From positions 124,001 to 188,000 of the forward strand of contig NEED01000073.1 of NCBI GenBank assembly GCA_002110465.1: 64,000 nucleotides of DNA, read 5' to 3'. This document shows positions 1-64,000 of this stretch, piece after piece. Under the pieces are notes generated by a model. That model was given only the letters and a program-made list of their open reading frames with translations. It was not told the DNA's origin and did not search any database. A program made the position numbers and the translations under genes. Source of the stretch: an unicellular cyanobacterium SU2 (GTDB lineage: Bacteria; Cyanobacteriota; Cyanobacteriia; Cyanobacteriales; Microcystaceae). Numbering within the stretch: position 1 is the stretch's first letter; each line of letters opens with the position of its first letter.

Positions 1-1
1 T

Positions 2-1237
2 ATGTATTTTGTCGATCAATGCCATCAAAACGGCATAGGGGTCATTGTAGACTGGGTTCCAGGGCATTTTCCTAAAGACCTTCACGGGTTAGCCATGTTT
101 GATGGAACTCCCTTGTATGAATATGATGATCCCCGCAAAGGAGAACATAAGGGATGGGGAACTTTGGTTTTTAACTATGGACGCAATGAAGTCCGCAATT
201 TCTTGATTGCTAATGCCCTATTTTGGTTTGATAAGTATCACATTGATGGAATTCGAGTCGATGCAGTGGCTTCGATGTTGTACCTTGATTATGACCGAGA
301 ACCTGGTCAATGGATTCCTAACCAACATGGGGGACACGATAATATCGAAGCAGTGGCTTTTATTCGTCAATTAAACGAGACATTGTTTGGGAAGTACCCA
401 GGGATTTTGTCTATTGCTGAAGAATCTACTGCTTGGGCTAATGTATCCCGTCCGACAGATATGGGGGGATTGGGATTTAACTTTAAATGGAATATGGGTT
501 GGATGAATGATACCTTGCGGTATTTCCAAATTAATCCCTCAGATCGCTCCAACTATCATGGGCAAATTACCTTTAGTCTTTGGTATGCTTTTAATGAAAA
601 TTTTATGTTGGCACTCTCCCATGATGAAGTGGTGCATGGAAAAGGCCATCTCTTTCAAAAAATGCCTGGCAATGATGAGCAGAAGTTAGCTAACTTACGC
701 TTGTTATTCACCTATATGTTTACCCATCCAGGGAAGAAAACCTTATTTATGGGGATGGAATTCGGTCAAACCCATGAATGGAATGTCAATGTGGATCTTG
801 ATTGGGGATTACTTAATGCTGAACCTTTTCAAAAACTGAAAAAATTGGTGCAAGACCTCAATAAGATTTATCAAGAAGAACCGGCACTTTATACCGATGA
901 TTTTACCCAAAATGGATTTCAATGGATCGACTGTCATGATGTCGCCCGTGGCTTAATTTCTTATATTCGTAAAGATAAAAATTCTGATGAAATGATCACC
1001 ACGGTTTGCAACTTTAAACCCAACACCTATCAAAACTATTGGGTCGGGGTGCACCAACCTGGATCTTATGTGGAATTAATCAACACTGATTCTGACGTTT
1101 ATGGTGGTTATGGAACCATCAATCCGCCAGTTATTGAGACCCATCAATGGAATTCTAATCCTTGGCCTTACGCTCTAGAAGTGACGGTTCCTGCGTTAAG
1201 TGCCGTGGTCTTTAAATTGAATAAAAAAGATAATTAA
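2..1237 (+). CDS. glgB: 1,4-alpha-glucan branching enzyme, 3' part (partial)
   Basis: This is the C-terminal 411 residues of a GH13 glycogen branching enzyme, which cuts alpha-1,4 glucan chains and reattaches them as alpha-1,6 branches in the cytoplasm. The gene is cut by the window edge and the first visible Met is internal. GH13 motifs appear in order: VDWVPGHF (region I), GIRVDAV with the nucleophile Asp, SIAEES with the acid Glu, and LSHDEV. The all-beta C-terminal domain follows and the frame ends at a clear TAA. It converges with gmk across a short spacer holding a hairpin. Glycogen phosphorylase lies about 27 kb away in the same window. The identification is very secure. Confidence 0.96.
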
Positions 1238-1261
1238 AGTCAATTTTTGGTCACTATGCTC

Positions 1262-1285
1262 AGGGTGGATGATTGAACCCACCCT
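1262..1285. terminator. hairpin between convergent glgB and gmk
   Basis: AGGGTGG and CCACCCT form a 7-bp stem with a 10-nt loop in the 68-bp gap between the two convergent genes. A T-rich run is weak on both sides, so termination is inferred from position and stem. Confidence 0.5.
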
Positions 1286-1305
1286 CAATAGGTTAACCCT
1301 CTCTA

Positions 1306-1860
1306 CTAAATAGGAAAAATGAGAGTTTCAAGCTGTTGTAATGCCTGTTTAAAGTCATCATTAACAATAGTGTGGTTAAATTCTCCACTAGCTGCCAACT
1401 CTTCTTTTGCCTTTTCTAGACGGCGAGTAATAGCCTCGGGTGAATCTTTCCCTCGTCCCTTCAGACGATTTTCTAATTCTTCTATAGATGGGGGCAGAAT
1501 AAAAATTCTGAGGGCATCAGCAAAAGTTTCTTTAATACTCCTTGCTCCTACCACCTCAATCTCTAATAAAACTTTGAGTCCCAAGTTAATTTTTTCTTCT
1601 AGGTCAAGACGAGGGGTTCCATAATAATTATCAGCATATTCAGCCCATTCGAGCAATTCTCCTTGATTAATCATCTCCTCAAATTGGGGGCGTGTGACAA
1701 AGTGATAATCTTTACCATCAACTTCCCCCCGACGAGGAGAACGAGTGGTAGCGGAGGTAGACAAGTAAAGGTCATTATGGCGAGCAAGCAAGGAACGAAC
1801 AAGCGTCCCTTTACCAACCCCACTGGGCCCCGTCAGTACGATAAGCTGTCCTGATGACAT
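1306..1860 (-). CDS. gmk: guanylate kinase
   Basis: Guanylate kinase phosphorylates GMP to GDP with ATP in the cytoplasm. The 184 residues match the usual family size. The P-loop GPSGVGKGT is at about residues 11-19, and the GMP-binding stretch with TTRSPRRGEVDGKDYHF follows. The ATG start directly precedes the conserved SSGQLIVLTGPSG region. Only 15 bp separates it from the upstream remA-like gene on the same strand. The remA-gmk pairing is also known in Firmicutes, which supports both calls and suggests co-transcription. Confidence 0.96.
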   Translation of the reverse strand: MSSGQLIVLTGPSGVGKGTLVRSLLARHNDLYLSTSATTRSPRRGEVDGKDYHFVTRPQFEEMINQGELLEWAEYADNYYGTPRLDLEEKINLGLKVLLEIEVVGARSIKETFADALRIFILPPSIEELENRLKGRGKDSPEAITRRLEKAKEELAASGEFNHTIVNDDFKQALQQLETLIFPI

Positions 1861-1875
1861 GGGGGAGTTTTACCT

Positions 1876-2145
1876 TTAATTACCGTTAGCATGGGTATCT
1901 TTGCTGACGACAAATCGATGGGCGACGGTTTCTGGCTGAATGGCTGACAGAACCACATGACTTGAATCTGTCATAATTACTGCGCGAGTTCGTCGGCCAT
2001 AGGTAGCATCGATGAGTTGACCGCGATCGCGGGCATCGGTGATAATCCGCTTAATTGGTGCTGACTCAGGGCTAACAATGGCAATGACCCGATTAGCAGA
2101 CACAATATTTCCAAACCCAATATTAATCAGTTGTATGCTTTCCAT
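1876..2145 (-). CDS. RemA/DUF370-family DNA-binding regulator
   Basis: This 89-residue protein belongs to the RemA (DUF370) family. Typical features are the N-terminal [12 protein letters not shown] strand, the central [16 protein letters not shown] segment and the [16 protein letters not shown] stretch. In Bacillus, RemA is a DNA-binding oligomer that activates extracellular-matrix genes; in cyanobacteria the role is not settled. It lies 15 bp upstream of gmk in a probable operon. Family membership is clear; any matrix or phosphorus-response role here would be extrapolation. Confidence 0.88.
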
Positions 2146-2775
2146 AATTGTAACGGCTGTGCCGTGTGAGAAGTAATTGAGAAACTACCTTTACTAATGA
2201 TATCGATAAAAATTAAGACTTACAACGTCAAAACTTATCTAACCATTGATTTTTTAGTTTTTTTCACCTTTTTCTCATATTTTTCCCAAAATCGTCTTCC
2301 ATATCCTCTATCTAGAGATAGATATAATAGGGATTATCACGCCAAAAAGTAACAATAATTTTTATTTTGTCAAGGATTTATCGAAAGCTATCCTATATAT
2401 TCACCATATCGTAGAATTATCGGTTATAGCTTCCGTATCAAGGTTCCCTAACGCTTTTTGACAGAGAGTGAAGTCAAAATCACTGATACGATCAAGGTTT
2501 ATGAGATTGTCAGTGAGGGTTAATCCAGCCAAGACTATTAGCGGTACTATCCCTAAACTTCCTAGTCCATTGCTCTTAACAAAGACATTCATCTTCGTGA
2601 TTAAGGACTAGATATTCTATGTTAGGACAAAATCGTAAAATTTTGGGTAAAGCACGAAATATAACCTCAACTCTTTTATAAATGTTCCTTGTCCATAACA
2701 TTATCCCCTAATCACAAGAGCAGGGTTGCCTAGATTGTATTTATTGTTAGATCACTCCGTTTCCCCGACTGCGGA
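2146..2775. other. 630-bp intergenic region between remA-like gene and prfB
   Basis: This is AT-rich DNA. A TATAAT hexamer on the plus strand (2323-2328) sits next to a 6-2-6 inverted repeat (2308-2321), so a promoter is possible, but no plus-strand gene follows. One weak minus-strand reading frame is listed separately. I see no RNA gene or coding remnant in the rest. Confidence 0.4.
2401..2592 (-). CDS. small hypothetical protein (doubtful)
   Basis: This is a possible 63-residue protein with one hydrophobic stretch (LGIVPLIVLAGLTLT, about residues 12-27). That would fit a small membrane protein. The upstream sequence gives only a weak GAAG ribosome-binding site directly against the ATG. It resembles no family I know, and the composition does not stand out from random AT-rich DNA. 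It could equally be a chance open frame. Confidence 0.2.
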   Translation of the reverse strand: MNVFVKSNGLGSLGIVPLIVLAGLTLTDNLINLDRISDFDFTLCQKALGNLDTEAITDNSTIW

Positions 2776-3889
2776 TCAATTCTGGCCAAGGTCTTTATAA
2801 CGGAGATAACTTTCAATAAAAGCATCCAGGTTGCCATCGATCACCCCACTGACATCGGTTGTTTCCTCATTTGTCCGCACATCCTTAACCATTTGATAGG
2901 GATGAAAGACATAATTACGAATTTGATTTCCCCAAGCAGCTTCTACCATATCTCCCCGAATTTCAGCAATTTCTTGAGCGCGTTGTTCTTGGGCAATAAT
3001 TAATAATTTTGCTTTAAGCAGGGCGAGAGCTTTTTCTTTATTTTGGAGTTGGGATCGTTCTTGAGTGCAACGAACGGCAATACCCGTAGGGAGATGAACC
3101 GCACGAACCGCCGTTTCTACTTTGTTGACATTTTGTCCCCCCTTACCGCCAGAACGAGTGGTGGTAATTTCTAAATCTTTTTCGGGGATATCAATGGTAA
3201 TATCTTCTTCCTCTAGGGCTGGCATCACTTCTACTCCGGCAAAACTTGTTTGTCGTTTTCCATTGGCATTGAACGGGGAAATTCTGACCAGTCGATGGGT
3301 TCCTTTTTCTCCTTTGAGATAACCAAAGGCATAGCGTCCAGCTATTTCTAGGGTAGCTGACTTAATTCCTGCTTCGTCTCCTTCAGAGAGTTCAGCCAAA
3401 TGTACCTTATACCCTTGCTTTTCTCCCCAACGAGTATACATTCTTAATAGCATTTGCGCCCAGTCTTGGGCATCGGTTCCTCCAGCCCCTGCATTGATGG
3501 TTAGGACGGCTCCCTTGGTATCGTAAATTCCCGATAGTAGCTGTTGTAATTCCCAACGATCAAGTTCACGGTTGAGTTGAGTAATTGTTGCTTCGGCTTC
3601 TTGACTAAGGGTAGAGTCTTCTTCTAACTCAAGTAATTCAGCGATCGCTTTGGTATCTTCTAATTGACTTAACCATTGTTGATACTGCTCTAAACTAGAT
3701 TTAAGGTCGTTGAGTCGTTGTAGAGTGGTTTGGGCGGTTTCAGGATTATCCCAAAAATCAGGTTGGGCAGCCAACATTTCTAAATCTTTAATGTTCGCTT
3801 TAAGGGCGGCTAAGTCAAAGATATTCCTGGGTTTTCCCCAGGCGTGTACTAACACCTTCAATTTCTCGTTTCAGTTCTGTGGTTTCCAT
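2776..3889 (-). CDS. prfB: peptide chain release factor 2, with programmed +1 frameshift
   Basis: RF2 terminates translation at UGA and UAA. The body has the SPF tripeptide anticodon ([11 protein letters not shown]) and the catalytic GGQ ([11 protein letters not shown]). The true start is ATG at 3889-3887. It encodes 24 residues ([12 protein letters not shown] then [12 protein letters not shown]) before an in-frame UGA at 3817-3815. The slip site CTT TGA C, preceded by an AGG-rich segment, matches the classical RF2 autoregulatory site. A +1 shift resumes at GAC 3816-3814 ([13 protein letters not shown]), giving 370 residues ending at 2776. Without the shift, a caller picks TTG at 3861 and yields a false N-terminus. 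The gene follows the exosortase-associated gene by 28 bp and may share its transcript. Confidence 0.95.
3814..3829 (-). promoter_or_regulatory. RF2 programmed frameshift site
   Basis: On the minus strand this reads CAGGAATATCTTTGAC. It combines a Shine-Dalgarno-like AGG, the CTT slip codon, the in-frame UGA stop and the following C. Low RF2 slows UGA decoding and favours the +1 slip, so RF2 controls its own synthesis. This is the known mechanism in bacteria; here it is read from sequence only. Confidence 0.9.
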
Positions 3890-3917
3890 ATCCTTTAAAC
3901 GTCTCGACGATAATTTC

Positions 3918-4616
3918 CTATTGTACTTCTTTGCTTTCTAATTTGGGTTTCCACCAACTGTACCATTCAACCCAAGCTGTTTCTAAGTTTTCATAGGTTT
4001 TGTCTAAGGTAGTGGAATCTAAATTTGAAGTAACTGGTGTTGATATTAAAGTCCACAAACACGCTGTCTCGAATAAATCTTTGTAACCAATGAACCACAG
4101 CAACGTTCGTTGTATTCCCCAACCATATTTATACTTATTTTGAGTGTGTTGTGCGTTAGTTACGCTACTTTCCCCAGCCCGATTGATACATCCTGTTATA
4201 TGAGCTTTATTATCATATTCAAACATTCCATAAAATCCCATCCCTTCTTTTTGTTTCATCCTCATCATCACCGTTGCTGGCGGAATAGACGCTTCTATAA
4301 AAAGCAGACGGCTGACGTTTCCCCCATCATATTTACGGTAACTGGTTTGGACTTCTAGGGTTTGGTTCTTATTACTACTCTTTTGATTACTAATATATTG
4401 ATATTTGTAACTTTCCTCTTCTACTTTTGGAAAGTTTCCCTCCACTATCTGCCATTGTGTTAAGGGGACAGAAGCGGGAGTCTCTAAGGGCAATACCGCA
4501 GATTTATCATCTTCACCAGAAGACATTAGCAAAGCCCGAATAACAGCAACCATAGCACCCACAAAAAGAAAAGTTAATAATCCAAGTCTTGCCTTGTTTC
4601 CTGAAGTTGTTTCCAT
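3918..4616 (-). CDS. cyanoexosortase A system-associated protein
   Basis: The 232 residues begin with an N-terminal membrane anchor (RLGLLTFLFVGAMVAVIRALL, about 10-30). A soluble domain follows with Trp/Tyr-rich segments (YKYQYISNQK, YGWGIQRTLLWFIGYKDLF). Genes of this layout lie next to cyanobacterial exosortases and are annotated as their associated proteins; some resemble EpsI. The exosortase gene is 93 bp upstream on the same strand. The role, probably in protein sorting or exopolysaccharide export at the membrane, is inferred from this neighbourhood. Confidence 0.75.
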   Translation of the reverse strand: METTSGNKARLGLLTFLFVGAMVAVIRALLMSSGEDDKSAVLPLETPASVPLTQWQIVEGNFPKVEEESYKYQYISNQKSSNKNQTLEVQTSYRKYDGGNVSRLLFIEASIPPATVMMRMKQKEGMGFYGMFEYDNKAHITGCINRAGESSVTNAQHTQNKYKYGWGIQRTLLWFIGYKDLFETACLWTLISTPVTSNLDSTTLDKTYENLETAWVEWYSWWKPKLESKEVQ

Positions 4617-4709
4617 CCAAATTTACTCCTCTATTTTTTTGATTTGACTCTAAACAATCTTTGTCTAGAATCATGGTTCTTTTTGATTTTGTTCCTGACA
4701 AAACTACTA

Positions 4710-5564
4710 TTATTCAAAATTAACATCCTCTTCTGAATGAGTAGTAAGACTTATGGGACGAACATAGGTCAACCAACAAAACATCCCAAAAATTAATACC
4801 GAAACTAATGCAAAGACAAGACTGCCATCGTCTCCATGCCAATACTTAAAGGCTTCTTCATTAGAAAAGGCCACCAAAACTGCCATGATAGCCACTCTAA
4901 TAACATTAGCCAAAAAGCCTAAGACAACTCCTACTATTATGCAGATAGTTTGCTGGATTCGATTGAGGGGAACTATAAATAAAAAGAGAATAGCAATAAA
5001 AAACATCAGCATAATACTCTCAACCCCTGAACAAGCTCCGTAAACTTCAACTCGTCCTGTTGGTAAAATTATTGAGAGTCCTTCTCTATAGGAATTAAAC
5101 CCTGTTGCCCATAAAACAATGTTAGAAAATTTAGCGGTTAAAAGTGGTAAATCTATCGCCATCAACATTGATTCTAGGGTAGAAGATAAAGCTAAAAGAC
5201 CTAGGATAAATAGCTCTTTCCAGTATTGATTCAATCCCTTGACTCCTGATGCTATTAATCCTAATCCGAGTCCAGAGACAAAGGGAGAAATGAGTAAATG
5301 ATAACCCGCCGGGGAAATACTTCTGAGTAAGACAAATACGATCAGAGTTCCCCCTAAAAAGCTTGAAAATATTCCACTATCTAGTTTTAGTTGATCTTTT
5401 TTATCCCAAACAAGGGACGCAATCGTCAACCATACCAGAATGCTTAAACTCATTAAATTGGGTTTATCAGATTGATCAAGGATAGTTAAATGAAGGGTTG
5501 CTAAGGCAGCGGCTAAAGCTACTATCCAATACTGGGGTTTTCGTAATGATTTAGACCAATTCAT
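4710..5564 (-). CDS. cyanoexosortase (exosortase family transpeptidase)
   Basis: This is a 284-residue polytopic membrane protein with about eight hydrophobic segments. It carries the exosortase signature: catalytic Cys in GACSGVES (near residue 180), Arg in LANVIRVA, and His in YWHGDDGSLVF. Exosortases are thought to cleave PEP-CTERM-type tails and sort proteins to the surface with an exopolysaccharide. The layout and the downstream partner gene fit the cyanobacterial exosortase A type. No PEP-CTERM substrate is visible in this window, so substrates must be elsewhere. Confidence 0.85.
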   Translation of the reverse strand: MNWSKSLRKPQYWIVALAAALATLHLTILDQSDKPNLMSLSILVWLTIASLVWDKKDQLKLDSGIFSSFLGGTLIVFVLLRSISPAGYHLLISPFVSGLGLGLIASGVKGLNQYWKELFILGLLALSSTLESMLMAIDLPLLTAKFSNIVLWATGFNSYREGLSIILPTGRVEVYGACSGVESIMLMFFIAILFLFIVPLNRIQQTICIIVGVVLGFLANVIRVAIMAVLVAFSNEEAFKYWHGDDGSLVFALVSVLIFGMFCWLTYVRPISLTTHSEEDVNFE

Positions 5565-5813
5565 AGTGGTTAATGAGGAAGAATGTTAGATAGTTATGGG
5601 TTATTATACTTAATATTTTTCTAAAATTGTCCTTAGATTATCCTCAAATCACCCATTCTTGACTCAGGTGGTTATTAATTTTTGTCAAAAGTTCTGTTGT
5701 CTTAGGCTTAGATTGGTGATTTCTTTATGACAATCAATAAACTGTCACACAAAGCACTAGGTATTCTTACTACTTCTGGTAATTTAAGATTGTGTGTGAG
5801 GAGTAAGAGTGAT

Positions 5814-5936
5814 ATGAAAGAGCCTTTGGAGTCGAAACACGGCAAGACGCCCAAAGGTTTTTCATTTTTATTAATTTTTAGCTTAAAAGATATGGCTCAG
5901 GGTGAAAGGCTAGAATTTTACCCTGAGCCAAGTTAA
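5814..5936 (+). CDS. possible 40-residue small protein (doubtful)
   Basis: ATG at 5814 is preceded by a good ribosome-binding site (GAGGAG, about 9 bp upstream) and opens 40 codons starting MKEPLESKHGKTPKG. However, a terminator-like hairpin lies inside the first 15 codons and the nfu terminator lies inside the last 15. That argues for an attenuated leader or a non-coding RNA rather than a normal gene. No family is recognised. Confidence 0.2.
   Translation: MKEPLESKHGKTPKGFSFLLIFSLKDMAQGERLEFYPEPS
5823..5862 (+). terminator. plus-strand intrinsic terminator without an upstream plus-strand gene
   Basis: CCTTTGG (5823-5829) pairs with CCAAAGG (5851-5857), with an inner GTC/GAC pair, followed by TTTTTC. 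The shape is that of a rho-independent terminator. Both flanking genes are on the minus strand, so it may end a small RNA transcribed from about 5700. Confidence 0.5.
5892..5930 (-). terminator. nfu terminator
   Basis: GGCTCAGGGT and ACCCTGAGCC form a perfect 10-bp stem with a loop of about 16 nt, lying just downstream of the minus-strand nfu stop. On the minus strand a moderately U-rich stretch follows. Confidence 0.6.
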
Positions 5937-5953
5937 CAGATTAAATGTTCTAT

Positions 5954-6196
5954 CTAAATAACTTGTTCGACTTCTGCAATTTCAGGAATCATTTCCCTTA
6001 AACGTCGTTCAATTCCCATTCTTAGGGTCATGGTTGAACTCGGACAAGACCCACAGGCTCCCTGGAGACGAAGTTTAACGATCGGTCCGTCAATTTCTAC
6101 CAATTCCACATTACCGCCATCGGCCATTAAGTAAGGACGCATCTCATCTAACACTTGTTCAACGTTTTCTGGGGTGAGTGCCATTGTTGCTTCCAT
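5954..6196 (-). CDS. NifU-like iron-sulfur scaffold protein (Nfu)
   Basis: This 80-residue Nfu-type scaffold carries the Fe-S cluster-binding motif CGSCPSS (C-x-x-C) near residue 50. The fold signature [21 protein letters not shown] precedes it. In cyanobacteria such stand-alone Nfu proteins deliver 4Fe-4S clusters, notably to photosystem I. The ATG start chosen ([16 protein letters not shown]) has an alternative Met five codons in (MALTPENV), which is the common start in this family. Its own hairpin terminator lies downstream. Confidence 0.9.
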
Positions 6197-6609
6197 TGTT
6201 AACCTCTTATTGTGACTCTTTAAATTGCTGCTATTGCCATCGTAACGCGAAGCTCAGCATTTGTAAGCATTTTTTGTCATAAATTTCTTGGATTTTAAAG
6301 ATGTTATCCCAACCTAATTGATCATACTTTTTTTAGGTTTGATAATTAATAGTGTTTGTTGACTCACATCTTGCACCTTCGATCAAACTAGCTAGTTAAT
6401 CCCCCCATCCCCCCTAACCCCCCTTGACAAGGGGGGGGATAGGAATAGGGTTTATTTTGACTGTAACTGCTTGAGAATTTATTTTCTTTAGTTTCTTGTC
6501 GAGTTTTTATGTACTGGTGCAAGATATCAGTTAAGGGAAGTGCCTCTCTCTTTAAATAATAGAGGATACTCTATAGATACATCCTCGACATTATCTATAC
6601 CCGACAGTT
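6197..6609. other. 413-bp intergenic region containing a small inverted-repeat element
   Basis: Most of the region is occupied by an element with terminal inverted repeats (6360-6533). Inside it a C-tract/G-tract palindrome (6418-6438) could form a strong stem. No coding remnant is seen. Confidence 0.5.
6360..6533. repeat. MITE-like element with terminal inverted repeats
   Basis: The left end TGACTCACATCTTGCACC (6360-6377) and the right end GGTGCAAGATATCAGTTA (6516-6533) are imperfect inverted repeats matching at most positions. The 174-bp interior has no reading frame and contains the CCCCCCTTGACAAGGGGGG palindrome. A near copy of the right end lies at 27066-27095. This is typical of a non-autonomous transposable element. 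Confidence 0.55.
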
Positions 6610-7242
6610 TTAATGTTCAAAAATATCTTTATATTGTCGAATATCTAAATCCACAAAAATTGGAATACAATCAAAGCATTTTTCTGTTAATTCCCATCTT
6701 TCTTCCCGTTTTAGCATGGCAATTAATTTTTCTCGAACAGATAGTAAATAGCGAACATCATTCGCCGCATAACTCAATTGTGCCTCAGACAAATTGGCAG
6801 AATTTCCCCAATCTGAACTTTGAGAACTTTTATCTAATTCAACCCCTTCTAATTCCTGGACTAAACTTTTTAATCCATGGGAATTGGTATAGGTACGAGC
6901 TAATTTACTGGCAATTTTTGTACAGAAAATGGGTTGAGTGTTGATCTCAAAATGATACAGGAATTGAGCGACATCAAACCGGGCATAATGGAAAACCTTA
7001 AGGACATTTTGAGCTTCCATTAACTGTTTTAGATTAGGGGCTTCTGTTTGTCCTCGGTCAATCCGAATAGCAGTGACAAACCCATCAGGATCACATAATT
7101 GTACCAAACAAAGGCGATCGCGTTGGGGAATCAATCCCATGGTTTCCGTATCTACTGCAATAGCTGAAGCCTCTAAGTAGCGAGATAAAGTATCATCAGA
7201 TAAATCGCGATCGCTCACTTGAAAGTTGGTTGAAGCTGTCAT
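6610..7242 (-). CDS. ribonuclease D-like 3'-5' exonuclease
   Basis: This 210-residue protein is a single DEDD-type exonuclease domain. DTET (residues about 31-34) gives the first two acidic ligands. HYARFDV supplies the third and the YAANDVRYL segment the last Tyr/Asp pair. The HRDC domains of E. coli RNase D are absent, as in many cyanobacterial forms. It probably trims 3' ends of tRNA or other RNAs. It lies 34 bp downstream of the CAP-domain lipoprotein gene on the same strand. Confidence 0.88.
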   Translation of the reverse strand: MTASTNFQVSDRDLSDDTLSRYLEASAIAVDTETMGLIPQRDRLCLVQLCDPDGFVTAIRIDRGQTEAPNLKQLMEAQNVLKVFHYARFDVAQFLYHFEINTQPIFCTKIASKLARTYTNSHGLKSLVQELEGVELDKSSQSSDWGNSANLSEAQLSYAANDVRYLLSVREKLIAMLKREERWELTEKCFDCIPIFVDLDIRQYKDIFEH

Positions 7243-7276
7243 AATAAAGCCAAAATTATTAATAGTTTGATTATCT

Positions 7277-8359
7277 TTAACGTTTTAACACAAAAAGCTG
7301 TGTAAAATAATATTCCCCTGAGGCATTTTTAGCAATTCCAACCCCAGTAAAATTAAAGTCTCCTTCCATTGCTTGACGGTGGCCAGGACTATTAATCCAA
7401 CCTTGTACTGCTGTTGCCACTAAATCAGGATATCCTTTAAGGTAAGCTAAATTTTCCGACACTGATTGATAAGGAATTCTTACCCCAATGGCTTTAGCTC
7501 TTTCATCAAAACCATCATGGCTAAAAGTCGCTATTTTACCGGCCATCTTTTGACTATGAAGTCTAGCAACTTGACTAATATGTGCATTCAAGGTCAATGG
7601 AGGTAACCCCTGAGACTGACGATACTCATTAACTCGTTGGTGAATTTTCTGTTCAAGGGAAATTAAATTATTTTCTGATAATTCAGAGGGGTTTAAAGGT
7701 TTTTCTGGAAAAAGATTGGGAATTTTTGGGTTAAAGGGAAGGTTATCTAATCCTAAATCTGGCTTTTGAGAAATTAAAGGCGGCTTTTCCTTAATAAAAA
7801 TTTGGGTAAAGTAATAATGCCCTAACTGATTCTGAGCGACTCCTACCCCAGTTAAATCGAAATCACCTTGAATATTTTGGCGATTTTGAGAATTATTAAG
7901 CCATATTTTCAAAATTGCTTGTATCGGTTCATTACGATTGTGATGAACCCCTAAATTCTCAACACCGTTGTGATAAGGAATCTGACGACCAATCATTGTC
8001 AGTTTTTCTTGAAGATTATCTTGATCAACCTCCATGAGTCCACTAGCCATTCTTTGGCTGTGAATTCTAGCTTGTTGGGTAATTTGAGGATTCAATTGAA
8101 GAGGGGGAAGATTCTGGGAAACGCGATGTTGATTGATTTCATCATAAATAGCTTGTTCGATCGCCTGAAGAAAATTAGGATCGGTTACGGTCGAAGTAGG
8201 GGGTCTTTTCAGGATCACGGTTGAGGGAAATCCTTCAAGTGAGGGGAATTTCTCAAAGGACTGACAACCGACCAAGCTTGCTGACATCAAAGAAAACCCC
8301 ATTAAACCGTTACCGAAACGATACGCCATCGTTAATCGTTTTTTGCGGGAAATACTCAT
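7277..8359 (-). CDS. lipoprotein with two tandem CAP (SCP/PR1-like) domains
   Basis: The 360-residue protein has a lipoprotein signal: a basic start, then a hydrophobic run ending SASLVGC at about residue 32. Two CAP domains follow (about 65-190 and 232-360). The second keeps the canonical FSHDGFDERAK, SENLAY and WINSPGHRQAM motifs. The first has a parallel layout (VENLGVHHNR, WLNNSQNRQNI) but lacks the FSHD histidine. CAP proteins are extracytoplasmic and mostly of unknown activity in bacteria. The duplication with one degenerate copy suggests an altered site. Confidence 0.85.
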   Translation of the reverse strand: MSISRKKRLTMAYRFGNGLMGFSLMSASLVGCQSFEKFPSLEGFPSTVILKRPPTSTVTDPNFLQAIEQAIYDEINQHRVSQNLPPLQLNPQITQQARIHSQRMASGLMEVDQDNLQEKLTMIGRQIPYHNGVENLGVHHNRNEPIQAILKIWLNNSQNRQNIQGDFDLTGVGVAQNQLGHYYFTQIFIKEKPPLISQKPDLGLDNLPFNPKIPNLFPEKPLNPSELSENNLISLEQKIHQRVNEYRQSQGLPPLTLNAHISQVARLHSQKMAGKIATFSHDGFDERAKAIGVRIPYQSVSENLAYLKGYPDLVATAVQGWINSPGHRQAMEGDFNFTGVGIAKNASGEYYFTQLFVLKR

Positions 8360-8379
8360 CTGTTATAAAAACCTAAAAA

Positions 8380-8815
8380 GCCGTGAGCGAGGGTTAGCCA
8401 GTCCGTTTTAACGGCGGGCAGTGGAGCGAACTGGGGTTAAAACCCCTTGTATCTGTTATATAATAGGGAGGCGAGTAAGAACAAGGTTGGTCATGATGAT
8501 ATTTTGCTAGATAAAGGTGAAATTCCAGCCAGTAAGAGACGGGGTAAATCCTACGACTATGGGACAGGCAAGCAACGCAGCAAAAAGAAGTGATTTATAG
8601 CCGTAAGTGTTGGTACAACCACTCGGAAAGCAAAGTGATTACCTAAAAGTAAGACCACAGTTTGATAATTATTATCAAATCGAGGGATGTAGATGTCTGT
8701 TGAAGGGCATTAAGTTAGATGAAAATCTAATAAGTCAACAAGTGGAGACACGGCTTTAGCCTGTCGGAACTTAACGACTAGAATCCATGTTTTTCAAAAC
8801 ATGGAGACTTCAAGG
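8380..8815 (+). mobile_element. decayed insertion element or structured RNA locus
   Basis: This 440-bp block between divergent genes has no intact frame but unusual structure. There is a GGGGTTAAAACCCC palindrome, a TTTGATAATTATTATCAAA palindrome, and a short coding-like stretch around 8512-8594 rich in Lys/Arg. The 3' end is a strong stem CCATGTTTT/AAAACATGG (8785-8804) followed by GAGACTTCAA. That 3' end resembles the right ends of cyanobacterial IS605-type tnpB loci, where a guide-type RNA is encoded. I cannot confirm the family; it could be another element type. Confidence 0.35.
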
Positions 8816-8852
8816 CTCATAATAGAGGATGGACAGTTTACCGTTATCTTAA

Positions 8853-9470
8853 ATGAAAGCGATCGCCTCGACCACCATAACTTACCCGATTGTAGAAACC
8901 TTTCACTCAATTCAAGGAGAAGGGTCATGGACAGGAGTAAGTGCCTTTTTTATTCGCTTGGCTGGGTGTGATGTTCACTGTCCTTGGTGTGATCAAAAAG
9001 AGTCTTGGACGATTAAACCCTATCCCCAACAGTCTGTAGAAGAGTTAGCAACGTTAGCTAAACAAGCCAATCCCGCTATTGTTGTGATTACAGGGGGAGA
9101 ACCCTTAATGTATGATTTAGACCCCTTGACGAAGCAATTACGGGGGTTAGGGTTACAGCTTCATTTGGAAACGTCAGGAACTCATCAGTTTAGTGGTCAT
9201 TTTGACTGGGTGACATTCTCTCCCAAACCATTTAAGTTACCCCATGACAGTATTTATCCCCAGGTGAATGAATTAAAAGTCGTTATTGCCTCTCAATTGG
9301 ATTTACAATGGGCGCAACAACAAGGGACAAAAGTTCCGTTAGGGACAATTAAATATTTACAACCGGAATGGCATACCCCTGACAGTCAACAGTTAATTTA
9401 TGATTTTGTTTTGCAATATCCTGATTGGCGTATTAGTCTACAAATGCACAAGTTTTTAGGGGTTCGATAA
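8853..9470 (+). CDS. queE: 7-carboxy-7-deazaguanine synthase (QueE)
   Basis: This is a radical SAM enzyme of the queuosine/7-deazaguanine pathway that converts 6-carboxy-tetrahydropterin to 7-carboxy-7-deazaguanine. The 205 residues carry the Fe-S cysteines as C-x3-C-x2-C in GCDVHCPWCDQK. They also show the QGEGSWTG start motif and VITGGEPL. The size is typical. The next gene follows within 25 bp and may be co-transcribed. No preQ1-type riboswitch is evident upstream; the upstream space is filled by the decayed element. Confidence 0.93.
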   Translation: MKAIASTTITYPIVETFHSIQGEGSWTGVSAFFIRLAGCDVHCPWCDQKESWTIKPYPQQSVEELATLAKQANPAIVVITGGEPLMYDLDPLTKQLRGLGLQLHLETSGTHQFSGHFDWVTFSPKPFKLPHDSIYPQVNELKVVIASQLDLQWAQQQGTKVPLGTIKYLQPEWHTPDSQQLIYDFVLQYPDWRISLQMHKFLGVR

Positions 9471-9494
9471 ACATTGGTAAATTTGTGGAAGACG

Positions 9495-9917
9495 ATGGTA
9501 CAACAAGTGTCAGATTTAGAACGGATTGAATCTCTTAAAGCAGGAAGTTTAGGGGCGATCGCTTTTACCGGAACTTACTTGATCGCTATGCTCATTAATT
9601 CCTTTCTCATCGAATCAGATCCCTTAGAAATCCTTACGGTAGGATTAAAAGTGGCGATCGCTTTGTTGAGTGGATTTCTATTCTCTGTTACTTACCGTTA
9701 CATTATTCGCCGCGATCACAACTCTCATCTCAAAGATGGGGCGGTTTTGGCTTTTGGGTTGGTTCGAGGGTTGGTTCCGGTGGAAATGTCTGCTAATTTA
9801 ATCAATAATTTAGGTCAATTAAGTTTGTTGGCTGTTGAAAGTATTCTTTGTTTTTCTATTGCTCGTTTTTGTCTTGATCTTGCTTTCCATCGTCGTTGGA
9901 TCAAACCTTTTTCTTGA
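9495..9917 (+). CDS. conserved membrane protein of unknown function
   Basis: This protein has about 140 residues and three to four hydrophobic helices (around GAIAFTGTYLIAMLIN, LKVAIALLSGFLFSVTY, GAVLAFGLVRGLVPV and LLAVESILCFSIARF). I chose ATG at 9495; a TTG at 9474 would add seven residues. No catalytic motif is seen. It is placed directly behind queE, but a functional link is not shown. Confidence 0.65.
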   Translation: MVQQVSDLERIESLKAGSLGAIAFTGTYLIAMLINSFLIESDPLEILTVGLKVAIALLSGFLFSVTYRYIIRRDHNSHLKDGAVLAFGLVRGLVPVEMSANLINNLGQLSLLAVESILCFSIARFCLDLAFHRRWIKPFS

Positions 9918-10002
9918 TATTCCTTCTTCTCTCTCTTTCCTACTCAGGAGGGATCAAAAGCTGTTGACCCCTATTCATTTTAGATGTTGAAAATAATAAA
10001 AA

Positions 10003-10350
10003 TTAACGAGATCTTAGACTATATAATTCCGCTTTAACAATATTCAGATACTCTTGATTATTCAGAACACTAGCAGAGAGTCTTCCCCTAACGATCGCAC
10101 TTTTCACTAAATCTTCAGCATCAATTCGATTAGAAATTATGGCTCTTTTAAAACCTCCATGACTAGGAATCCCAAATGGTTTAAAATATCCTTGATAAGC
10201 TAACTGAACTAGGGTGATAGGGGCTAAGGAATTTCTAACGGTTCTACTCCCACGAAGATTAACCGCCGCGACTTCTTCAGAGGAAAATGCTGGAGTTCCT
10301 AATGTAGCAATAATCATAGCAGATACACTACTAATCATAAGATGTTTCAT
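10003..10350 (-). CDS. secreted hypothetical protein
   Basis: This 115-residue protein has a clear N-terminal signal peptide (MKHLMISSVSAMIIATLGTP, cleavage likely after AFS). The mature part, about 90 residues, is rich in charged residues at its end, with no Cys and no known motif. It is probably periplasmic or lumenal. No partner gene is apparent. Confidence 0.6.
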   Translation of the reverse strand: MKHLMISSVSAMIIATLGTPAFSSEEVAAVNLRGSRTVRNSLAPITLVQLAYQGYFKPFGIPSHGGFKRAIISNRIDAEDLVKSAIVRGRLSASVLNNQEYLNIVKAELYSLRSR

Positions 10351-10768
10351 GGTGAGTTGATTCCTCGGTTAGTAGCACAACATTGATGAAAGTTATTATT
10401 TTCTTTGTTATAGAATATTGAAATTAGAAATAATATATTCTTCCTAACTTTATGAGAATATTCTACGTCCTTGAAAATAACCGATGAAAGTTATCCTATT
10501 GGGAAAGACAGCAGAAAATCTTCCCCCAATGCGTTCATCTAGTTGGGTGATATATATCCCGACAGGAAAGGTGACTCTTTTTCTAAATATAGCAATCAGT
10601 AGTCAGTTGTGAGAATTAAGTTTAAGTAAAAGGGAACGGGGAACAAATAAGAAAAAAGATATCTCATAAATCATTCGGTGATTGCTATATCTCCTTAATA
10701 CAAATAGGGCTAATTCATCAATTAACCCTAAAATACAATGAGTAATATTGCTAATAACTGAGCAAGTT
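10351..10768. other. 418-bp intergenic region with a small inverted-repeat element
   Basis: It contains a 104-bp element with perfect 12-bp ends (10587-10690). Upstream of it, a 42-codon frame (10484-10612) runs into the element. That frame may be a remnant of a gene truncated by the insertion, but nothing supports it beyond openness. Confidence 0.4.
10587..10690. repeat. 104-bp MITE-like element
   Basis: ATATAGCAATCA (10587-10598) is exactly inverted at TGATTGCTATAT (10679-10690). The interior is non-coding. Perfect ends at this short spacing suggest a recent non-autonomous element or a cruciform-forming repeat. Confidence 0.5.
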
Positions 10769-11257
10769 TTAATTACCCACCATCTGCTGCACTTTTTGTT
10801 GTAAATCTCGATCTTGAGTTACCATCGTCTCAATTTGCCGAAAACGCTTGATTTCTAATCCCTGAGATTTGATCATGCGCTCTTTCTTTTGTTCGGTTTC
10901 GGTGATGATTTCTTCAACTTGTGTTAACGTTTTTTGAAATTTCTCTAGTTCATCTGGTGAAGCTTGAACCCCAGCTACATAGTTATAGTTATTTTTGCTT
11001 TTTCCAATTTCCATAAACCGCTCATAACTCAGCCCCCCTTTTTTGATTGCTTGCCCCATTTTTCGTTGGGTTCTGTAGTCAATTCCTTGAAATTGTTGAA
11101 TAATTTGAGCAAATTGTCTTAGTTCTAAGGGGCTAATTTCTGACTGAGTGGTTCCGAAAAATGGGGTGGTTTCAGCTTCAATTTGACTATGGACAGGCGA
11201 GGACACAGATAAGCATAAAATTCCCGTTATTCCTCCCACCAAAATTGATTTAAGCAT
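10769..11257 (-). CDS. DUF4168-domain secreted protein
   Basis: This 162-residue protein has a signal peptide (hydrophobic GGITGILCLSVSSPVHS) and a helical, Gln/Lys-rich mature part. Two similar halves (ELRQFAQIIQQF and ELEKFQKTLTQVEEI) match the DUF4168 pattern. The domain is common in cyanobacterial periplasmic or outer-membrane-associated proteins and its function is unknown. A paralogue of the same layout is at 30973-31497. Confidence 0.75.
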   Translation of the reverse strand: MLKSILVGGITGILCLSVSSPVHSQIEAETTPFFGTTQSEISPLELRQFAQIIQQFQGIDYRTQRKMGQAIKKGGLSYERFMEIGKSKNNYNYVAGVQASPDELEKFQKTLTQVEEIITETEQKKERMIKSQGLEIKRFRQIETMVTQDRDLQQKVQQMVGN

Positions 11258-11413
11258 TAGATAACTTCCTTTATTGATGAATATATATTAATTTCAATTT
11301 TTTTCAAACGTTAACACAGTCATCTTAAAATTTGCAAGTCACTAGCTTTTTTCTAGCTCTATTTATTTTTCCTCCATCTATACTCGATAGTTAGATGTGG
11401 GATGGACAGTTTG

Positions 11414-11803
11414 TTAATTGTACTGTTCGGCCATGATAATTAAATGTTCTATTTTTTTAAGGTTCTGATCTCCAGCGAGATAGCCAATTCCTCGATGCAA
11501 ATGAAGACGAAATTGAGTGGCTAAGGTTTCTTTATCGGTTCCTAGTCCATCTTGATGACACCGTTGTTTGAGGGCAATTAAGAGGATATCAGCCATGTTT
11601 CCCCCAAACACATTCCAGGTCATTTCTAGGTTACTATCAGCCGGAATGGGGACAGGAGAGGGAATACTCGGTTCCGCGAGGGAACGACAAAACCCCCAAC
11701 GACACAGGGTGTTCCAATTTTCAATTTTGGTGTATCTCTTTAGTTTAATCAGTTGATCCCTAGCAGTTTGAGATAGACGAATCTGTTTGATGGGACTGTC
11801 CAT
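11414..11803 (-). CDS. dndE: DNA sulfur modification protein DndE
   Basis: This 129-residue protein is of the DndE family, a small partner in DNA phosphorothioation that binds nicked DNA. The N-terminal half with KQIRLSQTARDQLIKLKRYT and NTLCRWGFCRSLAEPS is characteristic. So is the central TWNVFGGNMADILLIALKQR. It lies 214 bp downstream of dndD, farther than in compact dnd operons, so a separate promoter is possible. The locus and family signature agree. Confidence 0.92.
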   Translation of the reverse strand: MDSPIKQIRLSQTARDQLIKLKRYTKIENWNTLCRWGFCRSLAEPSIPSPVPIPADSNLEMTWNVFGGNMADILLIALKQRCHQDGLGTDKETLATQFRLHLHRGIGYLAGDQNLKKIEHLIIMAEQYN

Positions 11804-12017
11804 TTTTTTGTTAATTATTGTTTCAGTTAAAGAAGGGGGGTTGCCTTGGGGAGAATTTTTTGAGAAGATAAAAATATATTTTATAATGGGATTCTAAGTA
11901 TATACTCATAACCACAACCACTCCCATTATTAAAACAATAATCCCACGAATCTACCGAAAAGTCAAGGGTTAGCCCCTATTTTTACATCATCTTTTCAAA
12001 ACTTAATCTAAGAGAAA

Positions 12018-14003
12018 TCACCAAAAATAGGTTTCAGGAATAACGGTTGTTTGACGATTATTAGCATCATATTTTAGCAGATATTGGTGAGCGATCGCCT
12101 CTTGTTCTCGGAGTCGGTTGACTTCTTTTTCGCCTATTTCCGTATCGGTAGAAAGTAAGATAACCTGATGAGAAGCGGTGGGAAAATAGCGTTCAACTAA
12201 ATTACTGCGGTGGGAGGAGTCGAGACGACCCAGGGGAGTATCAATAGCGATGGGTAAATGACGACCAGACACCCTTGCGAGTCCCCACAAAAAAGCGATC
12301 GCTAATAGTTGTTTTTCCCCTGCGGATAGACGATGTTTGGGGACAGGTTGTCCATTGGGATCAAACAAAGAAAGACTAAAGTTATGGGTATCAATAGCCA
12401 CTCGATGGACTAGATCAGATTTATGTAATAAATAACGGAAACATTCGGTAACTTCCCCTTCTAACTTATTCAGTTTTTTCAAGGTTAGTTTTTCCTTAAA
12501 AAGTGCCAGAGTTTTTTGAACTTTTGCTGCTGAATTTATCAGATGTTCATTACTTTGGCGATCAATATATTCCTCGCTATAATTTTTTAATTCTTTAATG
12601 GTTTGTTGAATCAATTTTTCAATTTGTCTTTCTTTTTGTTGTTCAGCATCAAAAGCAGTTTGACATTGACTTAATTCTTTTTGTGCTTTAGTTAACGCAT
12701 CACTTAATTTTTGATAATCTTCAGGAGATGCAGCAACCTTCAATTCTCGTTCTTTGTTATCTAAATTAACTTCAATTTTTTTGAGATAATCAACTTGTTG
12801 TTTGGCTAAGTCTAGGTGAATAGGTAATTGATGATCTAACCAATTTGTCAGTTGTTTTAACTCTTCTTCTCCCACTCCTAAAAAAGGACTTACTTGACTT
12901 TCTGCATCCTGGTTTAGAGTTTGTTGTTCTTGTTCAAGAAACTGTTGAATTTTAGCAATATTATCTAAGGTTAATTGTAACTCTTCAAGATAGGACAAAA
13001 GACGTTGATCTCGTTGGTGCAAAATATCCTTAGCGATGTTAGCTTTTTGGTGTTTTAATTCGGTTTCTGCTTGTTGTTTTGCTTGAACTATAAGGGGAGT
13101 AATTAAAGCTAAGGGTAAGCTACCAGCAGCAAGATTAGTCATTTCTTGGCGTTGGCTATCTAAAGAGGTTTCTAATTGTTTAATATCCTGTTCTAATTGA
13201 CTTCTCTCGGCAGCAATTTTTGCTCCTTGAGTATGAAACTTTTCCGATGCTTGATCAAACTTATCTTTAGCCCTTTCTTTTTGATTTTTTAGGGAGGCTG
13301 AGTTTTGTTTTAACTCCTCTAATTGTTGTCGATATTGATTAAGTTTTGCTTCAATTTCTTCTAAGTTAGCAAGTTGGGAAGTATCGGCTAATTTTTTTCT
13401 TTTTCGCGAGACTAATACATCTAAGTCAATAGACAACTTTTCTGCTAATTCTAATCCTAATAAAGATTGTATGGCATCAATGACAGACTGAGGTGGGGTT
13501 TCTTGTTCAGCTAATTCTTTAACTTGTTCTCCATCGAATAAAAAGAGATTAGAAATACCTAAAGGTAATAGAGTTTCAATGTATTCATCCCAGGTATTGG
13601 CTAAGGCACTATCAGGCCAGTCTCCGTGGAGAATTCCTAGGGTATCTTTGCTATCTTTTGGGTTTTTTGTCCAAGTCCGAACAATGCGATATTCTTGCCA
13701 GTCGTCATCAACTACCTGTTTAAAAGCAAGTTCAATACGGGTGTTTTCATGAAGAGGGGTTTGGGTGTTTACTGCTTGGGTTAGGAAGTCATTGTAACTT
13801 AAATTGTTGCGAGTGGAACATTGAGCGCGTGGTCCATATAAAGCGAGACGAATGGCATCCATGAGGGTTGTTTTTCCACCACCATTCATACCACCCAACA
13901 AGATAATAGGACGAGTGTTATTATCAGTTTTTGGATTAAGATTAATAATATTTTTTCCTGCGTAGGGACCAAAGTTTTGTAGAATAAGTTCAGTAAAAAT
14001 CAT
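12018..14003 (-). CDS. dndD: DNA sulfur modification ATPase DndD
   Basis: This 661-residue SMC/Rad50-like ATPase is required for phosphorothioate insertion. The N-terminal Walker A is in GGMNGGGKTTLMDAI (about 36-50). A long Gln/Glu/Lys-rich coiled coil spans roughly residues 190-500. The ABC signature LSAGEKQLLAIAF and Walker B region HLPIAIDTPLGRLD lie near 560-600. Its ATG overlaps the stop of the upstream Uma2 gene as ATGA, so translation is probably coupled. It is the typical dndD position, between dndC and dndE, apart from that inserted gene. Confidence 0.95.
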   Translation of the reverse strand: MIFTELILQNFGPYAGKNIINLNPKTDNNTRPIILLGGMNGGGKTTLMDAIRLALYGPRAQCSTRNNLSYNDFLTQAVNTQTPLHENTRIELAFKQVVDDDWQEYRIVRTWTKNPKDSKDTLGILHGDWPDSALANTWDEYIETLLPLGISNLFLFDGEQVKELAEQETPPQSVIDAIQSLLGLELAEKLSIDLDVLVSRKRKKLADTSQLANLEEIEAKLNQYRQQLEELKQNSASLKNQKERAKDKFDQASEKFHTQGAKIAAERSQLEQDIKQLETSLDSQRQEMTNLAAGSLPLALITPLIVQAKQQAETELKHQKANIAKDILHQRDQRLLSYLEELQLTLDNIAKIQQFLEQEQQTLNQDAESQVSPFLGVGEEELKQLTNWLDHQLPIHLDLAKQQVDYLKKIEVNLDNKERELKVAASPEDYQKLSDALTKAQKELSQCQTAFDAEQQKERQIEKLIQQTIKELKNYSEEYIDRQSNEHLINSAAKVQKTLALFKEKLTLKKLNKLEGEVTECFRYLLHKSDLVHRVAIDTHNFSLSLFDPNGQPVPKHRLSAGEKQLLAIAFLWGLARVSGRHLPIAIDTPLGRLDSSHRSNLVERYFPTASHQVILLSTDTEIGEKEVNRLREQEAIAHQYLLKYDANNRQTTVIPETYFW

Positions 14004-14590
14004 TGATTAAATAGTTGCCAGATAAGACTTAAATCAAGGGTGAATTCAGGTAAAATAGTTTCTCCTGATAAAGTTGTAGGAGAGGTTAAAATTTCAAGGT
14101 TTTGTCCTTGGCGATAAATTTCTACTTGTTGAATTTTACGGTTAATTAACCAACCCAGTTGAACTCCATTTTGTTGATATTCTTGCATTTTGGCTTGAGT
14201 TTTTTTGAGGGAGTCAGTAGGGGATAACAATTCTAATACAAAGTCTGGGGCAATGGGGGGAAATTTCTCTTTTTCTTCTGATGTTAGACTATCCCATCTG
14301 TCTTGTTTTATCCAAGCAATATCGGGGGAACGGTTAGCCCCATTAGGAAGCTTGAAACAGGTGGAAGAGTCGAAAAGTTTTCCGAGTTTAGTTTGGCGGT
14401 TCCACAGTCCAAATTCAATGAGTAGTTCGGCGTTACAATTTCCTGTTTCTCCTCCTGTAGGAGACATAATTATGAGTTCTCCATTGGCGTTTTGTTCCAG
14501 TTTAAGTTCAGGGTTACGACGACACAATTGATAAAACTGTTGGTCACTCAGTTTACCTAAAGTATCTAGGTTTAGGGTATAACTCATCAT
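14000..14590 (-). CDS. Uma2-family (DUF820) putative nuclease inside the dnd operon
   Basis: Uma2 proteins have a PD-(D/E)XK nuclease-like fold and are abundant in cyanobacteria, with function unproven. The conserved segments are GELIIMSPTGGETG, SSTCFKLPNGANRSPDIAWI, FVLELLSPTDSL and the C-terminal TILPEFTLDLSLIW. The acidic and Glu residues of the putative site (PDIAW, FVLELLSP) are kept. I chose the ATG at 14590 (alternative 14587). The stop overlaps the dndD start by 4 nt. It sits between dndC and dndD, where classical dnd operons have no gene. Confidence 0.85.
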   Translation of the reverse strand: MMSYTLNLDTLGKLSDQQFYQLCRRNPELKLEQNANGELIIMSPTGGETGNCNAELLIEFGLWNRQTKLGKLFDSSTCFKLPNGANRSPDIAWIKQDRWDSLTSEEKEKFPPIAPDFVLELLSPTDSLKKTQAKMQEYQQNGVQLGWLINRKIQQVEIYRQGQNLEILTSPTTLSGETILPEFTLDLSLIWQLFNQ

Positions 14591-14602
14591 CGGGTTTCTC
14601 TC

Positions 14603-14667
14603 ACTATTAACTATCAACTATTAACTATTAACTATTAACTATTAACTATCAACTATTAACTATCAAC
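14603..14667. repeat. heptamer tandem repeats (STRR) at the dndC end
   Basis: About nine copies of a 7-bp unit (ACTATTA or ACTATCA) fill the gap between the Uma2 gene and dndC and extend into the dndC 3' end. Short heptanucleotide tandem repeats of this type are common in cyanobacteria. The same unit recurs at 23919-23946. Confidence 0.8.
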
Positions 14668-16248
14668 TTTTTTTCCAAATTTGCGATCGCCCCAAGATAG
14701 TTGTTTCGGTTGGGTTTCTTTTTCTGGGTTAAAGTTCTCTTTAAGTTGTTGTTTGACTTCGGTAATGTCTCCTTCTGCGGAGGCTTTTTTTAGTTTCCGT
14801 TTGAGGTGTGCGTTATCAATAGCTTCATCTTCACCACGGGAACTGGTTTCAAAACATTTTTCGAGTTTATTGTAGATACCTAGACGACGGGTTTTAGTAT
14901 AGAATTGACGTTCAGTGTCGAGGAGTTTGGCCATCAGTTCTAAGTGCATGGTATCGTCCCCACACAGTTCGGATAGGATGTCCCATTCATCGCTACCCAG
15001 AAGACTGTGACCTACTCCTGGCCGAGAGTCATTAAAGGGTTCTCCAGTTACTTCTTCGTAAATGCGGGGTAAACTATCATCAAATTCGTGTTTTTCTTCT
15101 AACCAAATTCGTCGTATTTCGCTGAGTTCTTCGGGAGTAATAAGGGTGATGTCTTTCATGTCTTCAGGGGCATTTTTTCTAACTTCAACTTGCGCTTCTA
15201 ATACTCGTCTTAACCAATATTCTCTCCAGTATTTTGTATAAGGTCCAGGGATGGGAACAATTTCGGTTTCCTCTTCTTTCTTGCGTTCAAAAAGTTCTAC
15301 CTTGCCATAAATGCGTCTAAAATCTCTTTTGTCTTTATCTTCTTTAAGATCTAATTCATTACGAATATCTAATAAGGGTTGTAACCATTCTTTTTCTTCA
15401 TCATTCTGTATCATTGCTTCCATCGATTTATCTTGACTTACCATTGTACAAACCCAACAACCAAACCGAGAACTACCGCAACTAGGGGTAGAAGTATCAA
15501 CGACTAAAGGACATTCATTATCTGCTGTTGCCCCTCGATACATAGCAAATAAATCTTTATTATTACTTCCCCAAGGGTTGTCCCATTGCATTAAATACAA
15601 CCAAACTTCATCAGTTCTCCAGTCTTCAATAGGAAGATAAATTAAAGAATTAGGACGGCTTGGATTAGTGTTCAGGCGATCTTTTATCCTCCATTCTCTA
15701 TGTTTAGCCATATTATTCGCCCGTTTGACACTTTCTGCTTTGCGAGTTCCAAGAACAAGGATAACTTCCCCATGCTTTCTAATAACTTCCCGTATAAATG
15801 AATCTGTCGGGCTAATTTTCATCCGTTCAGTACACCATCTAAATCTATTTCTAGGGGCTGGATATCCTTTTCCTATCAAACAAGCCCAAAAAGTATCTTG
15901 AACTGCGGGATGAGTTAGATGAGTTTTAATCGGTATCTGTTTTTTTCGCGCTACATATTGCATCTTTTCTAACGATTTGCGAACCCAAGCTGAAACTATG
16001 GGATTTTCAACTAAGGTATCATTGGTAATAACATAGATCGTTTTTGTTCGTTCCTCTAGTGGAAGGGCTGCGATCGCATTCCAAACAAGTTCAAGAATTA
16101 CTGTACTATCTTTACCTCCACTCCAGCCTACAACAATAGGGATATCTTCTTGATATAATTGTTGAATTTCTTGAGTTAGTATTTTTATATCTTCAACTAA
16201 TTCAGAAACAGTACGAGGTGGAAATAAGGATGTTTGAAGTTCTGCCAT
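14656..16248 (-). CDS. dndC: DNA sulfur modification protein DndC
   Basis: DndC is a PAPS-reductase-like, ATP-hydrolysing Fe-S protein that passes sulfur during phosphorothioation. The PP-loop SGGKDST is near residue 43. A cysteine cluster (CGSSRFGCWVC) and an earlier CTERMKISP segment fit the Fe-S binding site. The start is ATG 16248 (MAELQTSLFPP); a TTG three codons earlier is less likely. The C-terminal codons and the TAA lie in the heptamer repeat array. It follows the HNH gene by about 25 bp in the same operon. The IscS-like DndA is not encoded nearby. Confidence 0.95.
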   Translation of the reverse strand: MAELQTSLFPPRTVSELVEDIKILTQEIQQLYQEDIPIVVGWSGGKDSTVILELVWNAIAALPLEERTKTIYVITNDTLVENPIVSAWVRKSLEKMQYVARKKQIPIKTHLTHPAVQDTFWACLIGKGYPAPRNRFRWCTERMKISPTDSFIREVIRKHGEVILVLGTRKAESVKRANNMAKHREWRIKDRLNTNPSRPNSLIYLPIEDWRTDEVWLYLMQWDNPWGSNNKDLFAMYRGATADNECPLVVDTSTPSCGSSRFGCWVCTMVSQDKSMEAMIQNDEEKEWLQPLLDIRNELDLKEDKDKRDFRRIYGKVELFERKKEEETEIVPIPGPYTKYWREYWLRRVLEAQVEVRKNAPEDMKDITLITPEELSEIRRIWLEEKHEFDDSLPRIYEEVTGEPFNDSRPGVGHSLLGSDEWDILSELCGDDTMHLELMAKLLDTERQFYTKTRRLGIYNKLEKCFETSSRGEDEAIDNAHLKRKLKKASAEGDITEVKQQLKENFNPEKETQPKQLSWGDRKFGKKVDS

Positions 16249-16272
16249 AATTAACAATTATTTAATAGTTGA

Positions 16273-17214
16273 TTAACCTCGAAAGACATTTTTTTGATGC
16301 CATTGAATAGCTTCTAATTTTGGGTAGTGTTGTTCCAATTTAGGAAGTAATATTAATTCCTTCTGAAAATCTTGTATAGTTTTAGCATTTGTAGATTCTT
16401 CTATGAAACATTTAGCAACAATAATTCTATAATTTTCATCTAAACTAAACAACCCTTGATCAAATGCCCAATGGTGATTTTTGCACAGTGAAATCCCATT
16501 ATTAACTTGATTATCGTAAAATTTAGCAAGCGGTTTAATATGTGCGCCATCTACTATACTTTGTGTTAATGAGTGAATAACTTTGAGTCTACATACTGAA
16601 CATCGATAATCATAAAGATGTACAATTGCTTTACGGAAAAAGGCATTTCTGATAATAGATTTTTTGAAATATATTCTTTTGTTTTTTTCTTCAATACTGC
16701 TATTGATTTCTAAATTTTGATTAATATTTAGGATATCTTCCAGTTTTTTTTTGCTTGATAGAAACCAAGCTGCTATTAGTGTATCTGTCAATTGTTCCTT
16801 CGACTGATTATACTGTAATAACTCAAATAATTCTTGATCAATTATTGCATAATCAACATCCTCTTTTAATTTAGGTATGGTTTGAGGACGACCTCCATCG
16901 TATTCTTGACTAAATTTAAGTTTCCAAAATCCGTCATTTTTCAAATGAAAAAAAGGAAGGGCAAGTCCTCCGTTAAAAGAATCTGGACTTAATATATTCC
17001 AATATCGATTAAAAGTATTGATAAGTTCATCTGAAATGTATATTTTATTGGTTTTTATTAAGTCTTGACTGATTAAATCGATAACGGATAATAACAATAT
17101 CGGTTTGTATGGGGCTTCTCCTCTTTTTTTCGATTTATTAACCTTTATTTTAGAAAATAGTTCACAATAATCAACTATATTTTTAGAATTATTATCCTGT
17201 GGATGCTCAACCAT
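16273..17214 (-). CDS. HNH endonuclease with a likely phosphorothioate (sulfur)-binding domain
   Basis: The 313-residue protein has a C-terminal HNH_2 domain (about 200-290). Two CxxC-type Cys are in CSVCRLK, then DGAHIKPL and ISLCKNHHWAFDQGLF. The N-terminal part (about 10-130) has EAPYKPILLLSVIDL and LALPFFHLKNDGFW. This pattern recalls the sulfur-binding domain of ScoMcrA-type restriction enzymes, which recognise phosphorothioated DNA. It is the first gene of the dndC-Uma2-dndD operon. The HNH call is firm; the sulfur-binding assignment is by remembered pattern and needs a profile search. Confidence 0.8.
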   Translation of the reverse strand: MVEHPQDNNSKNIVDYCELFSKIKVNKSKKRGEAPYKPILLLSVIDLISQDLIKTNKIYISDELINTFNRYWNILSPDSFNGGLALPFFHLKNDGFWKLKFSQEYDGGRPQTIPKLKEDVDYAIIDQELFELLQYNQSKEQLTDTLIAAWFLSSKKKLEDILNINQNLEINSSIEEKNKRIYFKKSIIRNAFFRKAIVHLYDYRCSVCRLKVIHSLTQSIVDGAHIKPLAKFYDNQVNNGISLCKNHHWAFDQGLFSLDENYRIIVAKCFIEESTNAKTIQDFQKELILLPKLEQHYPKLEAIQWHQKNVFRG

Positions 17215-17320
17215 GAATTACTCACTCGGTACAATTACGAAGAAATAAGAGAAATCAGTATATCTATCATAGCGAAAAGTCAGTGTTTCCCTGGATTTCT
17301 TAAGGGTTGTTAACTGACCT

Positions 17321-18562
17321 ATGATGAGAAAGGGTAGTAATTCTTCTATATTGACATCATCTATGTTAGATTCAACACCTCATAGCGAAATTAGCCAACA
17401 TCTGAATAAAGCCTTAGAAACCTATTTCGCCCAGTATTATCGAGAAAAATGCTATGTTGGCCTATTTTTCAAGCAAGGGAAGCGGAAGATGGTACAAATC
17501 AATGTTCCTGCTCATGACTTACCTATTTTACTACAAGCGAAACCTTCAGAGAATAATGACCCCGATTCAGGAAAAAATCGCCCTGTTATTGCTGGTCACG
17601 CAGATGAAGTTAAAGATTATCTTTTAAAACGTATCAAACGGGATAAATCGTGGATATTAGGAACCCTCACCGCTAATATTAATCCAAAAAGAATTGAACT
17701 AATTGAATTAGCTAGAGGAATTGGGTTAGTGGTTATTCCCCGTGGTGTTAAATTAGATATTACCGATGGACAACATAGAAAACAAGCTATTCATGAATTG
17801 GTGGAAAGTTCTGAGGGAGAATTGATAGGAGATAATGACTTTCCCATTACTTTAGTATTAGAAGAAGACTTTAATCAATGTCAAAGTGACTTCCGAGATA
17901 TGGCGCAAAGTAAAGCGTTAGATAAGTCTTTATTGCTGTCTTTTGGGGAATTTGAGGGACGGGTAGGAATTACTAAGAATTTAATTCAACAAGTACCTCT
18001 GTTTACTAATAAAACAGAAACGATTAAAAACACTCCCTCAACTAAAAAGAAACTCATCTATACTACCAATTTTATCGCCCAAATGGTGAGTTGTGCTTTT
18101 GCTAATAATACCAAGGTAGAATTAGAAGATTTAGATGTTGACCAAGCAACTAATGCGTTAGTAAGCTGCTTAAATAAGTTTTTCTCTGAATGCAGTCATA
18201 CTCGACCTATTTTTGAAATTCCTATCGAATATTTGACTATTGAACAGGTGGGTGATTTTAAAGAAGATTGTTTGTTAGGTCGTTATGTTGGACTCGAAGT
18301 GTTAGGTCGTTTACTCAACAGTGCTTATAATAAAGATGACTGTCATTTTGATAGTGTCAAAATTACTCAATTATCTCAACTAGATTGGTCTAGAGGTAGT
18401 CAACTGTGGTCAGGTAATATTGTTACCATTGATCCTAATCCTAAAAACCCTGCTAAACCTTATAAAATATCCGTTAGCATGAGTACAGTCAAAATTGCAG
18501 TGGATCAAGTAAAACTTCATTTAGGTTGGATACAACCCCCACAAACTCCTAACTTATTCTAA
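17321..18562 (+). CDS. DGQHR-domain protein (DndB family)
   Basis: This 413-residue protein carries the DGQHR motif (LDITDGQHRKQAIHEL, about residues 145-160). The motif defines the family containing DndB, a regulator of dnd operons. It starts 106 bp from the divergent HNH gene, so the two share a control region. A 108-residue gene follows by 13 bp. It differs in length and sequence from the broken dndB at 19887-20870, so it is a distinct member. An ATPase or regulatory role is possible but not shown. Confidence 0.8.
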   Translation: MMRKGSNSSILTSSMLDSTPHSEISQHLNKALETYFAQYYREKCYVGLFFKQGKRKMVQINVPAHDLPILLQAKPSENNDPDSGKNRPVIAGHADEVKDYLLKRIKRDKSWILGTLTANINPKRIELIELARGIGLVVIPRGVKLDITDGQHRKQAIHELVESSEGELIGDNDFPITLVLEEDFNQCQSDFRDMAQSKALDKSLLLSFGEFEGRVGITKNLIQQVPLFTNKTETIKNTPSTKKKLIYTTNFIAQMVSCAFANNTKVELEDLDVDQATNALVSCLNKFFSECSHTRPIFEIPIEYLTIEQVGDFKEDCLLGRYVGLEVLGRLLNSAYNKDDCHFDSVKITQLSQLDWSRGSQLWSGNIVTIDPNPKNPAKPYKISVSMSTVKIAVDQVKLHLGWIQPPQTPNLF

Positions 18563-18575
18563 TACTAAATAAATT

Positions 18576-18902
18576 ATGATCAAAAAAATAAAATTAATGG
18601 CAGATTATCATTATTACCCGCTTTGGGATATGGAAGAACCTGATAATATTGATCCCAATGAATTACCCTTACAAAAGGAAACCATAAAACGCTTATTGAT
18701 CTGGTCACAAGTATATGATGATATTTTAAACTTAAATGATCCTTCATCATCAGACTTTTCTAGCGAAATGAAAGAACAAGAATTTGAAAAAGAAGGAGTT
18801 AAACTTTGGAAAGAATTACAAAAAGAACTTAAATCAAGCTATGAAGTTTTTTATTTTAGTGAACAACAGGGAAAAATTTTAACTCCAACTGTAGGTAATT
18901 AA
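18576..18902 (+). CDS. small acidic protein of unknown function in the dnd island
   Basis: This protein has 108 residues, or 101 if ATG 18597 (MADYHYYPLWDM) is the start. It is acidic with a central KRLLIWSQVYDDILNLNDP segment and a charged helical C-terminal part. Small proteins with a similar LLxWxxxYDxxLNxxDP pattern occur in many bacteria without known function. It is 13 bp behind the DGQHR gene, so probably in one operon. A role tied to the dnd system is possible from position only. Confidence 0.6.
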   Translation: MIKKIKLMADYHYYPLWDMEEPDNIDPNELPLQKETIKRLLIWSQVYDDILNLNDPSSSDFSSEMKEQEFEKEGVKLWKELQKELKSSYEVFYFSEQQGKILTPTVGN

Positions 18903-18929
18903 CTTAACCTTTAACGATACCTTTTTCCC

Positions 18930-19505
18930 TTACCAAACTTGTCGCATATCCAAAACAAACCCTGGTAAAATGTCTTCCCCTGACAAAGATACAGGAAAGT
19001 CCAAAACCTCAACCTCTTGGTTTTGACGATACACTTCAACCTGTGTTTGCTGAGGGTTAATTAACCACCCCAACCGTAACCCGTTATCAAGATATTTCTG
19101 CATCTTCTTTTGTAACTCTTCTATCCTATCAGTTTTAGGCCGTAATTCCACCACAAAATCAGGACATAAAGGAGGAAATTGATCTTGTTGTTGGGGGGTT
19201 AACTGTTGCCATTTTTGCTGCGATACCCAGGCCACATCAGGGGAACGAATAGCAGTATTAGGAAGATAAAACCCTGTTGAAGAATTAAAGACAATTCCTA
19301 AACCCGTTTGACGGTTCCATAACCATAATTGTCCCTCTATTTCTAGATTCTTTCGACCCGTATTTCCCTCCGTCGGTGGCATAATTATTAATTCTCCTGT
19401 TGCAGTCTTTTCTAACTGCAAATCTCGGTTAACCTGCGTTAACACTTCAAATTGTTCTTGAGTTATTTTAAATTGAGGAGGAATAGTCAAACTGTCAAAA
19501 GTCAT
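18930..19505 (-). CDS. Uma2-family (DUF820) putative nuclease
   Basis: The second Uma2 member of the island, of about 191 residues. Motifs are GELIIMPPTEGNTGR, SPDVAWVSQQKW, CPDFVVELRPKTDRIEEL and the C-terminal DILPGFVLDMRQVW. I prefer ATG 19505 (MTFDSLTIPPQF). A GTG at 19526 would overlap the stop of the upstream small gene by 4 nt (GTGA) and is also plausible. It is clearly related to the protein at 14000-14590. Function in cyanobacteria is unproven. Confidence 0.82.
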   Translation of the reverse strand: MTFDSLTIPPQFKITQEQFEVLTQVNRDLQLEKTATGELIIMPPTEGNTGRKNLEIEGQLWLWNRQTGLGIVFNSSTGFYLPNTAIRSPDVAWVSQQKWQQLTPQQQDQFPPLCPDFVVELRPKTDRIEELQKKMQKYLDNGLRLGWLINPQQTQVEVYRQNQEVEVLDFPVSLSGEDILPGFVLDMRQVW

Positions 19506-19522
19506 GATTAATTTTGCTGCGT

Positions 19523-19726
19523 TCACCGAAGGTGCGCTTTTAGCGATCGCTTTTCAATAAATTCCCGAACTTTATCAACATCTAGGTTAACAATATCCGC
19601 GATCGCTTCTACTGTAAACCCCTTATTTAACAAGTTAGCAATAATCTCTGATTTTTCTTTTTCAAGAACTTCATCACGGATACTTTGATAAAGTCTCGAT
19701 TTTTTAAACTCATCAACACTAAACAT
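19523..19726 (-). CDS. 67-residue Rpn-type C-terminal tail protein (possible remnant)
   Basis: This short protein begins MFSVDEFKKSRLYQSIRDEV and ends with an HTH-like KGFTVEAIADIVNLDVDKV. This is the usual C-terminal tail of Rpn-family recombination-promoting nucleases or PD-(D/E)XK transposase-like proteins. The catalytic part is missing. A strong ribosome-binding site (GGAGGAG) lies before the ATG, so it may still be expressed. It may be a truncated relic or a real small gene paired with the adjacent Uma2 gene. Confidence 0.55.
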   Translation of the reverse strand: MFSVDEFKKSRLYQSIRDEVLEKEKSEIIANLLNKGFTVEAIADIVNLDVDKVREFIEKRSLKAHLR

Positions 19727-19886
19727 TGGTTGTAACTCCTCCTGAGTCCAATTAGCAAACTTATAGGACAGAATGGGGAAGAAAAATAAGACGGTAGGAT
19801 GGGCAAATTTACGAAATATATAGACTAATTATAGATGATTAAACAGTTTTAAACACTAAAAAACCAATTAATCATTGACCATCAAA

Positions 19887-20870
19887 CTAATCTAAATATC
19901 CTAGTAAATAAGTGATGATTTCATCTAAATCAACTGAAGTTTCAGACAATAACCAATCAACCCGTTTTAACTGTGATAACTTCTCTTGCCAATGATCAGG
20001 ATAAGTTTCTAATAACAGTTGTCCAACTTTCCCTAAAGCAGTCAAGATAATTCCTTGTCCCGATAAATAATTATCTCGTATTTCCTCTAAGGTTAAACTT
20101 CCTTGTTTAATTCTTTTCCAGTCTTCCATATAAAGACTGACTTCTTGCCAATAGGAAACCCCTAAGTTAATTTTGTCTTCAATACTTCTCTCTTGATATT
20201 GACGCAATAATTCAACAGTTCCTTAATATAAACTATTGAGGGTAAACAATTTATCTGAATTTTTAGGAATAGTATTTCCTTCAAGATAAATTAACCGTTG
20301 CAATAGAGAAACTTGTTTGACAATAGCTTGTGTTACTAACCCATATTGATCACGATGATCGTAGAGAAGGGTTAACGAAGATGGCAAAGTCACCCCCCAA
20401 CGGTTAAGATCACAAAAGATTTGCTGTGACCTGTGTAACCCCGTATCGATAAACAACACCACTGCGATAGTTTCATAACACAAACTAGGGTTTTCCCGTA
20501 ACGCAACTTCCAACGCAACCCGACGATGTAACCCATCATTGATGGTTAAACTCCCATCCATCGGAATACGCAACCGTCCTAACTTGCGTTCTTCTGCAAC
20601 CTCTCCCAAGGGTTCAAAAATAATATCAGCGTCGATAGTCGCAGTAATTGACCCAAAAACATAATCTTGTGGATTTTTTAGGACATAGTTGGCTATTTTA
20701 TTAATCCTACTTTTGTTTATACGCCGTTGCGTTCGCTGTTGAGGTTCCAAAGTGTAATTGGGTAACGGAAACAACTTCGGAAGAATACCCAAGGGACACA
20801 TGGTTACATAATATTCTTGTTCTGCCTGAATACCACGAATGACGGGTAAAACATATTCAAACCCAGTCAT
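19887..20870 (-). pseudogene. dndB: dndB interrupted by one in-frame stop codon
   Basis: DndB represses dnd transcription in other bacteria. The frame starts at ATG 20870 (MTGFEYVLPVIRGIQ). It has the DndB-type site INDGLHRR in place of DGQHR, and reads 215 codons to TAA at 20225-20223 (TTA TAT TAA GGA). The same frame then continues through GTVELLRQYQERS to a stop at 19887, giving about 327 codons in all. The downstream part is protein-like and collinear, so a single nonsense change (for example from CAA) is the simplest reading. Sequencing error cannot be excluded. Confidence 0.8.
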
Positions 20871-20923
20871 AGTCTTGATCTCCGTTTAAAGATAGAGCTA
20901 TTATGCCATGAAACATCGTATTG

Positions 20924-20975
20924 GTTTTTAAAAACTAAATTAAGTTTTTAAAAACTAAAGTTGATTTTTAAATTC
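20924..20975. promoter_or_regulatory. phased palindromes upstream of dndB and the 537-residue DGQHR gene
   Basis: GTTTTTAAAAAC, a perfect 12-bp palindrome, occurs at 20924-20935 and 20944-20955. A degraded third copy is centred at 20969/20970. The centres are exactly 20 bp apart, about two helical turns. The site lies in the divergent promoter region, so it is a candidate operator for a DndB-like regulator or a curved A-tract. Confidence 0.55.
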
Positions 20976-21121
20976 AAATAGCTTAATTTTAAAAATACCC
21001 ACCCCATTTCAGAATTACCCTAAATTAACGTGAGTTAGGGGTTAGGAGTTAGGAGTTAAACTGTCTCCCTTGTACCCCCACTCTCCCACTCCCCCTTCCC
21101 CCCTCACCCTCTCATTCAAAA

Positions 21122-22735
21122 ATGAACCAAACCTCCAACGAACTCGTTAACCAAATTTTGCAGCAGGAAACCGAAGAAAAACAGGTTTTATCCCTACTTT
21201 TAGACCGTCATTTGTCCCGTCATGATCAATTATTGGTTCAAAAAACTCAGATGGGGTCAACCCAAGGCTATATCGGTTCCGTGTCCTTAGAATGGTTAGC
21301 CAGTCGAGTCCGTTTTGCCGCACAACTACCCTTATTTCAACGAAAATACGACCATAAAACCGATAATATTATCCGAGATGCTGAAACCGTCGAAGAACTC
21401 CAACAACGTCCCCTAGACTGGTCGCGTCAGTCCCATTTAGCCCAATATTTAGCTGTCCTTGAAAATCATAAATTTCCCCCTGTGTTGGTGGTAATCAGTG
21501 GGGGATGGGTTAACGATCCCGATGCAGAAGAATGGGACACCGAACGCCAAGCTATTCGTACTGTAGCCGATTTCATCCCATTAGATCAACAAAACACTGT
21601 GGGGCTGTTGAATATTAGCGAAGAATTCTCAATTTTTGCCCTTGATGGACAACATCGCCTGATGGGAATCCAAGGATTAATGGAACTTTTAAAAACAGGA
21701 AAATTAGAGGTTTATAATAAATATAAAAAGCCCACAGGTGCAATCATTACCATTGATGATTTAATTAAAGAATATGGGGTAAACTCTGCCTATTTACAAA
21801 AGTTAGCCCAAGAAAAAATAGGAATTGAAATCATACCCGCAGTCGTTAAAGGAGAAACCTATGAAGAAGCGAGAAGACGGGTAAGATCAGTATTTGTTCA
21901 TGTGAACCGCATGGCCATTTCTTTAAGTAAAGGACAGTTAGTATTATTAAATGAAGATGATGGGTTTGCTATTATTGCCAGACGCATTGCAATTAGTCAT
22001 CCTCTATTTAAAGATCAAGATAATGATGACTGGAAACCTAGAGTAAATTGGGATAGTGCAACTATTTCTAGTAAGTCAACTGTGTTAACGACATTGCAAG
22101 CATTACAAGATATGGTAGAAGGGTATTTAGGGTATAAATTTGACCATTGGAAAAACAAAGATAAAAAGAATTTAATTTCCTTAAGACCTGATGAAAAGGA
22201 ATTAGAACAGGGTTTCAAAGAAGCTAAAAAAGTCTTTAATTATTTAGCTAATCTTCCCAGTTATGAAAGACTAAAACATGGTTACAAAACCTTTGCATTA
22301 AGACGGTTTAGCCATGAAGGAGAAGGAGGAGAGGCTAATATTTTATTTCGTCCTGTGGGTCAAATTGCTTTACTACAAGCATTAGGATTTTTAGTGTTTA
22401 GAAAAGGGGTTGCCTTAAAAACTGTCTGTGAAAAATTACGAAGATTTGATCTAGAAGGCGGGTTTGATGGGATAGAAAACTCAAGATCAATTTGGTATGG
22501 TATTTTCTATGATCCTATGAAAAAAAGAATACAAGTTTCAGGAAAAAAATTAGCTACTCGATTAATGATTTATCTATTGGGTGGGGTCGAGGATGATTTG
22601 GAAAAAGCAGAAATTCGTAAAGCATTAGCTGAGGCGAGAACGATTAAAGATGCTGCTACAAACGAAGAAAAAACAATTGATTTTAAAGGGAAGTTTGTCG
22701 ATCCTAAAAAAGTTGGGTTACCTCATATTTTGTGA
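21122..22735 (+). CDS. DGQHR-domain protein (DndB family), long form
   Basis: This 537-residue protein has the motif FALDGQHRLMGIQGL near residue 178. A long region follows with VFVHVNRMAISLSKGQ and several charged helical segments. It is much longer than DndB and is probably a separate family member. It is transcribed away from the broken dndB, with the phased palindromes between them. The start ATG has no clear Shine-Dalgarno; the 60 bases before it form a C/T-rich tract. It may act as regulator or effector in the dnd island; this is inferred. Confidence 0.75.
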   Translation: MNQTSNELVNQILQQETEEKQVLSLLLDRHLSRHDQLLVQKTQMGSTQGYIGSVSLEWLASRVRFAAQLPLFQRKYDHKTDNIIRDAETVEELQQRPLDWSRQSHLAQYLAVLENHKFPPVLVVISGGWVNDPDAEEWDTERQAIRTVADFIPLDQQNTVGLLNISEEFSIFALDGQHRLMGIQGLMELLKTGKLEVYNKYKKPTGAIITIDDLIKEYGVNSAYLQKLAQEKIGIEIIPAVVKGETYEEARRRVRSVFVHVNRMAISLSKGQLVLLNEDDGFAIIARRIAISHPLFKDQDNDDWKPRVNWDSATISSKSTVLTTLQALQDMVEGYLGYKFDHWKNKDKKNLISLRPDEKELEQGFKEAKKVFNYLANLPSYERLKHGYKTFALRRFSHEGEGGEANILFRPVGQIALLQALGFLVFRKGVALKTVCEKLRRFDLEGGFDGIENSRSIWYGIFYDPMKKRIQVSGKKLATRLMIYLLGGVEDDLEKAEIRKALAEARTIKDAATNEEKTIDFKGKFVDPKKVGLPHIL

Positions 22736-22842
22736 CCTTAAATTCATGACGAGTATTAAAATTTTTATCCTGATCTCTAAGTAGCTTTATTTTCATTGTA
22801 AACTTGGGATAAGATTATCATTTTTGAGGAATCATAAACTAA

Positions 22843-23916
22843 ATGAAAAAATTAATTAATAATCCTGAAACAGTTGTTCACGAAAGCTTAGAAGGGATGG
22901 CCTTAGCTTATCAAAATTTACTAAAAGTAAACTTTGATCCTGATTTTATCTATCGCTTGGATGCACCAATTATTAACAAAGTTGCCTTAATTTCTGGTGG
23001 AGGAAGTGGTCACGAACCTTTACATGGGGGGTTTGTTGGTCAAGGAATGTTAGATGCAGCTTGTCCAGGGGCAATTTTTACGTCCCCAACTCCTGATCAA
23101 ATGTTAGAAGCAGCTAAAACAGTTAATAGCGGTGAGGGGGTTCTTTATATTGTTAAAAATTATAGTGGGGATGTTATGAATTTTGAAATGGCTGTGGAGT
23201 TAGCCATGAGTGAAGGAATTCTCGTTTCCAATATTTTAATTGATGATGATGTGGCGGTGAAAGATAGTCTTTATACCCAAGGAAGACGGGGAGTTGGTAC
23301 AACTTTAATTGCTGAAAAACTTTGTGGCGCAGCAGCAGAAACTGGATATAATTTACAACAATTAGCAACTTTATGTAGTCAAGTTAATCTTAATGGTCGT
23401 AGTATGGGGATGGCTTTAACTTCTTGTACTATTCCTGCTAAAGGAAGTCCAACCTTTGAATTAAGTCCACAAGAAATTGAAATGGGAATTGGTATTCATG
23501 GTGAACCAGGAAGGGAAAAAATCAACCTAAAAAGTGCAGATGAAATCACCGAAATGTTAGCCCTTTCTATTATTGAAGATCAAGGTTACACTCGCCGAGT
23601 TCAGCAATGGAATATTGAGTCAGAAACCTGGTCAGAAATAGAATTAATTGACCCTCCTTTAAAGAATGGTGATTCTATACTTGCTTTGGTTAATGGTTTA
23701 GGTGGAACACCGCTTTCAGAATTATATATAGTTTATCGTAAGTTGAATGAAATATGTCAAAAGAAAGGGTTAAAAATTGTGCGTAACTTAGTCGGAAATT
23801 ATATCACTTCTTTGGAGATGCAAGGGTGTTCTATTACTTTGGTAAAGATGGATGATGAATTAATTAAACTCTGGGATTCTCCTGTTAAAACTCCTGCTTT
23901 ACGTTGGGGAATCTAA
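22843..23916 (+). CDS. dhaK: dihydroxyacetone kinase subunit DhaK
   Basis: DhaK binds dihydroxyacetone. This 357-residue protein shows the [18 protein letters not shown] loop and the conserved His in GIGIHGEPG, which binds substrate covalently in E. coli DhaK. It is the first gene of a dhaK-dhaL-dhaM set on one strand. The kinase uses phosphate from PEP through DhaM and DhaL rather than ATP directly. The length is typical. Confidence 0.94.
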
Positions 23917-23918
23917 TC

Positions 23919-23946
23919 TAGTTAATAGTTGATAGTTGATGGTTAA
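23919..23946. repeat. heptamer repeats between dhaK and dhaL
   Basis: TAGTTAA, TAGTTGA, TAGTTGA and TGGTTAA follow one another. These are the reverse complement of the repeat unit at 14603-14667. They directly precede the dhaL start and may contain no ribosome-binding site. Confidence 0.65.
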
Positions 23947-23949
23947 ATT

Positions 23950-24576
23950 ATGATAATTACCCAAAAAGATATTATTGATTGGTTACAATCTCTAGCTGAG
24001 GTAATGGCTAAAAACAAAGATTATTTAACAGAATTAGATGCGGCGATCGGGGATGCAGATCATGGCATCAATATGAATAGAGGATTTCAAAAAGTTAAAG
24101 AAAAGATCCCAACTTTAGTTAATCAAGATATTGAAACAATTTTCAAAACTGTTAGTATGACTTTAATCTCTAGTATTGGTGGGGCAAGTGGGCCTCTTTA
24201 TGGCACATTTTTTCTAAAAGCAAGTGCTAAAACTGCCAACAAAGAGCAATTAAATAAACAAGAATTAGGGAAAATTTTACAAGCAGGATTAGAAGGGGTT
24301 ATCCAACGAGGAAAAGCCAACTTAGACGATAAAACTATGATCGATTCTCTCACCCCAGCAGTCACAGTTTATCAACAAGAAACTGAGCTTTTAGAAGCTT
24401 TAAGAAAAGCAGTTGACGCGGCTGAACAAGGCATGAAAAACACAATTCCTTTGATCGCTAAAAAAGGACGAGCAAGTTATTTAGGAGAACGAAGTATGGG
24501 ACATCAAGATCCAGGGGCAACTTCTTCCTATTTAATGTTAAAAACTTTGTTGACAATCCTTGAATCGAAACCTTAA
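23950..24576 (+). CDS. dhaL: dihydroxyacetone kinase subunit DhaL
   Basis: DhaL carries a tightly bound ADP that is phosphorylated by DhaM and passes phosphate to dihydroxyacetone on DhaK. The 208 residues contain AIGDADHGINMNRGF (Mg-ADP ligands), SIGGASGPLYGTFFL and GHQDPGATSS. Translation starts at ATG 23950, right after the short heptamer repeat spacer. Both neighbours belong to the same phosphorelay. Confidence 0.94.
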   Translation: MIITQKDIIDWLQSLAEVMAKNKDYLTELDAAIGDADHGINMNRGFQKVKEKIPTLVNQDIETIFKTVSMTLISSIGGASGPLYGTFFLKASAKTANKEQLNKQELGKILQAGLEGVIQRGKANLDDKTMIDSLTPAVTVYQQETELLEALRKAVDAAEQGMKNTIPLIAKKGRASYLGERSMGHQDPGATSSYLMLKTLLTILESKP

Positions 24577-24623
24577 AATAGAGATAGGAAAAGCTTCTAA
24601 TTAAAGTTTTAAGCAATTAATTA

Positions 24624-26990
24624 ATGGTTTCCCTTGTTCTCGTTTCCCATAGTTTAACTTTAGCCGAAAGTTTGGTCACATTAATTGAGCAAATGGTTCA
24701 AGACTTGGTGAAAATTGCTGTGGCTGCTGGAGTCGATGATCCAGATCATCCTTGGGGAACCGATGTTATTAATATTCAACAAGCCATTGAGTCAGTTTAT
24801 AGTGATGATGGTGTCTTAGTTTTAATGGATTTAGGAAGTGCGGTTTTAAGCGCGGAAATGGCCGTAGAATTCCTCAATCCTGAACAACAAACCAAGGTTA
24901 AATTATCGGCTGCGCCCCTAGTAGAAGGGGCAATAGCAGCAGCAATTATGGCTTCTACAGGAGCCTCTCTTGAGGTGGTAACAACAGAAGCACAACAAGC
25001 TTTAAACCCTAAGTTATCCCAGTTAGAAACCAGTCAACCTACCCCCAGTTTAGAGCCATCAAAGCCATTATCAGAAAACTCTTTAGCTAGAGTGATTAAA
25101 GTCAATACTAAGGACGGATTACATATTCGTCCAGCGGCAAAATTTGTTAAAAAAGCTAATGAATTTGCTACAGAAATTAAAGTTAGAAAAAGAAATAAAT
25201 CTAGTGAATTTATTGATGGAAAAAGCCTTAATCAATTAATGTTATTAGGAGTTAAACAAGGAGAAGAAATTGAGATAGAAGCGGTGGGAGAAAATGCATC
25301 TATTGCTTTAACCTCGCTACAAGATGTAATAGAACAAAGTTCCCTAGAAACTGATGGGTTATCAACCCCATTAACATTAACCCTTAAACCCCAAAAATTG
25401 CCCCTTACAAGGGACGAATTAAGAGGGATTCCCGCATCACCAGGAACCGCGATCGCCCCTGGTCAATTTTATCAACCAACCTTACCCGAAGTAACGGAAA
25501 AAATCAGTCAAAATCCTGAAACCCAATGGCAAAAATTTCAACAAGCGATACACAATGCTAAAGAACAAATTGAAAGTTTAATTACAACAAACACCACCAA
25601 TAATGCCATTTTTCAAGCTCATTTAATATATTTAGATGATCCCGACTTACACAAGCAAACAAAACAGTTAATTTTTGAGCAACAATACACGGCTGCTTTT
25701 GCTTGGAAAACAATCATTGATCAGACGATAACAGAGTATAAAACCTTAGAAACTGACTATTTGCAAGCCAGAGCCATTGATTTACTTGATCTGGGTCAGC
25801 GGGTGCTAAAAATCCTATTGGAAGTAGAAATTCCCCCTTTTATTTTAGACGTTCCTAGTATTATTATTGCTTCTCAATTAGCCCCCTCTCAAGTGACTCA
25901 ATTTAACCCTGAACAAGTGTTAGGAATTGCTACGGCTTTTGGCAGTGCTACGGATCATAGTGCCATCATTGCAAGTTTATTAGGAATTCCCATGGTAGTT
26001 GGGGTGGGAGAAGACTTATTAAAATTAACGCCCAATACGCCCTTAAAAATCGATGGAACCACAGGAGTAATTCAACTCAATCCCTCACCAGAAACCGCCC
26101 AAATTGAGCCGTCTTACCCTTCAATTTCTCCTCAACCGGGTATCACCCGTGATGGTCATCACATCACTCTGGTGGCTAATATAATAGGCGTTAGGGATGC
26201 TCAGTTAGCCATGAGTCATGGCTCTCAAGGGGTGGGGTTACTGCGAACAGAATTTTTGTATTTAGATCGCCGGAGTCCCCCCTCAGAAGCTGAACAAGTG
26301 GAATTTTATCAAGCGATCGCCCAAATCATTGATCCCTATCCTCTAACGATTCGCACTGCCGATCTCGGTGGAGATAAATCGGTTCCATACTTAAATTTTG
26401 AACAAGAAGCCAATCCTTTTTTAGGACAGCGAGGAATCCGTCAAAGTTTAGCAAACCCTGACTTTTTTAAACTACAATTAAGAGCCATTTTAAGGGTGAG
26501 TGCCGAGTTTAATCTGCGGGTAATGTTACCGATGATTAGTTGCTTAGAAGAAATAAAACTGACTAAACAATTGATTAAAGAAGTCCAACAAGAATTACAA
26601 CAAGAAAAGATTCCCTTTAATGAAACACTTCCCCTAGGGATTATGCTGGAAGTTCCTGCTGCCGTTATTATAGCTGATCAATTAGCCTCAGAAGTAGATT
26701 TTTTTAGCCTGGGAACCAATGATTTAACCCAATATTTAATGGCAGCTGATCGCACTAATCCTCAAGTGATTAATTTAACAACTGGTTTGCCGCCAGCCTT
26801 ATTAAGATGTATTGAGCAAAGTGTTAGGATTGCCCAAGAAAAAGGTATTAAAGTTAGTGTTTGTGGTCAGTTAGCTTCTAGTCCTGATGCTATTCCTATT
26901 TTACTGGGTTTAGGGGTGAATGAATTGAGTATTAATCCCCCTATGATTTCTCAAATTCGAGATACAATTGCTCAATTATCTCTTGAGTAA
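24624..26990 (+). CDS. dhaM: DhaM-HPr-enzyme I fusion (PTS phosphoryl transfer protein)
   Basis: This 788-residue protein fuses three parts. The DhaM domain (1-130) has the phospho-His in LVSHSLTLAESL. The HPr domain (about 150-235) has GLHIRPAAKFVKKA. The enzyme I part (about 265-788) has TDHSAIIASL for the phospho-His, LRTEFLYLDR and the catalytic Cys in VSVCGQLASS. All phosphorylation sites are kept, so PEP phosphate can pass within one chain to DhaL. Cyanobacteria mostly lack sugar PTS, so this is probably a dedicated kinase system. Confidence 0.93.
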   Translation: MVSLVLVSHSLTLAESLVTLIEQMVQDLVKIAVAAGVDDPDHPWGTDVINIQQAIESVYSDDGVLVLMDLGSAVLSAEMAVEFLNPEQQTKVKLSAAPLVEGAIAAAIMASTGASLEVVTTEAQQALNPKLSQLETSQPTPSLEPSKPLSENSLARVIKVNTKDGLHIRPAAKFVKKANEFATEIKVRKRNKSSEFIDGKSLNQLMLLGVKQGEEIEIEAVGENASIALTSLQDVIEQSSLETDGLSTPLTLTLKPQKLPLTRDELRGIPASPGTAIAPGQFYQPTLPEVTEKISQNPETQWQKFQQAIHNAKEQIESLITTNTTNNAIFQAHLIYLDDPDLHKQTKQLIFEQQYTAAFAWKTIIDQTITEYKTLETDYLQARAIDLLDLGQRVLKILLEVEIPPFILDVPSIIIASQLAPSQVTQFNPEQVLGIATAFGSATDHSAIIASLLGIPMVVGVGEDLLKLTPNTPLKIDGTTGVIQLNPSPETAQIEPSYPSISPQPGITRDGHHITLVANIIGVRDAQLAMSHGSQGVGLLRTEFLYLDRRSPPSEAEQVEFYQAIAQIIDPYPLTIRTADLGGDKSVPYLNFEQEANPFLGQRGIRQSLANPDFFKLQLRAILRVSAEFNLRVMLPMISCLEEIKLTKQLIKEVQQELQQEKIPFNETLPLGIMLEVPAAVIIADQLASEVDFFSLGTNDLTQYLMAADRTNPQVINLTTGLPPALLRCIEQSVRIAQEKGIKVSVCGQLASSPDAIPILLGLGVNELSINPPMISQIRDTIAQLSLE

Positions 26991-27065
26991 CATACCTTAC
27001 GGGGTGATAACCAGCTTAAAATTGAGGCAGGGTGTAGGAAAAATATGATAATGTCTGGCTTTTAG

Positions 27066-27095
27066 TTTTCTTGTACTGCTGCAAGATGTCAGTTT
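27066..27095. repeat. copy of the right end of the 6360-6533 element
   Basis: The 30 bases closely match those at the right end of the element at 6360-6533 (around TACTGGTGCAAGATATCAGT), with most positions the same. No matching left end is seen here, so it is a fragment. It lies in the 213-bp gap between dhaM and the sulfotransferase gene. Confidence 0.5.
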
Positions 27096-27203
27096 TACCT
27101 AGTTAATTGATCATCGATGCGAGAAATGATAGTATTGCTCTAATATTCTCTAAGTAAAATACTTTGAGAGCTTGCATAAAATTGATGGGGCTAAGAAATA
27201 TTT

Positions 27204-28100
27204 ATGGAACTGGTTAATTTTATTCTCATTGGTGCTGTGAAGTCAGGAACAACCTCTGTTTATAACTATTTAAAAGATCACCCACAGGTTTATATGAGTC
27301 CCATAAAAGAACCAAAGTTTTTTCAATGGGATGGAGAAACTAGACGTTTTTCAACACAATTAGATGACAAGATTTATCATGATGCCATTAAAACCTTTGA
27401 TGAATACAAAAGATTATTTTCAGAGGTAAAAGATGAAATTGCTATTGGAGAAGCAAGTGTTAGCTATCTCTATAATAAAGAAGCCCCAGAAAGAATTTAT
27501 CGGCGGTTTCCCCAAGTCAAGTTAATCGCGATTTTAAGACATCCTGCAGATCGAGCATTTTCTCACTATTTACATACTAAATGGTTAGGTCATGAACCCT
27601 TAAGTTTTCCAGAGGCACTAAAACAAGAAAACCAGAGAATCAACTCTAACTGGGGACCAAGTTGGCACTATAAACAGCAAGGATTTTATTATCAACAAAT
27701 TAAACGATATAAATCCCTGTTTGATATCAGTCAAATGAAAATTTATTTATATGACGAATTAAAAAAAGATTCCTTAAGTTTAATGAAAAATATCTATCAA
27801 TACCTGGGGGTTGATACAACTTTCACGTCTAATGTAAATCAAAAATATAATGTTCGTTCGTTTCCTAAAAATCAACTCTTACACGGAATGTTTAATAAAC
27901 CGAATGTGATCAAAGATACATTGAAAAATATCTTTCCTAAAAATTGGCGTAAAAATTTGGTAGCTTCTGTTAACAAGCAAAATAATTGGAAACCGAAATT
28001 AGACCCTCAGCTACGTCAGGAATTAACACAAGAGTATAAAGAAGATATCTTAAAGCTTCAAGATTTAATCGATAAAGACTTATCTGTGTGGATTTCTTAG
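27204..28100 (+). CDS. sulfotransferase domain protein
   Basis: This 298-residue protein is of the PAPS-dependent sulfotransferase family. The 5'-phosphosulfate-binding loop is at the N-terminus (FILIGAVKSGTTSVYNYL). The 3'-phosphate-binding segment is LIAILRHPADRAFSHYLH. It resembles bacterial heparan-type (NDST-like) enzymes, which sulfate polysaccharides or lipids. The substrate is unknown. It converges with glgP across a hairpin-rich gap. Confidence 0.88.
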   Translation: MELVNFILIGAVKSGTTSVYNYLKDHPQVYMSPIKEPKFFQWDGETRRFSTQLDDKIYHDAIKTFDEYKRLFSEVKDEIAIGEASVSYLYNKEAPERIYRRFPQVKLIAILRHPADRAFSHYLHTKWLGHEPLSFPEALKQENQRINSNWGPSWHYKQQGFYYQQIKRYKSLFDISQMKIYLYDELKKDSLSLMKNIYQYLGVDTTFTSNVNQKYNVRSFPKNQLLHGMFNKPNVIKDTLKNIFPKNWRKNLVASVNKQNNWKPKLDPQLRQELTQEYKEDILKLQDLIDKDLSVWIS

Positions 28101-28131
28101 ATCCTTCAATCGTCTTGAGGAATTATTAGGA

Positions 28132-28178
28132 ATCAATAGGTTTCCTATTGATCAAGGGTAGCCAATGATTGACTACCC
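28132..28178. terminator. two hairpins between convergent sulfotransferase gene and glgP
   Basis: ATCAATAGG (28132-28140) pairs with CCTATTGAT (28144-28152). Next to it GGGTAG (28156-28161) pairs with CTACCC (28173-28178). The gap is only 95 bp between two gene ends, so they probably act as terminators for both strands. Confidence 0.55.
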
Positions 28179-28195
28179 GACCGTAGATTTAGAAT

Positions 28196-30715
28196 TTAAA
28201 CCTTTAATCCGGCATTATCTTGGGAGTAGGATTGTAATTTAATGGTGACGGGTTTAGTATTCCAGATATTATCACAATATTCTTGGATAGAGCGATCGCT
28301 AGAAAACTTACCCATTCGGGCTACATTCAAAATAGACATCCGACTCCAATAGTCTTGATCCTTGTATGCTTCATCTACCTTATTTTGACAGTCAATATAA
28401 GCTTGATAATCCGCTAATAAAAGATAGGGATCATCATACAATAAATTATCGACAATAGGTTTAAATAAATCACAATCTCCGTGGGAGAAAAACCCAGAAC
28501 TAATTAAGTCAATAACCCCTTTTAATTCTTCATGTCCTTCATAGTAATTGCGGGGGAAATAGCCTTGAGATTTGACTTGAGTCACTTCTGGACTGGTTAA
28601 CCCAAACAGGAAAAAGTTTTCCTCTCCAACTTCTTCCCGAATTTCTACGTTAGCACCATCAAGGGTTCCAATGGTTAACGCCCCATTGAGAGAAAATTTC
28701 ATATTACCGGTTCCTGAGGCTTCTTTCCCTGCGGTAGAAATTTGTTCGGATAAATCAGCCGCCGGATAAACCCGTTGTCCTAGGGTAACATTGTAATCGG
28801 GAAGGAAGACCACTTTCAGGCGATCACGGATATCAGGATCATTATTCACCACATCCCCCACCGATGTAATTAACTTAATAATACGCTTGGCCATGAAGTA
28901 TCCAGGAGCCGCTTTACCACCGAAAATAAAGGTACGAGGGGCAATATCTAAATCAGGATTATGCTTGAGACGGTTATAAAGGGTGATAATGTGTAAGACA
29001 TTCAAATGTTGGCGTTTGTATTCATGGATGCGTTTCACTTGAACATCAAACAAAGACGCAGGGTTAACGGTAATTCCTACTTTGGTTTGAATGTAATTGG
29101 CTAAATCTTGTTTCACCCCTTGTTTAACCTCACGCCACTGGTGACGAAAAGAAGGATCATCGACGAACCTTTCTAATTGTCGTAATTCATGAAGATGTTT
29201 AATCCAATTGTCCCCAATTTTACTGGTAATTAATTGGGTGAGTCGGGGGTTACTTTGAACCATCCAACGACGAGGAGTAACCCCATTAGTAACGTTGGTA
29301 AATTTTTCGGGAAACAGTTCATAAAAGTCCCGCAATACAGTTTCTTTGAGTAATTCTGAATGTAAGGCAGCTACTCCATTAATAGCATGGGAACCCACAC
29401 AAGCTAAATTAGCCATGCGGACATATTTTTCCCCACTTTCATCGATGAGAGAAAGACTAGAAAGCCTAGATCCATTCCCTGGAAATTTAATGCGGACTCG
29501 ATCAAGAAATCGTTGATTAATTTCATAGATAATTTCCATAGGTCGGGGAAGTAACCGACCAAAAATACTCAATGGCCATTTTTCTAAGGCTTCAGGCAAT
29601 AGGGTATGGTTAGTATAACCAAAGGTGTTGTGGGTAATCTCCCAAGCTTTATCCCAGTCATAATGATGAATGTCCACTAACAACCGCATCAACTCAGCAA
29701 CTCCCACCGCAGGATGGGTATCATTAAGTTGAGCCGCCCATTGTTCATGAAAATTATCTAAGTTGGGATTTTCTGTTAAATGAATACGAATCATATCCTG
29801 TAGGGAACAGGATACAAAGAAATATTGCTGTTGTAGTCGTAACTCTTTCCCTTGAATGGGTTCGTCGTTAGGATAGAGGACTTTACTGAGATTTTCGGAG
29901 TGAACCTTACTATCGACTGCCCCGTAATAGTCTCCTAGATTAAAGCGTTGAAAATCAAAGGATTCACAAGCTTCTGATCGCCATAATCGTAGGGTATTGG
30001 CGGTGTTAACTCTGTATCCTAAAATAGGCGTATCGTAGGGAATGCCTTTAACCACGTAAGCAGGAACCCAACGGACTCTGTAGGCTCCATAATCATCGGT
30101 ATAGGGTTCGGTATGACCCCCAAAATTAACGGTAACTGAAGCTTCAGGACGAGCAATTTCCCAAGGGTTGCCATATTGTAACCATTTGTCAGTAATTTCA
30201 ACTTGCCAACCGTTGCGGATTTCTTGGTCAAAAATCCCAAATTCATAGCGAATTCCATAGCCGATAGCCGGGATTTCTAGACTGGACAAAGAGTCCATAT
30301 AACAAGCGGCTAATCTTCCCAAACCCCCATTGCCTAACCCTGGTTCTTCTTCTGTATCGATTAATTCTTGAAGATTTAGTCCTGATTCTTCTACTGCTTG
30401 ACGAATTTCTTTTTCAATACCTAAGTTGATTAAATTGTTACCTAAATGGGGACCTACTAGGAATTCTGCTGATAGATAACAAACGGTTCTAACGTCTTTT
30501 TTGAGATAAGTTTGTACCGTATTTAACCAGCGTTGCAGGAGGCGATCGCGGACAGTATAAGCTAACGCCATGTAGAAATCATGTTTCGTGGCAATAGCCG
30601 GAAATTTTCCTTGAATATAGAAAAGATTGTCGAGGATTGCTCGTCGAAGGGTTTCTATCTCTAATCCTGTACGATCATCTTCTATAGTGAATTGTTTTGA
30701 TAAAGATGCAGTCAT
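28196..30715 (-). CDS. glgP: glycogen phosphorylase
   Basis: This 839-residue glycogen/starch phosphorylase releases glucose-1-phosphate from glycogen in the cytoplasm. Seen are the N-terminal LSAEFLVGPHLGNNL, GLGNGGLGRLAACY and the PLP-Lys context EASGTGNMKFSLNGAL. The length is normal. It stands opposite glgB in glycogen metabolism, though the two are far apart here. The start is ATG at 30715. Confidence 0.97.
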   Translation of the reverse strand: MTASLSKQFTIEDDRTGLEIETLRRAILDNLFYIQGKFPAIATKHDFYMALAYTVRDRLLQRWLNTVQTYLKKDVRTVCYLSAEFLVGPHLGNNLINLGIEKEIRQAVEESGLNLQELIDTEEEPGLGNGGLGRLAACYMDSLSSLEIPAIGYGIRYEFGIFDQEIRNGWQVEITDKWLQYGNPWEIARPEASVTVNFGGHTEPYTDDYGAYRVRWVPAYVVKGIPYDTPILGYRVNTANTLRLWRSEACESFDFQRFNLGDYYGAVDSKVHSENLSKVLYPNDEPIQGKELRLQQQYFFVSCSLQDMIRIHLTENPNLDNFHEQWAAQLNDTHPAVGVAELMRLLVDIHHYDWDKAWEITHNTFGYTNHTLLPEALEKWPLSIFGRLLPRPMEIIYEINQRFLDRVRIKFPGNGSRLSSLSLIDESGEKYVRMANLACVGSHAINGVAALHSELLKETVLRDFYELFPEKFTNVTNGVTPRRWMVQSNPRLTQLITSKIGDNWIKHLHELRQLERFVDDPSFRHQWREVKQGVKQDLANYIQTKVGITVNPASLFDVQVKRIHEYKRQHLNVLHIITLYNRLKHNPDLDIAPRTFIFGGKAAPGYFMAKRIIKLITSVGDVVNNDPDIRDRLKVVFLPDYNVTLGQRVYPAADLSEQISTAGKEASGTGNMKFSLNGALTIGTLDGANVEIREEVGEENFFLFGLTSPEVTQVKSQGYFPRNYYEGHEELKGVIDLISSGFFSHGDCDLFKPIVDNLLYDDPYLLLADYQAYIDCQNKVDEAYKDQDYWSRMSILNVARMGKFSSDRSIQEYCDNIWNTKPVTIKLQSYSQDNAGLKV

Positions 30716-30972
30716 GAGGCTTTTTTGATCTTCTTTATTAGAGGATATATAATTCTCAGTTTAGAATGAGTTGCTCTTAGAATTTCCTTGAAGAAATCTT
30801 AAATTTTTATTAACGTTAAGAAGAGATATGAATTAGGTTAAGTTTTGAATAATTTTTTCTCAATTGATAGTTGGTTCTCACGTTAATTAATACAATTATT
30901 GACATACTTCCCAGTCAAATTAAAGATGATGGTTTAGTATGCCAATGAAATGTTGATCAACTTAAACTAAAG

Positions 30973-31497
30973 TTAGTTGCTCATCAGTTTAAGAACTTCT
31001 CGTTGTAGCGAGGGGTCGTCTTGAACTTTAGTTGCGATCGCATTAAACTCTTGGATGGTAAACCCTTGAGATTTAACCAATTCCCGTTGCTTCAGTCGAT
31101 CTTCTTGGGCAATTTTCCTGACTTCGGGAAAAACGTTCTCGAATTTTTCAAGATCTTCATCTGAAAAGTTTCCTGTAGAAGCTGCTGGATTACTTTTTTG
31201 TTTAGCAATTTCTTGAAAACGTTGTCCGCTTAATCCTTCATTTTCAAGGACTTCAAGCATTTTTCGTTCAGTTTCTTGGGCTAAATCCCGTTGTTTTTTC
31301 ACAGTTTCTGCAAATTTTTCAAGATCTTGTTCACTAATATTTTCAGCAGCCTGAGCTATCGTATATCCTTTAGTTATCTGTTCAGATGCACCTCCTAAGA
31401 CGGATTCTTGGGTTTGACTCAACACTGGAAGTCCTCCCACCCCCAACACTAAAGGTAAAGTTCCGATAAATCCTCCCAAAAGCAGTTTTTTAAACAT
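30973..31497 (-). CDS. DUF4168-domain secreted protein
   Basis: This 174-residue protein has a signal peptide (LLLGGFIGTLPLVLGVGGLP) and then two similar helical segments (DLEKFAETVKKQRDLAQ and DLEKFENVFPEVRKIAQE). It is a paralogue of the protein at 10769-11257. The function is unknown. The flanking gaps of about 250 bp hold no other gene. Confidence 0.72.
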   Translation of the reverse strand: MFKKLLLGGFIGTLPLVLGVGGLPVLSQTQESVLGGASEQITKGYTIAQAAENISEQDLEKFAETVKKQRDLAQETERKMLEVLENEGLSGQRFQEIAKQKSNPAASTGNFSDEDLEKFENVFPEVRKIAQEDRLKQRELVKSQGFTIQEFNAIATKVQDDPSLQREVLKLMSN

Positions 31498-31740
31498 TTT
31501 ATGATTTCCTTAACAATATGAATTTGTCCCTATCCGTTAATTCAGATAGTTTTTTTGTTCTCTGTTCATCGATGATGAAAGAGTTCCGTTGATTCTAACA
31601 ACTCTTGATTCAAAAGGGAAAAGAGATTAGGGAATTTTAATGGTATTTTCATTTTTTCGACAGTTCAATCTAATAGAATAAATTCCCTCCTACACAAGCG
31701 ATCGCCCCTGTCACCAATCAAGAAAATGATTGATTATCAC

Positions 31741-32382
31741 TTAGCTAAGGATATCTTGTTCAAATTGCCTCAGTGCCACACTAGATCCTTTATCCCAGGC
31801 TAATTCAATATATTTTGGCAGGATTTCTTTAACATTAATCTTAGCAAACATTAGACTAACGGAACTTTCTTTATAGCTGTTCTCTTCTAACAGATAAATG
31901 CTTAATTCTGGTTGACGATAGATCCATAGTTCGGGAATCTTTAAGCATTGATAAGATTCAACATTGGTTAGGGAAGCAAAATCAACTTCTATGGCTAAAT
32001 CTGGGGGAGGATCAATAGCTAAATCAATTTTTTCTTTTCCTAAAATAGCCTCTCTATTTTCCACATAAAAGCAGGTATCAGGTTCTACTCCTGCGAGGTT
32101 AAAAGATTTAAGGGTAATGGGATCAACATAGTGCCAATCTTTCCCTTGTTTCCGTAATAAACTTTTGACTAAATCTCGAAGGGTATCAATACGATTTCCA
32201 TGACTAGGTAAGGGTGACATGAGACGAATTTCTTGAATTTTTCCATCAAAATAAATCTTGGGAAGGATGTTTTCTTGACGAATATCTAGGAGTTTTTCAT
32301 AATCTTTCCAGCTTTGATGTTGGAGGATAATTACACTTCCTGGGGTGAGGGTTAAAGTATCTTGATTAACAGTAATAAACAT
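31741..32382 (-). CDS. Uma2-family (DUF820) putative nuclease
   Basis: The third full Uma2 member, of 213 residues. Typical segments are the GKIQEIRLMSPLPSHGNRID stretch, VEPDTCFYVENRE, PPDLAIEVDFASL and KIPELWIYRQPELSIYLL. It diverges from the two dnd-island members. A strong ribosome-binding site is not obvious. Its role is unknown; Uma2 copies are often numerous and dispersed in cyanobacteria. Confidence 0.8.
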   Translation of the reverse strand: MFITVNQDTLTLTPGSVIILQHQSWKDYEKLLDIRQENILPKIYFDGKIQEIRLMSPLPSHGNRIDTLRDLVKSLLRKQGKDWHYVDPITLKSFNLAGVEPDTCFYVENREAILGKEKIDLAIDPPPDLAIEVDFASLTNVESYQCLKIPELWIYRQPELSIYLLEENSYKESSVSLMFAKINVKEILPKYIELAWDKGSSVALRQFEQDILS

Positions 32383-32404
32383 AGTTTTGAGGAGTTAAAA
32401 TAAC

Positions 32405-32455
32405 CTTAGTAGGTTTGTAGTGAGGGCTTTAGTCCTTCTGACTTACAATAAAGAA
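32405..32455. repeat. partial copy of a dispersed MITE-like family
   Basis: GTTTGTAGTGAGGGCTTTAG and the following bases match one end of the elements at 36580-36706 and 47244-47374. It lies between the Uma2 and GH116 genes. Confidence 0.45.
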
Positions 32456-32457
32456 AG

Positions 32458-34863
32458 TTAAGCACGAAAATGAGTTAAGACTCCATAAATTCCCCAAATA
32501 GCCATCGCCCGTAAATAATGACATACCCGAAAGGTTCCAACAGCCGTTATCGCTTCAGGAGTCCGAAATTGCAAGCCATTTTCATACACTTGTTTAACCA
32601 CCACTTCCGTTAACTTAAATGCCTCATCTTTGCGTCCCATTTGTACCAGAAATGCCCCTAAACCAAAGTTAATTCCCGTCCAAATTTCTTGGGGATGAGT
32701 TGAATTAGGATCTTCAGGAGTTCCATCGGGTTTCATGCCATTGGCTGCCCCATATTTTCCATTTTGGAACTTTAAAAAACAAGCCTCATAAACCTTGTTT
32801 AAAGCTAACTGAATATATTGATTTTCTACAACATCAGGTAATCCTAATAAACGGGCATAAAATTGACCACACAATTGATCGGCCATCACCACATCAGAAT
32901 CACTTTTACTATCGAGTTTATAGTATTTTCCATTCCACAAAGTATCATGATAAATTGAGCGAGATTGTTGTAGCCAATCCTGATAATTTGTGATACAATC
33001 ATCAGTGAACTCTGGTTCTAAGTCTAAATTTTGGGGAGGGTTTTCTAAGAGAATTTGACCAATTTTAATCGCCGCTTCTAGGGCAGCTATCCACAATCCA
33101 CCACAATAAGCACTTATTCCTTGTAATTGCCAATCATCAAAAGTTTGATCCGGTGCGCCAGAATTTTCGGGAATACCATCATTATCTAAATCAAAGGTTT
33201 TTAGATAGGCTAAAGTGTCTGTAATTGCTGGCCAACATTCTCCTAGAAACTCTGTATCTTTGCCTGGCGTTAATAAATAATCCCGATACACTTGTAGGAC
33301 AAAATCACTGCCTAAATCTTTCCACAAATTACAATCTTGATAGCTAGTATAATTAGTTTTTTTCCAGGGATGTTCATTAGGCGCACCTAAATCATGAGGG
33401 GTTGCCCCTTTAACTTTTCTAATGGCTTTTGCCTGATTATATCCAATAATTCTAGGGGTATCATCAGAAGTTGGAATTGCCCTAGCAAAGGCTTCTAAAA
33501 CCGACTTTTCTATTCTCGGCCAAAGCATCATTAACCCAAAGGAACCATACAACCGAACATCTAAACTTTCATACCAACGATAGTCCAAACATTCGAGGAC
33601 ACCAAACTGTCCAATAGGGTCATTTTCTGAGGCCGCTGTCCATAACGTTCCCCCATCAGTGAGTAAATATAATTCATTAAACAACGCCATTTTGAACCAG
33701 TCGGGTAAGTCATCCCGTTTAATAATAGGAGACTGCCATTCTTCAATTCTGTTATACCAAACATCAGAATGTTTTAAAGCGGTTCTAATCATTGCCCAAC
33801 CATTCTTACCATTGCGGCCAAAAAAGTCAGTATAGCGGCGATAATATTGTACTCCCTGAGCAAATTCTGTGACCGGAAAATCCCAGGCTAAAATAAAAGG
33901 AATTTTCTTAGTTCTTCCAGGACGAATGGTAAACCGTATCGCCATAGCTGCGGCAATTTGTTCTCCGGGTTCTGCGGGGGTTTCATCTTCAGTATCTGGT
34001 AACGACCCATTCATAGCAAAATTGTCCCAAACCTCGGAACCATCACCCTTGGGGTTCCATTTTCCTAGATAAAAAACCTCCACACTAGGGTTAGTCACAC
34101 TAGCAATGCAAATTTGACCTTCTCCTTCCTGAACTTGATCCTGGAGTTGAATGCGGTTGAGGATGAACCCAACACGGAAGTTATCTTGCACCCATTGATT
34201 AAAATTGCCCGTACTCTGTCCCCATCGAGGTTGATATTCATATTCGGGACTCCCATCGTCTCTAACGGTAATTTCAGGAGATTTAATCGCATTCGTGAAC
34301 CATCCCACAATATTTTGCCACGTCACCATAATGCTGAGGGTAATGGGTTGATCCGTGGGGTTGTGGGCAGTCCATTCAAAAATCGCCAGGGGATAGCTGG
34401 TTTCTTGATAATTATGAGGAATAATCGGCGAAAATTGCTCACAGGTTAGCTGAGTTTGAAAGACCCCTTGATATTCGTACCAACTGCGAGGATAAAGGGC
34501 GTGATAGGTTCCTTTTTCTGTGGGATACCAATTCCAACGGGATAGGGTTCCATCTTCGGGAGGTTGGCTACACAGGGCGTAAGCTTGGGCATTTTCCCCT
34601 TCGGGTTGTTCAAAAACACTAAACTGACAGGCGGGAATGCTACCGAATGTATGTTCCCCTCCATCGAGATGCCACAGGTTAAAGTCACCACGGGGGGAAC
34701 GGCCAATGCAACCTGACCCAAAGCCACCTAGGGGCATTCCATGGTTGGGTCCATCGTCTATATTACTGGCTCTTCCTACTGTATAGGGGTTATCCCATCC
34801 TTTACCAATGGGACGTTTCCAAGCGCAAGGGGGAATGTTAGGGAGGGAGAATAATGTTTTCAT
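32458..34863 (-). CDS. GH116-family glycosidase (GBA2-like)
   Basis: This protein of about 801 residues is related to the non-lysosomal glucosylceramidase (GBA2) family, GH116. The N-terminal domain opens with MPLGGFGSGCIGRSPRGDFN. The (alpha/alpha)6 barrel contains YLLTDGGTLWTA, LYGSFGLMMLWPRIE and ISAYCGGLWIAALEAA. I chose ATG 34863 (MKTLFSLPNIPPC) over a TTG at 34896. The substrate is unknown; beta-glucosides or glucosylated lipids are possible. The catalytic Glu/Asp pair was not pinned down. Confidence 0.88.
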   Translation of the reverse strand: MKTLFSLPNIPPCAWKRPIGKGWDNPYTVGRASNIDDGPNHGMPLGGFGSGCIGRSPRGDFNLWHLDGGEHTFGSIPACQFSVFEQPEGENAQAYALCSQPPEDGTLSRWNWYPTEKGTYHALYPRSWYEYQGVFQTQLTCEQFSPIIPHNYQETSYPLAIFEWTAHNPTDQPITLSIMVTWQNIVGWFTNAIKSPEITVRDDGSPEYEYQPRWGQSTGNFNQWVQDNFRVGFILNRIQLQDQVQEGEGQICIASVTNPSVEVFYLGKWNPKGDGSEVWDNFAMNGSLPDTEDETPAEPGEQIAAAMAIRFTIRPGRTKKIPFILAWDFPVTEFAQGVQYYRRYTDFFGRNGKNGWAMIRTALKHSDVWYNRIEEWQSPIIKRDDLPDWFKMALFNELYLLTDGGTLWTAASENDPIGQFGVLECLDYRWYESLDVRLYGSFGLMMLWPRIEKSVLEAFARAIPTSDDTPRIIGYNQAKAIRKVKGATPHDLGAPNEHPWKKTNYTSYQDCNLWKDLGSDFVLQVYRDYLLTPGKDTEFLGECWPAITDTLAYLKTFDLDNDGIPENSGAPDQTFDDWQLQGISAYCGGLWIAALEAAIKIGQILLENPPQNLDLEPEFTDDCITNYQDWLQQSRSIYHDTLWNGKYYKLDSKSDSDVVMADQLCGQFYARLLGLPDVVENQYIQLALNKVYEACFLKFQNGKYGAANGMKPDGTPEDPNSTHPQEIWTGINFGLGAFLVQMGRKDEAFKLTEVVVKQVYENGLQFRTPEAITAVGTFRVCHYLRAMAIWGIYGVLTHFRA

Positions 34864-34927
34864 AGCATTTATCTTAACCTGCTCAGATGACCTCAAACCA
34901 GATCTGCTGAAGGATTATAACCACCTG

Positions 34928-34945
34928 TTATAATATGTTATATAA
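34928..34945. promoter_or_regulatory. near-palindromic promoter site before vapBC-like genes
   Basis: TTATAATATGTTATATAA includes a TATAAT -10-like hexamer (34929-34934) and is almost palindromic. It lies 15 bp before the antitoxin ATG, where antitoxin autoregulation usually acts. Confidence 0.4.
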
Positions 34946-34959
34946 ACTATTGATAAGTC

Positions 34960-35199
34960 ATGAATTTCAACATTTATATTGAAGATGAATTGGGTCAAAA
35001 GCTAGAAAATATCTGTCAATTAACGGGTAAAAAGCGCAATACGCTGATTCGTGAAGCTATTTTATCTTGGTTATCTCAATATCCTATCCCTCAATGGCCA
35101 GAATCGATCCAAAATTTTGAAGGAGAACCCGATATTATTCCTTTTGAATCATATCGTACTGAGTTATTGCCACCGACTGACGATGATCTTTTCTCATGA
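34960..35199 (+). CDS. ribbon-helix-helix antitoxin (VapB-type)
   Basis: This 79-residue protein begins MNFNIYIEDELGQKLENICQ, a beta strand and helix pattern of ribbon-helix-helix DNA-binding antitoxins, with NTLIREAILSWL as the second helix. The acidic C-terminal tail would cover the toxin. The stop TGA overlaps the PIN toxin start as ATGA, the usual antitoxin-toxin coupling. DNA-binding to its own promoter is inferred. Confidence 0.8.
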   Translation: MNFNIYIEDELGQKLENICQLTGKKRNTLIREAILSWLSQYPIPQWPESIQNFEGEPDIIPFESYRTELLPPTDDDLFS

Positions 35200-35594
35200 C
35201 TTATTTATTGGACACTTGCACTGTTAGTGATTTTGTCAAGGGTGAACCTAATACATTAGTTCGTATTCAGTCGGTTTCTCCCTCTGAGGTATTTATTAGT
35301 GTGATCACATTAATGGAAATTCGTTATGGAATAGCTATTAGTCCCAAAAAAGCGCATAAAATTCGACAAGTGATGGAAGATTTTCTCAAATCTGTAACAA
35401 TTTTGTCTTTTTCTGAGCAAGAAGCGGTTGAAGCAGCTTCTATCCGTAGTATTCTGAAAACGGAAGGAACTCCCATTGATTATTATGATTTATTGATTGC
35501 TGCAACAGCGAAAGTTAATCATCTCTCAATGGTCACTTCTAATGTTAGAGAATTTAAACGAGTCCCTGATTTAATCGTCTTAAATTGGAGATAA
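35196..35594 (+). CDS. PIN-domain toxin (VapC-type)
   Basis: This 132-residue PIN ribonuclease has the acidic residues at D6 (YLLDTCTVSDF), in the MEIRYGI helix, and in TPIDYYDLLIAATA. VapC toxins cleave tRNA or rRNA. It overlaps the antitoxin gene by 4 nt and is followed within 11 bp by an ADP-ribosylglycohydrolase gene. That makes a three-gene operon likely. Confidence 0.86.
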   Translation: MTYLLDTCTVSDFVKGEPNTLVRIQSVSPSEVFISVITLMEIRYGIAISPKKAHKIRQVMEDFLKSVTILSFSEQEAVEAASIRSILKTEGTPIDYYDLLIAATAKVNHLSMVTSNVREFKRVPDLIVLNWR

Positions 35595-35604
35595 TGAACC
35601 AATT

Positions 35605-36567
35605 ATGTCAACTATTTCTAAAAATCCCATCATGGGAGGTATTTTAGGTGTCATTGTTGGAGATGCTGTAGGACTTCCCGTACAATTTGAAAAACGTTCA
35701 GCGAGAGATGCTAAACCAGTTACTGAAATGATAGGGTATGGGGTATTTAATCTGCCTCCTGGTAGTTGGTCAGATGATTCATCATTAACCCTTTGTTTAG
35801 TAGATGCTTTAACTAAGGTATCTCCCCAGCAAAGAGAACAATTTTGGCGTCAACTCACCCAAAATTTTTGTCAATGGATAGACGAAGGTTTTTTAACGCC
35901 TTTTGGTTATGCGTATGATATTGGGGGGACAACCATGCAAGCAACGGATCGCTTGAGACAAGGTATTTCTCCTTTGGTTTGTGGTGGCACTAAAGAACGT
36001 AATAATGGTAATGGGAGTTTAATGCGAATTTTGCCATTAGCTTTTTACTATAAGCAATTTTCTTTTGAAGAATTAATAACATTAACCCATCAAGTTGGTA
36101 GTGTTACTCATGCTCATCCTCGTGCGAATGTAGCTTGTGGTATTTATATTGCGATCGCAGTAGAATTATTACAAGGAAAAACTCCCCAAGACGCTTATCA
36201 AAATTGTATTGATATCATTAGAAAACTGTATCAAAAACCACCTTATGAGTCTCAATTAGATTACTTTCATCGGATTTTAAAAGGTAATATTCATACTTTA
36301 CCACGACAAGAGATTTTTTCTAGTGGTTACGTTGTTGATACCTTAGAAGTCGCTTTTTGGTGTTTACTAACAACTGATAATTATGCTGATGCTGTGTTAA
36401 CGGCTGTCAATTTAGGAGAAGATACGGATACAACCGCAGCAGTGACAGGAGGGTTAGCGGGGATTTATTACGGCTTAAAAGGAATCCCTGCACATTGGTT
36501 AAATCAAATTAAAAAACTGAATAAAATTGTTGATTTAGTGACTTTGTTTAGCCAAAAAATAGTCTAA
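35605..36567 (+). CDS. ADP-ribosylglycohydrolase family protein
   Basis: This 320-residue protein is of the DraG/ARH family, which removes ADP-ribose from proteins or nucleic acids. The metal-binding motifs are GSWSDDSSLTLCLVDAL and LGEDTDTTAAVTGGLAG. It follows the VapC-type toxin gene by 10 bp. The target is unknown. Physical linkage to a toxin-antitoxin pair suggests it may reverse a modification, but this is only inference. Confidence 0.88.
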   Translation: MSTISKNPIMGGILGVIVGDAVGLPVQFEKRSARDAKPVTEMIGYGVFNLPPGSWSDDSSLTLCLVDALTKVSPQQREQFWRQLTQNFCQWIDEGFLTPFGYAYDIGGTTMQATDRLRQGISPLVCGGTKERNNGNGSLMRILPLAFYYKQFSFEELITLTHQVGSVTHAHPRANVACGIYIAIAVELLQGKTPQDAYQNCIDIIRKLYQKPPYESQLDYFHRILKGNIHTLPRQEIFSSGYVVDTLEVAFWCLLTTDNYADAVLTAVNLGEDTDTTAAVTGGLAGIYYGLKGIPAHWLNQIKKLNKIVDLVTLFSQKIV

Positions 36568-36891
36568 TACAGAAAATAATTAAGTGGGCATCATTAAACG
36601 TAAAATCAAAAATTTCGTCGTTAGGGCTTGAGGAGCGATCATGCAACACTTTCCGGCTCTAAAAAGCTTAGGACAAACCTTCCTTTATTTTTGCCTACAT
36701 ACTTAAATATTTATTAAACAGATCCTTCTCTCTAATCTTAGATAATTTGATTGATTTTGTGGGTTTAATCTAAACCATCCCCAAAAATTTGTCTTGTGAT
36801 TATTTCTATCATTTTCTTAAACAAGAATAATACGACTTTCAAGATTTGTTATCCTATAAGCTGAAAGAAGCCCTACATTTTGCTTGTACCT
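36568..36891. other. 324-bp gap before mnmG
   Basis: A MITE-like element fills 36580-36706. The rest, up to the mnmG start, is AT-rich, with no further feature that I can support. Confidence 0.5.
36580..36706 (+). repeat. MITE-like element, copy 1
   Basis: It starts TTAAGTGGGCATCATTAAAC and ends GCCTACATACTTAA, imperfect inverted ends. Nearly the whole sequence aligns with 47244-47374 read on the minus strand (shared blocks TTAAACGTAAAA, AGGGTTTGAG-like, ACAAACCTTC). A 21-codon frame with a good ribosome-binding site inside it is part of the repeat. Confidence 0.65.
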
Positions 36892-38799
36892 ATGACCACC
36901 GACTTCCAAGACACATTTGATATCATCATCGTTGGCGCAGGCCATGCGGGATGCGAAGCAGCTTTAGCCAGTGCGCGTCTGGGATGTCGAACCCTCATGT
37001 TAACACTCAACCTAGATAAAATTGCGTGGCAACCTTGTAACCCCGCAGTGGGGGGACCGGCAAAGTCTCAACTCACCCATGAGGTAGACGCATTAGGGGG
37101 AGAAATTGGCAAAATGGCAGATCGGACCTATCTGCAAAAACGAGTCCTCAACGCCTCACGAGGACCTGCTGTCTGGGCATTACGCGCCCAAACCGATAAA
37201 CGCGAATATTCGGCAGTGATGAAAGAAATTGTTGAAAACCAAGAGAATTTAACCATCCGAGAAGGAATGGCAACAGATTTAATCTTGGGGAAAAATGATG
37301 AAGTGATCGGCATTGAAACCTACTTTGGGACTTGTTTTGGGGCTAAAGCGGTTATTTTAACCACTGGAACCTTTTTAGGGGGTCGTATTTGGATCGGCAA
37401 TAAATCGATGGAAGCGGGACGGGCAGGGGAATTTGCGGCCGTTGGACTAACAGAAACCTTGAATAAATTGGGGTTTGAAACCGGAAGACTGAAAACGGGA
37501 ACCCCTGCAAGAGTTGATAAGCGATCAGTAGATTATAGTAACTTAGAACCTCAACCCCCTGACGATGAGGTACGCTGGTTTAGTTTTGATCCCGAAGTCT
37601 GGATCGAGCGAGAACAAATGCACTGTTATTTAACCCGAACCACAGCCCAGACTCATCAGATCATTAAAGATAATTTACATCTATCGCCAATTTATGGGGG
37701 GTTTATTGACTCCAAAGGTCCCCGTTATTGTCCTTCTATTGAAGATAAAATTGTTCGGTTTGCAGATAAAGAAAGTCACCAAATTTTTATTGAACCCGAA
37801 GGCCGAGATATTCCTGAACTTTATATTCAAGGGTTTTCCACGGGACTTCCTGAAAATATTCAATTAGCTATGTTAAGAACTCTTCCAGGGTTAGAAAAGT
37901 GCGAAATGTTGCGGCCTGCTTATGCGGTGGAATATGATTATCTTCCTGCCACTCAATGTTATCCGACCCTAATGACTAAGAAAATTGAAGGGTTATTTTG
38001 TGCCGGTCAAGTCAATGGGACGACGGGATATGAAGAAGCAGCCGCCCAAGGCATTGTAGCAGGAATTAATGCGGTTCGGTTAGTTAAAAATAAAGAGATG
38101 ATTATCTTCCCACGAGAAGAAAGTTATCTAGGAACTTTAATTGATGATTTGTGTACCAAAGATTTACGAGAACCCTATCGAATGTTAACCTCTCGGTCGG
38201 AATATCGTTTAATTTTAAGGTCAGATAATGCCGATCAACGGTTAACGCCTTTAGGTCGAGAAATTGGGTTAATTAATGATCGTCGTTGGCAACTTTTTCA
38301 AGACAAACAAAACAATATTATCGCCGAAAAAGAACGTCTTCACGAAACCCGGATTAAAGAAAGAGATGAAGTGGGAGTTACCATTGCAACAGAAACTCAA
38401 CAGAAGATAAAAGGGTCAATTACTTTAGCAGATTTATTGCGCCGTCCACGGTTTCATTATGTTGATTTAGAACGCTATGGATTAGGAAATTCTCAACTAA
38501 ATTTAGTGGAAAAACAAGGTGCAGAAATTGATATTAAATATTCAGGTTATTTGAAACGCCAACAAAATCAAATTGACCAAATTAGTCGTCACAGTAATCG
38601 TCCATTACCCGTTGATTTGGATTATATGAAAATTGAAACTTTGTCAATGGAATCCAGGGAAAAATTAACAAAAGTAAAACCTTTAACCCTAGGTCAAGCG
38701 TCCCGCATTGGGGGGGTTAACCCGGCTGATATTAACGCTTTGTTGGTGTATTTAGAATTGCGTTCACCGAAAGAGAGTTTTGTAATAAAAAAGAACTAA
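36892..38799 (+). CDS. mnmG: tRNA uridine 5-carboxymethylaminomethyl synthesis protein MnmG (GidA)
   Basis: MnmG works with MnmE to form carboxymethylaminomethyl-uridine at tRNA wobble U34. The 635-residue protein has the FAD-binding [10 protein letters not shown] near the start. Also seen are [20 protein letters not shown] and the C-terminal helical domain. I chose ATG 36892 ([10 protein letters not shown]) over a TTG four codons earlier. Sequence and length are typical. Confidence 0.96.
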
Positions 38800-38924
38800 T
38801 TAGGTAGGTTTAAATATAGAAGGATGTAGAATTTAGAATGTAGAATTTAGCATGAAAAGTTAGTTGCAGAAATCCCGCTGGCTAACCAAAACTCGTTGAA
38901 TGAAGAATCCCCTCGCCGTGATAA

Positions 38925-39010
38925 GTAGGTAAGCAAAATTAATGATATGTTTGTTGTGAGTCTTTGAGGACTGCTGTGATAGGACTAAAGTCCTTACTAC
39001 GAACTTTTAA
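38925..39010 (-). repeat. MITE-like element, divergent copy
   Basis: Read on the minus strand, GTTCGTAGTAAGGACTTTAG and the ending TTTTGCTTACCTACTTATC resemble the ends of the elements at 36580-36706 and 47244-47374. The interior has the GGACTTTAGTCC palindrome. A short repeat of GTAGAATTTAGAAT lies just before it. Confidence 0.45.
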
Positions 39011-39087
39011 AAAATGAACAAAAAGTATACAAATAATTTTGCCTTGGTATTTAGCAGGGGTGAACGTCAAGTTATAAGCTAATTAAA

Positions 39088-40818
39088 TTAGCTGTTAAAC
39101 ACGAAATTGTCTTCGGTCAAGCTTAAGGCATCAATATTATTGAGAATAGCTACATCTTGTCCAAAGGCTTCAATCACGGTGTTTAAGCCATCTTGACGGA
39201 AATTCAACTCACTTGAACCAAACTCTAAGCTAGTGGCAAGGAACCCAATTTTATCTGCTTCGGATGAGTTGTAATCACCAATAATATTGGGATTAGCCGG
39301 TAAGAGGTCATCATCTTGAGTTAAATAGAAGATATCCGCGCCTTCACCTCCTGTAACTAGGTTGTTTCCGCCATCGGAACCTAAGAAAATCAGGTCATCA
39401 CCAGTCCCCGCATCAATACGGTCATTAGTTCCTGCAAAGATGATATCATCCCCTGAATTGGTCTGAACCGTGTTATCTCCTGGGGCATAAGTAAGATTAA
39501 CTTGATCTGAACCACTACCTGTATTAACGATTTGAGACTCTCCAACAAATTCCTTGTCTGTTGGGAAGGTAGCATCAAAATTATCATCATCTGGGGTTCC
39601 TGAGACAATGGTTGGAAGATCCTCATTAACATCATTAACCTCAATGATGAATTGCTGTTCAAACAATAATCCTTGACTATCAGTGGTTCTGACAGTAATA
39701 CTGTGGTTGGTATTGGTATCAAAATCGAGTAAAGTGCCATCAGCAACGGTTAATTCATCATTATTGATAGTAAAGCGTCCTCCTGCATTCTCAATCAACT
39801 CATAAGTATGGCTGTCTCCTACATCAGGATCGGTGGTGGTTAAAGTTCCAATTACCGTATCTGAGGTACTATTCTCGTCAATATTATTATTGTCTAAAGC
39901 GATCGCGGTGGGAGCCTCATTCCCCTCCTCAACTGTAATGGTGAAGGTATCTTCGATTAATTCTCCAACCAGATTAGTTGCACGAACCGTAACGTCTGCT
40001 GTTCCTAGTTGATCTGACTGATAATCTAACAACAGATTTTCGTCATTAATACTAACATCAACCAAACTTGGATTAGAATTGCTGATTACCTCAAACGTTA
40101 ATTCATCCCGTTGAACTAGAGAGATATTTTGGTAACGGACAAAGTTTTCGTCACTTGTTATTTCGTCAAGGTCAGATACATCATTGTCAGTATCAACCCC
40201 AATCAAAGGTAAATCCTGAAAAGGTGAGCTAAACTGTTGGCTGATAGGGACTGTAGCGATCGCATCTAATACGGCTAGATCATCATCATTTAAGACCTCA
40301 CCAAAAACGGTAAAACCACCGTTTTGATTGTCCAGGTTAGCTCCATTATCGTCCAGGTTAAAAAACCATTGACTTGTAGCACTATCAGGATCACCATCTT
40401 CCTTAGCCATAGCGATCGTACCCCGAATGTTAGAGCGATCAACACTAAATTCGTTCTGCACAGGCTCATCTGTTGGTACTACATCCACCGTTAGATTCTC
40501 AACAGTGAAGCCACCCCCTTGAACGATAAAACCAGGTACAGATCGATGAATGATGCTGTTGACATAGTCTCCATCGTTGACATAGTTTGAAAAGTTTGCA
40601 ACTGTCAGAGGTGCGCCGGCTTCGGCTTGGTCAAATAATAATACTTCGGTAACGCCGCCAGCAAGAGATTGGTCATACAGTTCAAAGCGAGCGACAAGTC
40701 CTGTGGTGAAGGGGTCATCAAAATGGTTGAATAAATCAATAGTGGTACTATCACTACTATTGACCGCCAAAATATCATCAAGATTATCAGTAATAATTGG
40801 AGCAGCTATATTAGTCAT
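39088..40818 (-). CDS. secreted cyclophilin-type protein with cadherin-like and beta-roll parts
   Basis: This protein has 576 residues. A cyclophilin-type peptidyl-prolyl isomerase domain covers about residues 40-225 (FIVQGGGFTVEN, GTIAMAKEDGDPDSATSQWF, FTVFGEVL). A cadherin-like repeat region follows (about 235-400, with GTLTTTDPDVGDSHTYEL and the ENTTDS-like NIDEN). The end is RTX-like with GSGSDQVNLTY and DAGTGDDLIFLGSDGG. No signal peptide is present, so type I secretion by the C-terminal signal is likely. The fusion of an isomerase to an adhesin-like scaffold is unusual. Confidence 0.85.
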   Translation of the reverse strand: MTNIAAPIITDNLDDILAVNSSDSTTIDLFNHFDDPFTTGLVARFELYDQSLAGGVTEVLLFDQAEAGAPLTVANFSNYVNDGDYVNSIIHRSVPGFIVQGGGFTVENLTVDVVPTDEPVQNEFSVDRSNIRGTIAMAKEDGDPDSATSQWFFNLDDNGANLDNQNGGFTVFGEVLNDDDLAVLDAIATVPISQQFSSPFQDLPLIGVDTDNDVSDLDEITSDENFVRYQNISLVQRDELTFEVISNSNPSLVDVSINDENLLLDYQSDQLGTADVTVRATNLVGELIEDTFTITVEEGNEAPTAIALDNNNIDENSTSDTVIGTLTTTDPDVGDSHTYELIENAGGRFTINNDELTVADGTLLDFDTNTNHSITVRTTDSQGLLFEQQFIIEVNDVNEDLPTIVSGTPDDDNFDATFPTDKEFVGESQIVNTGSGSDQVNLTYAPGDNTVQTNSGDDIIFAGTNDRIDAGTGDDLIFLGSDGGNNLVTGGEGADIFYLTQDDDLLPANPNIIGDYNSSEADKIGFLATSLEFGSSELNFRQDGLNTVIEAFGQDVAILNNIDALSLTEDNFVFNS

Positions 40819-41187
40819 TATAAATACAGGTTCAGGATTAATAATAATTCAGAAACTTTAGGGTAATTAACCCCCTTAACTATACCTAATCTTTTTTCAA
40901 AAAATCAATAAATGTTGATAGTTATTTCTCAAATTCAAGGTTTTTATCTTATTAAATTTAATTTAAGATTAAGTTAAAGAGCTTGTGTCGCCAAAGCAAC
41001 CAATAGTTACGGTTTGTCCACTGGTGGATGAAGAATATGAATGCCAAACGTTTCGGAAGGGCGATCCCGCTCCCGGGAGCCTTCGGCTGCGCATCTTATC
41101 TACCGCATCCCCAGAATTAAACCTGACAGCAGAACAAATCTTTTCTTTGTAGCAGGGGTTTAGCTATGCGTGGTAATTTAGTCGATT
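40819..41187. other. 369-bp gap with a Uma2 gene remnant
   Basis: The plus-strand segment 40973-41152 reads like a Uma2 C-terminal fragment carrying a GC-rich palindrome. The rest (40819-40970) is AT-rich and holds nothing I can support. Confidence 0.5.
40973..41152 (+). pseudogene. Uma2-family C-terminal remnant carrying a GC-rich insert
   Basis: One open frame of 59 codons reads PIVTVCPLVDEEYECQTF, then a segment translated from GC-rich DNA, then SPELNLTAEQIFSL and a stop. The two ends match the C-terminal pattern of Uma2 proteins, in which the PELNLT end follows soon after the LVDxEYE strand. The start of the gene is absent. The GC-rich stretch at about 41061-41095 contains the palindrome GCTCCCGGGAGC (41069-41080), a repeat type common in cyanobacterial genomes, inserted in frame. 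Confidence 0.5.
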
Positions 41188-42873
41188 CTAATTAGAATAT
41201 AAAGTCGGAATTTCAAGCGGTTTAAAACTATTATAGGTCTTAACTAAAGCATTAACTGCCAATTTATCTAACCAGTAAATAGGATAAGATTCATTACTAA
41301 TATATTGCCAATAACCAGGTTCAAAATAAGTTTGATAACTTTGTTCGCCCGCAATATAGAATTGTAAAAAAGCAGTCGCTTGGGCATTACTGTAAATTGT
41401 AAACAAATTATCGTCTACATCTTGAAAATTAACTAAAAGATTAATTAAATTATTAATTTGAGTATTCGGATCAGGAGGGGTTAACAAATGCGCTTGGCCT
41501 TTCATAACAAATAAATATTTATCTTGACTTGTAACCCAAGCAAATGTCCTAATTTGTTCAATAATTGGCGGAGTTGCAGGGTCATTTGTTCCGGCACCGA
41601 TAATAATAGGAATATCAACTTTACTCAATCCTTGTGAACCAAAAATAACACTATTGACAGGATTCATAATCCCGATCGCGGCTACTCTTGGATCTCGAAA
41701 ATTATAGTCTTTAATGGGTAAGTCCAAGGTTTGACATTGGAGTAACATAGACATATTAGCTTCCCAGACTCGGCGATCGCAATAATTTTTAATATTATCA
41801 AAATCCCAAGTTGCACCCGCTACAGCTAAAGCGGTGTAACCCCCAAAAGAATGACCTAAAACCCCAACTTTATCTAATTTCAATCTATTACTAAATTCTG
41901 TTTTATTTCTGTTTTCTAACTCATCTAAAACATAACTAATATCTAAGGGTCGGTTAATAAATTCTTGCAAGTCATACAATTCACGGGAATAACCATTGAT
42001 CAGGTCTTCTAATTTTTCTGTATCACTACCAATATGTTGAGGAATGGCGACTAAAAAGCCGTAGGAAGCTAATTGTTTTCCTAATGCACTGAAATCATTG
42101 GGGTGAGAACCTAAACCATGAGAAACTACAACAACTGGTGTTTTTCCTGGTTTCCAACGTTGAGGTTGATAGAGATGAAGTTGAAAAGTTCGCTGACGTT
42201 TGTTATCAGTTAATTTGATAATTTCAACAGGTTTAACACCATATTCTCCTTGTTTTCTAATATCTTTGATTTTTGTATAATCTTGATTTGACTCAGCAAT
42301 TTTCTGAGCGGATATTTCAGAAGCATTTTGGGTTAAAGAATTAGTGGCTAAAAATAAACGTTTTTGGTAATCTAAAGTTTTTTGAATTGCTTCTACATTC
42401 AATTGAACATCAGTAGCTAAATAGTGTAAAAAATCAATTAAAGTAAATCCTTTCTCTGAATCTAATGCCGCTTGAACTAATGCACCTCTTAATATATATT
42501 TTCCGTTTCTCCCCCCAGGAACAGAAACTAAAATACCGATTTTTTCTAAGAGTGTTTCTCCAGTTGGGGTATTGAGAAACCTAGATAATTTAACTCCATC
42601 AATAGAATATTTTGTAACTAATACTTTTCGTAAAGTTTCTTTTTGCTTATCTTCCAAACCTGCCGCTTCAAAATAAAATTCTAACTCTTTATTTACAATT
42701 CCTTCGTTAGCAAACTTTTCTAAGGAATCTACTTCAAGAGTTAATTTTAGAGATTCCAAAATAATATTGATTTTTTCGGCTGCAAAACTAGGTGCAGGCA
42801 AAGAAATACAAAAAAATGAAATACCAACCAAGAAAATACTTTGCCAATTTTTAGTCAACTTAAACGTAAACAT
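41188..42873 (-). CDS. secreted alpha/beta hydrolase with DUF1400 domain
   Basis: This protein has 561 residues. A signal peptide (IFLVGISFFCISLPAPSFA) is followed by an N-terminal DUF1400 domain (about 30-170). An alpha/beta hydrolase then has the oxyanion-side VVVSHGLGSHPND and the nucleophile elbow GHSFGGYTALA. It fits the cyanobacterial platelet-activating factor acetylhydrolase-like group. It is predicted to act in the periplasm on lipids or esters; the substrate is unknown. Confidence 0.85.
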   Translation of the reverse strand: MFTFKLTKNWQSIFLVGISFFCISLPAPSFAAEKINIILESLKLTLEVDSLEKFANEGIVNKELEFYFEAAGLEDKQKETLRKVLVTKYSIDGVKLSRFLNTPTGETLLEKIGILVSVPGGRNGKYILRGALVQAALDSEKGFTLIDFLHYLATDVQLNVEAIQKTLDYQKRLFLATNSLTQNASEISAQKIAESNQDYTKIKDIRKQGEYGVKPVEIIKLTDNKRQRTFQLHLYQPQRWKPGKTPVVVVSHGLGSHPNDFSALGKQLASYGFLVAIPQHIGSDTEKLEDLINGYSRELYDLQEFINRPLDISYVLDELENRNKTEFSNRLKLDKVGVLGHSFGGYTALAVAGATWDFDNIKNYCDRRVWEANMSMLLQCQTLDLPIKDYNFRDPRVAAIGIMNPVNSVIFGSQGLSKVDIPIIIGAGTNDPATPPIIEQIRTFAWVTSQDKYLFVMKGQAHLLTPPDPNTQINNLINLLVNFQDVDDNLFTIYSNAQATAFLQFYIAGEQSYQTYFEPGYWQYISNESYPIYWLDKLAVNALVKTYNSFKPLEIPTLYSN

Positions 42874-42947
42874 TAATGATAAAATAATTATAGAAAAAAC
42901 TCAATAAAAACGTTGCTGAAATCCTCGATCAGCAACGCTCAATAAAA

Positions 42948-43691
42948 TTAACTTTCAGAGAAATTAGCTTCTACCACATTTTGAGCAAAGCTGTGATAAG
43001 CACTCTCAATTTGTTTGGCCATTGAGTCAGGAAACACATGAAAATCATCACCTTTCAACGCCTCTATAATTGCGTCTGAAACTACAGTAGGAGGTTCAGC
43101 AATTTCAGTTAAACCTGCCGCATCACCCATATCAGTCGCAATGGGACCCGGATGCACACTCAAGACTCTAGTTCCTTGTTGACCTAGTAATTCTTTTAGG
43201 GATTGAGTAATGGAATAAGACGCTGCTTTTGATGCACAATAGGCAGGAAAATTGGGAAAAGTTTTCATAGAAACAATAGAATTAAGCTGACAAAATACAC
43301 CACCACTATTAGCTTTAAGGACAGGAGCAAATGCTTTAGCTATCGTCACTACACCATAAACATTAGTCCTCATGTGAAACGCTAAGGATTCAATGATATC
43401 GTCTGCAAACAATTCGCCACCTCTAAATGTACCAGCATTATTAATCACTATTTCTACATCTTTAGCAATTTTAGCTGCCTCATAAATGGAAGTATCATCA
43501 GATAAATCAAGCTTAACAGGGATAACTTTTTCTCCATATTTATCTACTAGAAACTTAACACTTTCTACTTTGCGGACAGCAGCATAGATTTTAGCTGCTC
43601 CCTGTTCAATAAAAGATTCTACGATTGCTTTGCCAATGCCTCGATTAGAACCTGTTACTAAGACAACTTTGTTGGTGATATCGTAAGCCAT
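42948..43691 (-). CDS. SDR-family oxidoreductase
   Basis: This 247-residue short-chain dehydrogenase/reductase has the NAD(P)-binding GSNRGIGKA (about residues 14-22). NNAG and the catalytic YCASKAA with upstream Ser follow. The substrate is unknown. It follows the nitroreductase gene on the same strand with a 90-bp gap. It may belong to the pirin/nitroreductase group driven from the divergent LysR promoter. Confidence 0.9.
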   Translation of the reverse strand: MAYDITNKVVLVTGSNRGIGKAIVESFIEQGAAKIYAAVRKVESVKFLVDKYGEKVIPVKLDLSDDTSIYEAAKIAKDVEIVINNAGTFRGGELFADDIIESLAFHMRTNVYGVVTIAKAFAPVLKANSGGVFCQLNSIVSMKTFPNFPAYCASKAASYSITQSLKELLGQQGTRVLSVHPGPIATDMGDAAGLTEIAEPPTVVSDAIIEALKGDDFHVFPDSMAKQIESAYHSFAQNVVEANFSES

Positions 43692-43781
43692 AATTTATCC
43701 TCCTATTATGTATACAAAAATTTTGACTGGGGTCTAAAACTCTTCATAAAGATTAATCAGTTTCTGACCACAATTAGCTAA

Positions 43782-44387
43782 TTAAAATTTATTTTCAACC
43801 ACTAACTCACTTAATGGTAATTGTCCAGGTTTAGGCCAAGGATCTTTAACTTTTTTGCCAATAGCAACCATGGGACCGATAACATAATCATCGGGTAAGT
43901 TAATTAATTCTGCTACTTTATCAATATCAAAACCAATCATTGGACAAGAATCGTAACCGATGGCTTTAGCGGCTAACATTAAAGTCTGCATTGCCATACC
44001 AATGGAACGTTGAGCTTCATCTCGCTGTAACCATTCCCGTCCTTCATGAAATGGTCCCATCCAATTAACTAATAGATCTGCCACTTCTTGGGGAGCATTA
44101 CGCCAATAACGTTGGGGTTCTTTGTGCCAAGCTTTCATATCTGCGGTAAAGAGAATTAGCAAAGAAGCATCCGTCATTTGAGCTTGATCATTACCAAATT
44201 CTTTGCGGATTTTTTGTCGTAATTCTGGATCTCGAAGAATAACAAAACGCCAATGTTGAATATTAAAACTGGTGGGAGACTGAATCATTGCATCAAGCAA
44301 TTTCTGTTCTTCTTCAGGCGTTATTTTATGGTTAGGATCGTAACCTTTAACCGAGCGACGTTGATAAATTGCCTCTAAAGTATTCAT
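43782..44387 (-). CDS. nitroreductase family protein
   Basis: This FMN-dependent nitroreductase-type protein has about 201 residues. The N-terminus MNTLEAIYQRRSVKGYDPNH is a typical FMN-binding start. SPTSFNIQHWRFVILRD and GYDSCPMIGFD also fit. I chose ATG 44387; an upstream ATG at 44453 adds 22 residues unlike the family. It is probably in an operon with pirin and SDR genes. The natural substrate is unknown. Confidence 0.88.
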   Translation of the reverse strand: MNTLEAIYQRRSVKGYDPNHKITPEEEQKLLDAMIQSPTSFNIQHWRFVILRDPELRQKIRKEFGNDQAQMTDASLLILFTADMKAWHKEPQRYWRNAPQEVADLLVNWMGPFHEGREWLQRDEAQRSIGMAMQTLMLAAKAIGYDSCPMIGFDIDKVAELINLPDDYVIGPMVAIGKKVKDPWPKPGQLPLSELVVENKF

Positions 44388-44474
44388 GAAGTAAAAATCC
44401 TCGTGATAAGTTGAACGCTTGAAACAATAAGTTTCCCAATAAAGTTTAAGCAAGCTGGTGTATCTTCTTGCTAG

Positions 44475-45176
44475 TTAAGCTAAATCAAACAGTAAGACCT
44501 CGGTATCATTGCTAGTAGCAGCAAGTTCAATATTTGGTTCTTTAGTAATAGCAGCACCATCACCCGTGTTTAGGGTTTGGCCATTAATCTCTAAAGAACC
44601 TTTAGCAATTTGAAGCCATAATGATCGATTGTTGTTACTACCGTGATTGACGAGATCGCCTTGATTTAAAACAGCAACATAGAGATTAACATCCTGATGA
44701 ATTTTGACAGAATCACCCCTACCATCAGGAGAAGCTACTAATTTTAATTTTCCCTGTTTTGTAGACAAAGGAAAATGTTTTTGTTCATAGCTTGGTTCAA
44801 TTCCTTTTGTATTAGGGATGAGCCAAATTTGCAGAAAATGAACCGACTCGGTAATAGAAGCATTAAACTCGCTGTGAGCAATTCCTGTTCCGGCAGACAT
44901 CCGTTGTACATCCCCGGGATGAATTACCGAACCGTTGCCAATGCTATCTCTATGTTCTAATGCGCCTTTTAAAACATAGGAGATAATTTCCATGTTTCTA
45001 TGGCTGTGAGGACCAAACCCTCGACCTGGTTGCACTTGATCTTCATTAATCACCCGCAGATGACCAAATCCCATATGATTAGGGTCGTAATAGCTACCAA
45101 AGGAAAAGGTATGTTTACTGTCGAGCCAACCAAAATTGGCTTTACCCCTTGCTTGGGATGGACGAACAGTAATCAT
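44475..45176 (-). CDS. pirin-family protein (quercetinase-like)
   Basis: This 233-residue cupin protein has the metal-binding histidines in [19 protein letters not shown] and [10 protein letters not shown]. Bacterial pirins act as quercetinases or redox-sensitive partners; the role here is unknown. It is the first gene divergent from the LysR regulator gene, separated by 116 bp with a clear inverted repeat. That makes it the best candidate target of the regulator. Confidence 0.9.
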
Positions 45177-45224
45177 CGTTTGTATTTCCTCTTTTTTGAG
45201 AATTACTTTTTTATTATGAATTGT

Positions 45225-45265
45225 TTGTCAAAAAAAGACAATATGATTTTTAAATGACATATTGT
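45225..45265. promoter_or_regulatory. inverted-repeat operator in the pirin/LysR divergent promoter
   Basis: ACAATATG (45238-45245) and CATATTGT (45258-45265) form a perfect 8-12-8 inverted repeat. A second one, TTGTC N7 GACAA (45225-45241), overlaps it. Such sites are typical for LysR-type regulators acting on both directions. Confidence 0.6.
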
Positions 45266-45292
45266 TTCTGAATAGTTGACAATAAAACCACT

Positions 45293-46177
45293 ATGGATAA
45301 GTTTGAAAGTATGCGTGCATTTACTCAAGTCGTTAAAGAGGGTGGCTTTGCTGCGGCTGCAAGAAAAATGGAGCTATCTCGTTCAGCAGTCAATAAACTG
45401 GTGATTAATTTAGAAAATCAGTTAGGAGTGCCATTGCTCTATCGTACTACTCGCCAAGTTACACCAACAGAAACAGGTCGAGCTTTTTACGAACGCTGTC
45501 TTGATATTCTCAGTAGCCTAGAAGAAGCAGAATTAGCGGTTTCACAGCAACATAGTCAACCAAAAGGAATCCTTAAGATTAATGCTCCCATGTCTTTTGG
45601 TATTTCTGTTTTAGGTTCCAAAATAGCTGAGTTTATGACTCGCTATAGAGAAATTAAAATTCAATTGACATTAGAAGACCGTTTTGTAGATCCTATCAGT
45701 GAAGGTTACGACGTAGTTATTCGTATTGGTTTACCATTTAATTCTTCTAGTTTAGTAGTTCATCCCATAACTAATATTCCTCGCGTTATTTGTGCAGCAC
45801 CTAGTTATTTAAAATCCAAAGGAATTCCCCGCAATGCCAATGAATTAAAAAATCATTCTTGTTTACATTATGGCTATTTAACAACAGGCTGTCAATGGCA
45901 ATTAATTAATCAAGAACAAGAAGAACGAGTCTCTATTGATGGGGTTTTTTGTTCCAATAATGGAGAAGTTTTAAGGGATGCTGCGGTCAAAGGGTTAGGA
46001 ATTGTTATCCTACCAACTTTTATTGTAGAGCGAGAATTAGAGCGAGGAGAATTACAAATTATTTTGCCTAACTATCAATCGCCAGAACTAACTCTGTGCC
46101 TAATTTATCCTGTAAATCGCCACCTGTCTACTAAAGTTCAATTATTCACTCAATTTCTTCAAGAGGAATTTGTTTAG
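45293..46177 (+). CDS. LysR-family transcriptional regulator
   Basis: This 294-residue regulator has the N-terminal winged helix-turn-helix (FTQVVKEGGFAAAARKMELS) and a LysR substrate-binding domain. It resembles the group of LysR regulators (such as AaeR/DsdC-like types) that control neighbouring oxidoreductase genes. It reads away from the pirin, nitroreductase and SDR genes, so it probably controls them and itself. The inducer is unknown. Confidence 0.93.
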   Translation: MDKFESMRAFTQVVKEGGFAAAARKMELSRSAVNKLVINLENQLGVPLLYRTTRQVTPTETGRAFYERCLDILSSLEEAELAVSQQHSQPKGILKINAPMSFGISVLGSKIAEFMTRYREIKIQLTLEDRFVDPISEGYDVVIRIGLPFNSSSLVVHPITNIPRVICAAPSYLKSKGIPRNANELKNHSCLHYGYLTTGCQWQLINQEQEERVSIDGVFCSNNGEVLRDAAVKGLGIVILPTFIVERELERGELQIILPNYQSPELTLCLIYPVNRHLSTKVQLFTQFLQEEFV

Positions 46178-46232
46178 AATGTTTTAGATTAATGATTTAT
46201 GATAATAATTAAATTTTTTCCGAAAAATAGAA

Positions 46233-47228
46233 TTAAATTTCATTGATATAATCTGAATAATTGGTTATAAGAATTTCTCTAATTTTACCCCGACTATTGC
46301 CTTTGGAATTAATCATTCGTGAAGCAGAAATACGTTGAATATTAAAGCCATTATATAAATCATCAAAAAAGGTATCTTCAACATAATTAGTCGGATCTGA
46401 ATTACTCAACATTTGATAAGCTCCTTGATTAGATACTTCTACAAAAATATCCCGTAACCTTCGTTGTTCATCATCATTAAAATCTAAGGAACTATAAGCA
46501 TTAAAACTAGCGGTTTGACTAATGGGACGATAAGGAGGATCATAATAGACAAACGTATTTTTATTCGTATATTTTAGCACCTCAGAAAAATCACCTTGTT
46601 GAATTTCTGCGATTTGAAAAGCTTTACTAACAGCCCGAAGATTGCTACCATTAAGTATCGTTGGGTTTTTATATCTACCAATCGGAACATTAAACAAACC
46701 TTTCCGATTAACTCGATACAAACCATTAAAACAAGTACGGTTAAGAAAAATCGTTAAAGCAGCACGTTCTACCCAATCTTTTTTATAAGTATTGGTGTCA
46801 GTTTTTTTATCAAAAGTATTGTATTTTTCTCTAGACTGGTAGTAAAAAATTTTTCTTTTTTCCTCAGTTGAATTGAGATATTTTTCTTTGATTTTTGATA
46901 ACCTATTAATGAGTGATTCAACATCATTTTTAATGACTTTGTATAGAATAATTAATTCAATATTTATATCAAAAAGATAAGCTTTTTCAATATTGAAGTG
47001 ATGGTAAATATCAAAAAAGACTGAGCCTCCCCCAACAAAAGGTTCTATATAAGTTGTAAGATAACCCTGTTGCAATTCCAAAGGATATTGTTTTTTAATT
47101 TGCGGTAATAATTGTGTTTTTCCTCCTGCCCATTTTAGCACAGGAGAAGCTTTGATATTATTCCGATCTTCTGAGCTAGAAAAAAGTGACAATTGTTGTA
47201 TATTTTGAGATTGGGTTAAGTATTTCAT
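46233..47228 (-). CDS. Dam-type DNA adenine methyltransferase (D12 class)
   Basis: This 331-residue protein is of the D12 class N6-adenine methyltransferase family. The SAM-binding motif is in LKWAGGKTQLLPQI with the partner YIEPFVGGGSVF. The catalytic motif is DPPYRP (YYDPPYRP). The N-terminus MKYLTQSQNIQQLSLFSSSE is an extra tail. The target is probably GATC, as in related enzymes. No restriction enzyme gene is adjacent, so it may be an orphan methylase. HIP1 sites contain GATC. Confidence 0.9.
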   Translation of the reverse strand: MKYLTQSQNIQQLSLFSSSEDRNNIKASPVLKWAGGKTQLLPQIKKQYPLELQQGYLTTYIEPFVGGGSVFFDIYHHFNIEKAYLFDINIELIILYKVIKNDVESLINRLSKIKEKYLNSTEEKRKIFYYQSREKYNTFDKKTDTNTYKKDWVERAALTIFLNRTCFNGLYRVNRKGLFNVPIGRYKNPTILNGSNLRAVSKAFQIAEIQQGDFSEVLKYTNKNTFVYYDPPYRPISQTASFNAYSSLDFNDDEQRRLRDIFVEVSNQGAYQMLSNSDPTNYVEDTFFDDLYNGFNIQRISASRMINSKGNSRGKIREILITNYSDYINEI

Positions 47229-47641
47229 TTAAACATAGTTAAATTAAGTGGGTTGCTAAAAATAAACGAAGGTTTGTAGTAAGCTCTTCAGAGCTTGAAA
47301 GTATTGCACTATCGATGCTCAAACCCTAATTATGAAGGTTTATTTTTTACGTTTAATTATGCCTACTTACTTAGTATTATAGTTAATTTAAGAGATAAAA
47401 CTAGAAATTTCTCATAAAATATCCACAAAAAAAGTTATCTGTTAACAAAAGCCGCAAGCACTAACTTGTTAGGATATCTCATTTTGTTTAGTTTAGCCAA
47501 GTCCTTAATATTTTGTTTATTAACGAACTGTTAATTCAGTTTTTTTATATTTTATTTTCCTTAAGTTAAGCTCCTAAATGGAGTACAAGCGATAAAATTA
47601 GGGATAAATTATTTTTCGCTATACAATACTTGGATAAAATT
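47229..47641. other. 413-bp gap with one MITE-like copy
   Basis: The element 47244-47374 covers the left part. The rest (47375-47641) is AT-rich and shows nothing I can support apart from the upstream region of the next gene. Confidence 0.5.
47244..47374 (-). repeat. MITE-like element, copy 2
   Basis: Read on the minus strand it aligns along most of its length with 36580-36706: TAAGTAGGCATAATTAAACG start, the AAGCTCTGAAGAGCTTAC stem and ACAAACCTTCGTTTATTTTT end. The two copies look roughly four-fifths alike by eye. The ends are imperfect inverted repeats. Confidence 0.65.
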
Positions 47642-49486
47642 ATGTCACAGTCTCTAGTTTGGAGTGCTTTTGCCTACGGAATGCTTACTGCTTGTTCTAT
47701 GCCTTTAGGCTCAATCACCGCTTTTTTATGGAGTCCAGCTTCTCGTATTATAGCCTTTTTAACTGCTTTTGGTGGCGGTGCTTTATTAGCAGCGTTAGTA
47801 ATTGATTTAGTGGGAAGTGCCACTGAAAAAGGACATATTATTCAATTAGTAATTGGCTCAATTCTAGGCAGTTTATTTTTTACTATTATTAATCAATTAG
47901 TGAATAATTCTGGGGGGTTTTTAAGAAAACCTTCAACTACACTTAGTCATCTAACTCAACAAGAATCTAAACGATTGCAACAAAGAGTTTTGAATCTTAA
48001 ACGAGTTAATCTTTTTGATGAATCTCCTCGTTCTCTCCGACAAAAATTAGCACAGGTAATGCTAGAAACTAATTATCCCAAAGGAACAGCAATTTATCGT
48101 CAAGGAGATCCAAGTGAAAGTCTTTATATTGTTAAAAAAGGAAAGGTTGATTTGTTAGATCCCCAAGCTCAGTTTCAACCCCTAAAACACCTAGAAGAAA
48201 ATGATGTTTTTGGTCAATTTTCTTTTTTGGTCGGTTCTCCTCATCAAACCGTTGCTCAAACAACAGAAGATACTCAACTGGATATTTTACCTCGTCCTGA
48301 TTTTGAGCAGTTATTACAAACTTCTCCCTATCTTTCTGAAAAAACTCAATCATTTTTGCAAAGTAAAGAACTGTCCGAGTATTTGCAAAAACGTCAAGAA
48401 CTTACGGTTGAGCAAGTGAATGATTGGCAAAAGGTAGCTACTGAAAAGCTAAATTCAGAAGGAGTTATTGTGCCAGCCGTTGAAATTAATCGTCATGTTC
48501 CAGAATTTTTGGAGATAGCGAGACAAATTCGTCGCTTACCTATTTTTCGTTATTTGTATCAATACGAACTTCTCGAAATGGCTGAACGTTTAACCTATCA
48601 TTACCGAAGTGATGGCTATGTGTTTTTTCAGCCTCAAGAATCATCTGATCGCCTCTTTATTATTCACAAAGGACAAATAGAAATTGTTTACCCTCATCAT
48701 CTACAAAAACCTCCTCTAACCTTAGAACCAGGGGATACAGTGGGAGAATTATCTTTTGTTACCGGGGCTAACCATTCTGTTAGTGCGATCGCCTTAACTG
48801 ATGTTCAAGTTTGGGCATTAAGGAAACAGGATTTTGAGGAAATGATACAACAATCAAAAAACCTCGAAGAGAGTCTCAAATCTTTTTTAGAACAGCCAAA
48901 ACTTCAAAAATATCTATTAAAGCAACAAAATTTTACTTCTGATCAAGCCGGAAAATGGATACAAAAAGCCTGTCAAAGTATGAATGCTGGCCATTTAATT
49001 CCCTCTGTTAGTGCCATCTCTAACACCGTTTCCCAACATAAAGATGCTCCCATGGCAATTTGGCTTGGTTTATTAATGGATGGTATTCCTGAAGCGTTAA
49101 CCATTGGCGCACATTTGGTAGCTGCACCTTTAAGTCCTTCGTTATTAGCGGGTTTATTTATTGCTAACTATCCAGAAGCCTTTTCGAGTTCTCAAGGGAT
49201 GAAACAACAAGGGTTTTCTATTTCTAAAATCTTAATCATGTGGAGTTCAATTATGTTAATTACCGGTATTTTAGCTGCTCTTGGTAGTATTTTATTTGCC
49301 AATGTCCCTGAATCAGTTGTTTCGTTTTTGGGGGCTTTAGCTGCGGGGGCTATGTTAACAGTTATTTCTGAAACTATGTTACCAGAAGCTTATGCTAAAG
49401 GAGGATCTATTGTAGGAATATCGACTTTATTGGGATTTTTATCAATTATTGTGATTAAGAGTTGGGGATCATCTCATCCTGCTTAA
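47642..49486 (+). CDS. ZIP-like membrane protein with two cyclic-nucleotide-binding domains
   Basis: This 614-residue protein has three N-terminal hydrophobic segments (1-90). Two cNMP-binding-like domains follow (about 125-245 with GTAIYRQGDPSESLYIVKKG, and about 300-420 with PGDTVGELSFVTG). Four to five hydrophobic segments (about 465-610) contain LLMDGIPEALTIGAHL and NYPEAFSSS. The membrane parts resemble ZIP metal transporters split by a large loop, but the usual TM4/TM5 histidines are replaced. The Arg of the phosphate-binding cassette is missing in both cNMP domains. I chose ATG 47642 over TTG 47630. Confidence 0.78.
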   Translation: MSQSLVWSAFAYGMLTACSMPLGSITAFLWSPASRIIAFLTAFGGGALLAALVIDLVGSATEKGHIIQLVIGSILGSLFFTIINQLVNNSGGFLRKPSTTLSHLTQQESKRLQQRVLNLKRVNLFDESPRSLRQKLAQVMLETNYPKGTAIYRQGDPSESLYIVKKGKVDLLDPQAQFQPLKHLEENDVFGQFSFLVGSPHQTVAQTTEDTQLDILPRPDFEQLLQTSPYLSEKTQSFLQSKELSEYLQKRQELTVEQVNDWQKVATEKLNSEGVIVPAVEINRHVPEFLEIARQIRRLPIFRYLYQYELLEMAERLTYHYRSDGYVFFQPQESSDRLFIIHKGQIEIVYPHHLQKPPLTLEPGDTVGELSFVTGANHSVSAIALTDVQVWALRKQDFEEMIQQSKNLEESLKSFLEQPKLQKYLLKQQNFTSDQAGKWIQKACQSMNAGHLIPSVSAISNTVSQHKDAPMAIWLGLLMDGIPEALTIGAHLVAAPLSPSLLAGLFIANYPEAFSSSQGMKQQGFSISKILIMWSSIMLITGILAALGSILFANVPESVVSFLGALAAGAMLTVISETMLPEAYAKGGSIVGISTLLGFLSIIVIKSWGSSHPA

Positions 49487-49510
49487 TCTACAGATATTTA
49501 ATTTTTGTGT

Positions 49511-49615
49511 TTAATGAGCTTTTTTACTGTTGCATTCTCCGTGGGTAAGTTGTAGATTATTAGTCTGTAATGCTAAGTGAGGATGAGTAGAAATTGGCTT
49601 AATATGCTCAAGTAG
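49511..49615 (-). pseudogene. HNH endonuclease C-terminal remnant
   Basis: On the minus strand one frame reads EHIKPISTHPHLALQTNNLQ followed by LTHGECNSKKAH and TAA. This is the end of an HNH nuclease (H, N and H of the motif), with a stop just upstream and no beginning. It overlaps the 3' end of the following gene by 8 bp. It is probably a decayed gene from an earlier mobile event. Confidence 0.6.
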
Positions 49616-49976
49616 CTAGAAGGGCTTCTATCCAAGGATCTTCAAGTCCAAAAGGTTTAGCAAAATTATAAATTTTGTCGATCAGAGGAAGAAATGTACT
49701 ACGCATTTCTGCGATTTTCTTTTCTCCTTCTTCAATTTTTTCATTGAACTCGATTTCAATCTTTTTGATATGATTTTTCTTGCGAGTTACTTGAGCTTTT
49801 TGTGCTGCTTGAAGCCGTTGTCTTTCTAAAAGTTCTGGTCCTGCAAATCTTACTAGGGCATCAACAATTTGTTCTTGACTGACTTTGTTAAAATCAAGTC
49901 CTGCGTAGGCTCTTTCAGCATCTTTTGCCGTCCAACCATGACTTTTAGCTAGGCTAATCGCCTCTTTTTTCAACAT
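49608..49976 (-). CDS. coiled-coil hypothetical protein
   Basis: This 122-residue protein is mostly helical. An N-terminal region (SLAKSHGWTAKDAERAYAGL) is followed by a long charged segment (ERQRLQAAQKAQVTRKKNHI, KKIEIEFNEKIEEGEKKI) likely to form a coiled coil. No known motif is seen. An HNH remnant lies at its 3' end, which might once have been part of the same unit. Confidence 0.55.
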   Translation of the reverse strand: MLKKEAISLAKSHGWTAKDAERAYAGLDFNKVSQEQIVDALVRFAGPELLERQRLQAAQKAQVTRKKNHIKKIEIEFNEKIEEGEKKIAEMRSTFLPLIDKIYNFAKPFGLEDPWIEALLAT

Positions 49977-50065
49977 TGTATTTTCCTAATTATTTCCTAC
50001 TATATATTAAATGTTGCTTCAAAACAATACGATGTGATCAATATCACAACTAAAAATTCCCTAAT

Positions 50066-51292
50066 CTAAACACCAGCTAACATTACCGAAACCTGATTCC
50101 CTGGCTCAATAATTGTTGTTCCTATGGGTAATATAGCTAACGCATTAGTACCCGCCAAATTAATTAAATTACCTGAACTATGACTTCCCCCAGCTAACTC
50201 AAATTGAAACCCCTCATCAACAAACTGTAATTGTCCCCAAAGATAAGTTTCTCGTTTCCCTCCAGAACGTAAGATATGACCAGATTTTGCTTTAATAAAA
50301 TTAGGTTGCCAATTACCTGATAGTCCTGATAATTTTTTCAATGCAGGTTGTACAAATCGCCAACAACTCACTAAGGCCGAAACTGGATTTCCTGGGATTC
50401 CAAAATAAACACATCCATTACTAAATTTAGCGACTGTTAAAGGTTTTCCTGGTTTAACTGCCACACTACGGATCTGAATTGTTCCCCCTAATTCAGTTAA
50501 AAGCTGTTCAACATAATCATAATCTCCCACAGAAACTCCCCCCGTAGAAAGGACAACATCAAACCCCTTAATGGCTTCTATCATTTTTTCTCTAAGAAGA
50601 TTAATATCATCAGGAACAATCCCTAATTGAATAGGAATTCCTCCTTGATTTTTTACAAAAGCTGCTAAAGCATATTGATTAGAATCTACAATCTGTCCAG
50701 GTTGCAAAGGCTGAGAAGGGGTAACTAATTCATCTCCCGTGGAAAAAATCCCCACACGAGGACGACGATATACTGTAACTTTAGGACATTGAGCAGTTGC
50801 TAAGACGGCAATTTCTGGGGCATTAATAACTATACCTGGAGACAATAAAGTATTCCCTGCTTGATAGAATTCTCCTTGCTTTCTAACGAAGGCTTGAGGA
50901 GAGTTGGGAGGGGATAAGAATAACACCTTATTATCTTTTTTTTCGGTATTCTCTTGGATCACAATTGTATCTGCACCTTTGGGTAACATAGCCCCCGTAA
51001 AGATACGAGAAGCTTGGCCAGATTGCAGGGATTTTAAGGGCTGAATTCCCGCCGGAATTTCTTCAATAATATCTAAGCTAGTAGGGTTTTCTGCGGTGCA
51101 ATTAGCGACATCTTCAAACCTCACTGCATAGCCATCCATAGCCGAATTATCCCAATAAGGAAAGTCTAATTGACTGGTGACGGATTGGGCTAAAATTCGT
51201 CCTACTGCTTCGTCTAAGGGAACGGTTTCTATGTCGTTGAGGGGTTGAACTAAGTCAAGGATAATCGATTCAGCTTGGGAGACAGGAATCAT
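50066..51292 (-). CDS. moeA: molybdopterin molybdenumtransferase MoeA
   Basis: MoeA inserts molybdate into adenylated molybdopterin to give Mo-cofactor. The 408-residue protein shows MDGYAVRFEDV, GAMLPKGADTIV, STGDELV and STGGVSVGDYDYV. The length is typical. No other moa gene is adjacent. The start is ATG 51292. Confidence 0.94.
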   Translation of the reverse strand: MIPVSQAESIILDLVQPLNDIETVPLDEAVGRILAQSVTSQLDFPYWDNSAMDGYAVRFEDVANCTAENPTSLDIIEEIPAGIQPLKSLQSGQASRIFTGAMLPKGADTIVIQENTEKKDNKVLFLSPPNSPQAFVRKQGEFYQAGNTLLSPGIVINAPEIAVLATAQCPKVTVYRRPRVGIFSTGDELVTPSQPLQPGQIVDSNQYALAAFVKNQGGIPIQLGIVPDDINLLREKMIEAIKGFDVVLSTGGVSVGDYDYVEQLLTELGGTIQIRSVAVKPGKPLTVAKFSNGCVYFGIPGNPVSALVSCWRFVQPALKKLSGLSGNWQPNFIKAKSGHILRSGGKRETYLWGQLQFVDEGFQFELAGGSHSSGNLINLAGTNALAILPIGTTIIEPGNQVSVMLAGV

Positions 51293-51445
51293 AGGTCATT
51301 GGGAACGGTCAAGGGATCTTTATTATTGTAGAGGGCGATCGCTTACCAGATAGCCTTCGAAAGGGGTGTTAGAAAAAATTTTTTTTCCTCTTGCAATTGT
51401 CTTAAATTTTTGCTATGCTTGTTAAGCGCTTAAAAAAACTAAGTT

Positions 51446-51518
51446 GCCGGGATAGCTCAGTTGGTAGAGCAGTGGACTGAAAATCCTCGTGTCGGCGGTT
51501 CAAATCCGCCTCCTGGCA
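51446..51518 (+). tRNA. tRNA-Phe (GAA)
   Basis: The 73-nt cloverleaf has acceptor arms GCCGGGA and TCCTGGC with one G-U pair. The D-arm is GCTCAGTTGGTAGAGC. The anticodon GAA is at 51479-51481 in a CTGAAAA loop, and the T-arm loop is GTTCAAATC. The 3' CCA is not encoded. It lies 45 bp upstream of a T-rich stretch. Confidence 0.96.
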
Positions 51519-51603
51519 TTTTTAATTATTGTGTTTTCGGTTATCTCTCACTCGCCATCTAACAAGGGGGAAAAAGAAAACGATAACATTAGCACGATTA
51601 ATG

Positions 51604-51619
51604 TCATGATTAATCATGA
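51604..51619. promoter_or_regulatory. 16-bp palindrome upstream of a hypothetical gene
   Basis: TCATGATTAATCATGA is a perfect palindrome about 100 bp before the start at 51718. It could be an operator, but no regulator is known for it. Confidence 0.35.
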
Positions 51620-51717
51620 TGATATGGCAATCTAACCTGTTTAGAATGACTCCGTTAAAGATGAGTGGAGACAGGTTATAAACTAATGCTAATTTCGGAT
51701 TAACAATGAGGTAGTTG

Positions 51718-52428
51718 ATGGAATTTCAAAGAGAATTTTTTCCCACTGTCAAAAAAACGGTGATGCCCCGTCCTTATATCGAACCCCAAACCGATGTTTT
51801 AGGACAATATGGGACAGCTTGGGCAACGAATGCCACGATTTATGGAGATAATTGGTATGTTGATCACTCACAAGGTTTAGTTGAAATTTATGAAGCAGGA
51901 CCTGCTATTAGTTTTTTTCAATTACTTCCTAAAAAAGATAAGTATGTTAAAGAAGGACTTTATTTACGATTAAAATTAGCCTATCGAACCACAGAAAATG
52001 CCAATGTAAATATCCGTAATTTTTCAGGTAATCATGTGACGTTACCTAATAGTATTCATGGGCATATTTATGACGATCCTAATACCTACTGGTGGGTCAC
52101 AGATGACCTAACGATTAATATCAATTCCATTTATTCAGGAGAAAAAATTTGGATTCAACGGGTTGATTGGGAGTGGATGAGTAAAGATGTCATTTATGAT
52201 GATGAAGTCAATGAGGTTGAGCCTTTACTCCATCGAAGTTTTGAAGCGATTGAAAAATTGTACGCGCCTCAAGATATTAATCCAGAATCAGTCAAAAATT
52301 TCTTGACAGAAAAAATTAAAAACGATGAACATTTTGCTAAACGTTGTTTAGTGATGTTACGTCAAGACCAATTAATGGGAGAAGATCTGGTGAAACTGTT
52401 TGAAGAAAGTGGCATGGAATTAAGCTAA
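51718..52428 (+). CDS. hypothetical protein
   Basis: This protein has 236 residues (from ATG 51718; TTG 51715 is less likely). It is rich in aromatic residues in its first 160 residues (TAWATNATIYGDNWYVDHSQ, TYWWVTDDLTI), looking like a beta-sandwich with sugar- or ligand-binding character. The C-terminal 70 residues are helical (KCLVMLRQD-like segment RCLVMLRQDQLMGEDL). No family is recognised. A strong hairpin follows its stop. Confidence 0.6.
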   Translation: MEFQREFFPTVKKTVMPRPYIEPQTDVLGQYGTAWATNATIYGDNWYVDHSQGLVEIYEAGPAISFFQLLPKKDKYVKEGLYLRLKLAYRTTENANVNIRNFSGNHVTLPNSIHGHIYDDPNTYWWVTDDLTININSIYSGEKIWIQRVDWEWMSKDVIYDDEVNEVEPLLHRSFEAIEKLYAPQDINPESVKNFLTEKIKNDEHFAKRCLVMLRQDQLMGEDLVKLFEESGMELS

Positions 52429-52451
52429 ATTATTTTTTTATAATTGGTTAC

Positions 52452-52475
52452 TAGGGTCAACAACCATTGACCCTA
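52452..52475. terminator. terminator between convergent hypothetical gene and aat
   Basis: TAGGGTCAA (52452-52460) and TTGACCCTA (52467-52475) form a 9-bp stem with a 6-nt loop, followed by a T-rich run on the plus strand. It serves the upstream plus-strand gene and probably aat too. Confidence 0.7.
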
Positions 52476-52481
52476 ATTTTA

Positions 52482-53111
52482 TTACAGTAATTTTTTAGGC
52501 AATTTTTGCTCAACTTCACTAAAAATCAAGTTTTTTTCTAAGGCTTTTTGCAACAAAATCTGATATTTTTTAGCACTCACTTTATAAGAACCAAATCTTT
52601 CGAGGTGAGGGTTTTGTAATTGAGCATCAAACAAGACAAAACCCCTGTTTTTGAGATGTTCTACTAACTTAACCATTGCTACTTTAGAAGCATCAGGAAT
52701 TCTGTAAAACATGGATTCGCCAATAAAAACCCCTCGAATAGCGATTCCTAAAATTCCCCCAGCTAACTCATTTCCTTGCCAGGTTTCAAAACTATAAGCC
52801 CAACCTTCTTGATAAAGATTATAGTAAATTTTAATTAATTGGGGTGAAATCCAAGTGGTTTCTCGCTCAGCACATTTTCGACAAACCCCTAAAAAATCTC
52901 GATTGATTGCGACTGAAAACCGTTTTTGATTTATAATTCGGCGTAAAGATTTGGGATAACGAAAACGGTTATCGAGAGGAATTAAAGCCCGTTGACGACT
53001 AGAATACCACCCTAGAATACCCATTTCATCGGCCATTAAAAAATAACCTTGGGCATATCCCTGTATAATAGAATTAGTATCTTCAGCAAACTCCATTGTC
53101 GCTTGTTTCAA
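52482..53111 (-). CDS. aat: leucyl/phenylalanyl-tRNA-protein transferase
   Basis: Aat adds Leu or Phe from aminoacyl-tRNA to N-terminal Arg/Lys of proteins, marking them for ClpAP. The 209 residues show GILGWYSSRQRALIPLDNRF, CRKCAERETTWI, GELAGGI-like LAGGILGIAIRGVFIGESMF and LFDAQLQNPHLERFGSY. The length is a little shorter than in E. coli. A divergent gene begins 14 bp away. Confidence 0.93.
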   Translation of the reverse strand: MKQATMEFAEDTNSIIQGYAQGYFLMADEMGILGWYSSRQRALIPLDNRFRYPKSLRRIINQKRFSVAINRDFLGVCRKCAERETTWISPQLIKIYYNLYQEGWAYSFETWQGNELAGGILGIAIRGVFIGESMFYRIPDASKVAMVKLVEHLKNRGFVLFDAQLQNPHLERFGSYKVSAKKYQILLQKALEKNLIFSEVEQKLPKKLL

Positions 53112-53124
53112 TTAACAAATTTTT

Positions 53125-53460
53125 ATGGCCGCTGAACCTATTCCTCCGATTACTTTACCCCCGATTCAAGATCCCTCCCAGGAAGAACAATGGTTGAGGC
53201 AAGCCTTGCAAACTTGGCTAGATCAAGAATTTATTCCTGAATCGATTAATCAAAATATAGCCCAACGAGCGGCTCAAATTTTTGTGCGCCAGCGACTAGA
53301 GGGGGAAAATGATTTAGGTTCTCTCGTAATTGCTATTGTAACGGAAATGCAAGCGTTTGACTTCCGAGAGACATTTTTTAGTGAGTTCGCTGTAGCCAAT
53401 GCGGTGAGTGATTTGATTCTTGATAGTTTAGGTATTGACCGTTGTTGTGGCCAAGAGTAA
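53125..53460 (+). CDS. conserved cyanobacterial hypothetical protein
   Basis: This 111-residue, mainly helical, acidic protein has a Pro-rich start (IPPITLPPIQDPSQ) and the segment QRAAQIFVRQRLEGENDLGS. It ends in CCGQE. No known domain. It is divergent from aat with 13 bp between the start codons; the shared promoter is unclear. Confidence 0.6.
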   Translation: MAAEPIPPITLPPIQDPSQEEQWLRQALQTWLDQEFIPESINQNIAQRAAQIFVRQRLEGENDLGSLVIAIVTEMQAFDFRETFFSEFAVANAVSDLILDSLGIDRCCGQE

Positions 53461-53584
53461 AGACTTAAACTTGTCAAAGAGAAAATATATCTCGGTCTTA
53501 AAATTAGCGCAAACGAATAAACAAAGACCAATCATCTCTTGCTAGATAACTGGCCACTAATTTCTCTTAACTATGGGTGATTCA

Positions 53585-53887
53585 CTACCAACTAGATTTA
53601 ACCACCCCAGGTAATAATCCCTCATGAGCCCATTCTCGTAGAACATTACGAGAGAGACCAAAATCTCTATAATAAGCTCTAGGACGACCTGTTACCAGAC
53701 AACGGTTCCGGCGGCGACTAGGCGCACTGTTACGGGGAAGACGTTGCAATTGACGATGAAGCTCCATTTTTTCTTCATAAGTCTCAGCTGTACGGAATTC
53801 TTCTTTTAACGCTTCGCGTTTTGCTGCATACTTTTGGGCAAGGCGAGCGCGTTTTTTCTCTCGCTCAATCATTGATTTTTTAGCCAT
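53585..53887 (-). CDS. rpsN: 30S ribosomal protein S14
   Basis: This 100-residue S14 of the long, zinc-free type contains [20 protein letters not shown] and ends [11 protein letters not shown]. It assembles late in the 30S head. It is a single gene here, outside a ribosomal operon, as often in cyanobacteria. The ATG start at 53887 begins [14 protein letters not shown]. Confidence 0.97.
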
Positions 53888-54023
53888 AAGTCTTCAGTTT
53901 AGAATTTTTTGATAAACATACCGTTTCTAATCATATCGCATCATTGTGAGGATAGGAAATATTTCTCTCATAAGAGATCATTACTTTACAGATAGTTTGA
54001 GAAAAGTCGGGAGGATTCATAAA

Positions 54024-54106
54024 TTTTGACAAGATTGCATGAAATTTTGATAAGATTGCATAAAATCTTGATAAGATTGCATAAAACCTTGATAAACTTG
54101 GATAAG
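54024..54106. repeat. 21-bp tandem repeats before the EAL gene
   Basis: Four units of about 21 bp follow each other: TTTTGACAAGATTGCATGAAA (54024-54044), a near copy at 54045-54065, another at 54066-54086 and a weaker one at 54087-54106. A direct repeat GATAAGTGAGTTA (twice) follows up to the start codon. The unit equals two helical turns. Confidence 0.75.
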
Positions 54107-54140
54107 TGAGTTATTTGATAAGTGAGTTAGAGGAAAATCA

Positions 54141-54884
54141 GTGGAACAATGCAATCAATGTCAATGCCGTAGAATCCTAGGATTTGGAATTAGGATGGCA
54201 TTTCAACCAATAGTCGATGTTAAAAATAAAGTAGTATTTTCTTATGAAGCTCTAGTTAGAGGGCAAGCGGGTCAAGGTGCAGGCTATGTATTTTCTAAAG
54301 TAACCGATGAGAACAAATATATCTTTGACCAGCAGTGTAGAATCGCCGCCATAGAAGAGATAGCTAAACTTAATACCTCAGCAACAGTCAATATTAATTT
54401 TTTGCCTAACGCTATCTATGAACCAGAGACTTGTTTATCTCGCGCACTACAGACAGCACAAAAGGTAAATTTTCCCCATGACCAAATTATTTTTGAAGTA
54501 ACCGAAAGCGAAAAAATCGAAAATCATAAACTATTACTTGATGTATTTAGAACCTATCACCGCATGGGTTTTCGTACCGCGATCGATGATTTTGGACAAG
54601 GGTTTGCTGGGTTAAATCTGCTGGCCAAGTTTCAACCTGACTTTTTAAAATTGGATATGAAATTAGTCCAAGGAATCAGTCAAGATAAAGTCAAACAAGC
54701 TATCCTTGCTGGTATTAATATGACATCGCAACAATTAGGGATTGAAGTAATTGCTGAAGGAATTGAAACCCGAGAAGATTATCTATATTTAAGAGATAAA
54801 GGAATACGTTATATGCAGGGGTACTATTTCGCTAAACCAACCTTAGAAAGGCTACCAGAGATAGACTGGACTCAGTTAAGCTAA
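54141..54884 (+). CDS. EAL-domain c-di-GMP phosphodiesterase
   Basis: This 247-residue protein has one EAL domain. The motif is YEALVRG, with NINFLP, FEVTES, DDFGQG (usually DDFGTG), LKLDMKLV and EGIET. Most catalytic positions are kept, so activity is likely. The N-terminus is short, with a Cys cluster (CNQCQC). The start is GTG 54141 with a good ribosome-binding site (AGAGGAAA). The phased 21-bp repeats lie directly upstream. A c-di-GMP link to motility or surface traits is inferred from the family. Confidence 0.9.
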   Translation: MEQCNQCQCRRILGFGIRMAFQPIVDVKNKVVFSYEALVRGQAGQGAGYVFSKVTDENKYIFDQQCRIAAIEEIAKLNTSATVNINFLPNAIYEPETCLSRALQTAQKVNFPHDQIIFEVTESEKIENHKLLLDVFRTYHRMGFRTAIDDFGQGFAGLNLLAKFQPDFLKLDMKLVQGISQDKVKQAILAGINMTSQQLGIEVIAEGIETREDYLYLRDKGIRYMQGYYFAKPTLERLPEIDWTQLS

Positions 54885-55158
54885 AAAATATTTAAAAGGT
54901 ATTTTAGCAAGGCAAAAGGCAAGAATAACCTAGTATGTATCATTTTTGATCAACTTTAACCAATATTAATATCAATTCGCAACTGCTTATCAATTGATAA
55001 TTGATTAATTCGATTAATTGTTGCTTCATAAAATGCAATAAATCACGACCGTAAAGAATTAGGGAACCTTTAACCAGAGATTAACATCTAGATTATTTAA
55101 CAGACATTTGTCTCGGCAATGCATTTCATTTAGGGCGGTTTGTGGTGATGAGGTAAAA

Positions 55159-56691
55159 ATGGCCAATAGTTATGAAAGAGTGTCTACCGGTTCGGGTCTC
55201 CAATCAACTCGAGTTTCTCGAAAGTTTTCCCAGTCGGGTAAATTTTCCCAGAAGTCTAGAAATACCCCCCCATCAAAGATTCCCCTAAAAAGTCCCAGTT
55301 CAAAAGGACTTGCCCCCTTTTATCGCGGACTGTTATGGGGCCTTACCTTTGGTTGTACGGCTGCCCTATCGGCTACTGTTGGGGCAACTCTCACCCTATT
55401 AAGTCCTTTATCAGAACATTTAGTTCCCTTAATTCAACAGACAACAGTTCCTTGGCAACAAACAACCCCTAACCCCGACACTGACACCCCATCCTCTAAC
55501 CCCCCCCAAGTTGAACAAACCGAAGAAAAAACCGTACTACAATATCGATTATCTCGCCCTGTCAATATCTTGGTTTTAGGAATTGATCGGGTACTTGATG
55601 CCCCACCAGGAAGTTTAGATGCTTTTGGAGGACGAAGCGACACGATTTTAGTGTTACGTTTTGATCCAACGGACTATTCGGTAAAAATGCTCTCTATCCC
55701 TAGGGATAGTCGAGTTAATATCCCAGGAGTTGGGTATACCAAAATTAACGATGCTAACATCCATGGCGGGCCAGCTTTAACCGCTAGGGTTCTAAGTAAA
55801 ACCCTCAATGACATCCCCATTGATCGCTATGTTCGAGTCACCACGGACACCTTTAAACAGATGGTAGATTTAGCGGGGGGAGTAGAAGTATTTGTTCCCT
55901 ATGCCATGAAATATGAAGACAAAACCCAAAACCTCAAAATTGACCTTCCAGCAGGACGGCAAATTCTTAATGGGGAACAGGCTGAACATTTTGCCCGTTT
56001 TCGCAAAGATAGTTATGGCGATATTGGACGGGTACAACGACAGCAAACTTTACTTAAAGCCTTAAGACAACGCCTGTATACCCCCGCGATTCTGCCCCAA
56101 ATTCCTAAGGCGATTAGCCTCCTTGAACAAAGCATTGATACTAATTTAACTTGGGAAGAAATGCTAACCTTAGCCAATTTTGGACGGCAAGTAGAACGGG
56201 AAAACGTGCAAATGGTCATGCTACCCGGACGGTTTAGCCAGGAAGAGGAATTTGATTCTCGTAGTTATTGGGTACTTTCTCCTGGGGGAATTAATCAGAT
56301 TATGCAAGAATACTTTGATGTTGCCCCTCAATGGGAACCCTCCCGTCATCGTTCCCTGAACCGAGTTAGAATTGCTGTTCAGAATGCCGCCGATGATCCT
56401 GGGTTGGCTAAACGAATGGTGGAATACTTAGCTAAGCATGACTTTCATAATGTGTATGTGATCAAAGACGCGCCCCAACTATTGGGGGAAACAGAAATTG
56501 TGGTACAGAAAGGAGATAGAGAAGCTGCCCAACACTTGCAAACCGTTCTCGGGCTAGGTAGAGTAGAAGCATCCTCTACAGGAGATTTAGATTCTCAATT
56601 AACCCTCCGGATAGGTTTTGATGCCAAGGATTTAATGTTAGAGGATAGTTTTCTTAAACCACCCAGTCGTTCCGTTGATGAGACTCCATGA
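55159..56691 (+). CDS. LytR-CpsA-Psr family protein
   Basis: This 510-residue protein has an N-terminal cytoplasmic tail, one membrane segment ([20 protein letters not shown]) and an LCP domain (about 155-320). Key parts are [31 protein letters not shown] and the Arg-containing [20 protein letters not shown] LytR_C domain is at the C-terminal end ([19 protein letters not shown]). LCP enzymes attach polysaccharides to the cell wall. I chose ATG 55159 with a good ribosome-binding site. It overlaps the next gene by 4 nt (ATGA). Confidence 0.9.
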
Positions 56692-57203
56692 AACAAGTTC
56701 AGGGTTTATTATGGCGTATGTTAGGGGTAATCGGGCTGTTGTTACTCGCCAGTTTATGGGTTTTATTAGATGCCCATCCAGCCTTAGCCCAGGATAAGAC
56801 GATTAACTATACCTTTTCCGAATTACAGGGTCAAGACTTCTCCCATAAAGACTTAGAAGGGGGAGTATTTGCGGCTGCTAATATGCGAGAAGCTAATTTT
56901 GAAGGGTCAAACTTATCCTACGGGATTTTAACGGAAGGGGTGATGCTTAAGGCTAATTTGCGGGGGGCAAATCTGACAGGATCTCTTCTTGATCGCGTGA
57001 CTCTAGATTTTGCTGATTTAACCGATGCTATTTTAATCGATGCGATCGCTACTCGAACCCGCTTTTACGACGCAACTATTACCGGGGCAGATTTTACTAA
57101 CGCAGTGATTGATCGTTATCAAGTTTCTTTAATGTGTGAAAGGGCTAAGGGAGTTAACCCTGTGACTGGAGTCGCTACACGGGATAGTTTAGGATGTCGT
57201 TGA
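56688..57203 (+). CDS. secreted pentapeptide-repeat protein
   Basis: This 171-residue protein has a signal peptide ([18 protein letters not shown]) and then pentapeptide A(D/N)LxX repeats (about 55-135; for example [17 protein letters not shown] and [17 protein letters not shown]). Such proteins form a right-handed beta-helix and are often lumenal or periplasmic. Its start overlaps the LCP gene stop and its end overlaps the cytochrome gene start. A three-gene operon is therefore likely. Confidence 0.85.
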
Positions 57204-57553
57204 TTCAACAATATAGATTCGTTAATCTGATACTGATAGTTCTAATTACCATTGGACTCTCTATTAGTCTTCAGTTTCCTGCTTTAGCAATTAATAGCAA
57301 TAACGGGGCAGACATTTTTGAAATTCATTGCGCCAGTTGTCATCCCAATGGCAATAATATTATTAGACGAGGGAAAAATTTGAAACTAAGAACCCTACGC
57401 AGAAGAAAACTGGACTCGGTAGAGGCGATCGCTGAGTTAGTTACCCAGGGAAAAAATAATATGTCTGCATATAATGATCGCCTCAGTCCCCAGGAAATCC
57501 AAGCAGTTTCAGCCTATGTCCTTCAACAAGCAGAAAATAATTGGCACAAATAA
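57194..57553 (+). CDS. cytochrome c6-like protein
   Basis: This 119-residue protein has an N-terminal signal/anchor ([21 protein letters not shown]) and one haem-binding CASCH near residue 50 ([20 protein letters not shown]). The pattern and [22 protein letters not shown], with axial Met, resemble cytochrome c6. It starts 10 bp inside the pentapeptide gene. It probably carries electrons in the lumen or periplasm; whether it is a regular PetJ or a variant (c6B/C) is not resolved. Confidence 0.85.
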
Positions 57554-57575
57554 AGTTAATCGTTAATAACCTGGG

Positions 57576-57743
57576 TTAAATCTTAGATAAAAGAGCAAAT
57601 GTATCTAAAAAGCCTGTTTCAAAACCATCTTCTGACATTGTTAAAAGTATCTTTTCTGTTTTTTTATTAGCATCTTGCCATTGTTATTTTTGGAGATAAT
57701 TTTCTAAATTTGCTAATAATAAATTATTAATATTTTGTTTCAT
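57576..57743 (-). pseudogene. GUN4-like fragment with an internal stop
   Basis: On the minus strand, a frame begins MKQNINNLLLANLENYLQK, hits TAA, then continues QWQDANKKTEKILLTMSEDG with FETGFLDTFALLSKI. The pattern LxNYLxxxxWxxANxxT recalls the GUN4 domain start that follows a YxxL segment. The rest of GUN4 is missing, so it is a remnant. Confidence 0.45.
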
Positions 57744-57758
57744 CTTTGGCAACTGCAT

Positions 57759-58046
57759 TTATTTGAGTTTAAAGATATTGTTAAACAATACACTAATTAC
57801 TATGAATATTGAACTCCAAAATAAGCTTAAATTAAATTTTGAATTAACATTTACTCCTTTAAGGCAACTATTTTCAAAGGATAAAGTAGAGCTAATATTT
57901 AAAGAACTAAAATCAATATTACTTAAATCAATATTACTTAAATCTGCTCCTTTTAGGGCTTCATTATAGTGAGAATTATTCTCTATTTCATTGAGGAACC
58001 ATTGTCTTTTTTCTTCAGGCGATCGCTGATTGATATCATTGCTCAT
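57759..58046 (-). CDS. small protein with pentapeptide-like stretch and a membrane segment
   Basis: This 95-residue protein contains LKGADLSNIDLSNIDFSSLN, a few pentapeptide-type repeats, and a C-terminal hydrophobic helix (LSLFWSSIFIVISVLFNNIF). It directly precedes the GUN4-like fragment on the same strand. Pentapeptide plus GUN4 arrangements occur in cyanobacteria, so this may be the front of a once longer gene. Expression is uncertain. Confidence 0.4.
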   Translation of the reverse strand: MSNDINQRSPEEKRQWFLNEIENNSHYNEALKGADLSNIDLSNIDFSSLNISSTLSFENSCLKGVNVNSKFNLSLFWSSIFIVISVLFNNIFKLK

Positions 58047-58140
58047 GATAGTTAATAGGGATTAAACAAGCCAAAAACAACATTAAGTATTGTTAAGCTA
58101 TGATAGTAAGTTGACTAGATTAACTTATGTCTAATTGTTT

Positions 58141-61026
58141 ATGTCTGATTCCAATACTATTCGCATTCGTGGCGCAAGACAGCATAATTTAAAGAATATT
58201 GATCTCGATCTTCCCCGCGATCGCCTGATTGTGTTTACAGGGGTTTCGGGGTCGGGTAAGTCTTCTTTGGCCTTTGATACCATCTTTGCTGAGGGACAAC
58301 GGCGTTATGTAGAGTCTTTAAGTGCCTATGCGAGACAGTTTTTAGGACAATTAGACAAACCTGATGTGGATGCGATCGAAGGGTTAAGTCCGGCTATTTC
58401 TATCGATCAAAAGTCCACTTCCCATAACCCTCGGTCTACGGTGGGGACGGTGACGGAAATTTATGATTATCTACGGTTATTATTTGGACGCGCTGGAGAA
58501 CCCCATTGTCCGATATGCGATCGCAGTATAACCCCCCAAACCATCGATCAAATGTGCGATCGCGTGATGGAACTTGAAGATCGCACCAAGTTTCAAATTT
58601 TAGCCCCGGTAGTCAGAGGAAAAAAGGGAACTCATAAACAATTATTATCGAGTTTAGCTTCCCAAGGATTTGTTCGAGTCCGAATTAATGGGGAAGTCCG
58701 CGAACTTTCCGATAGCATTGAGTTAAAGAAAACCCACCACCATAATATTGAAATTGTTGTTGATCGCCTGATTAAAAAAGAAGGGATTGAAGAACGATTA
58801 GCTGATTCTTTAAGTACCTGTTTAAAGCAGTCAGAGGGTCTAGCAATTATTGATATTTTAGAGTCGGAAACTGATAATAATAGGGAGGCAAAACAACCAT
58901 CAGAAATTATGTTTTCTGAAAACTTTGCTTGTCCCGAACACGGGGCAGTCATGGAAGAATTATCCCCTCGTTTATTTTCCTTCAATTCTCCCTATGGTGC
59001 TTGTTCTAACTGTCATGGGTTAGGAAGTTTACGTCAATTTTCCCCTGATTTAGTTATTCCTGACCCTTGCGCCCCTTTATATGCCGCGATCGCCCCTTGG
59101 TCAGATAAAGATAATTCCTATTATCTTTCTTTTTTGTATAGTGTGGGTCAAGCTTACGATTTTGATATCCAAACTCCTTGGAATAAATTAACTAAAGAAC
59201 AGCAACAAATCTTACTTTATGGAACTGAAGAACCTATCTTATTTAAAAATGATTCTCGTGGCAAAAAAAGTGAAGGATATTATCGAAGTTTTGGAGGAAT
59301 CTTAGGTATATTGGAGCGGAATCATCAGGAGACTAGCTCAGATATTATCAAACAAAAATTAGAAAAATATATGGTTGATAGAACTTGTGAAGTTTGTCAA
59401 GGAAAGCGATTAAAATCAGAATCTTTATCAGTTAGATTAGGACAATATACTATAGATGAACTGACCAGTGTTCCGATTGATAAATGTCTAGCTAAAATTC
59501 ACGAATTGCAATTAACTAAAAGACAAGAATTAATTGGAAACTTAGCCCTCAGAGAAATCAAAAATAGACTACAATTTCTTCTAGATGTAGGGTTAGATTA
59601 TTTAACTTTAGATAGGGGAACGAAGACTTTATCAGGAGGGGAAGCACAACGTATCCGTTTAGCCACCCAAATTGGCTCAGGATTGACAGGGGTATTATAT
59701 GTATTAGATGAGCCTAGTATTGGTCTACACCAACGGGATAATGGCCGTTTATTAAACACCCTCAAAAAACTTAGAGATTTAGGTAATACCTTAATTGTTG
59801 TTGAACATGATGAAGACACAATTCGCAGTGCTGATCACCTTGTTGATATTGGACCTCTAGCAGGAATTCATGGCGGAAAAATCGTCTGTCAAGGAAATTT
59901 AGAAACGTTAATTAAAACTGATGAATCCTTGACGGCTGATTATTTATCAGGGAAAAAAGTCATAGAAACTCCAGTTAAACGTCGTGAAGGAAATGGAGCA
60001 TTTTTATCCTTAATTAATTGTCAAGAAAACAATTTAAAAAATATAGATATTGAGATTCCTTTAGGCAAATTAGTGTGTGTTACAGGAGTCTCAGGATCAG
60101 GGAAATCTACATTAGTTAATGAGTTGTTATATCCTGCATTGCAACATCATTTAACCCGTAATGTTCCTTTCCCTAAAAAACTAGATAAAATAAAAGGATT
60201 GAAAGCAATTGACAAAGTAATTGTTATTGATCAATCTCCCATTGGCAGAACACCCCGATCTAATCCTGCTACTTATACAGGGGTTTTTGATAGCATTCGG
60301 GAGCTTTTTTCCCAAACCATTGAAGCCAAAGCAAGGGGTTATAAACAAGGTCGATTTTCCTTTAATGTAAAAGGAGGAAGATGTGAAGTTTGTAGCGGTC
60401 AAGGAGTGAATGTGATTGAGATGAATTTTCTTCCTGATGTTTATGTGCAATGTGAGGTTTGTAAAGGGGCAAGATATAATCGAGAAACACTACAGGTTAA
60501 GTATAAAAATTATTCTATTGCTGATGTTTTGAACATGACAATTGAAGAAGCATTAGAGGTTTTTCAGAATATTCCTAAAGCGGTGAAACGATTACAAACC
60601 TTAGTGGATGTTGGGTTGGGTTATATTAAATTAGGACAGTCAGCCCCAACTTTATCGGGAGGAGAGGCACAACGGGTTAAATTAGCCTCAGAATTATCGA
60701 GAAGGGCAACAGGAAAAACCCTTTATTTGATTGATGAACCCACTACAGGACTATCATTTTATGATGTTCATCACTTATTAAATGTTTTGCAACGTTTAGT
60801 AGATAAAGGAAATTCTATTTTAGTCATTGAGCATAATTTAGATGTAATTCGTTGTGCAGATTGGATTATTGATTTAGGTCCAGAAGGAGGAGATAAAGGA
60901 GGAGAAATTATGGCGGTAGGAACTCCCGAAGAAATTGCTAATCATTCTAATTCTTATACAGGAAAATATTTAAAAAAAGCCTTAAAGGAAATAGTGAAGG
61001 AAAAAGAGGCAGCGGCAGAAGTATAA
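58141..61026 (+). CDS. uvrA: excinuclease ABC subunit A
   Basis: UvrA recognises DNA damage and starts nucleotide excision repair. The 961-residue protein has two ABC ATPase parts (GVSGSGKSSL and GVSGSGKSTL) and Zn fingers (CPICDRSI, then CEVCSGQG and CEVCKGARY). Two ABC signatures, LSGGEAQRIRLA and LSGGEAQRVKLA, are also present. I chose ATG 58141 (MSDSNTIRIRGARQH). The length is normal. Confidence 0.97.
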   Translation: MSDSNTIRIRGARQHNLKNIDLDLPRDRLIVFTGVSGSGKSSLAFDTIFAEGQRRYVESLSAYARQFLGQLDKPDVDAIEGLSPAISIDQKSTSHNPRSTVGTVTEIYDYLRLLFGRAGEPHCPICDRSITPQTIDQMCDRVMELEDRTKFQILAPVVRGKKGTHKQLLSSLASQGFVRVRINGEVRELSDSIELKKTHHHNIEIVVDRLIKKEGIEERLADSLSTCLKQSEGLAIIDILESETDNNREAKQPSEIMFSENFACPEHGAVMEELSPRLFSFNSPYGACSNCHGLGSLRQFSPDLVIPDPCAPLYAAIAPWSDKDNSYYLSFLYSVGQAYDFDIQTPWNKLTKEQQQILLYGTEEPILFKNDSRGKKSEGYYRSFGGILGILERNHQETSSDIIKQKLEKYMVDRTCEVCQGKRLKSESLSVRLGQYTIDELTSVPIDKCLAKIHELQLTKRQELIGNLALREIKNRLQFLLDVGLDYLTLDRGTKTLSGGEAQRIRLATQIGSGLTGVLYVLDEPSIGLHQRDNGRLLNTLKKLRDLGNTLIVVEHDEDTIRSADHLVDIGPLAGIHGGKIVCQGNLETLIKTDESLTADYLSGKKVIETPVKRREGNGAFLSLINCQENNLKNIDIEIPLGKLVCVTGVSGSGKSTLVNELLYPALQHHLTRNVPFPKKLDKIKGLKAIDKVIVIDQSPIGRTPRSNPATYTGVFDSIRELFSQTIEAKARGYKQGRFSFNVKGGRCEVCSGQGVNVIEMNFLPDVYVQCEVCKGARYNRETLQVKYKNYSIADVLNMTIEEALEVFQNIPKAVKRLQTLVDVGLGYIKLGQSAPTLSGGEAQRVKLASELSRRATGKTLYLIDEPTTGLSFYDVHHLLNVLQRLVDKGNSILVIEHNLDVIRCADWIIDLGPEGGDKGGEIMAVGTPEEIANHSNSYTGKYLKKALKEIVKEKEAAAEV

Positions 61027-61068
61027 TTTTGTCAATTGGGAATTTTAATTAGGGGAAATAACGTAAAA

Positions 61069-61725
61069 ATGGAAGTCGATAAACAGCAAGACATCCAACG
61101 GCGAATTGAAGCGGTAAGAAAAGCAGACTCTGCCGATAAATTATTGAAAACCGTGAGGGACTTAGGGACAGCCCGTCATCAGGCGGCCATTCCTACCTTG
61201 ATTGAAGTTTTAGGATATAATAACCCAGGGGCAGCCGTTGCAGCCGTTGAAGGATTAATTAATTTAGGAGATGTTGCAGTTCCCATTCTCCTTGAACAGA
61301 TTGACGGGTATAATTATGGGGCGAGAGCCTGGGCTACCCGTGCGTTAGCGGGTATTGGCCATCCCGAAGCGATGAGTTTACTACAAGAAGCTGCTTTAAG
61401 TGATTTTGCCTTAAGTGTGCGTCGTTCTGCAGCCAAGGGACTGGGTAATATCCGTTGGTCCCACCTATCAGATACAGAAGTTGCCATAGCAAAGAAAACA
61501 GTAATCAAGACTCTGATTCAAGTTTCTCACGATCCTGAATGGGTGGTAAGGTATGCTGCGGTAGTAAGTTTAGAAAATTTACTCTGTTGTGTGAGTCAAA
61601 CACCCTCAAAATTGATAGACCAAATTTTAGCAAGATTCAATGATATGCTAGAAACTGAGGCAGAATTAGCGGTTAAGGTTCGAGTGCAATTCTCCCTACA
61701 TTCAACAGTCACCCCAAATCCCTAA
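61069..61725 (+). CDS. cpcF: HEAT-repeat phycobilin lyase subunit (CpcF-like)
   Basis: This 218-residue protein has HEAT-like repeats (ARHQAAIPTLIEVLGYNN, GAAVAAVEGLINLGDVAVPI, WATRALAGIGHPEAMSLL). The layout and segments such as DGYNYGARAWATRALAGIG fit CpcF, one subunit of the CpcE/CpcF lyase that attaches phycocyanobilin to CpcA. A CpcE partner is not in the window. It lies directly before the cpc operon. Another family lyase (NblB-like) is less likely. I chose ATG 61069. Confidence 0.78.
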   Translation: MEVDKQQDIQRRIEAVRKADSADKLLKTVRDLGTARHQAAIPTLIEVLGYNNPGAAVAAVEGLINLGDVAVPILLEQIDGYNYGARAWATRALAGIGHPEAMSLLQEAALSDFALSVRRSAAKGLGNIRWSHLSDTEVAIAKKTVIKTLIQVSHDPEWVVRYAAVVSLENLLCCVSQTPSKLIDQILARFNDMLETEAELAVKVRVQFSLHSTVTPNP

Positions 61726-62103
61726 AATCATTCTTAAGACAGTATTTCAGGGATAAAATGACGGTCACTGTTAACGTTTCTTTACAGAAAAACGCCGAAA
61801 TCTTTAACAATATGTAACGAATAAAGGGGCGATAGCATTGTATAAAAGTATCTTGAAGGGAAAACGAAGATAGACGTAGTTCTTCTTTGGGTTATCCTTC
61901 AACACGCCTTTTAATGATTTCTGAGATTGCCTTAGTGTTCTCTCAGGTTTCTTAAAAAAATTTGGCAAAGAACTAGGAGGATCGCCAAGGTTATGATTTG
62001 TTTTGAATCCTTCGGGAAGTTAGAGCAACATAATCATCCCAAACGGGCGAATCGTTCTCTAGATTCATCTGATACATAAAAAGTCAAGTAGGAGATTAAT
62101 TCA
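61726..62103 (+). promoter_or_regulatory. cpc operon promoter and 5' leader
   Basis: This 378-bp region comes before cpcB. A TATAAA hexamer (61841-61846) is a possible -10 site, giving a leader of about 250 nt, in keeping with long cpc leaders. The leader includes a CTGAGA/TCTCAG hairpin (about 61921-61946). The cpcB ribosome-binding site is GGAG at 62091-62094. A short leader frame lies between. No experimentally known start is available. Confidence 0.45.
61993..62079 (+). CDS. possible leader peptide in the cpc 5' leader (doubtful)
   Basis: AGGAGG (61975-61980), a perfect anti-SD match, lies 12 bp before ATG 61993. This opens 28 codons (MICFESFGKLEQHNHPKRAN and so on) that stop at 62079, 11 bp before the cpcB ribosome-binding site. 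It may be a regulatory short frame or a chance one. There is no family evidence. Confidence 0.25.
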   Translation: MICFESFGKLEQHNHPKRANRSLDSSDT

Positions 62104-62622
62104 ATGTTTGACGCATTTACCAGAGTTGTTTCTCAAGCTGATGCTCGCGGGGAATTCCTATCAGGCTCTCAGCTTGATGCTCTAAGTGCAATGGTTGCAG
62201 AAAGCAACAAGCGTATGGATTCCGTAAACCGTATCACCAGCAACGCTTCCACCATTGTTGCTGACGCTGCTCGTGCCTTATTTGCTGAGCAACCCCAATT
62301 AATCAACCCCGGTGGAAACGCTTACACCAGCCGTCGTATGGCTGCTTGCTTACGCGATATGGATATCATCCTACGCTATGTCACCTACGCTACCTTCACT
62401 GGTGATGCAAGTATTCTTGAAGATCGTTGTTTAAACGGCCTTCGTGAAACCTATGTTGCCCTAGGTGTTCCTGGAGCTTCTGTTGCTGCTGGCGTTCAAA
62501 AAATGAAAGATGCTGCTCTTTCTATCGTGATGGACCCCACAGGCATCACTCAAGGCGATTGCAACGCCCTACAATCTGAAATCGCTGGCTACTTTGATCG
62601 CGCGGCTGCTGCTGTTGCCTAG
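62104..62622 (+). CDS. cpcB: phycocyanin beta subunit
   Basis: This 172-residue beta subunit of C-phycocyanin has the bilin-binding cysteines at residue 82 (MAACLRDMD) and near 153 (QGDCNAL). The sequence [19 protein letters not shown] is typical. It forms (alpha-beta) hexamers in phycobilisome rods that pass light energy to photosystem II. It is the first gene of the cpc operon. Confidence 0.98.
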
Positions 62623-62714
62623 TCAATATCTATTGACTTGGGTTAACCAACACAACACGCTTTCAAAACCGTTTCTAGGAAAACTTAGTAAAACAATCGG
62701 GAGATACCAAAACA

Positions 62715-63203
62715 ATGAAAACCCCATTAACTGAAGCCGTTTCAACCGCTGATTCTCAAGGCCGCTTTCTAAGCAGCACCGAAATCCAAGTTGCTTTTGG
62801 ACGTTTTCGCCAAGCTTCTGCCAGCATCCAAGCGGCTAAAGCTTTAACTGAGAAGCAAGGACAATTAGTTCAAGGCGCGGCTAACGCAGTTTACGCCAAG
62901 TTCCCTTACACCACCCAAATGCAAGGACCTAACTATGCTGCGGATCAACGTGGTAAGGACAAGTGCGCTCGTGACATCGGTTACTACCTCCGCATGGTTA
63001 CCTACTGCTTAGTTGCTGGTGGAACCGGTCCCATGGATGAGTACCTCATCGCTGGTATCGACGAAATCAACCGTACCTTTGACTTATCTCCTAGCTGGTA
63101 TGTTGAAGCTCTCAAGTATATCAAGGCTAACCATGGATTATCTGGCGATCCTGCTGTTGAAGCCAATTCCTACATTGACTACGCTATTAATGCACTGAGC
63201 TAG
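62715..63203 (+). CDS. cpcA: phycocyanin alpha subunit
   Basis: This 162-residue alpha subunit of C-phycocyanin starts [20 protein letters not shown] and has the chromophore Cys84 in [12 protein letters not shown]. It is the target of the CpcE/CpcF lyase, whose F subunit is likely encoded just upstream of the operon. It follows cpcB by 92 bp. Confidence 0.98.
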
Positions 63204-63228
63204 TAATTAATTCTAGAAGGTGCTAATG

Positions 63229-63288
63229 ACCTGGAAAGGCAGGGGGTTGTTAGCTAAAAAAAGTTAGCGATCATCTGTTTCTCCAGGT
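63229..63288 (+). terminator. hairpin between cpcA and the linker gene
   Basis: ACCTGGA (63229-63235) pairs with TCCAGGT (63282-63288). An inner GCTAA (63253-63257) and TTAGC (63264-63268) also pair. The position between cpcA and the linker suggests partial termination or RNA processing that keeps cpcBA mRNA more abundant than linker mRNA, as known in other cyanobacteria. Confidence 0.55.
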
Positions 63289-63330
63289 CTTGCTGTATCT
63301 AAAATTAACCAGAGCTAGGAGGTTTAAGTT

Positions 63331-64000
63331 ATGACGAGTTTAATGGCCGCCCAACGTCTAGGGTTTGAACCGTTTGTCACCTCATCCCCAGTCGAATTAC
63401 GGAATAATTGGACTGAAGAAGAAGCCGAAGTCGCTATTCGGGCAGCTTATCGCCAAGTCTTAGGCAATGAGCATCTGATGTCCTGTGAACGACTCACCAG
63501 TGCTGAGTCTTTGTTGCGTAATCGCAGCATATCTGTAAAAGATTTCGTCAGAGCGATCGCCTTAAGCGATTTATACCGTAATAAATTTTTCCATAGCAAT
63601 CCACAAAACCGTTTTATTGAACTCAATTACAAACATCTGTTAGGACGAGTTCCTTACGATCAATCAGAAATCGCCTATCACAGCGATCTTTATCATCAAG
63701 AGGGTTATGAAGCTGAAATAAACTCCTATATTGACTCTCTAGAATATCAAGAAAGTTTTGGCGAGTTGATTGTTCCTTTTTATCGTGGCTTTGCCAGTCA
63801 AAGGAACCAAAAAACGGTAGGATTTAGCCGAATTTTTCAGGTTTATCGCGGCTATGCCAACAGCGATCGCGCTCAAGGGAAAGGGAACCAAGGAACATTA
63901 GCCCAAGAGGTCGCCCGAAATAATGCTTCTCCCGTCTACATTGGCACTACCGCAGAAGTCCTAGCAGGAACCAGCGGAGGCGATCGAGGACATCTTTATC
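63331..64000 (+). CDS. phycobilisome rod linker (CpcC-type), 5' part (partial)
   Basis: The frame begins at ATG 63331 with AGGAGG upstream and reads [24 protein letters not shown]_linker_poly domain follows (about residues 20-150, with [20 protein letters not shown] and [20 protein letters not shown]). The frame stays open to the window end (223 codons). It joins phycocyanin hexamers in rods. The product fits a CpcC linker; the exact member (cpcC1 or cpcC2) cannot be told. Confidence 0.92.

Follow-up and report, generated by a model that had tools for sequence, protein, structure and literature searches.

A putative Uma2-family nuclease gene recurs between dndC and dndD in cyanobacterial phosphorothioation loci

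Is a gene of a very common cyanobacterial family that lies inside a DNA phosphorothioation operon a working part of that operon, or a passenger within it? The question is raised by a dnd locus in the window, by which we mean the whole 64,000-nt stretch of DNA analyzed here, where the gene order on the minus strand is HNH, dndC, Uma2, dndD, dndE. The features of the locus are as follows.

11414-11803, minus strand: dndE (TIGR03184, 132.7 bits; cut-off 71.85)
12018-14003, minus strand: dndD (TIGR03185, 690 bits; cut-off 245.85)
14000-14590, minus strand: Uma2a, PD-(D/E)XK-type putative nuclease (PF05685, E 3e-49; 1wdj, E 1.7e-33)
14603-14668, no strand: 7-bp tandem repeat, 9.4 copies, covering the end of dndC and the spacer ahead of Uma2
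14656-16257, minus strand: dndC (TIGR03183, 680.7 bits; cut-off 290.4)
16273-17214, minus strand: SBD-HNH nuclease of the phosphorothioate-dependent type (NF045808, E 8e-40; matches to 8h0l and 6ghs)
17321-18562, plus strand: DndB-family paralogue, divergently transcribed (PF14072, E 1e-87; TIGR03233, 70 bits, below the cut-off of 328)
18930-19526, minus strand: Uma2b, the second Uma2 gene, from another dnd-linked clade (PF05685, E 1.1e-45; tree and match list)
20223-20870, minus strand: truncated dndB homologue, 215 aa (TIGR03233, 264.7 bits, below the cut-off of 328; covers 2-213 of 355)
21122-22735, plus strand: DGQHR-domain protein at the island edge (TIGR03187, 174.9 bits)

DndC, DndD and DndE of the window all exceed their NCBIfam equivalog cut-offs, as expected of a Dnd modification system. 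Gene calls and family matches agree with the initial annotation in placing a Uma2 gene between dndC and dndD, and the second Uma2 gene that it had reported in the same island is also present. The window resembles DndBCDE systems with DndFGH in having dndC, dndD and dndE in order, but differs from them in that dndC and dndD are split by Uma2 and dndB is truncated. No full-length DndB was found among the window's candidates, as both the closest homologue (20223-20870) and the plus-strand paralogue score below the TIGR03233 cut-off. By score, the top PADLOC model for dndD was PbeC.

The first gene of the operon is not dndB but encodes an SBD-HNH-type nuclease and ends 15 nt before dndC. It matches NF045808 over its full length with 136.7 bits, which is below the cut-off of 180. 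Its N-terminus is SBD-like, matching the SBD of 8h0l (E 3.6e-15), and its C-terminus matches the HNH domain of 6ghs (E 9.4e-5). It thus resembles the SBD-HNH phosphorothioate (PT)-dependent endonucleases EcoWI and Mae9806I, although a position directly before dndC is expected to be rare according to PMC7461809, in which <3.6% of predicted enzymes lie near a dnd cluster. The IscS-DndBCDE-DndI system, as described in PMC11662687, is similar in combining one extra nuclease gene with the PT writer; there, however, DndI is a DUF262 protein with a DUF1524-type HNH domain, while the window's Uma2 is of the PD-(D/E)XK type and its HNH protein has an SBD. Pfam found HNH_2 alone in 16273-17214, and neither DUF262 nor DUF1524.

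The Uma2a protein matches PF05685 over the whole model (167.2 bits, cut-off 27; positions 2-171 of 172), and its sequence matches 1wdj over residues 15-200. It therefore belongs with the Uma2/DUF820/COG4636 family (structures 1wdj, 3ot2, 6okh and 9y1l), from which the members considered here differ in lying within a dnd operon. To our knowledge, no member of this family has a tested function. The mechanical open reading frame spans 14000-14617 and opens at TTG 14617; alignment to two relatives, L074 and L072, indicates that the true start is probably ATG 14590. Residues E129 and K143 are present in 14/14 dnd-linked rows, and E41 and D99 in 13/14, the remaining row being a partial frame; all four are predicted to be catalytic. 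The overlap of the Uma2 stop with the dndD start by 4 nt (ATGA) can be read directly at 14000-14003; from it, the initial annotation had proposed that translation of Uma2 is probably coupled to the dnd core. Elsewhere, the junction is a 1-nt overlap (TAATG) in L072, an 11-nt spacer in L074 and mostly a distance of about 190 nt in f33 carriers. Because the 4-nt overlap is seen in the window only, tight coupling of translation does not extend to these loci in general. A scan of 11300-17400 was not decisive regarding transcription: it yielded 23 promoter-like sites where 19.4 would be expected and 10 terminator-like sites where 4.3 would be. None of these 10 lies in the minus-strand spacer between dndC and Uma2.

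Uma2 genes are numerous in cyanobacteria, as the initial annotation had stated, with 52 matches in this genome and 13 to over 70 in each of 36 others. A single Uma2 gene beside dnd genes is therefore unsurprising. It is conservation in other genomes that lifts the dnd-adjacent Uma2 above a chance neighbor. Among 200 other cyanobacterial dnd loci, drawn from DndC match lists and sampled without regard to Uma2, the order dndC-Uma2-dndD recurred in 7, so other strains carry the insertion too. A later batch, consisting mostly of genomes from a Uma2 listing and thus Uma2-biased, had Uma2 in the slot in 16/50 loci. In all carriers the gene lies on the dnd strand, and no antisense Uma2 was found in the slot stretches read. 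No Uma2 was present in 82 dndD-dndE slots, which total only 20 kb, and no Uma2 remnant was detected at E 1e-3 in 172 non-carrier dndC-dndD slots. For the 200 loci, 147 slots were measured; together they comprise 73.4 kb, in which about 0.7-1.5 Uma2 genes would be expected at 10-20 per Mb, and fewer in Uma2-poor genomes. Slot size ranges from < 0 to several kb; dndD starts were set by pattern, and the lengths may carry an error of a few codons. A Pfam analysis of 64 of the 73 open reading frames in the gaps of the first 120 loci, excluding nine short ones, identified IS200-type transposases (12/64), Uma2 (4/64), MazEF, DUF29 and others. Toxin-antitoxin genes were among the occupants of the slot.

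The Uma2 genes of dnd loci group in clades of their own, as had been anticipated, although in more than one. Those in the slot form three separate clades, namely Uma2a (window, G331 and G129; SH-aLRT 97), Uma2c1 (99/96) and Uma2c2 (100/100), which implies at least three captures into the slot; given the abundance of Uma2, that number does not clearly exceed what chance would give. Uma2b of the window belongs to a fourth dnd-linked clade. In scorings that covered part of the candidates per genome, 3/3 Uma2a, 3/3 Uma2c1 and 20/20 Uma2c2 genes lay beside dndC; plain linkage would give the same pattern. Uma2c2 is the largest clade, and its 20 copies are those at >=93% identity recovered from 217 genomes. 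None of the next 10 relatives with loci lies beside dndC, and the tree requires one label change (0/500 shuffles). The Uma2c2 clade therefore looks locked to the dndC-dndD slot.

The slot Uma2 genes are intact and under purifying selection. dN/dS was 0.17-0.18 for Uma2a (3 pairs), 0.106 for Uma2c1 (3 pairs) and a median of 0.199 for Uma2c2 (range 0.027-0.496, 152/153 pairs), and all 21 measured Uma2c copies have open frames of 206-210 aa. These ratios are evidence of function, and not of a dnd function. At four-fold sites, Uma2c2 differed less than recA in 136/136 pairs of 17 carriers (median 0.089, against 0.203 for recA), a low difference that could come from slow evolution. Distances within Uma2c2 showed no correspondence with those of whole dndC (Mantel r 0.046), a weak one with the dndC 3′ end (r 0.350, 94/3000) and a vertical signal with recA (r 0.303, 114/3000). 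On the recA tree, genomes with the same slot state tend to group together (4/500 shuffles).

Relatives of the window have lost Uma2 yet kept dndC, so the gene is dispensable. In the same-genus genome G169, dndC and dndD are intact and separated by a 106-nt gap without Uma2, and the Crocosphaera (g10) loci retain only scars of Uma2a, clearer in L068 (28/29 bp, E 5.7e-8) and L087 (20/20 bp, E 5.5e-5) and weak in L069, L078 and L080. Since the window's tandem repeat matched an unrelated slot, L300, with a similar E-value (6.1e-5) in the same search, the L087 scar leans on its position as well. Of the suggestion of a stable place within the operon, the recurring position is supported. On the dndC tree (29 rows), the genera with carriers or scars do not group (p-AU 0.039; 4 changes needed), while on the dndD tree (16 rows) the window groups with G331 and G169. 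A single vertical history of Uma2a was rejected. As dnd loci recombine, the tree is no guide to gain and loss, and loss is shown by the scars only.

We give an even chance to the reading that Uma2 is an optional, dnd-linked gene for a PD-(D/E)XK-type putative nuclease that serves as a DNA-cutting arm, for restriction or as a backup. Alternatively, it may be a common small gene that sits in an insertion-tolerant gap without any part in phosphorothioation, inter-locus recombination spreading such filler. This is a tenable possibility, although not one toward which we lean. The variable slot size, the other cassettes in the same slot, the losses and scars of Uma2a and the high Uma2 copy number are all consistent with it, as are the flanks: carriers of Uma2 and of IS200-type transposases have the same dndC 3′ ends (divergence 0.057 between classes; 0.048 and 0.060 within) and dndD 5′ ends (0.075 between; 0.075 and 0.074 within). 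Mere filler is harder to reconcile with the confinement of one whole clade, Uma2c2, to the slot, with purifying selection, and with the absence of remnants from the 172 non-carrier slots, of antisense copies from the slots read and, small as their total length is, of Uma2 from the dndD-dndE slots.

A selfish nuclease that homes into the dndC-dndD junction and later decays would account for the similar position across divergent loci, the patchy distribution of Uma2 on the dndC tree (12 changes, >=5 forced), the divergence of Uma2c2 below that of recA and the Crocosphaera scars, and cyanobacteria are known to have a homing endonuclease of the PD-(D/E)XK type. We nevertheless consider it improbable. 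The last 500 nt of dndC are of low divergence in Uma2c2 carriers (0.046, 1/5000 shuffles), while the 5′ parts are as divergent as in other loci (0.177, 2551/5000), which resembles a co-conversion tract; however, the 14 loci with transposase-carrying slots show the same tract (0.059). The tract is therefore not Uma2-specific, and co-conversion was rejected as a sign of homing. Moreover, non-carrier slots share only the dndC and dndD ends and are filled with unrelated DNA, so that no clean empty site for Uma2c2 was found, and no decayed Uma2c2 was found in the 172 scanned. Slightly less probable still is a regulatory or structural role, in which Uma2 would bind to DNA or to DndC/DndD but not cut, and would adjust either the expression of dndD or the modification complex. 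The overlaps with dndD in the window and L072 would suit such a role, but the predicted catalytic residues are kept in the dnd-linked rows, and most f33 carriers have a gap of about 190 nt between Uma2 and dndD.

The dnd-linked Uma2 is probably a restriction or backup effector. Uma2 genes have entered the space between dndC and dndD in three or more separate cyanobacterial lineages, and under this preferred reading transcription from dndC would continue through Uma2, so that the nuclease would be made together with the PT writer. It may then act as the DNA-cutting arm of dnd systems without DndFGH, either restricting DNA that lacks the PT mark or, as a backup, destroying DNA once the dnd system is disturbed. 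Loss of Uma2 with dndC intact fits a restriction part, because restriction can go while modification stays. According to PMC8569181, dndFGH is absent from Cyanobacteria, which makes a nuclease within the operon a concrete restriction candidate. The narrower proposal that DndC-Uma2-DndD(E) is an undescribed PT-defense subtype, with Uma2 as its PT-gated restriction subunit in cyanobacteria without DndFGH, appears doubtful to us; if true, it would give the large Uma2 family its first function. The dnd-linked clade offers a defined partner with a known biochemical product and a simple assay, and repeated capture provides a direct route to testing the role of a very common gene family.

Varied nucleases also occur in the Dnd neighborhoods of the CxC ABC-ATPase/DndE (PbeABCD) type in PMC10853773, where other nucleases are proposed as restriction or suicide components. 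Certain standalone REases are located at boundaries there, unlike the Uma2 genes described here, which lie inside the operon; Uma2 is not named in its main text. In one of our loci, L071, a Uma2b gene adjoins HNH-dndC in an apparent PbeABCD-type operon.

The initial annotation had placed a Uma2 gene between dndC and dndD and a second one in the same island. Coordinates together with NCBIfam and Pfam matches bear out both, as well as the minus-strand order dndC-Uma2-dndD-dndE and the ATGA in which the stop of Uma2 overlaps the start of dndD. The interval assigned to the operon also stands in its coordinates, but its end gene, an SBD-HNH gene, had gone unmentioned.

Features of the dnd island in the window
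16273-17214, minus strand, SBD-HNH gene, the most upstream gene of the minus-strand run
14656-16257, minus strand, dndC, above the NCBIfam equivalog cut-off
14000-14617 (likely start 14590), minus strand, Uma2 (Uma2a), above the Pfam cut-off
12018-14003, minus strand, dndD, above the NCBIfam equivalog cut-off
11414-11803, minus strand, dndE, above the NCBIfam equivalog cut-off
18930-19526, second Uma2 (Uma2b), part of the same island

A tandem repeat (7-bp unit, 9.4 copies) spans the dndC end and the dndC-Uma2 spacer. The island, in a draft genome of 5.24 Mb, also holds a divergently transcribed DndB paralogue and a truncated dndB (20223-20870, 215 aa), and a 67-aa frame at 19523-19726 overlaps the Uma2b start and resembles the C-terminus of longer proteins at two other dnd loci, L073 and L083. 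Because of this frame and the truncated dndB, we regard the island as containing decayed pieces.

DndC was detected in 314 of the order's 388 genomes and in 32 of the 50 genomes of the window's family, f1. We surveyed 200 loci besides the window, drawn from DndC match lists irrespective of Uma2 and including all 31 others of the family. A broad Uma2 profile found Uma2 in the dndC-dndD interval (the slot) in seven of them: L072 and L074 in f1, and L024, L028, L138, L149 and L299 in f33, a family that, with its genus g97, we tentatively take to be Nostoc-like. The insertion is therefore not private to this strain. G169, a genome of the window's own genus, lacks Uma2 in the slot. Another 16 slot carriers came from 50 further loci, mostly in genomes chosen out of a Uma2 list. 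All 23 slot Uma2 genes have the orientation of the dnd strand, and the slot stretches covered contained no antisense Uma2 (dndD within reach in 194 of 250 loci).

Uma2 genes are common enough for chance to be considered, with about 10 per Mb in the window's genome and from about 2.5 to more than 10 per Mb in 36 other genomes (scored to ~71 per genome). At 10-20 per Mb, and taking slot DNA as average DNA, the 73.4 kb of the 147 slots measured among the 200 loci should contain 0.7-1.5 Uma2 genes. The seven carrier loci exceed this, but since they represent three lineages, the window's own among them, the excess is not significant by lineage count. Chance and neutral linkage account less well for the confinement of one Uma2 clade (Uma2c2) to the slot, the intactness of the genes and the spread of that clade. 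In the test that the initial annotation had proposed, slot Uma2 genes form their own clades: Uma2a of the window, G331 (Cyanothece sp. UBA12306) and G129 is one (SH-aLRT 97), and those of f33 form two further, separate clades, Uma2c1 (G210, G312, G386) and Uma2c2 (G168, G387, G383 and more). The best matches to the window's Uma2a among the 50 family genomes were in G331 (77%) and G129 (74%). A genome_contigs scan with this gene gave 40 loci, and the flanks covered identify one of them (UBA12306) as a dnd locus; Uma2a relatives are mostly located away from dnd, as expected for a captured gene. In 217 f33 genomes, all 20 Uma2c2 copies of at least 93% identity among the matches listed adjoin dndC, although up to about 14 candidates were scored per genome and stray copies elsewhere are possible. 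The next 10 relatives with loci among those matches (nine at 86-90%, one at 83%) are not beside dndC, and another without a locus (G482, 89%) is on a different contig from that genome's dndC. On a tree of 30, the beside-dndC label changed once (100/97; 0 of 500 shuffles).

The reading frame is open in all 21 Uma2c copies measured, with lengths of 206-210 aa, and the predicted active-site residues of Uma2 are retained. In three pairs, Nei-Gojobori dN/dS was 0.17-0.18 for Uma2a and 0.13-0.21 for dndC; it was 0.106 for Uma2c1 and 0.199 (median) for Uma2c2. Remains of Uma2a are present in loci of g10 (Crocosphaera): L068 keeps 28/29 bp of its start after dndC (E 5.7e-8), L087 keeps 20/20 bp of its end (E 5.5e-5, where a repeat-driven match elsewhere scored E 6.1e-5), and three further loci have weaker remains. 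These start and end remains suggest that Uma2a was probably once in g10 slots and was then lost, dndC staying. dndD is also kept in these loci where within reach, and was not found in the L068 stretch read. Unlike the g10 loci, 172 non-carrier slots gave no Uma2 remnant at E 1e-3.

Median four-fold-site differences among 17 carriers rose from Uma2c2 (0.089) through the dndC 3′ end (0.125), recA (0.203) and the dndD 5′ end (0.227) to the dndC 5′ part (0.408), with Uma2c2 below recA in 136/136 pairs. On a recA tree of 29 (17 Uma2 and 12 transposase slots), slot state changed six times, at least four of them forced, and was nonetheless clustered (4/500 shuffles); Uma2c2 distance correlated weakly with recA (r 0.303, 114/3000). 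Uma2c2 therefore seems to have moved between species into the same slot, with a vertical part. Ordinary recombination of the slot region explains this movement, since the tract flanking Uma2c2 is also common to loci with an IS200-type transposase in the slot. Such transposase genes, on the operon strand, occupy many f33 slots (L104, L106, L153, L159, L161 and others), making up 12 of 64 gap proteins and 14 of 25 non-carriers in another set. In f33 Uma2 carriers, dndC nt 200-700 (5′ part) diverge by 0.19-0.23 versus 0.01-0.07 at the 3′ end, as if the 5′ part were exchanged or diversifying, possibly in connection with target choice. The window locus (12018-16257) itself looks chimeric: the dndC tree makes it the sister of G316 (100/100), the dndD tree places it with G331 and G169 (100/99), and dndC block identities switch near column 350.

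Family membership and a match to 1wdj make Uma2 a PD-(D/E)XK-type protein. Its likeliest role would be that of a putative accessory DNase produced together with the phosphorothioate (PT) writer, given this type, the absence of dndFGH from Cyanobacteria reported in PMC8569181, and the general proposal in PMC10853773 that extra nucleases serve as restriction or suicide parts. No paper combining Uma2, DUF820 or COG4636 with phosphorothioate terms was among the matches listed, which were partly judged by title, with subscription texts and supplements outside the scope.

Uma2b forms a clade (100) with dnd-locus Uma2 genes of G301, G304 and G316, its best non-self matches among 50 genomes. The G316 order is helicase-like frame, 52-aa frame, DndD-like ATPase (71 bits versus the window's DndD), 135-aa frame overlapping both neighbours by 4 nt, Uma2b, HNH and dndC, where labels other than DndD-like, Uma2, HNH and dndC are our reading rather than profile matches. 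This resembles the CxC-DndE (PbeABCD) arrangement described in PMC10853773. L071 (1683-8439) and L070 have an operon-like run of helicase-like, 52-aa, DndD-like ATPase and 135-aa frames, followed by Uma2b, HNH and dndC, and L083 has this run with a different frame replacing Uma2b. Canonical dndD is absent from the stretch read at these three loci, and the run looks like a CxC/Pbe-like module fused to HNH-dndC.

In the window (16273-17214) and in 29 of 180 surveyed loci, dndC is immediately preceded by a co-oriented SBD-HNH-type gene, which in some loci (such as L074 and L087) is split into two broken frames. PMC7461809 expects such genes near dnd to be rare (<3.6%), since self PT-DNA would be cut; contrary to that expectation, the pairing is not rare in the surveyed cyanobacteria.
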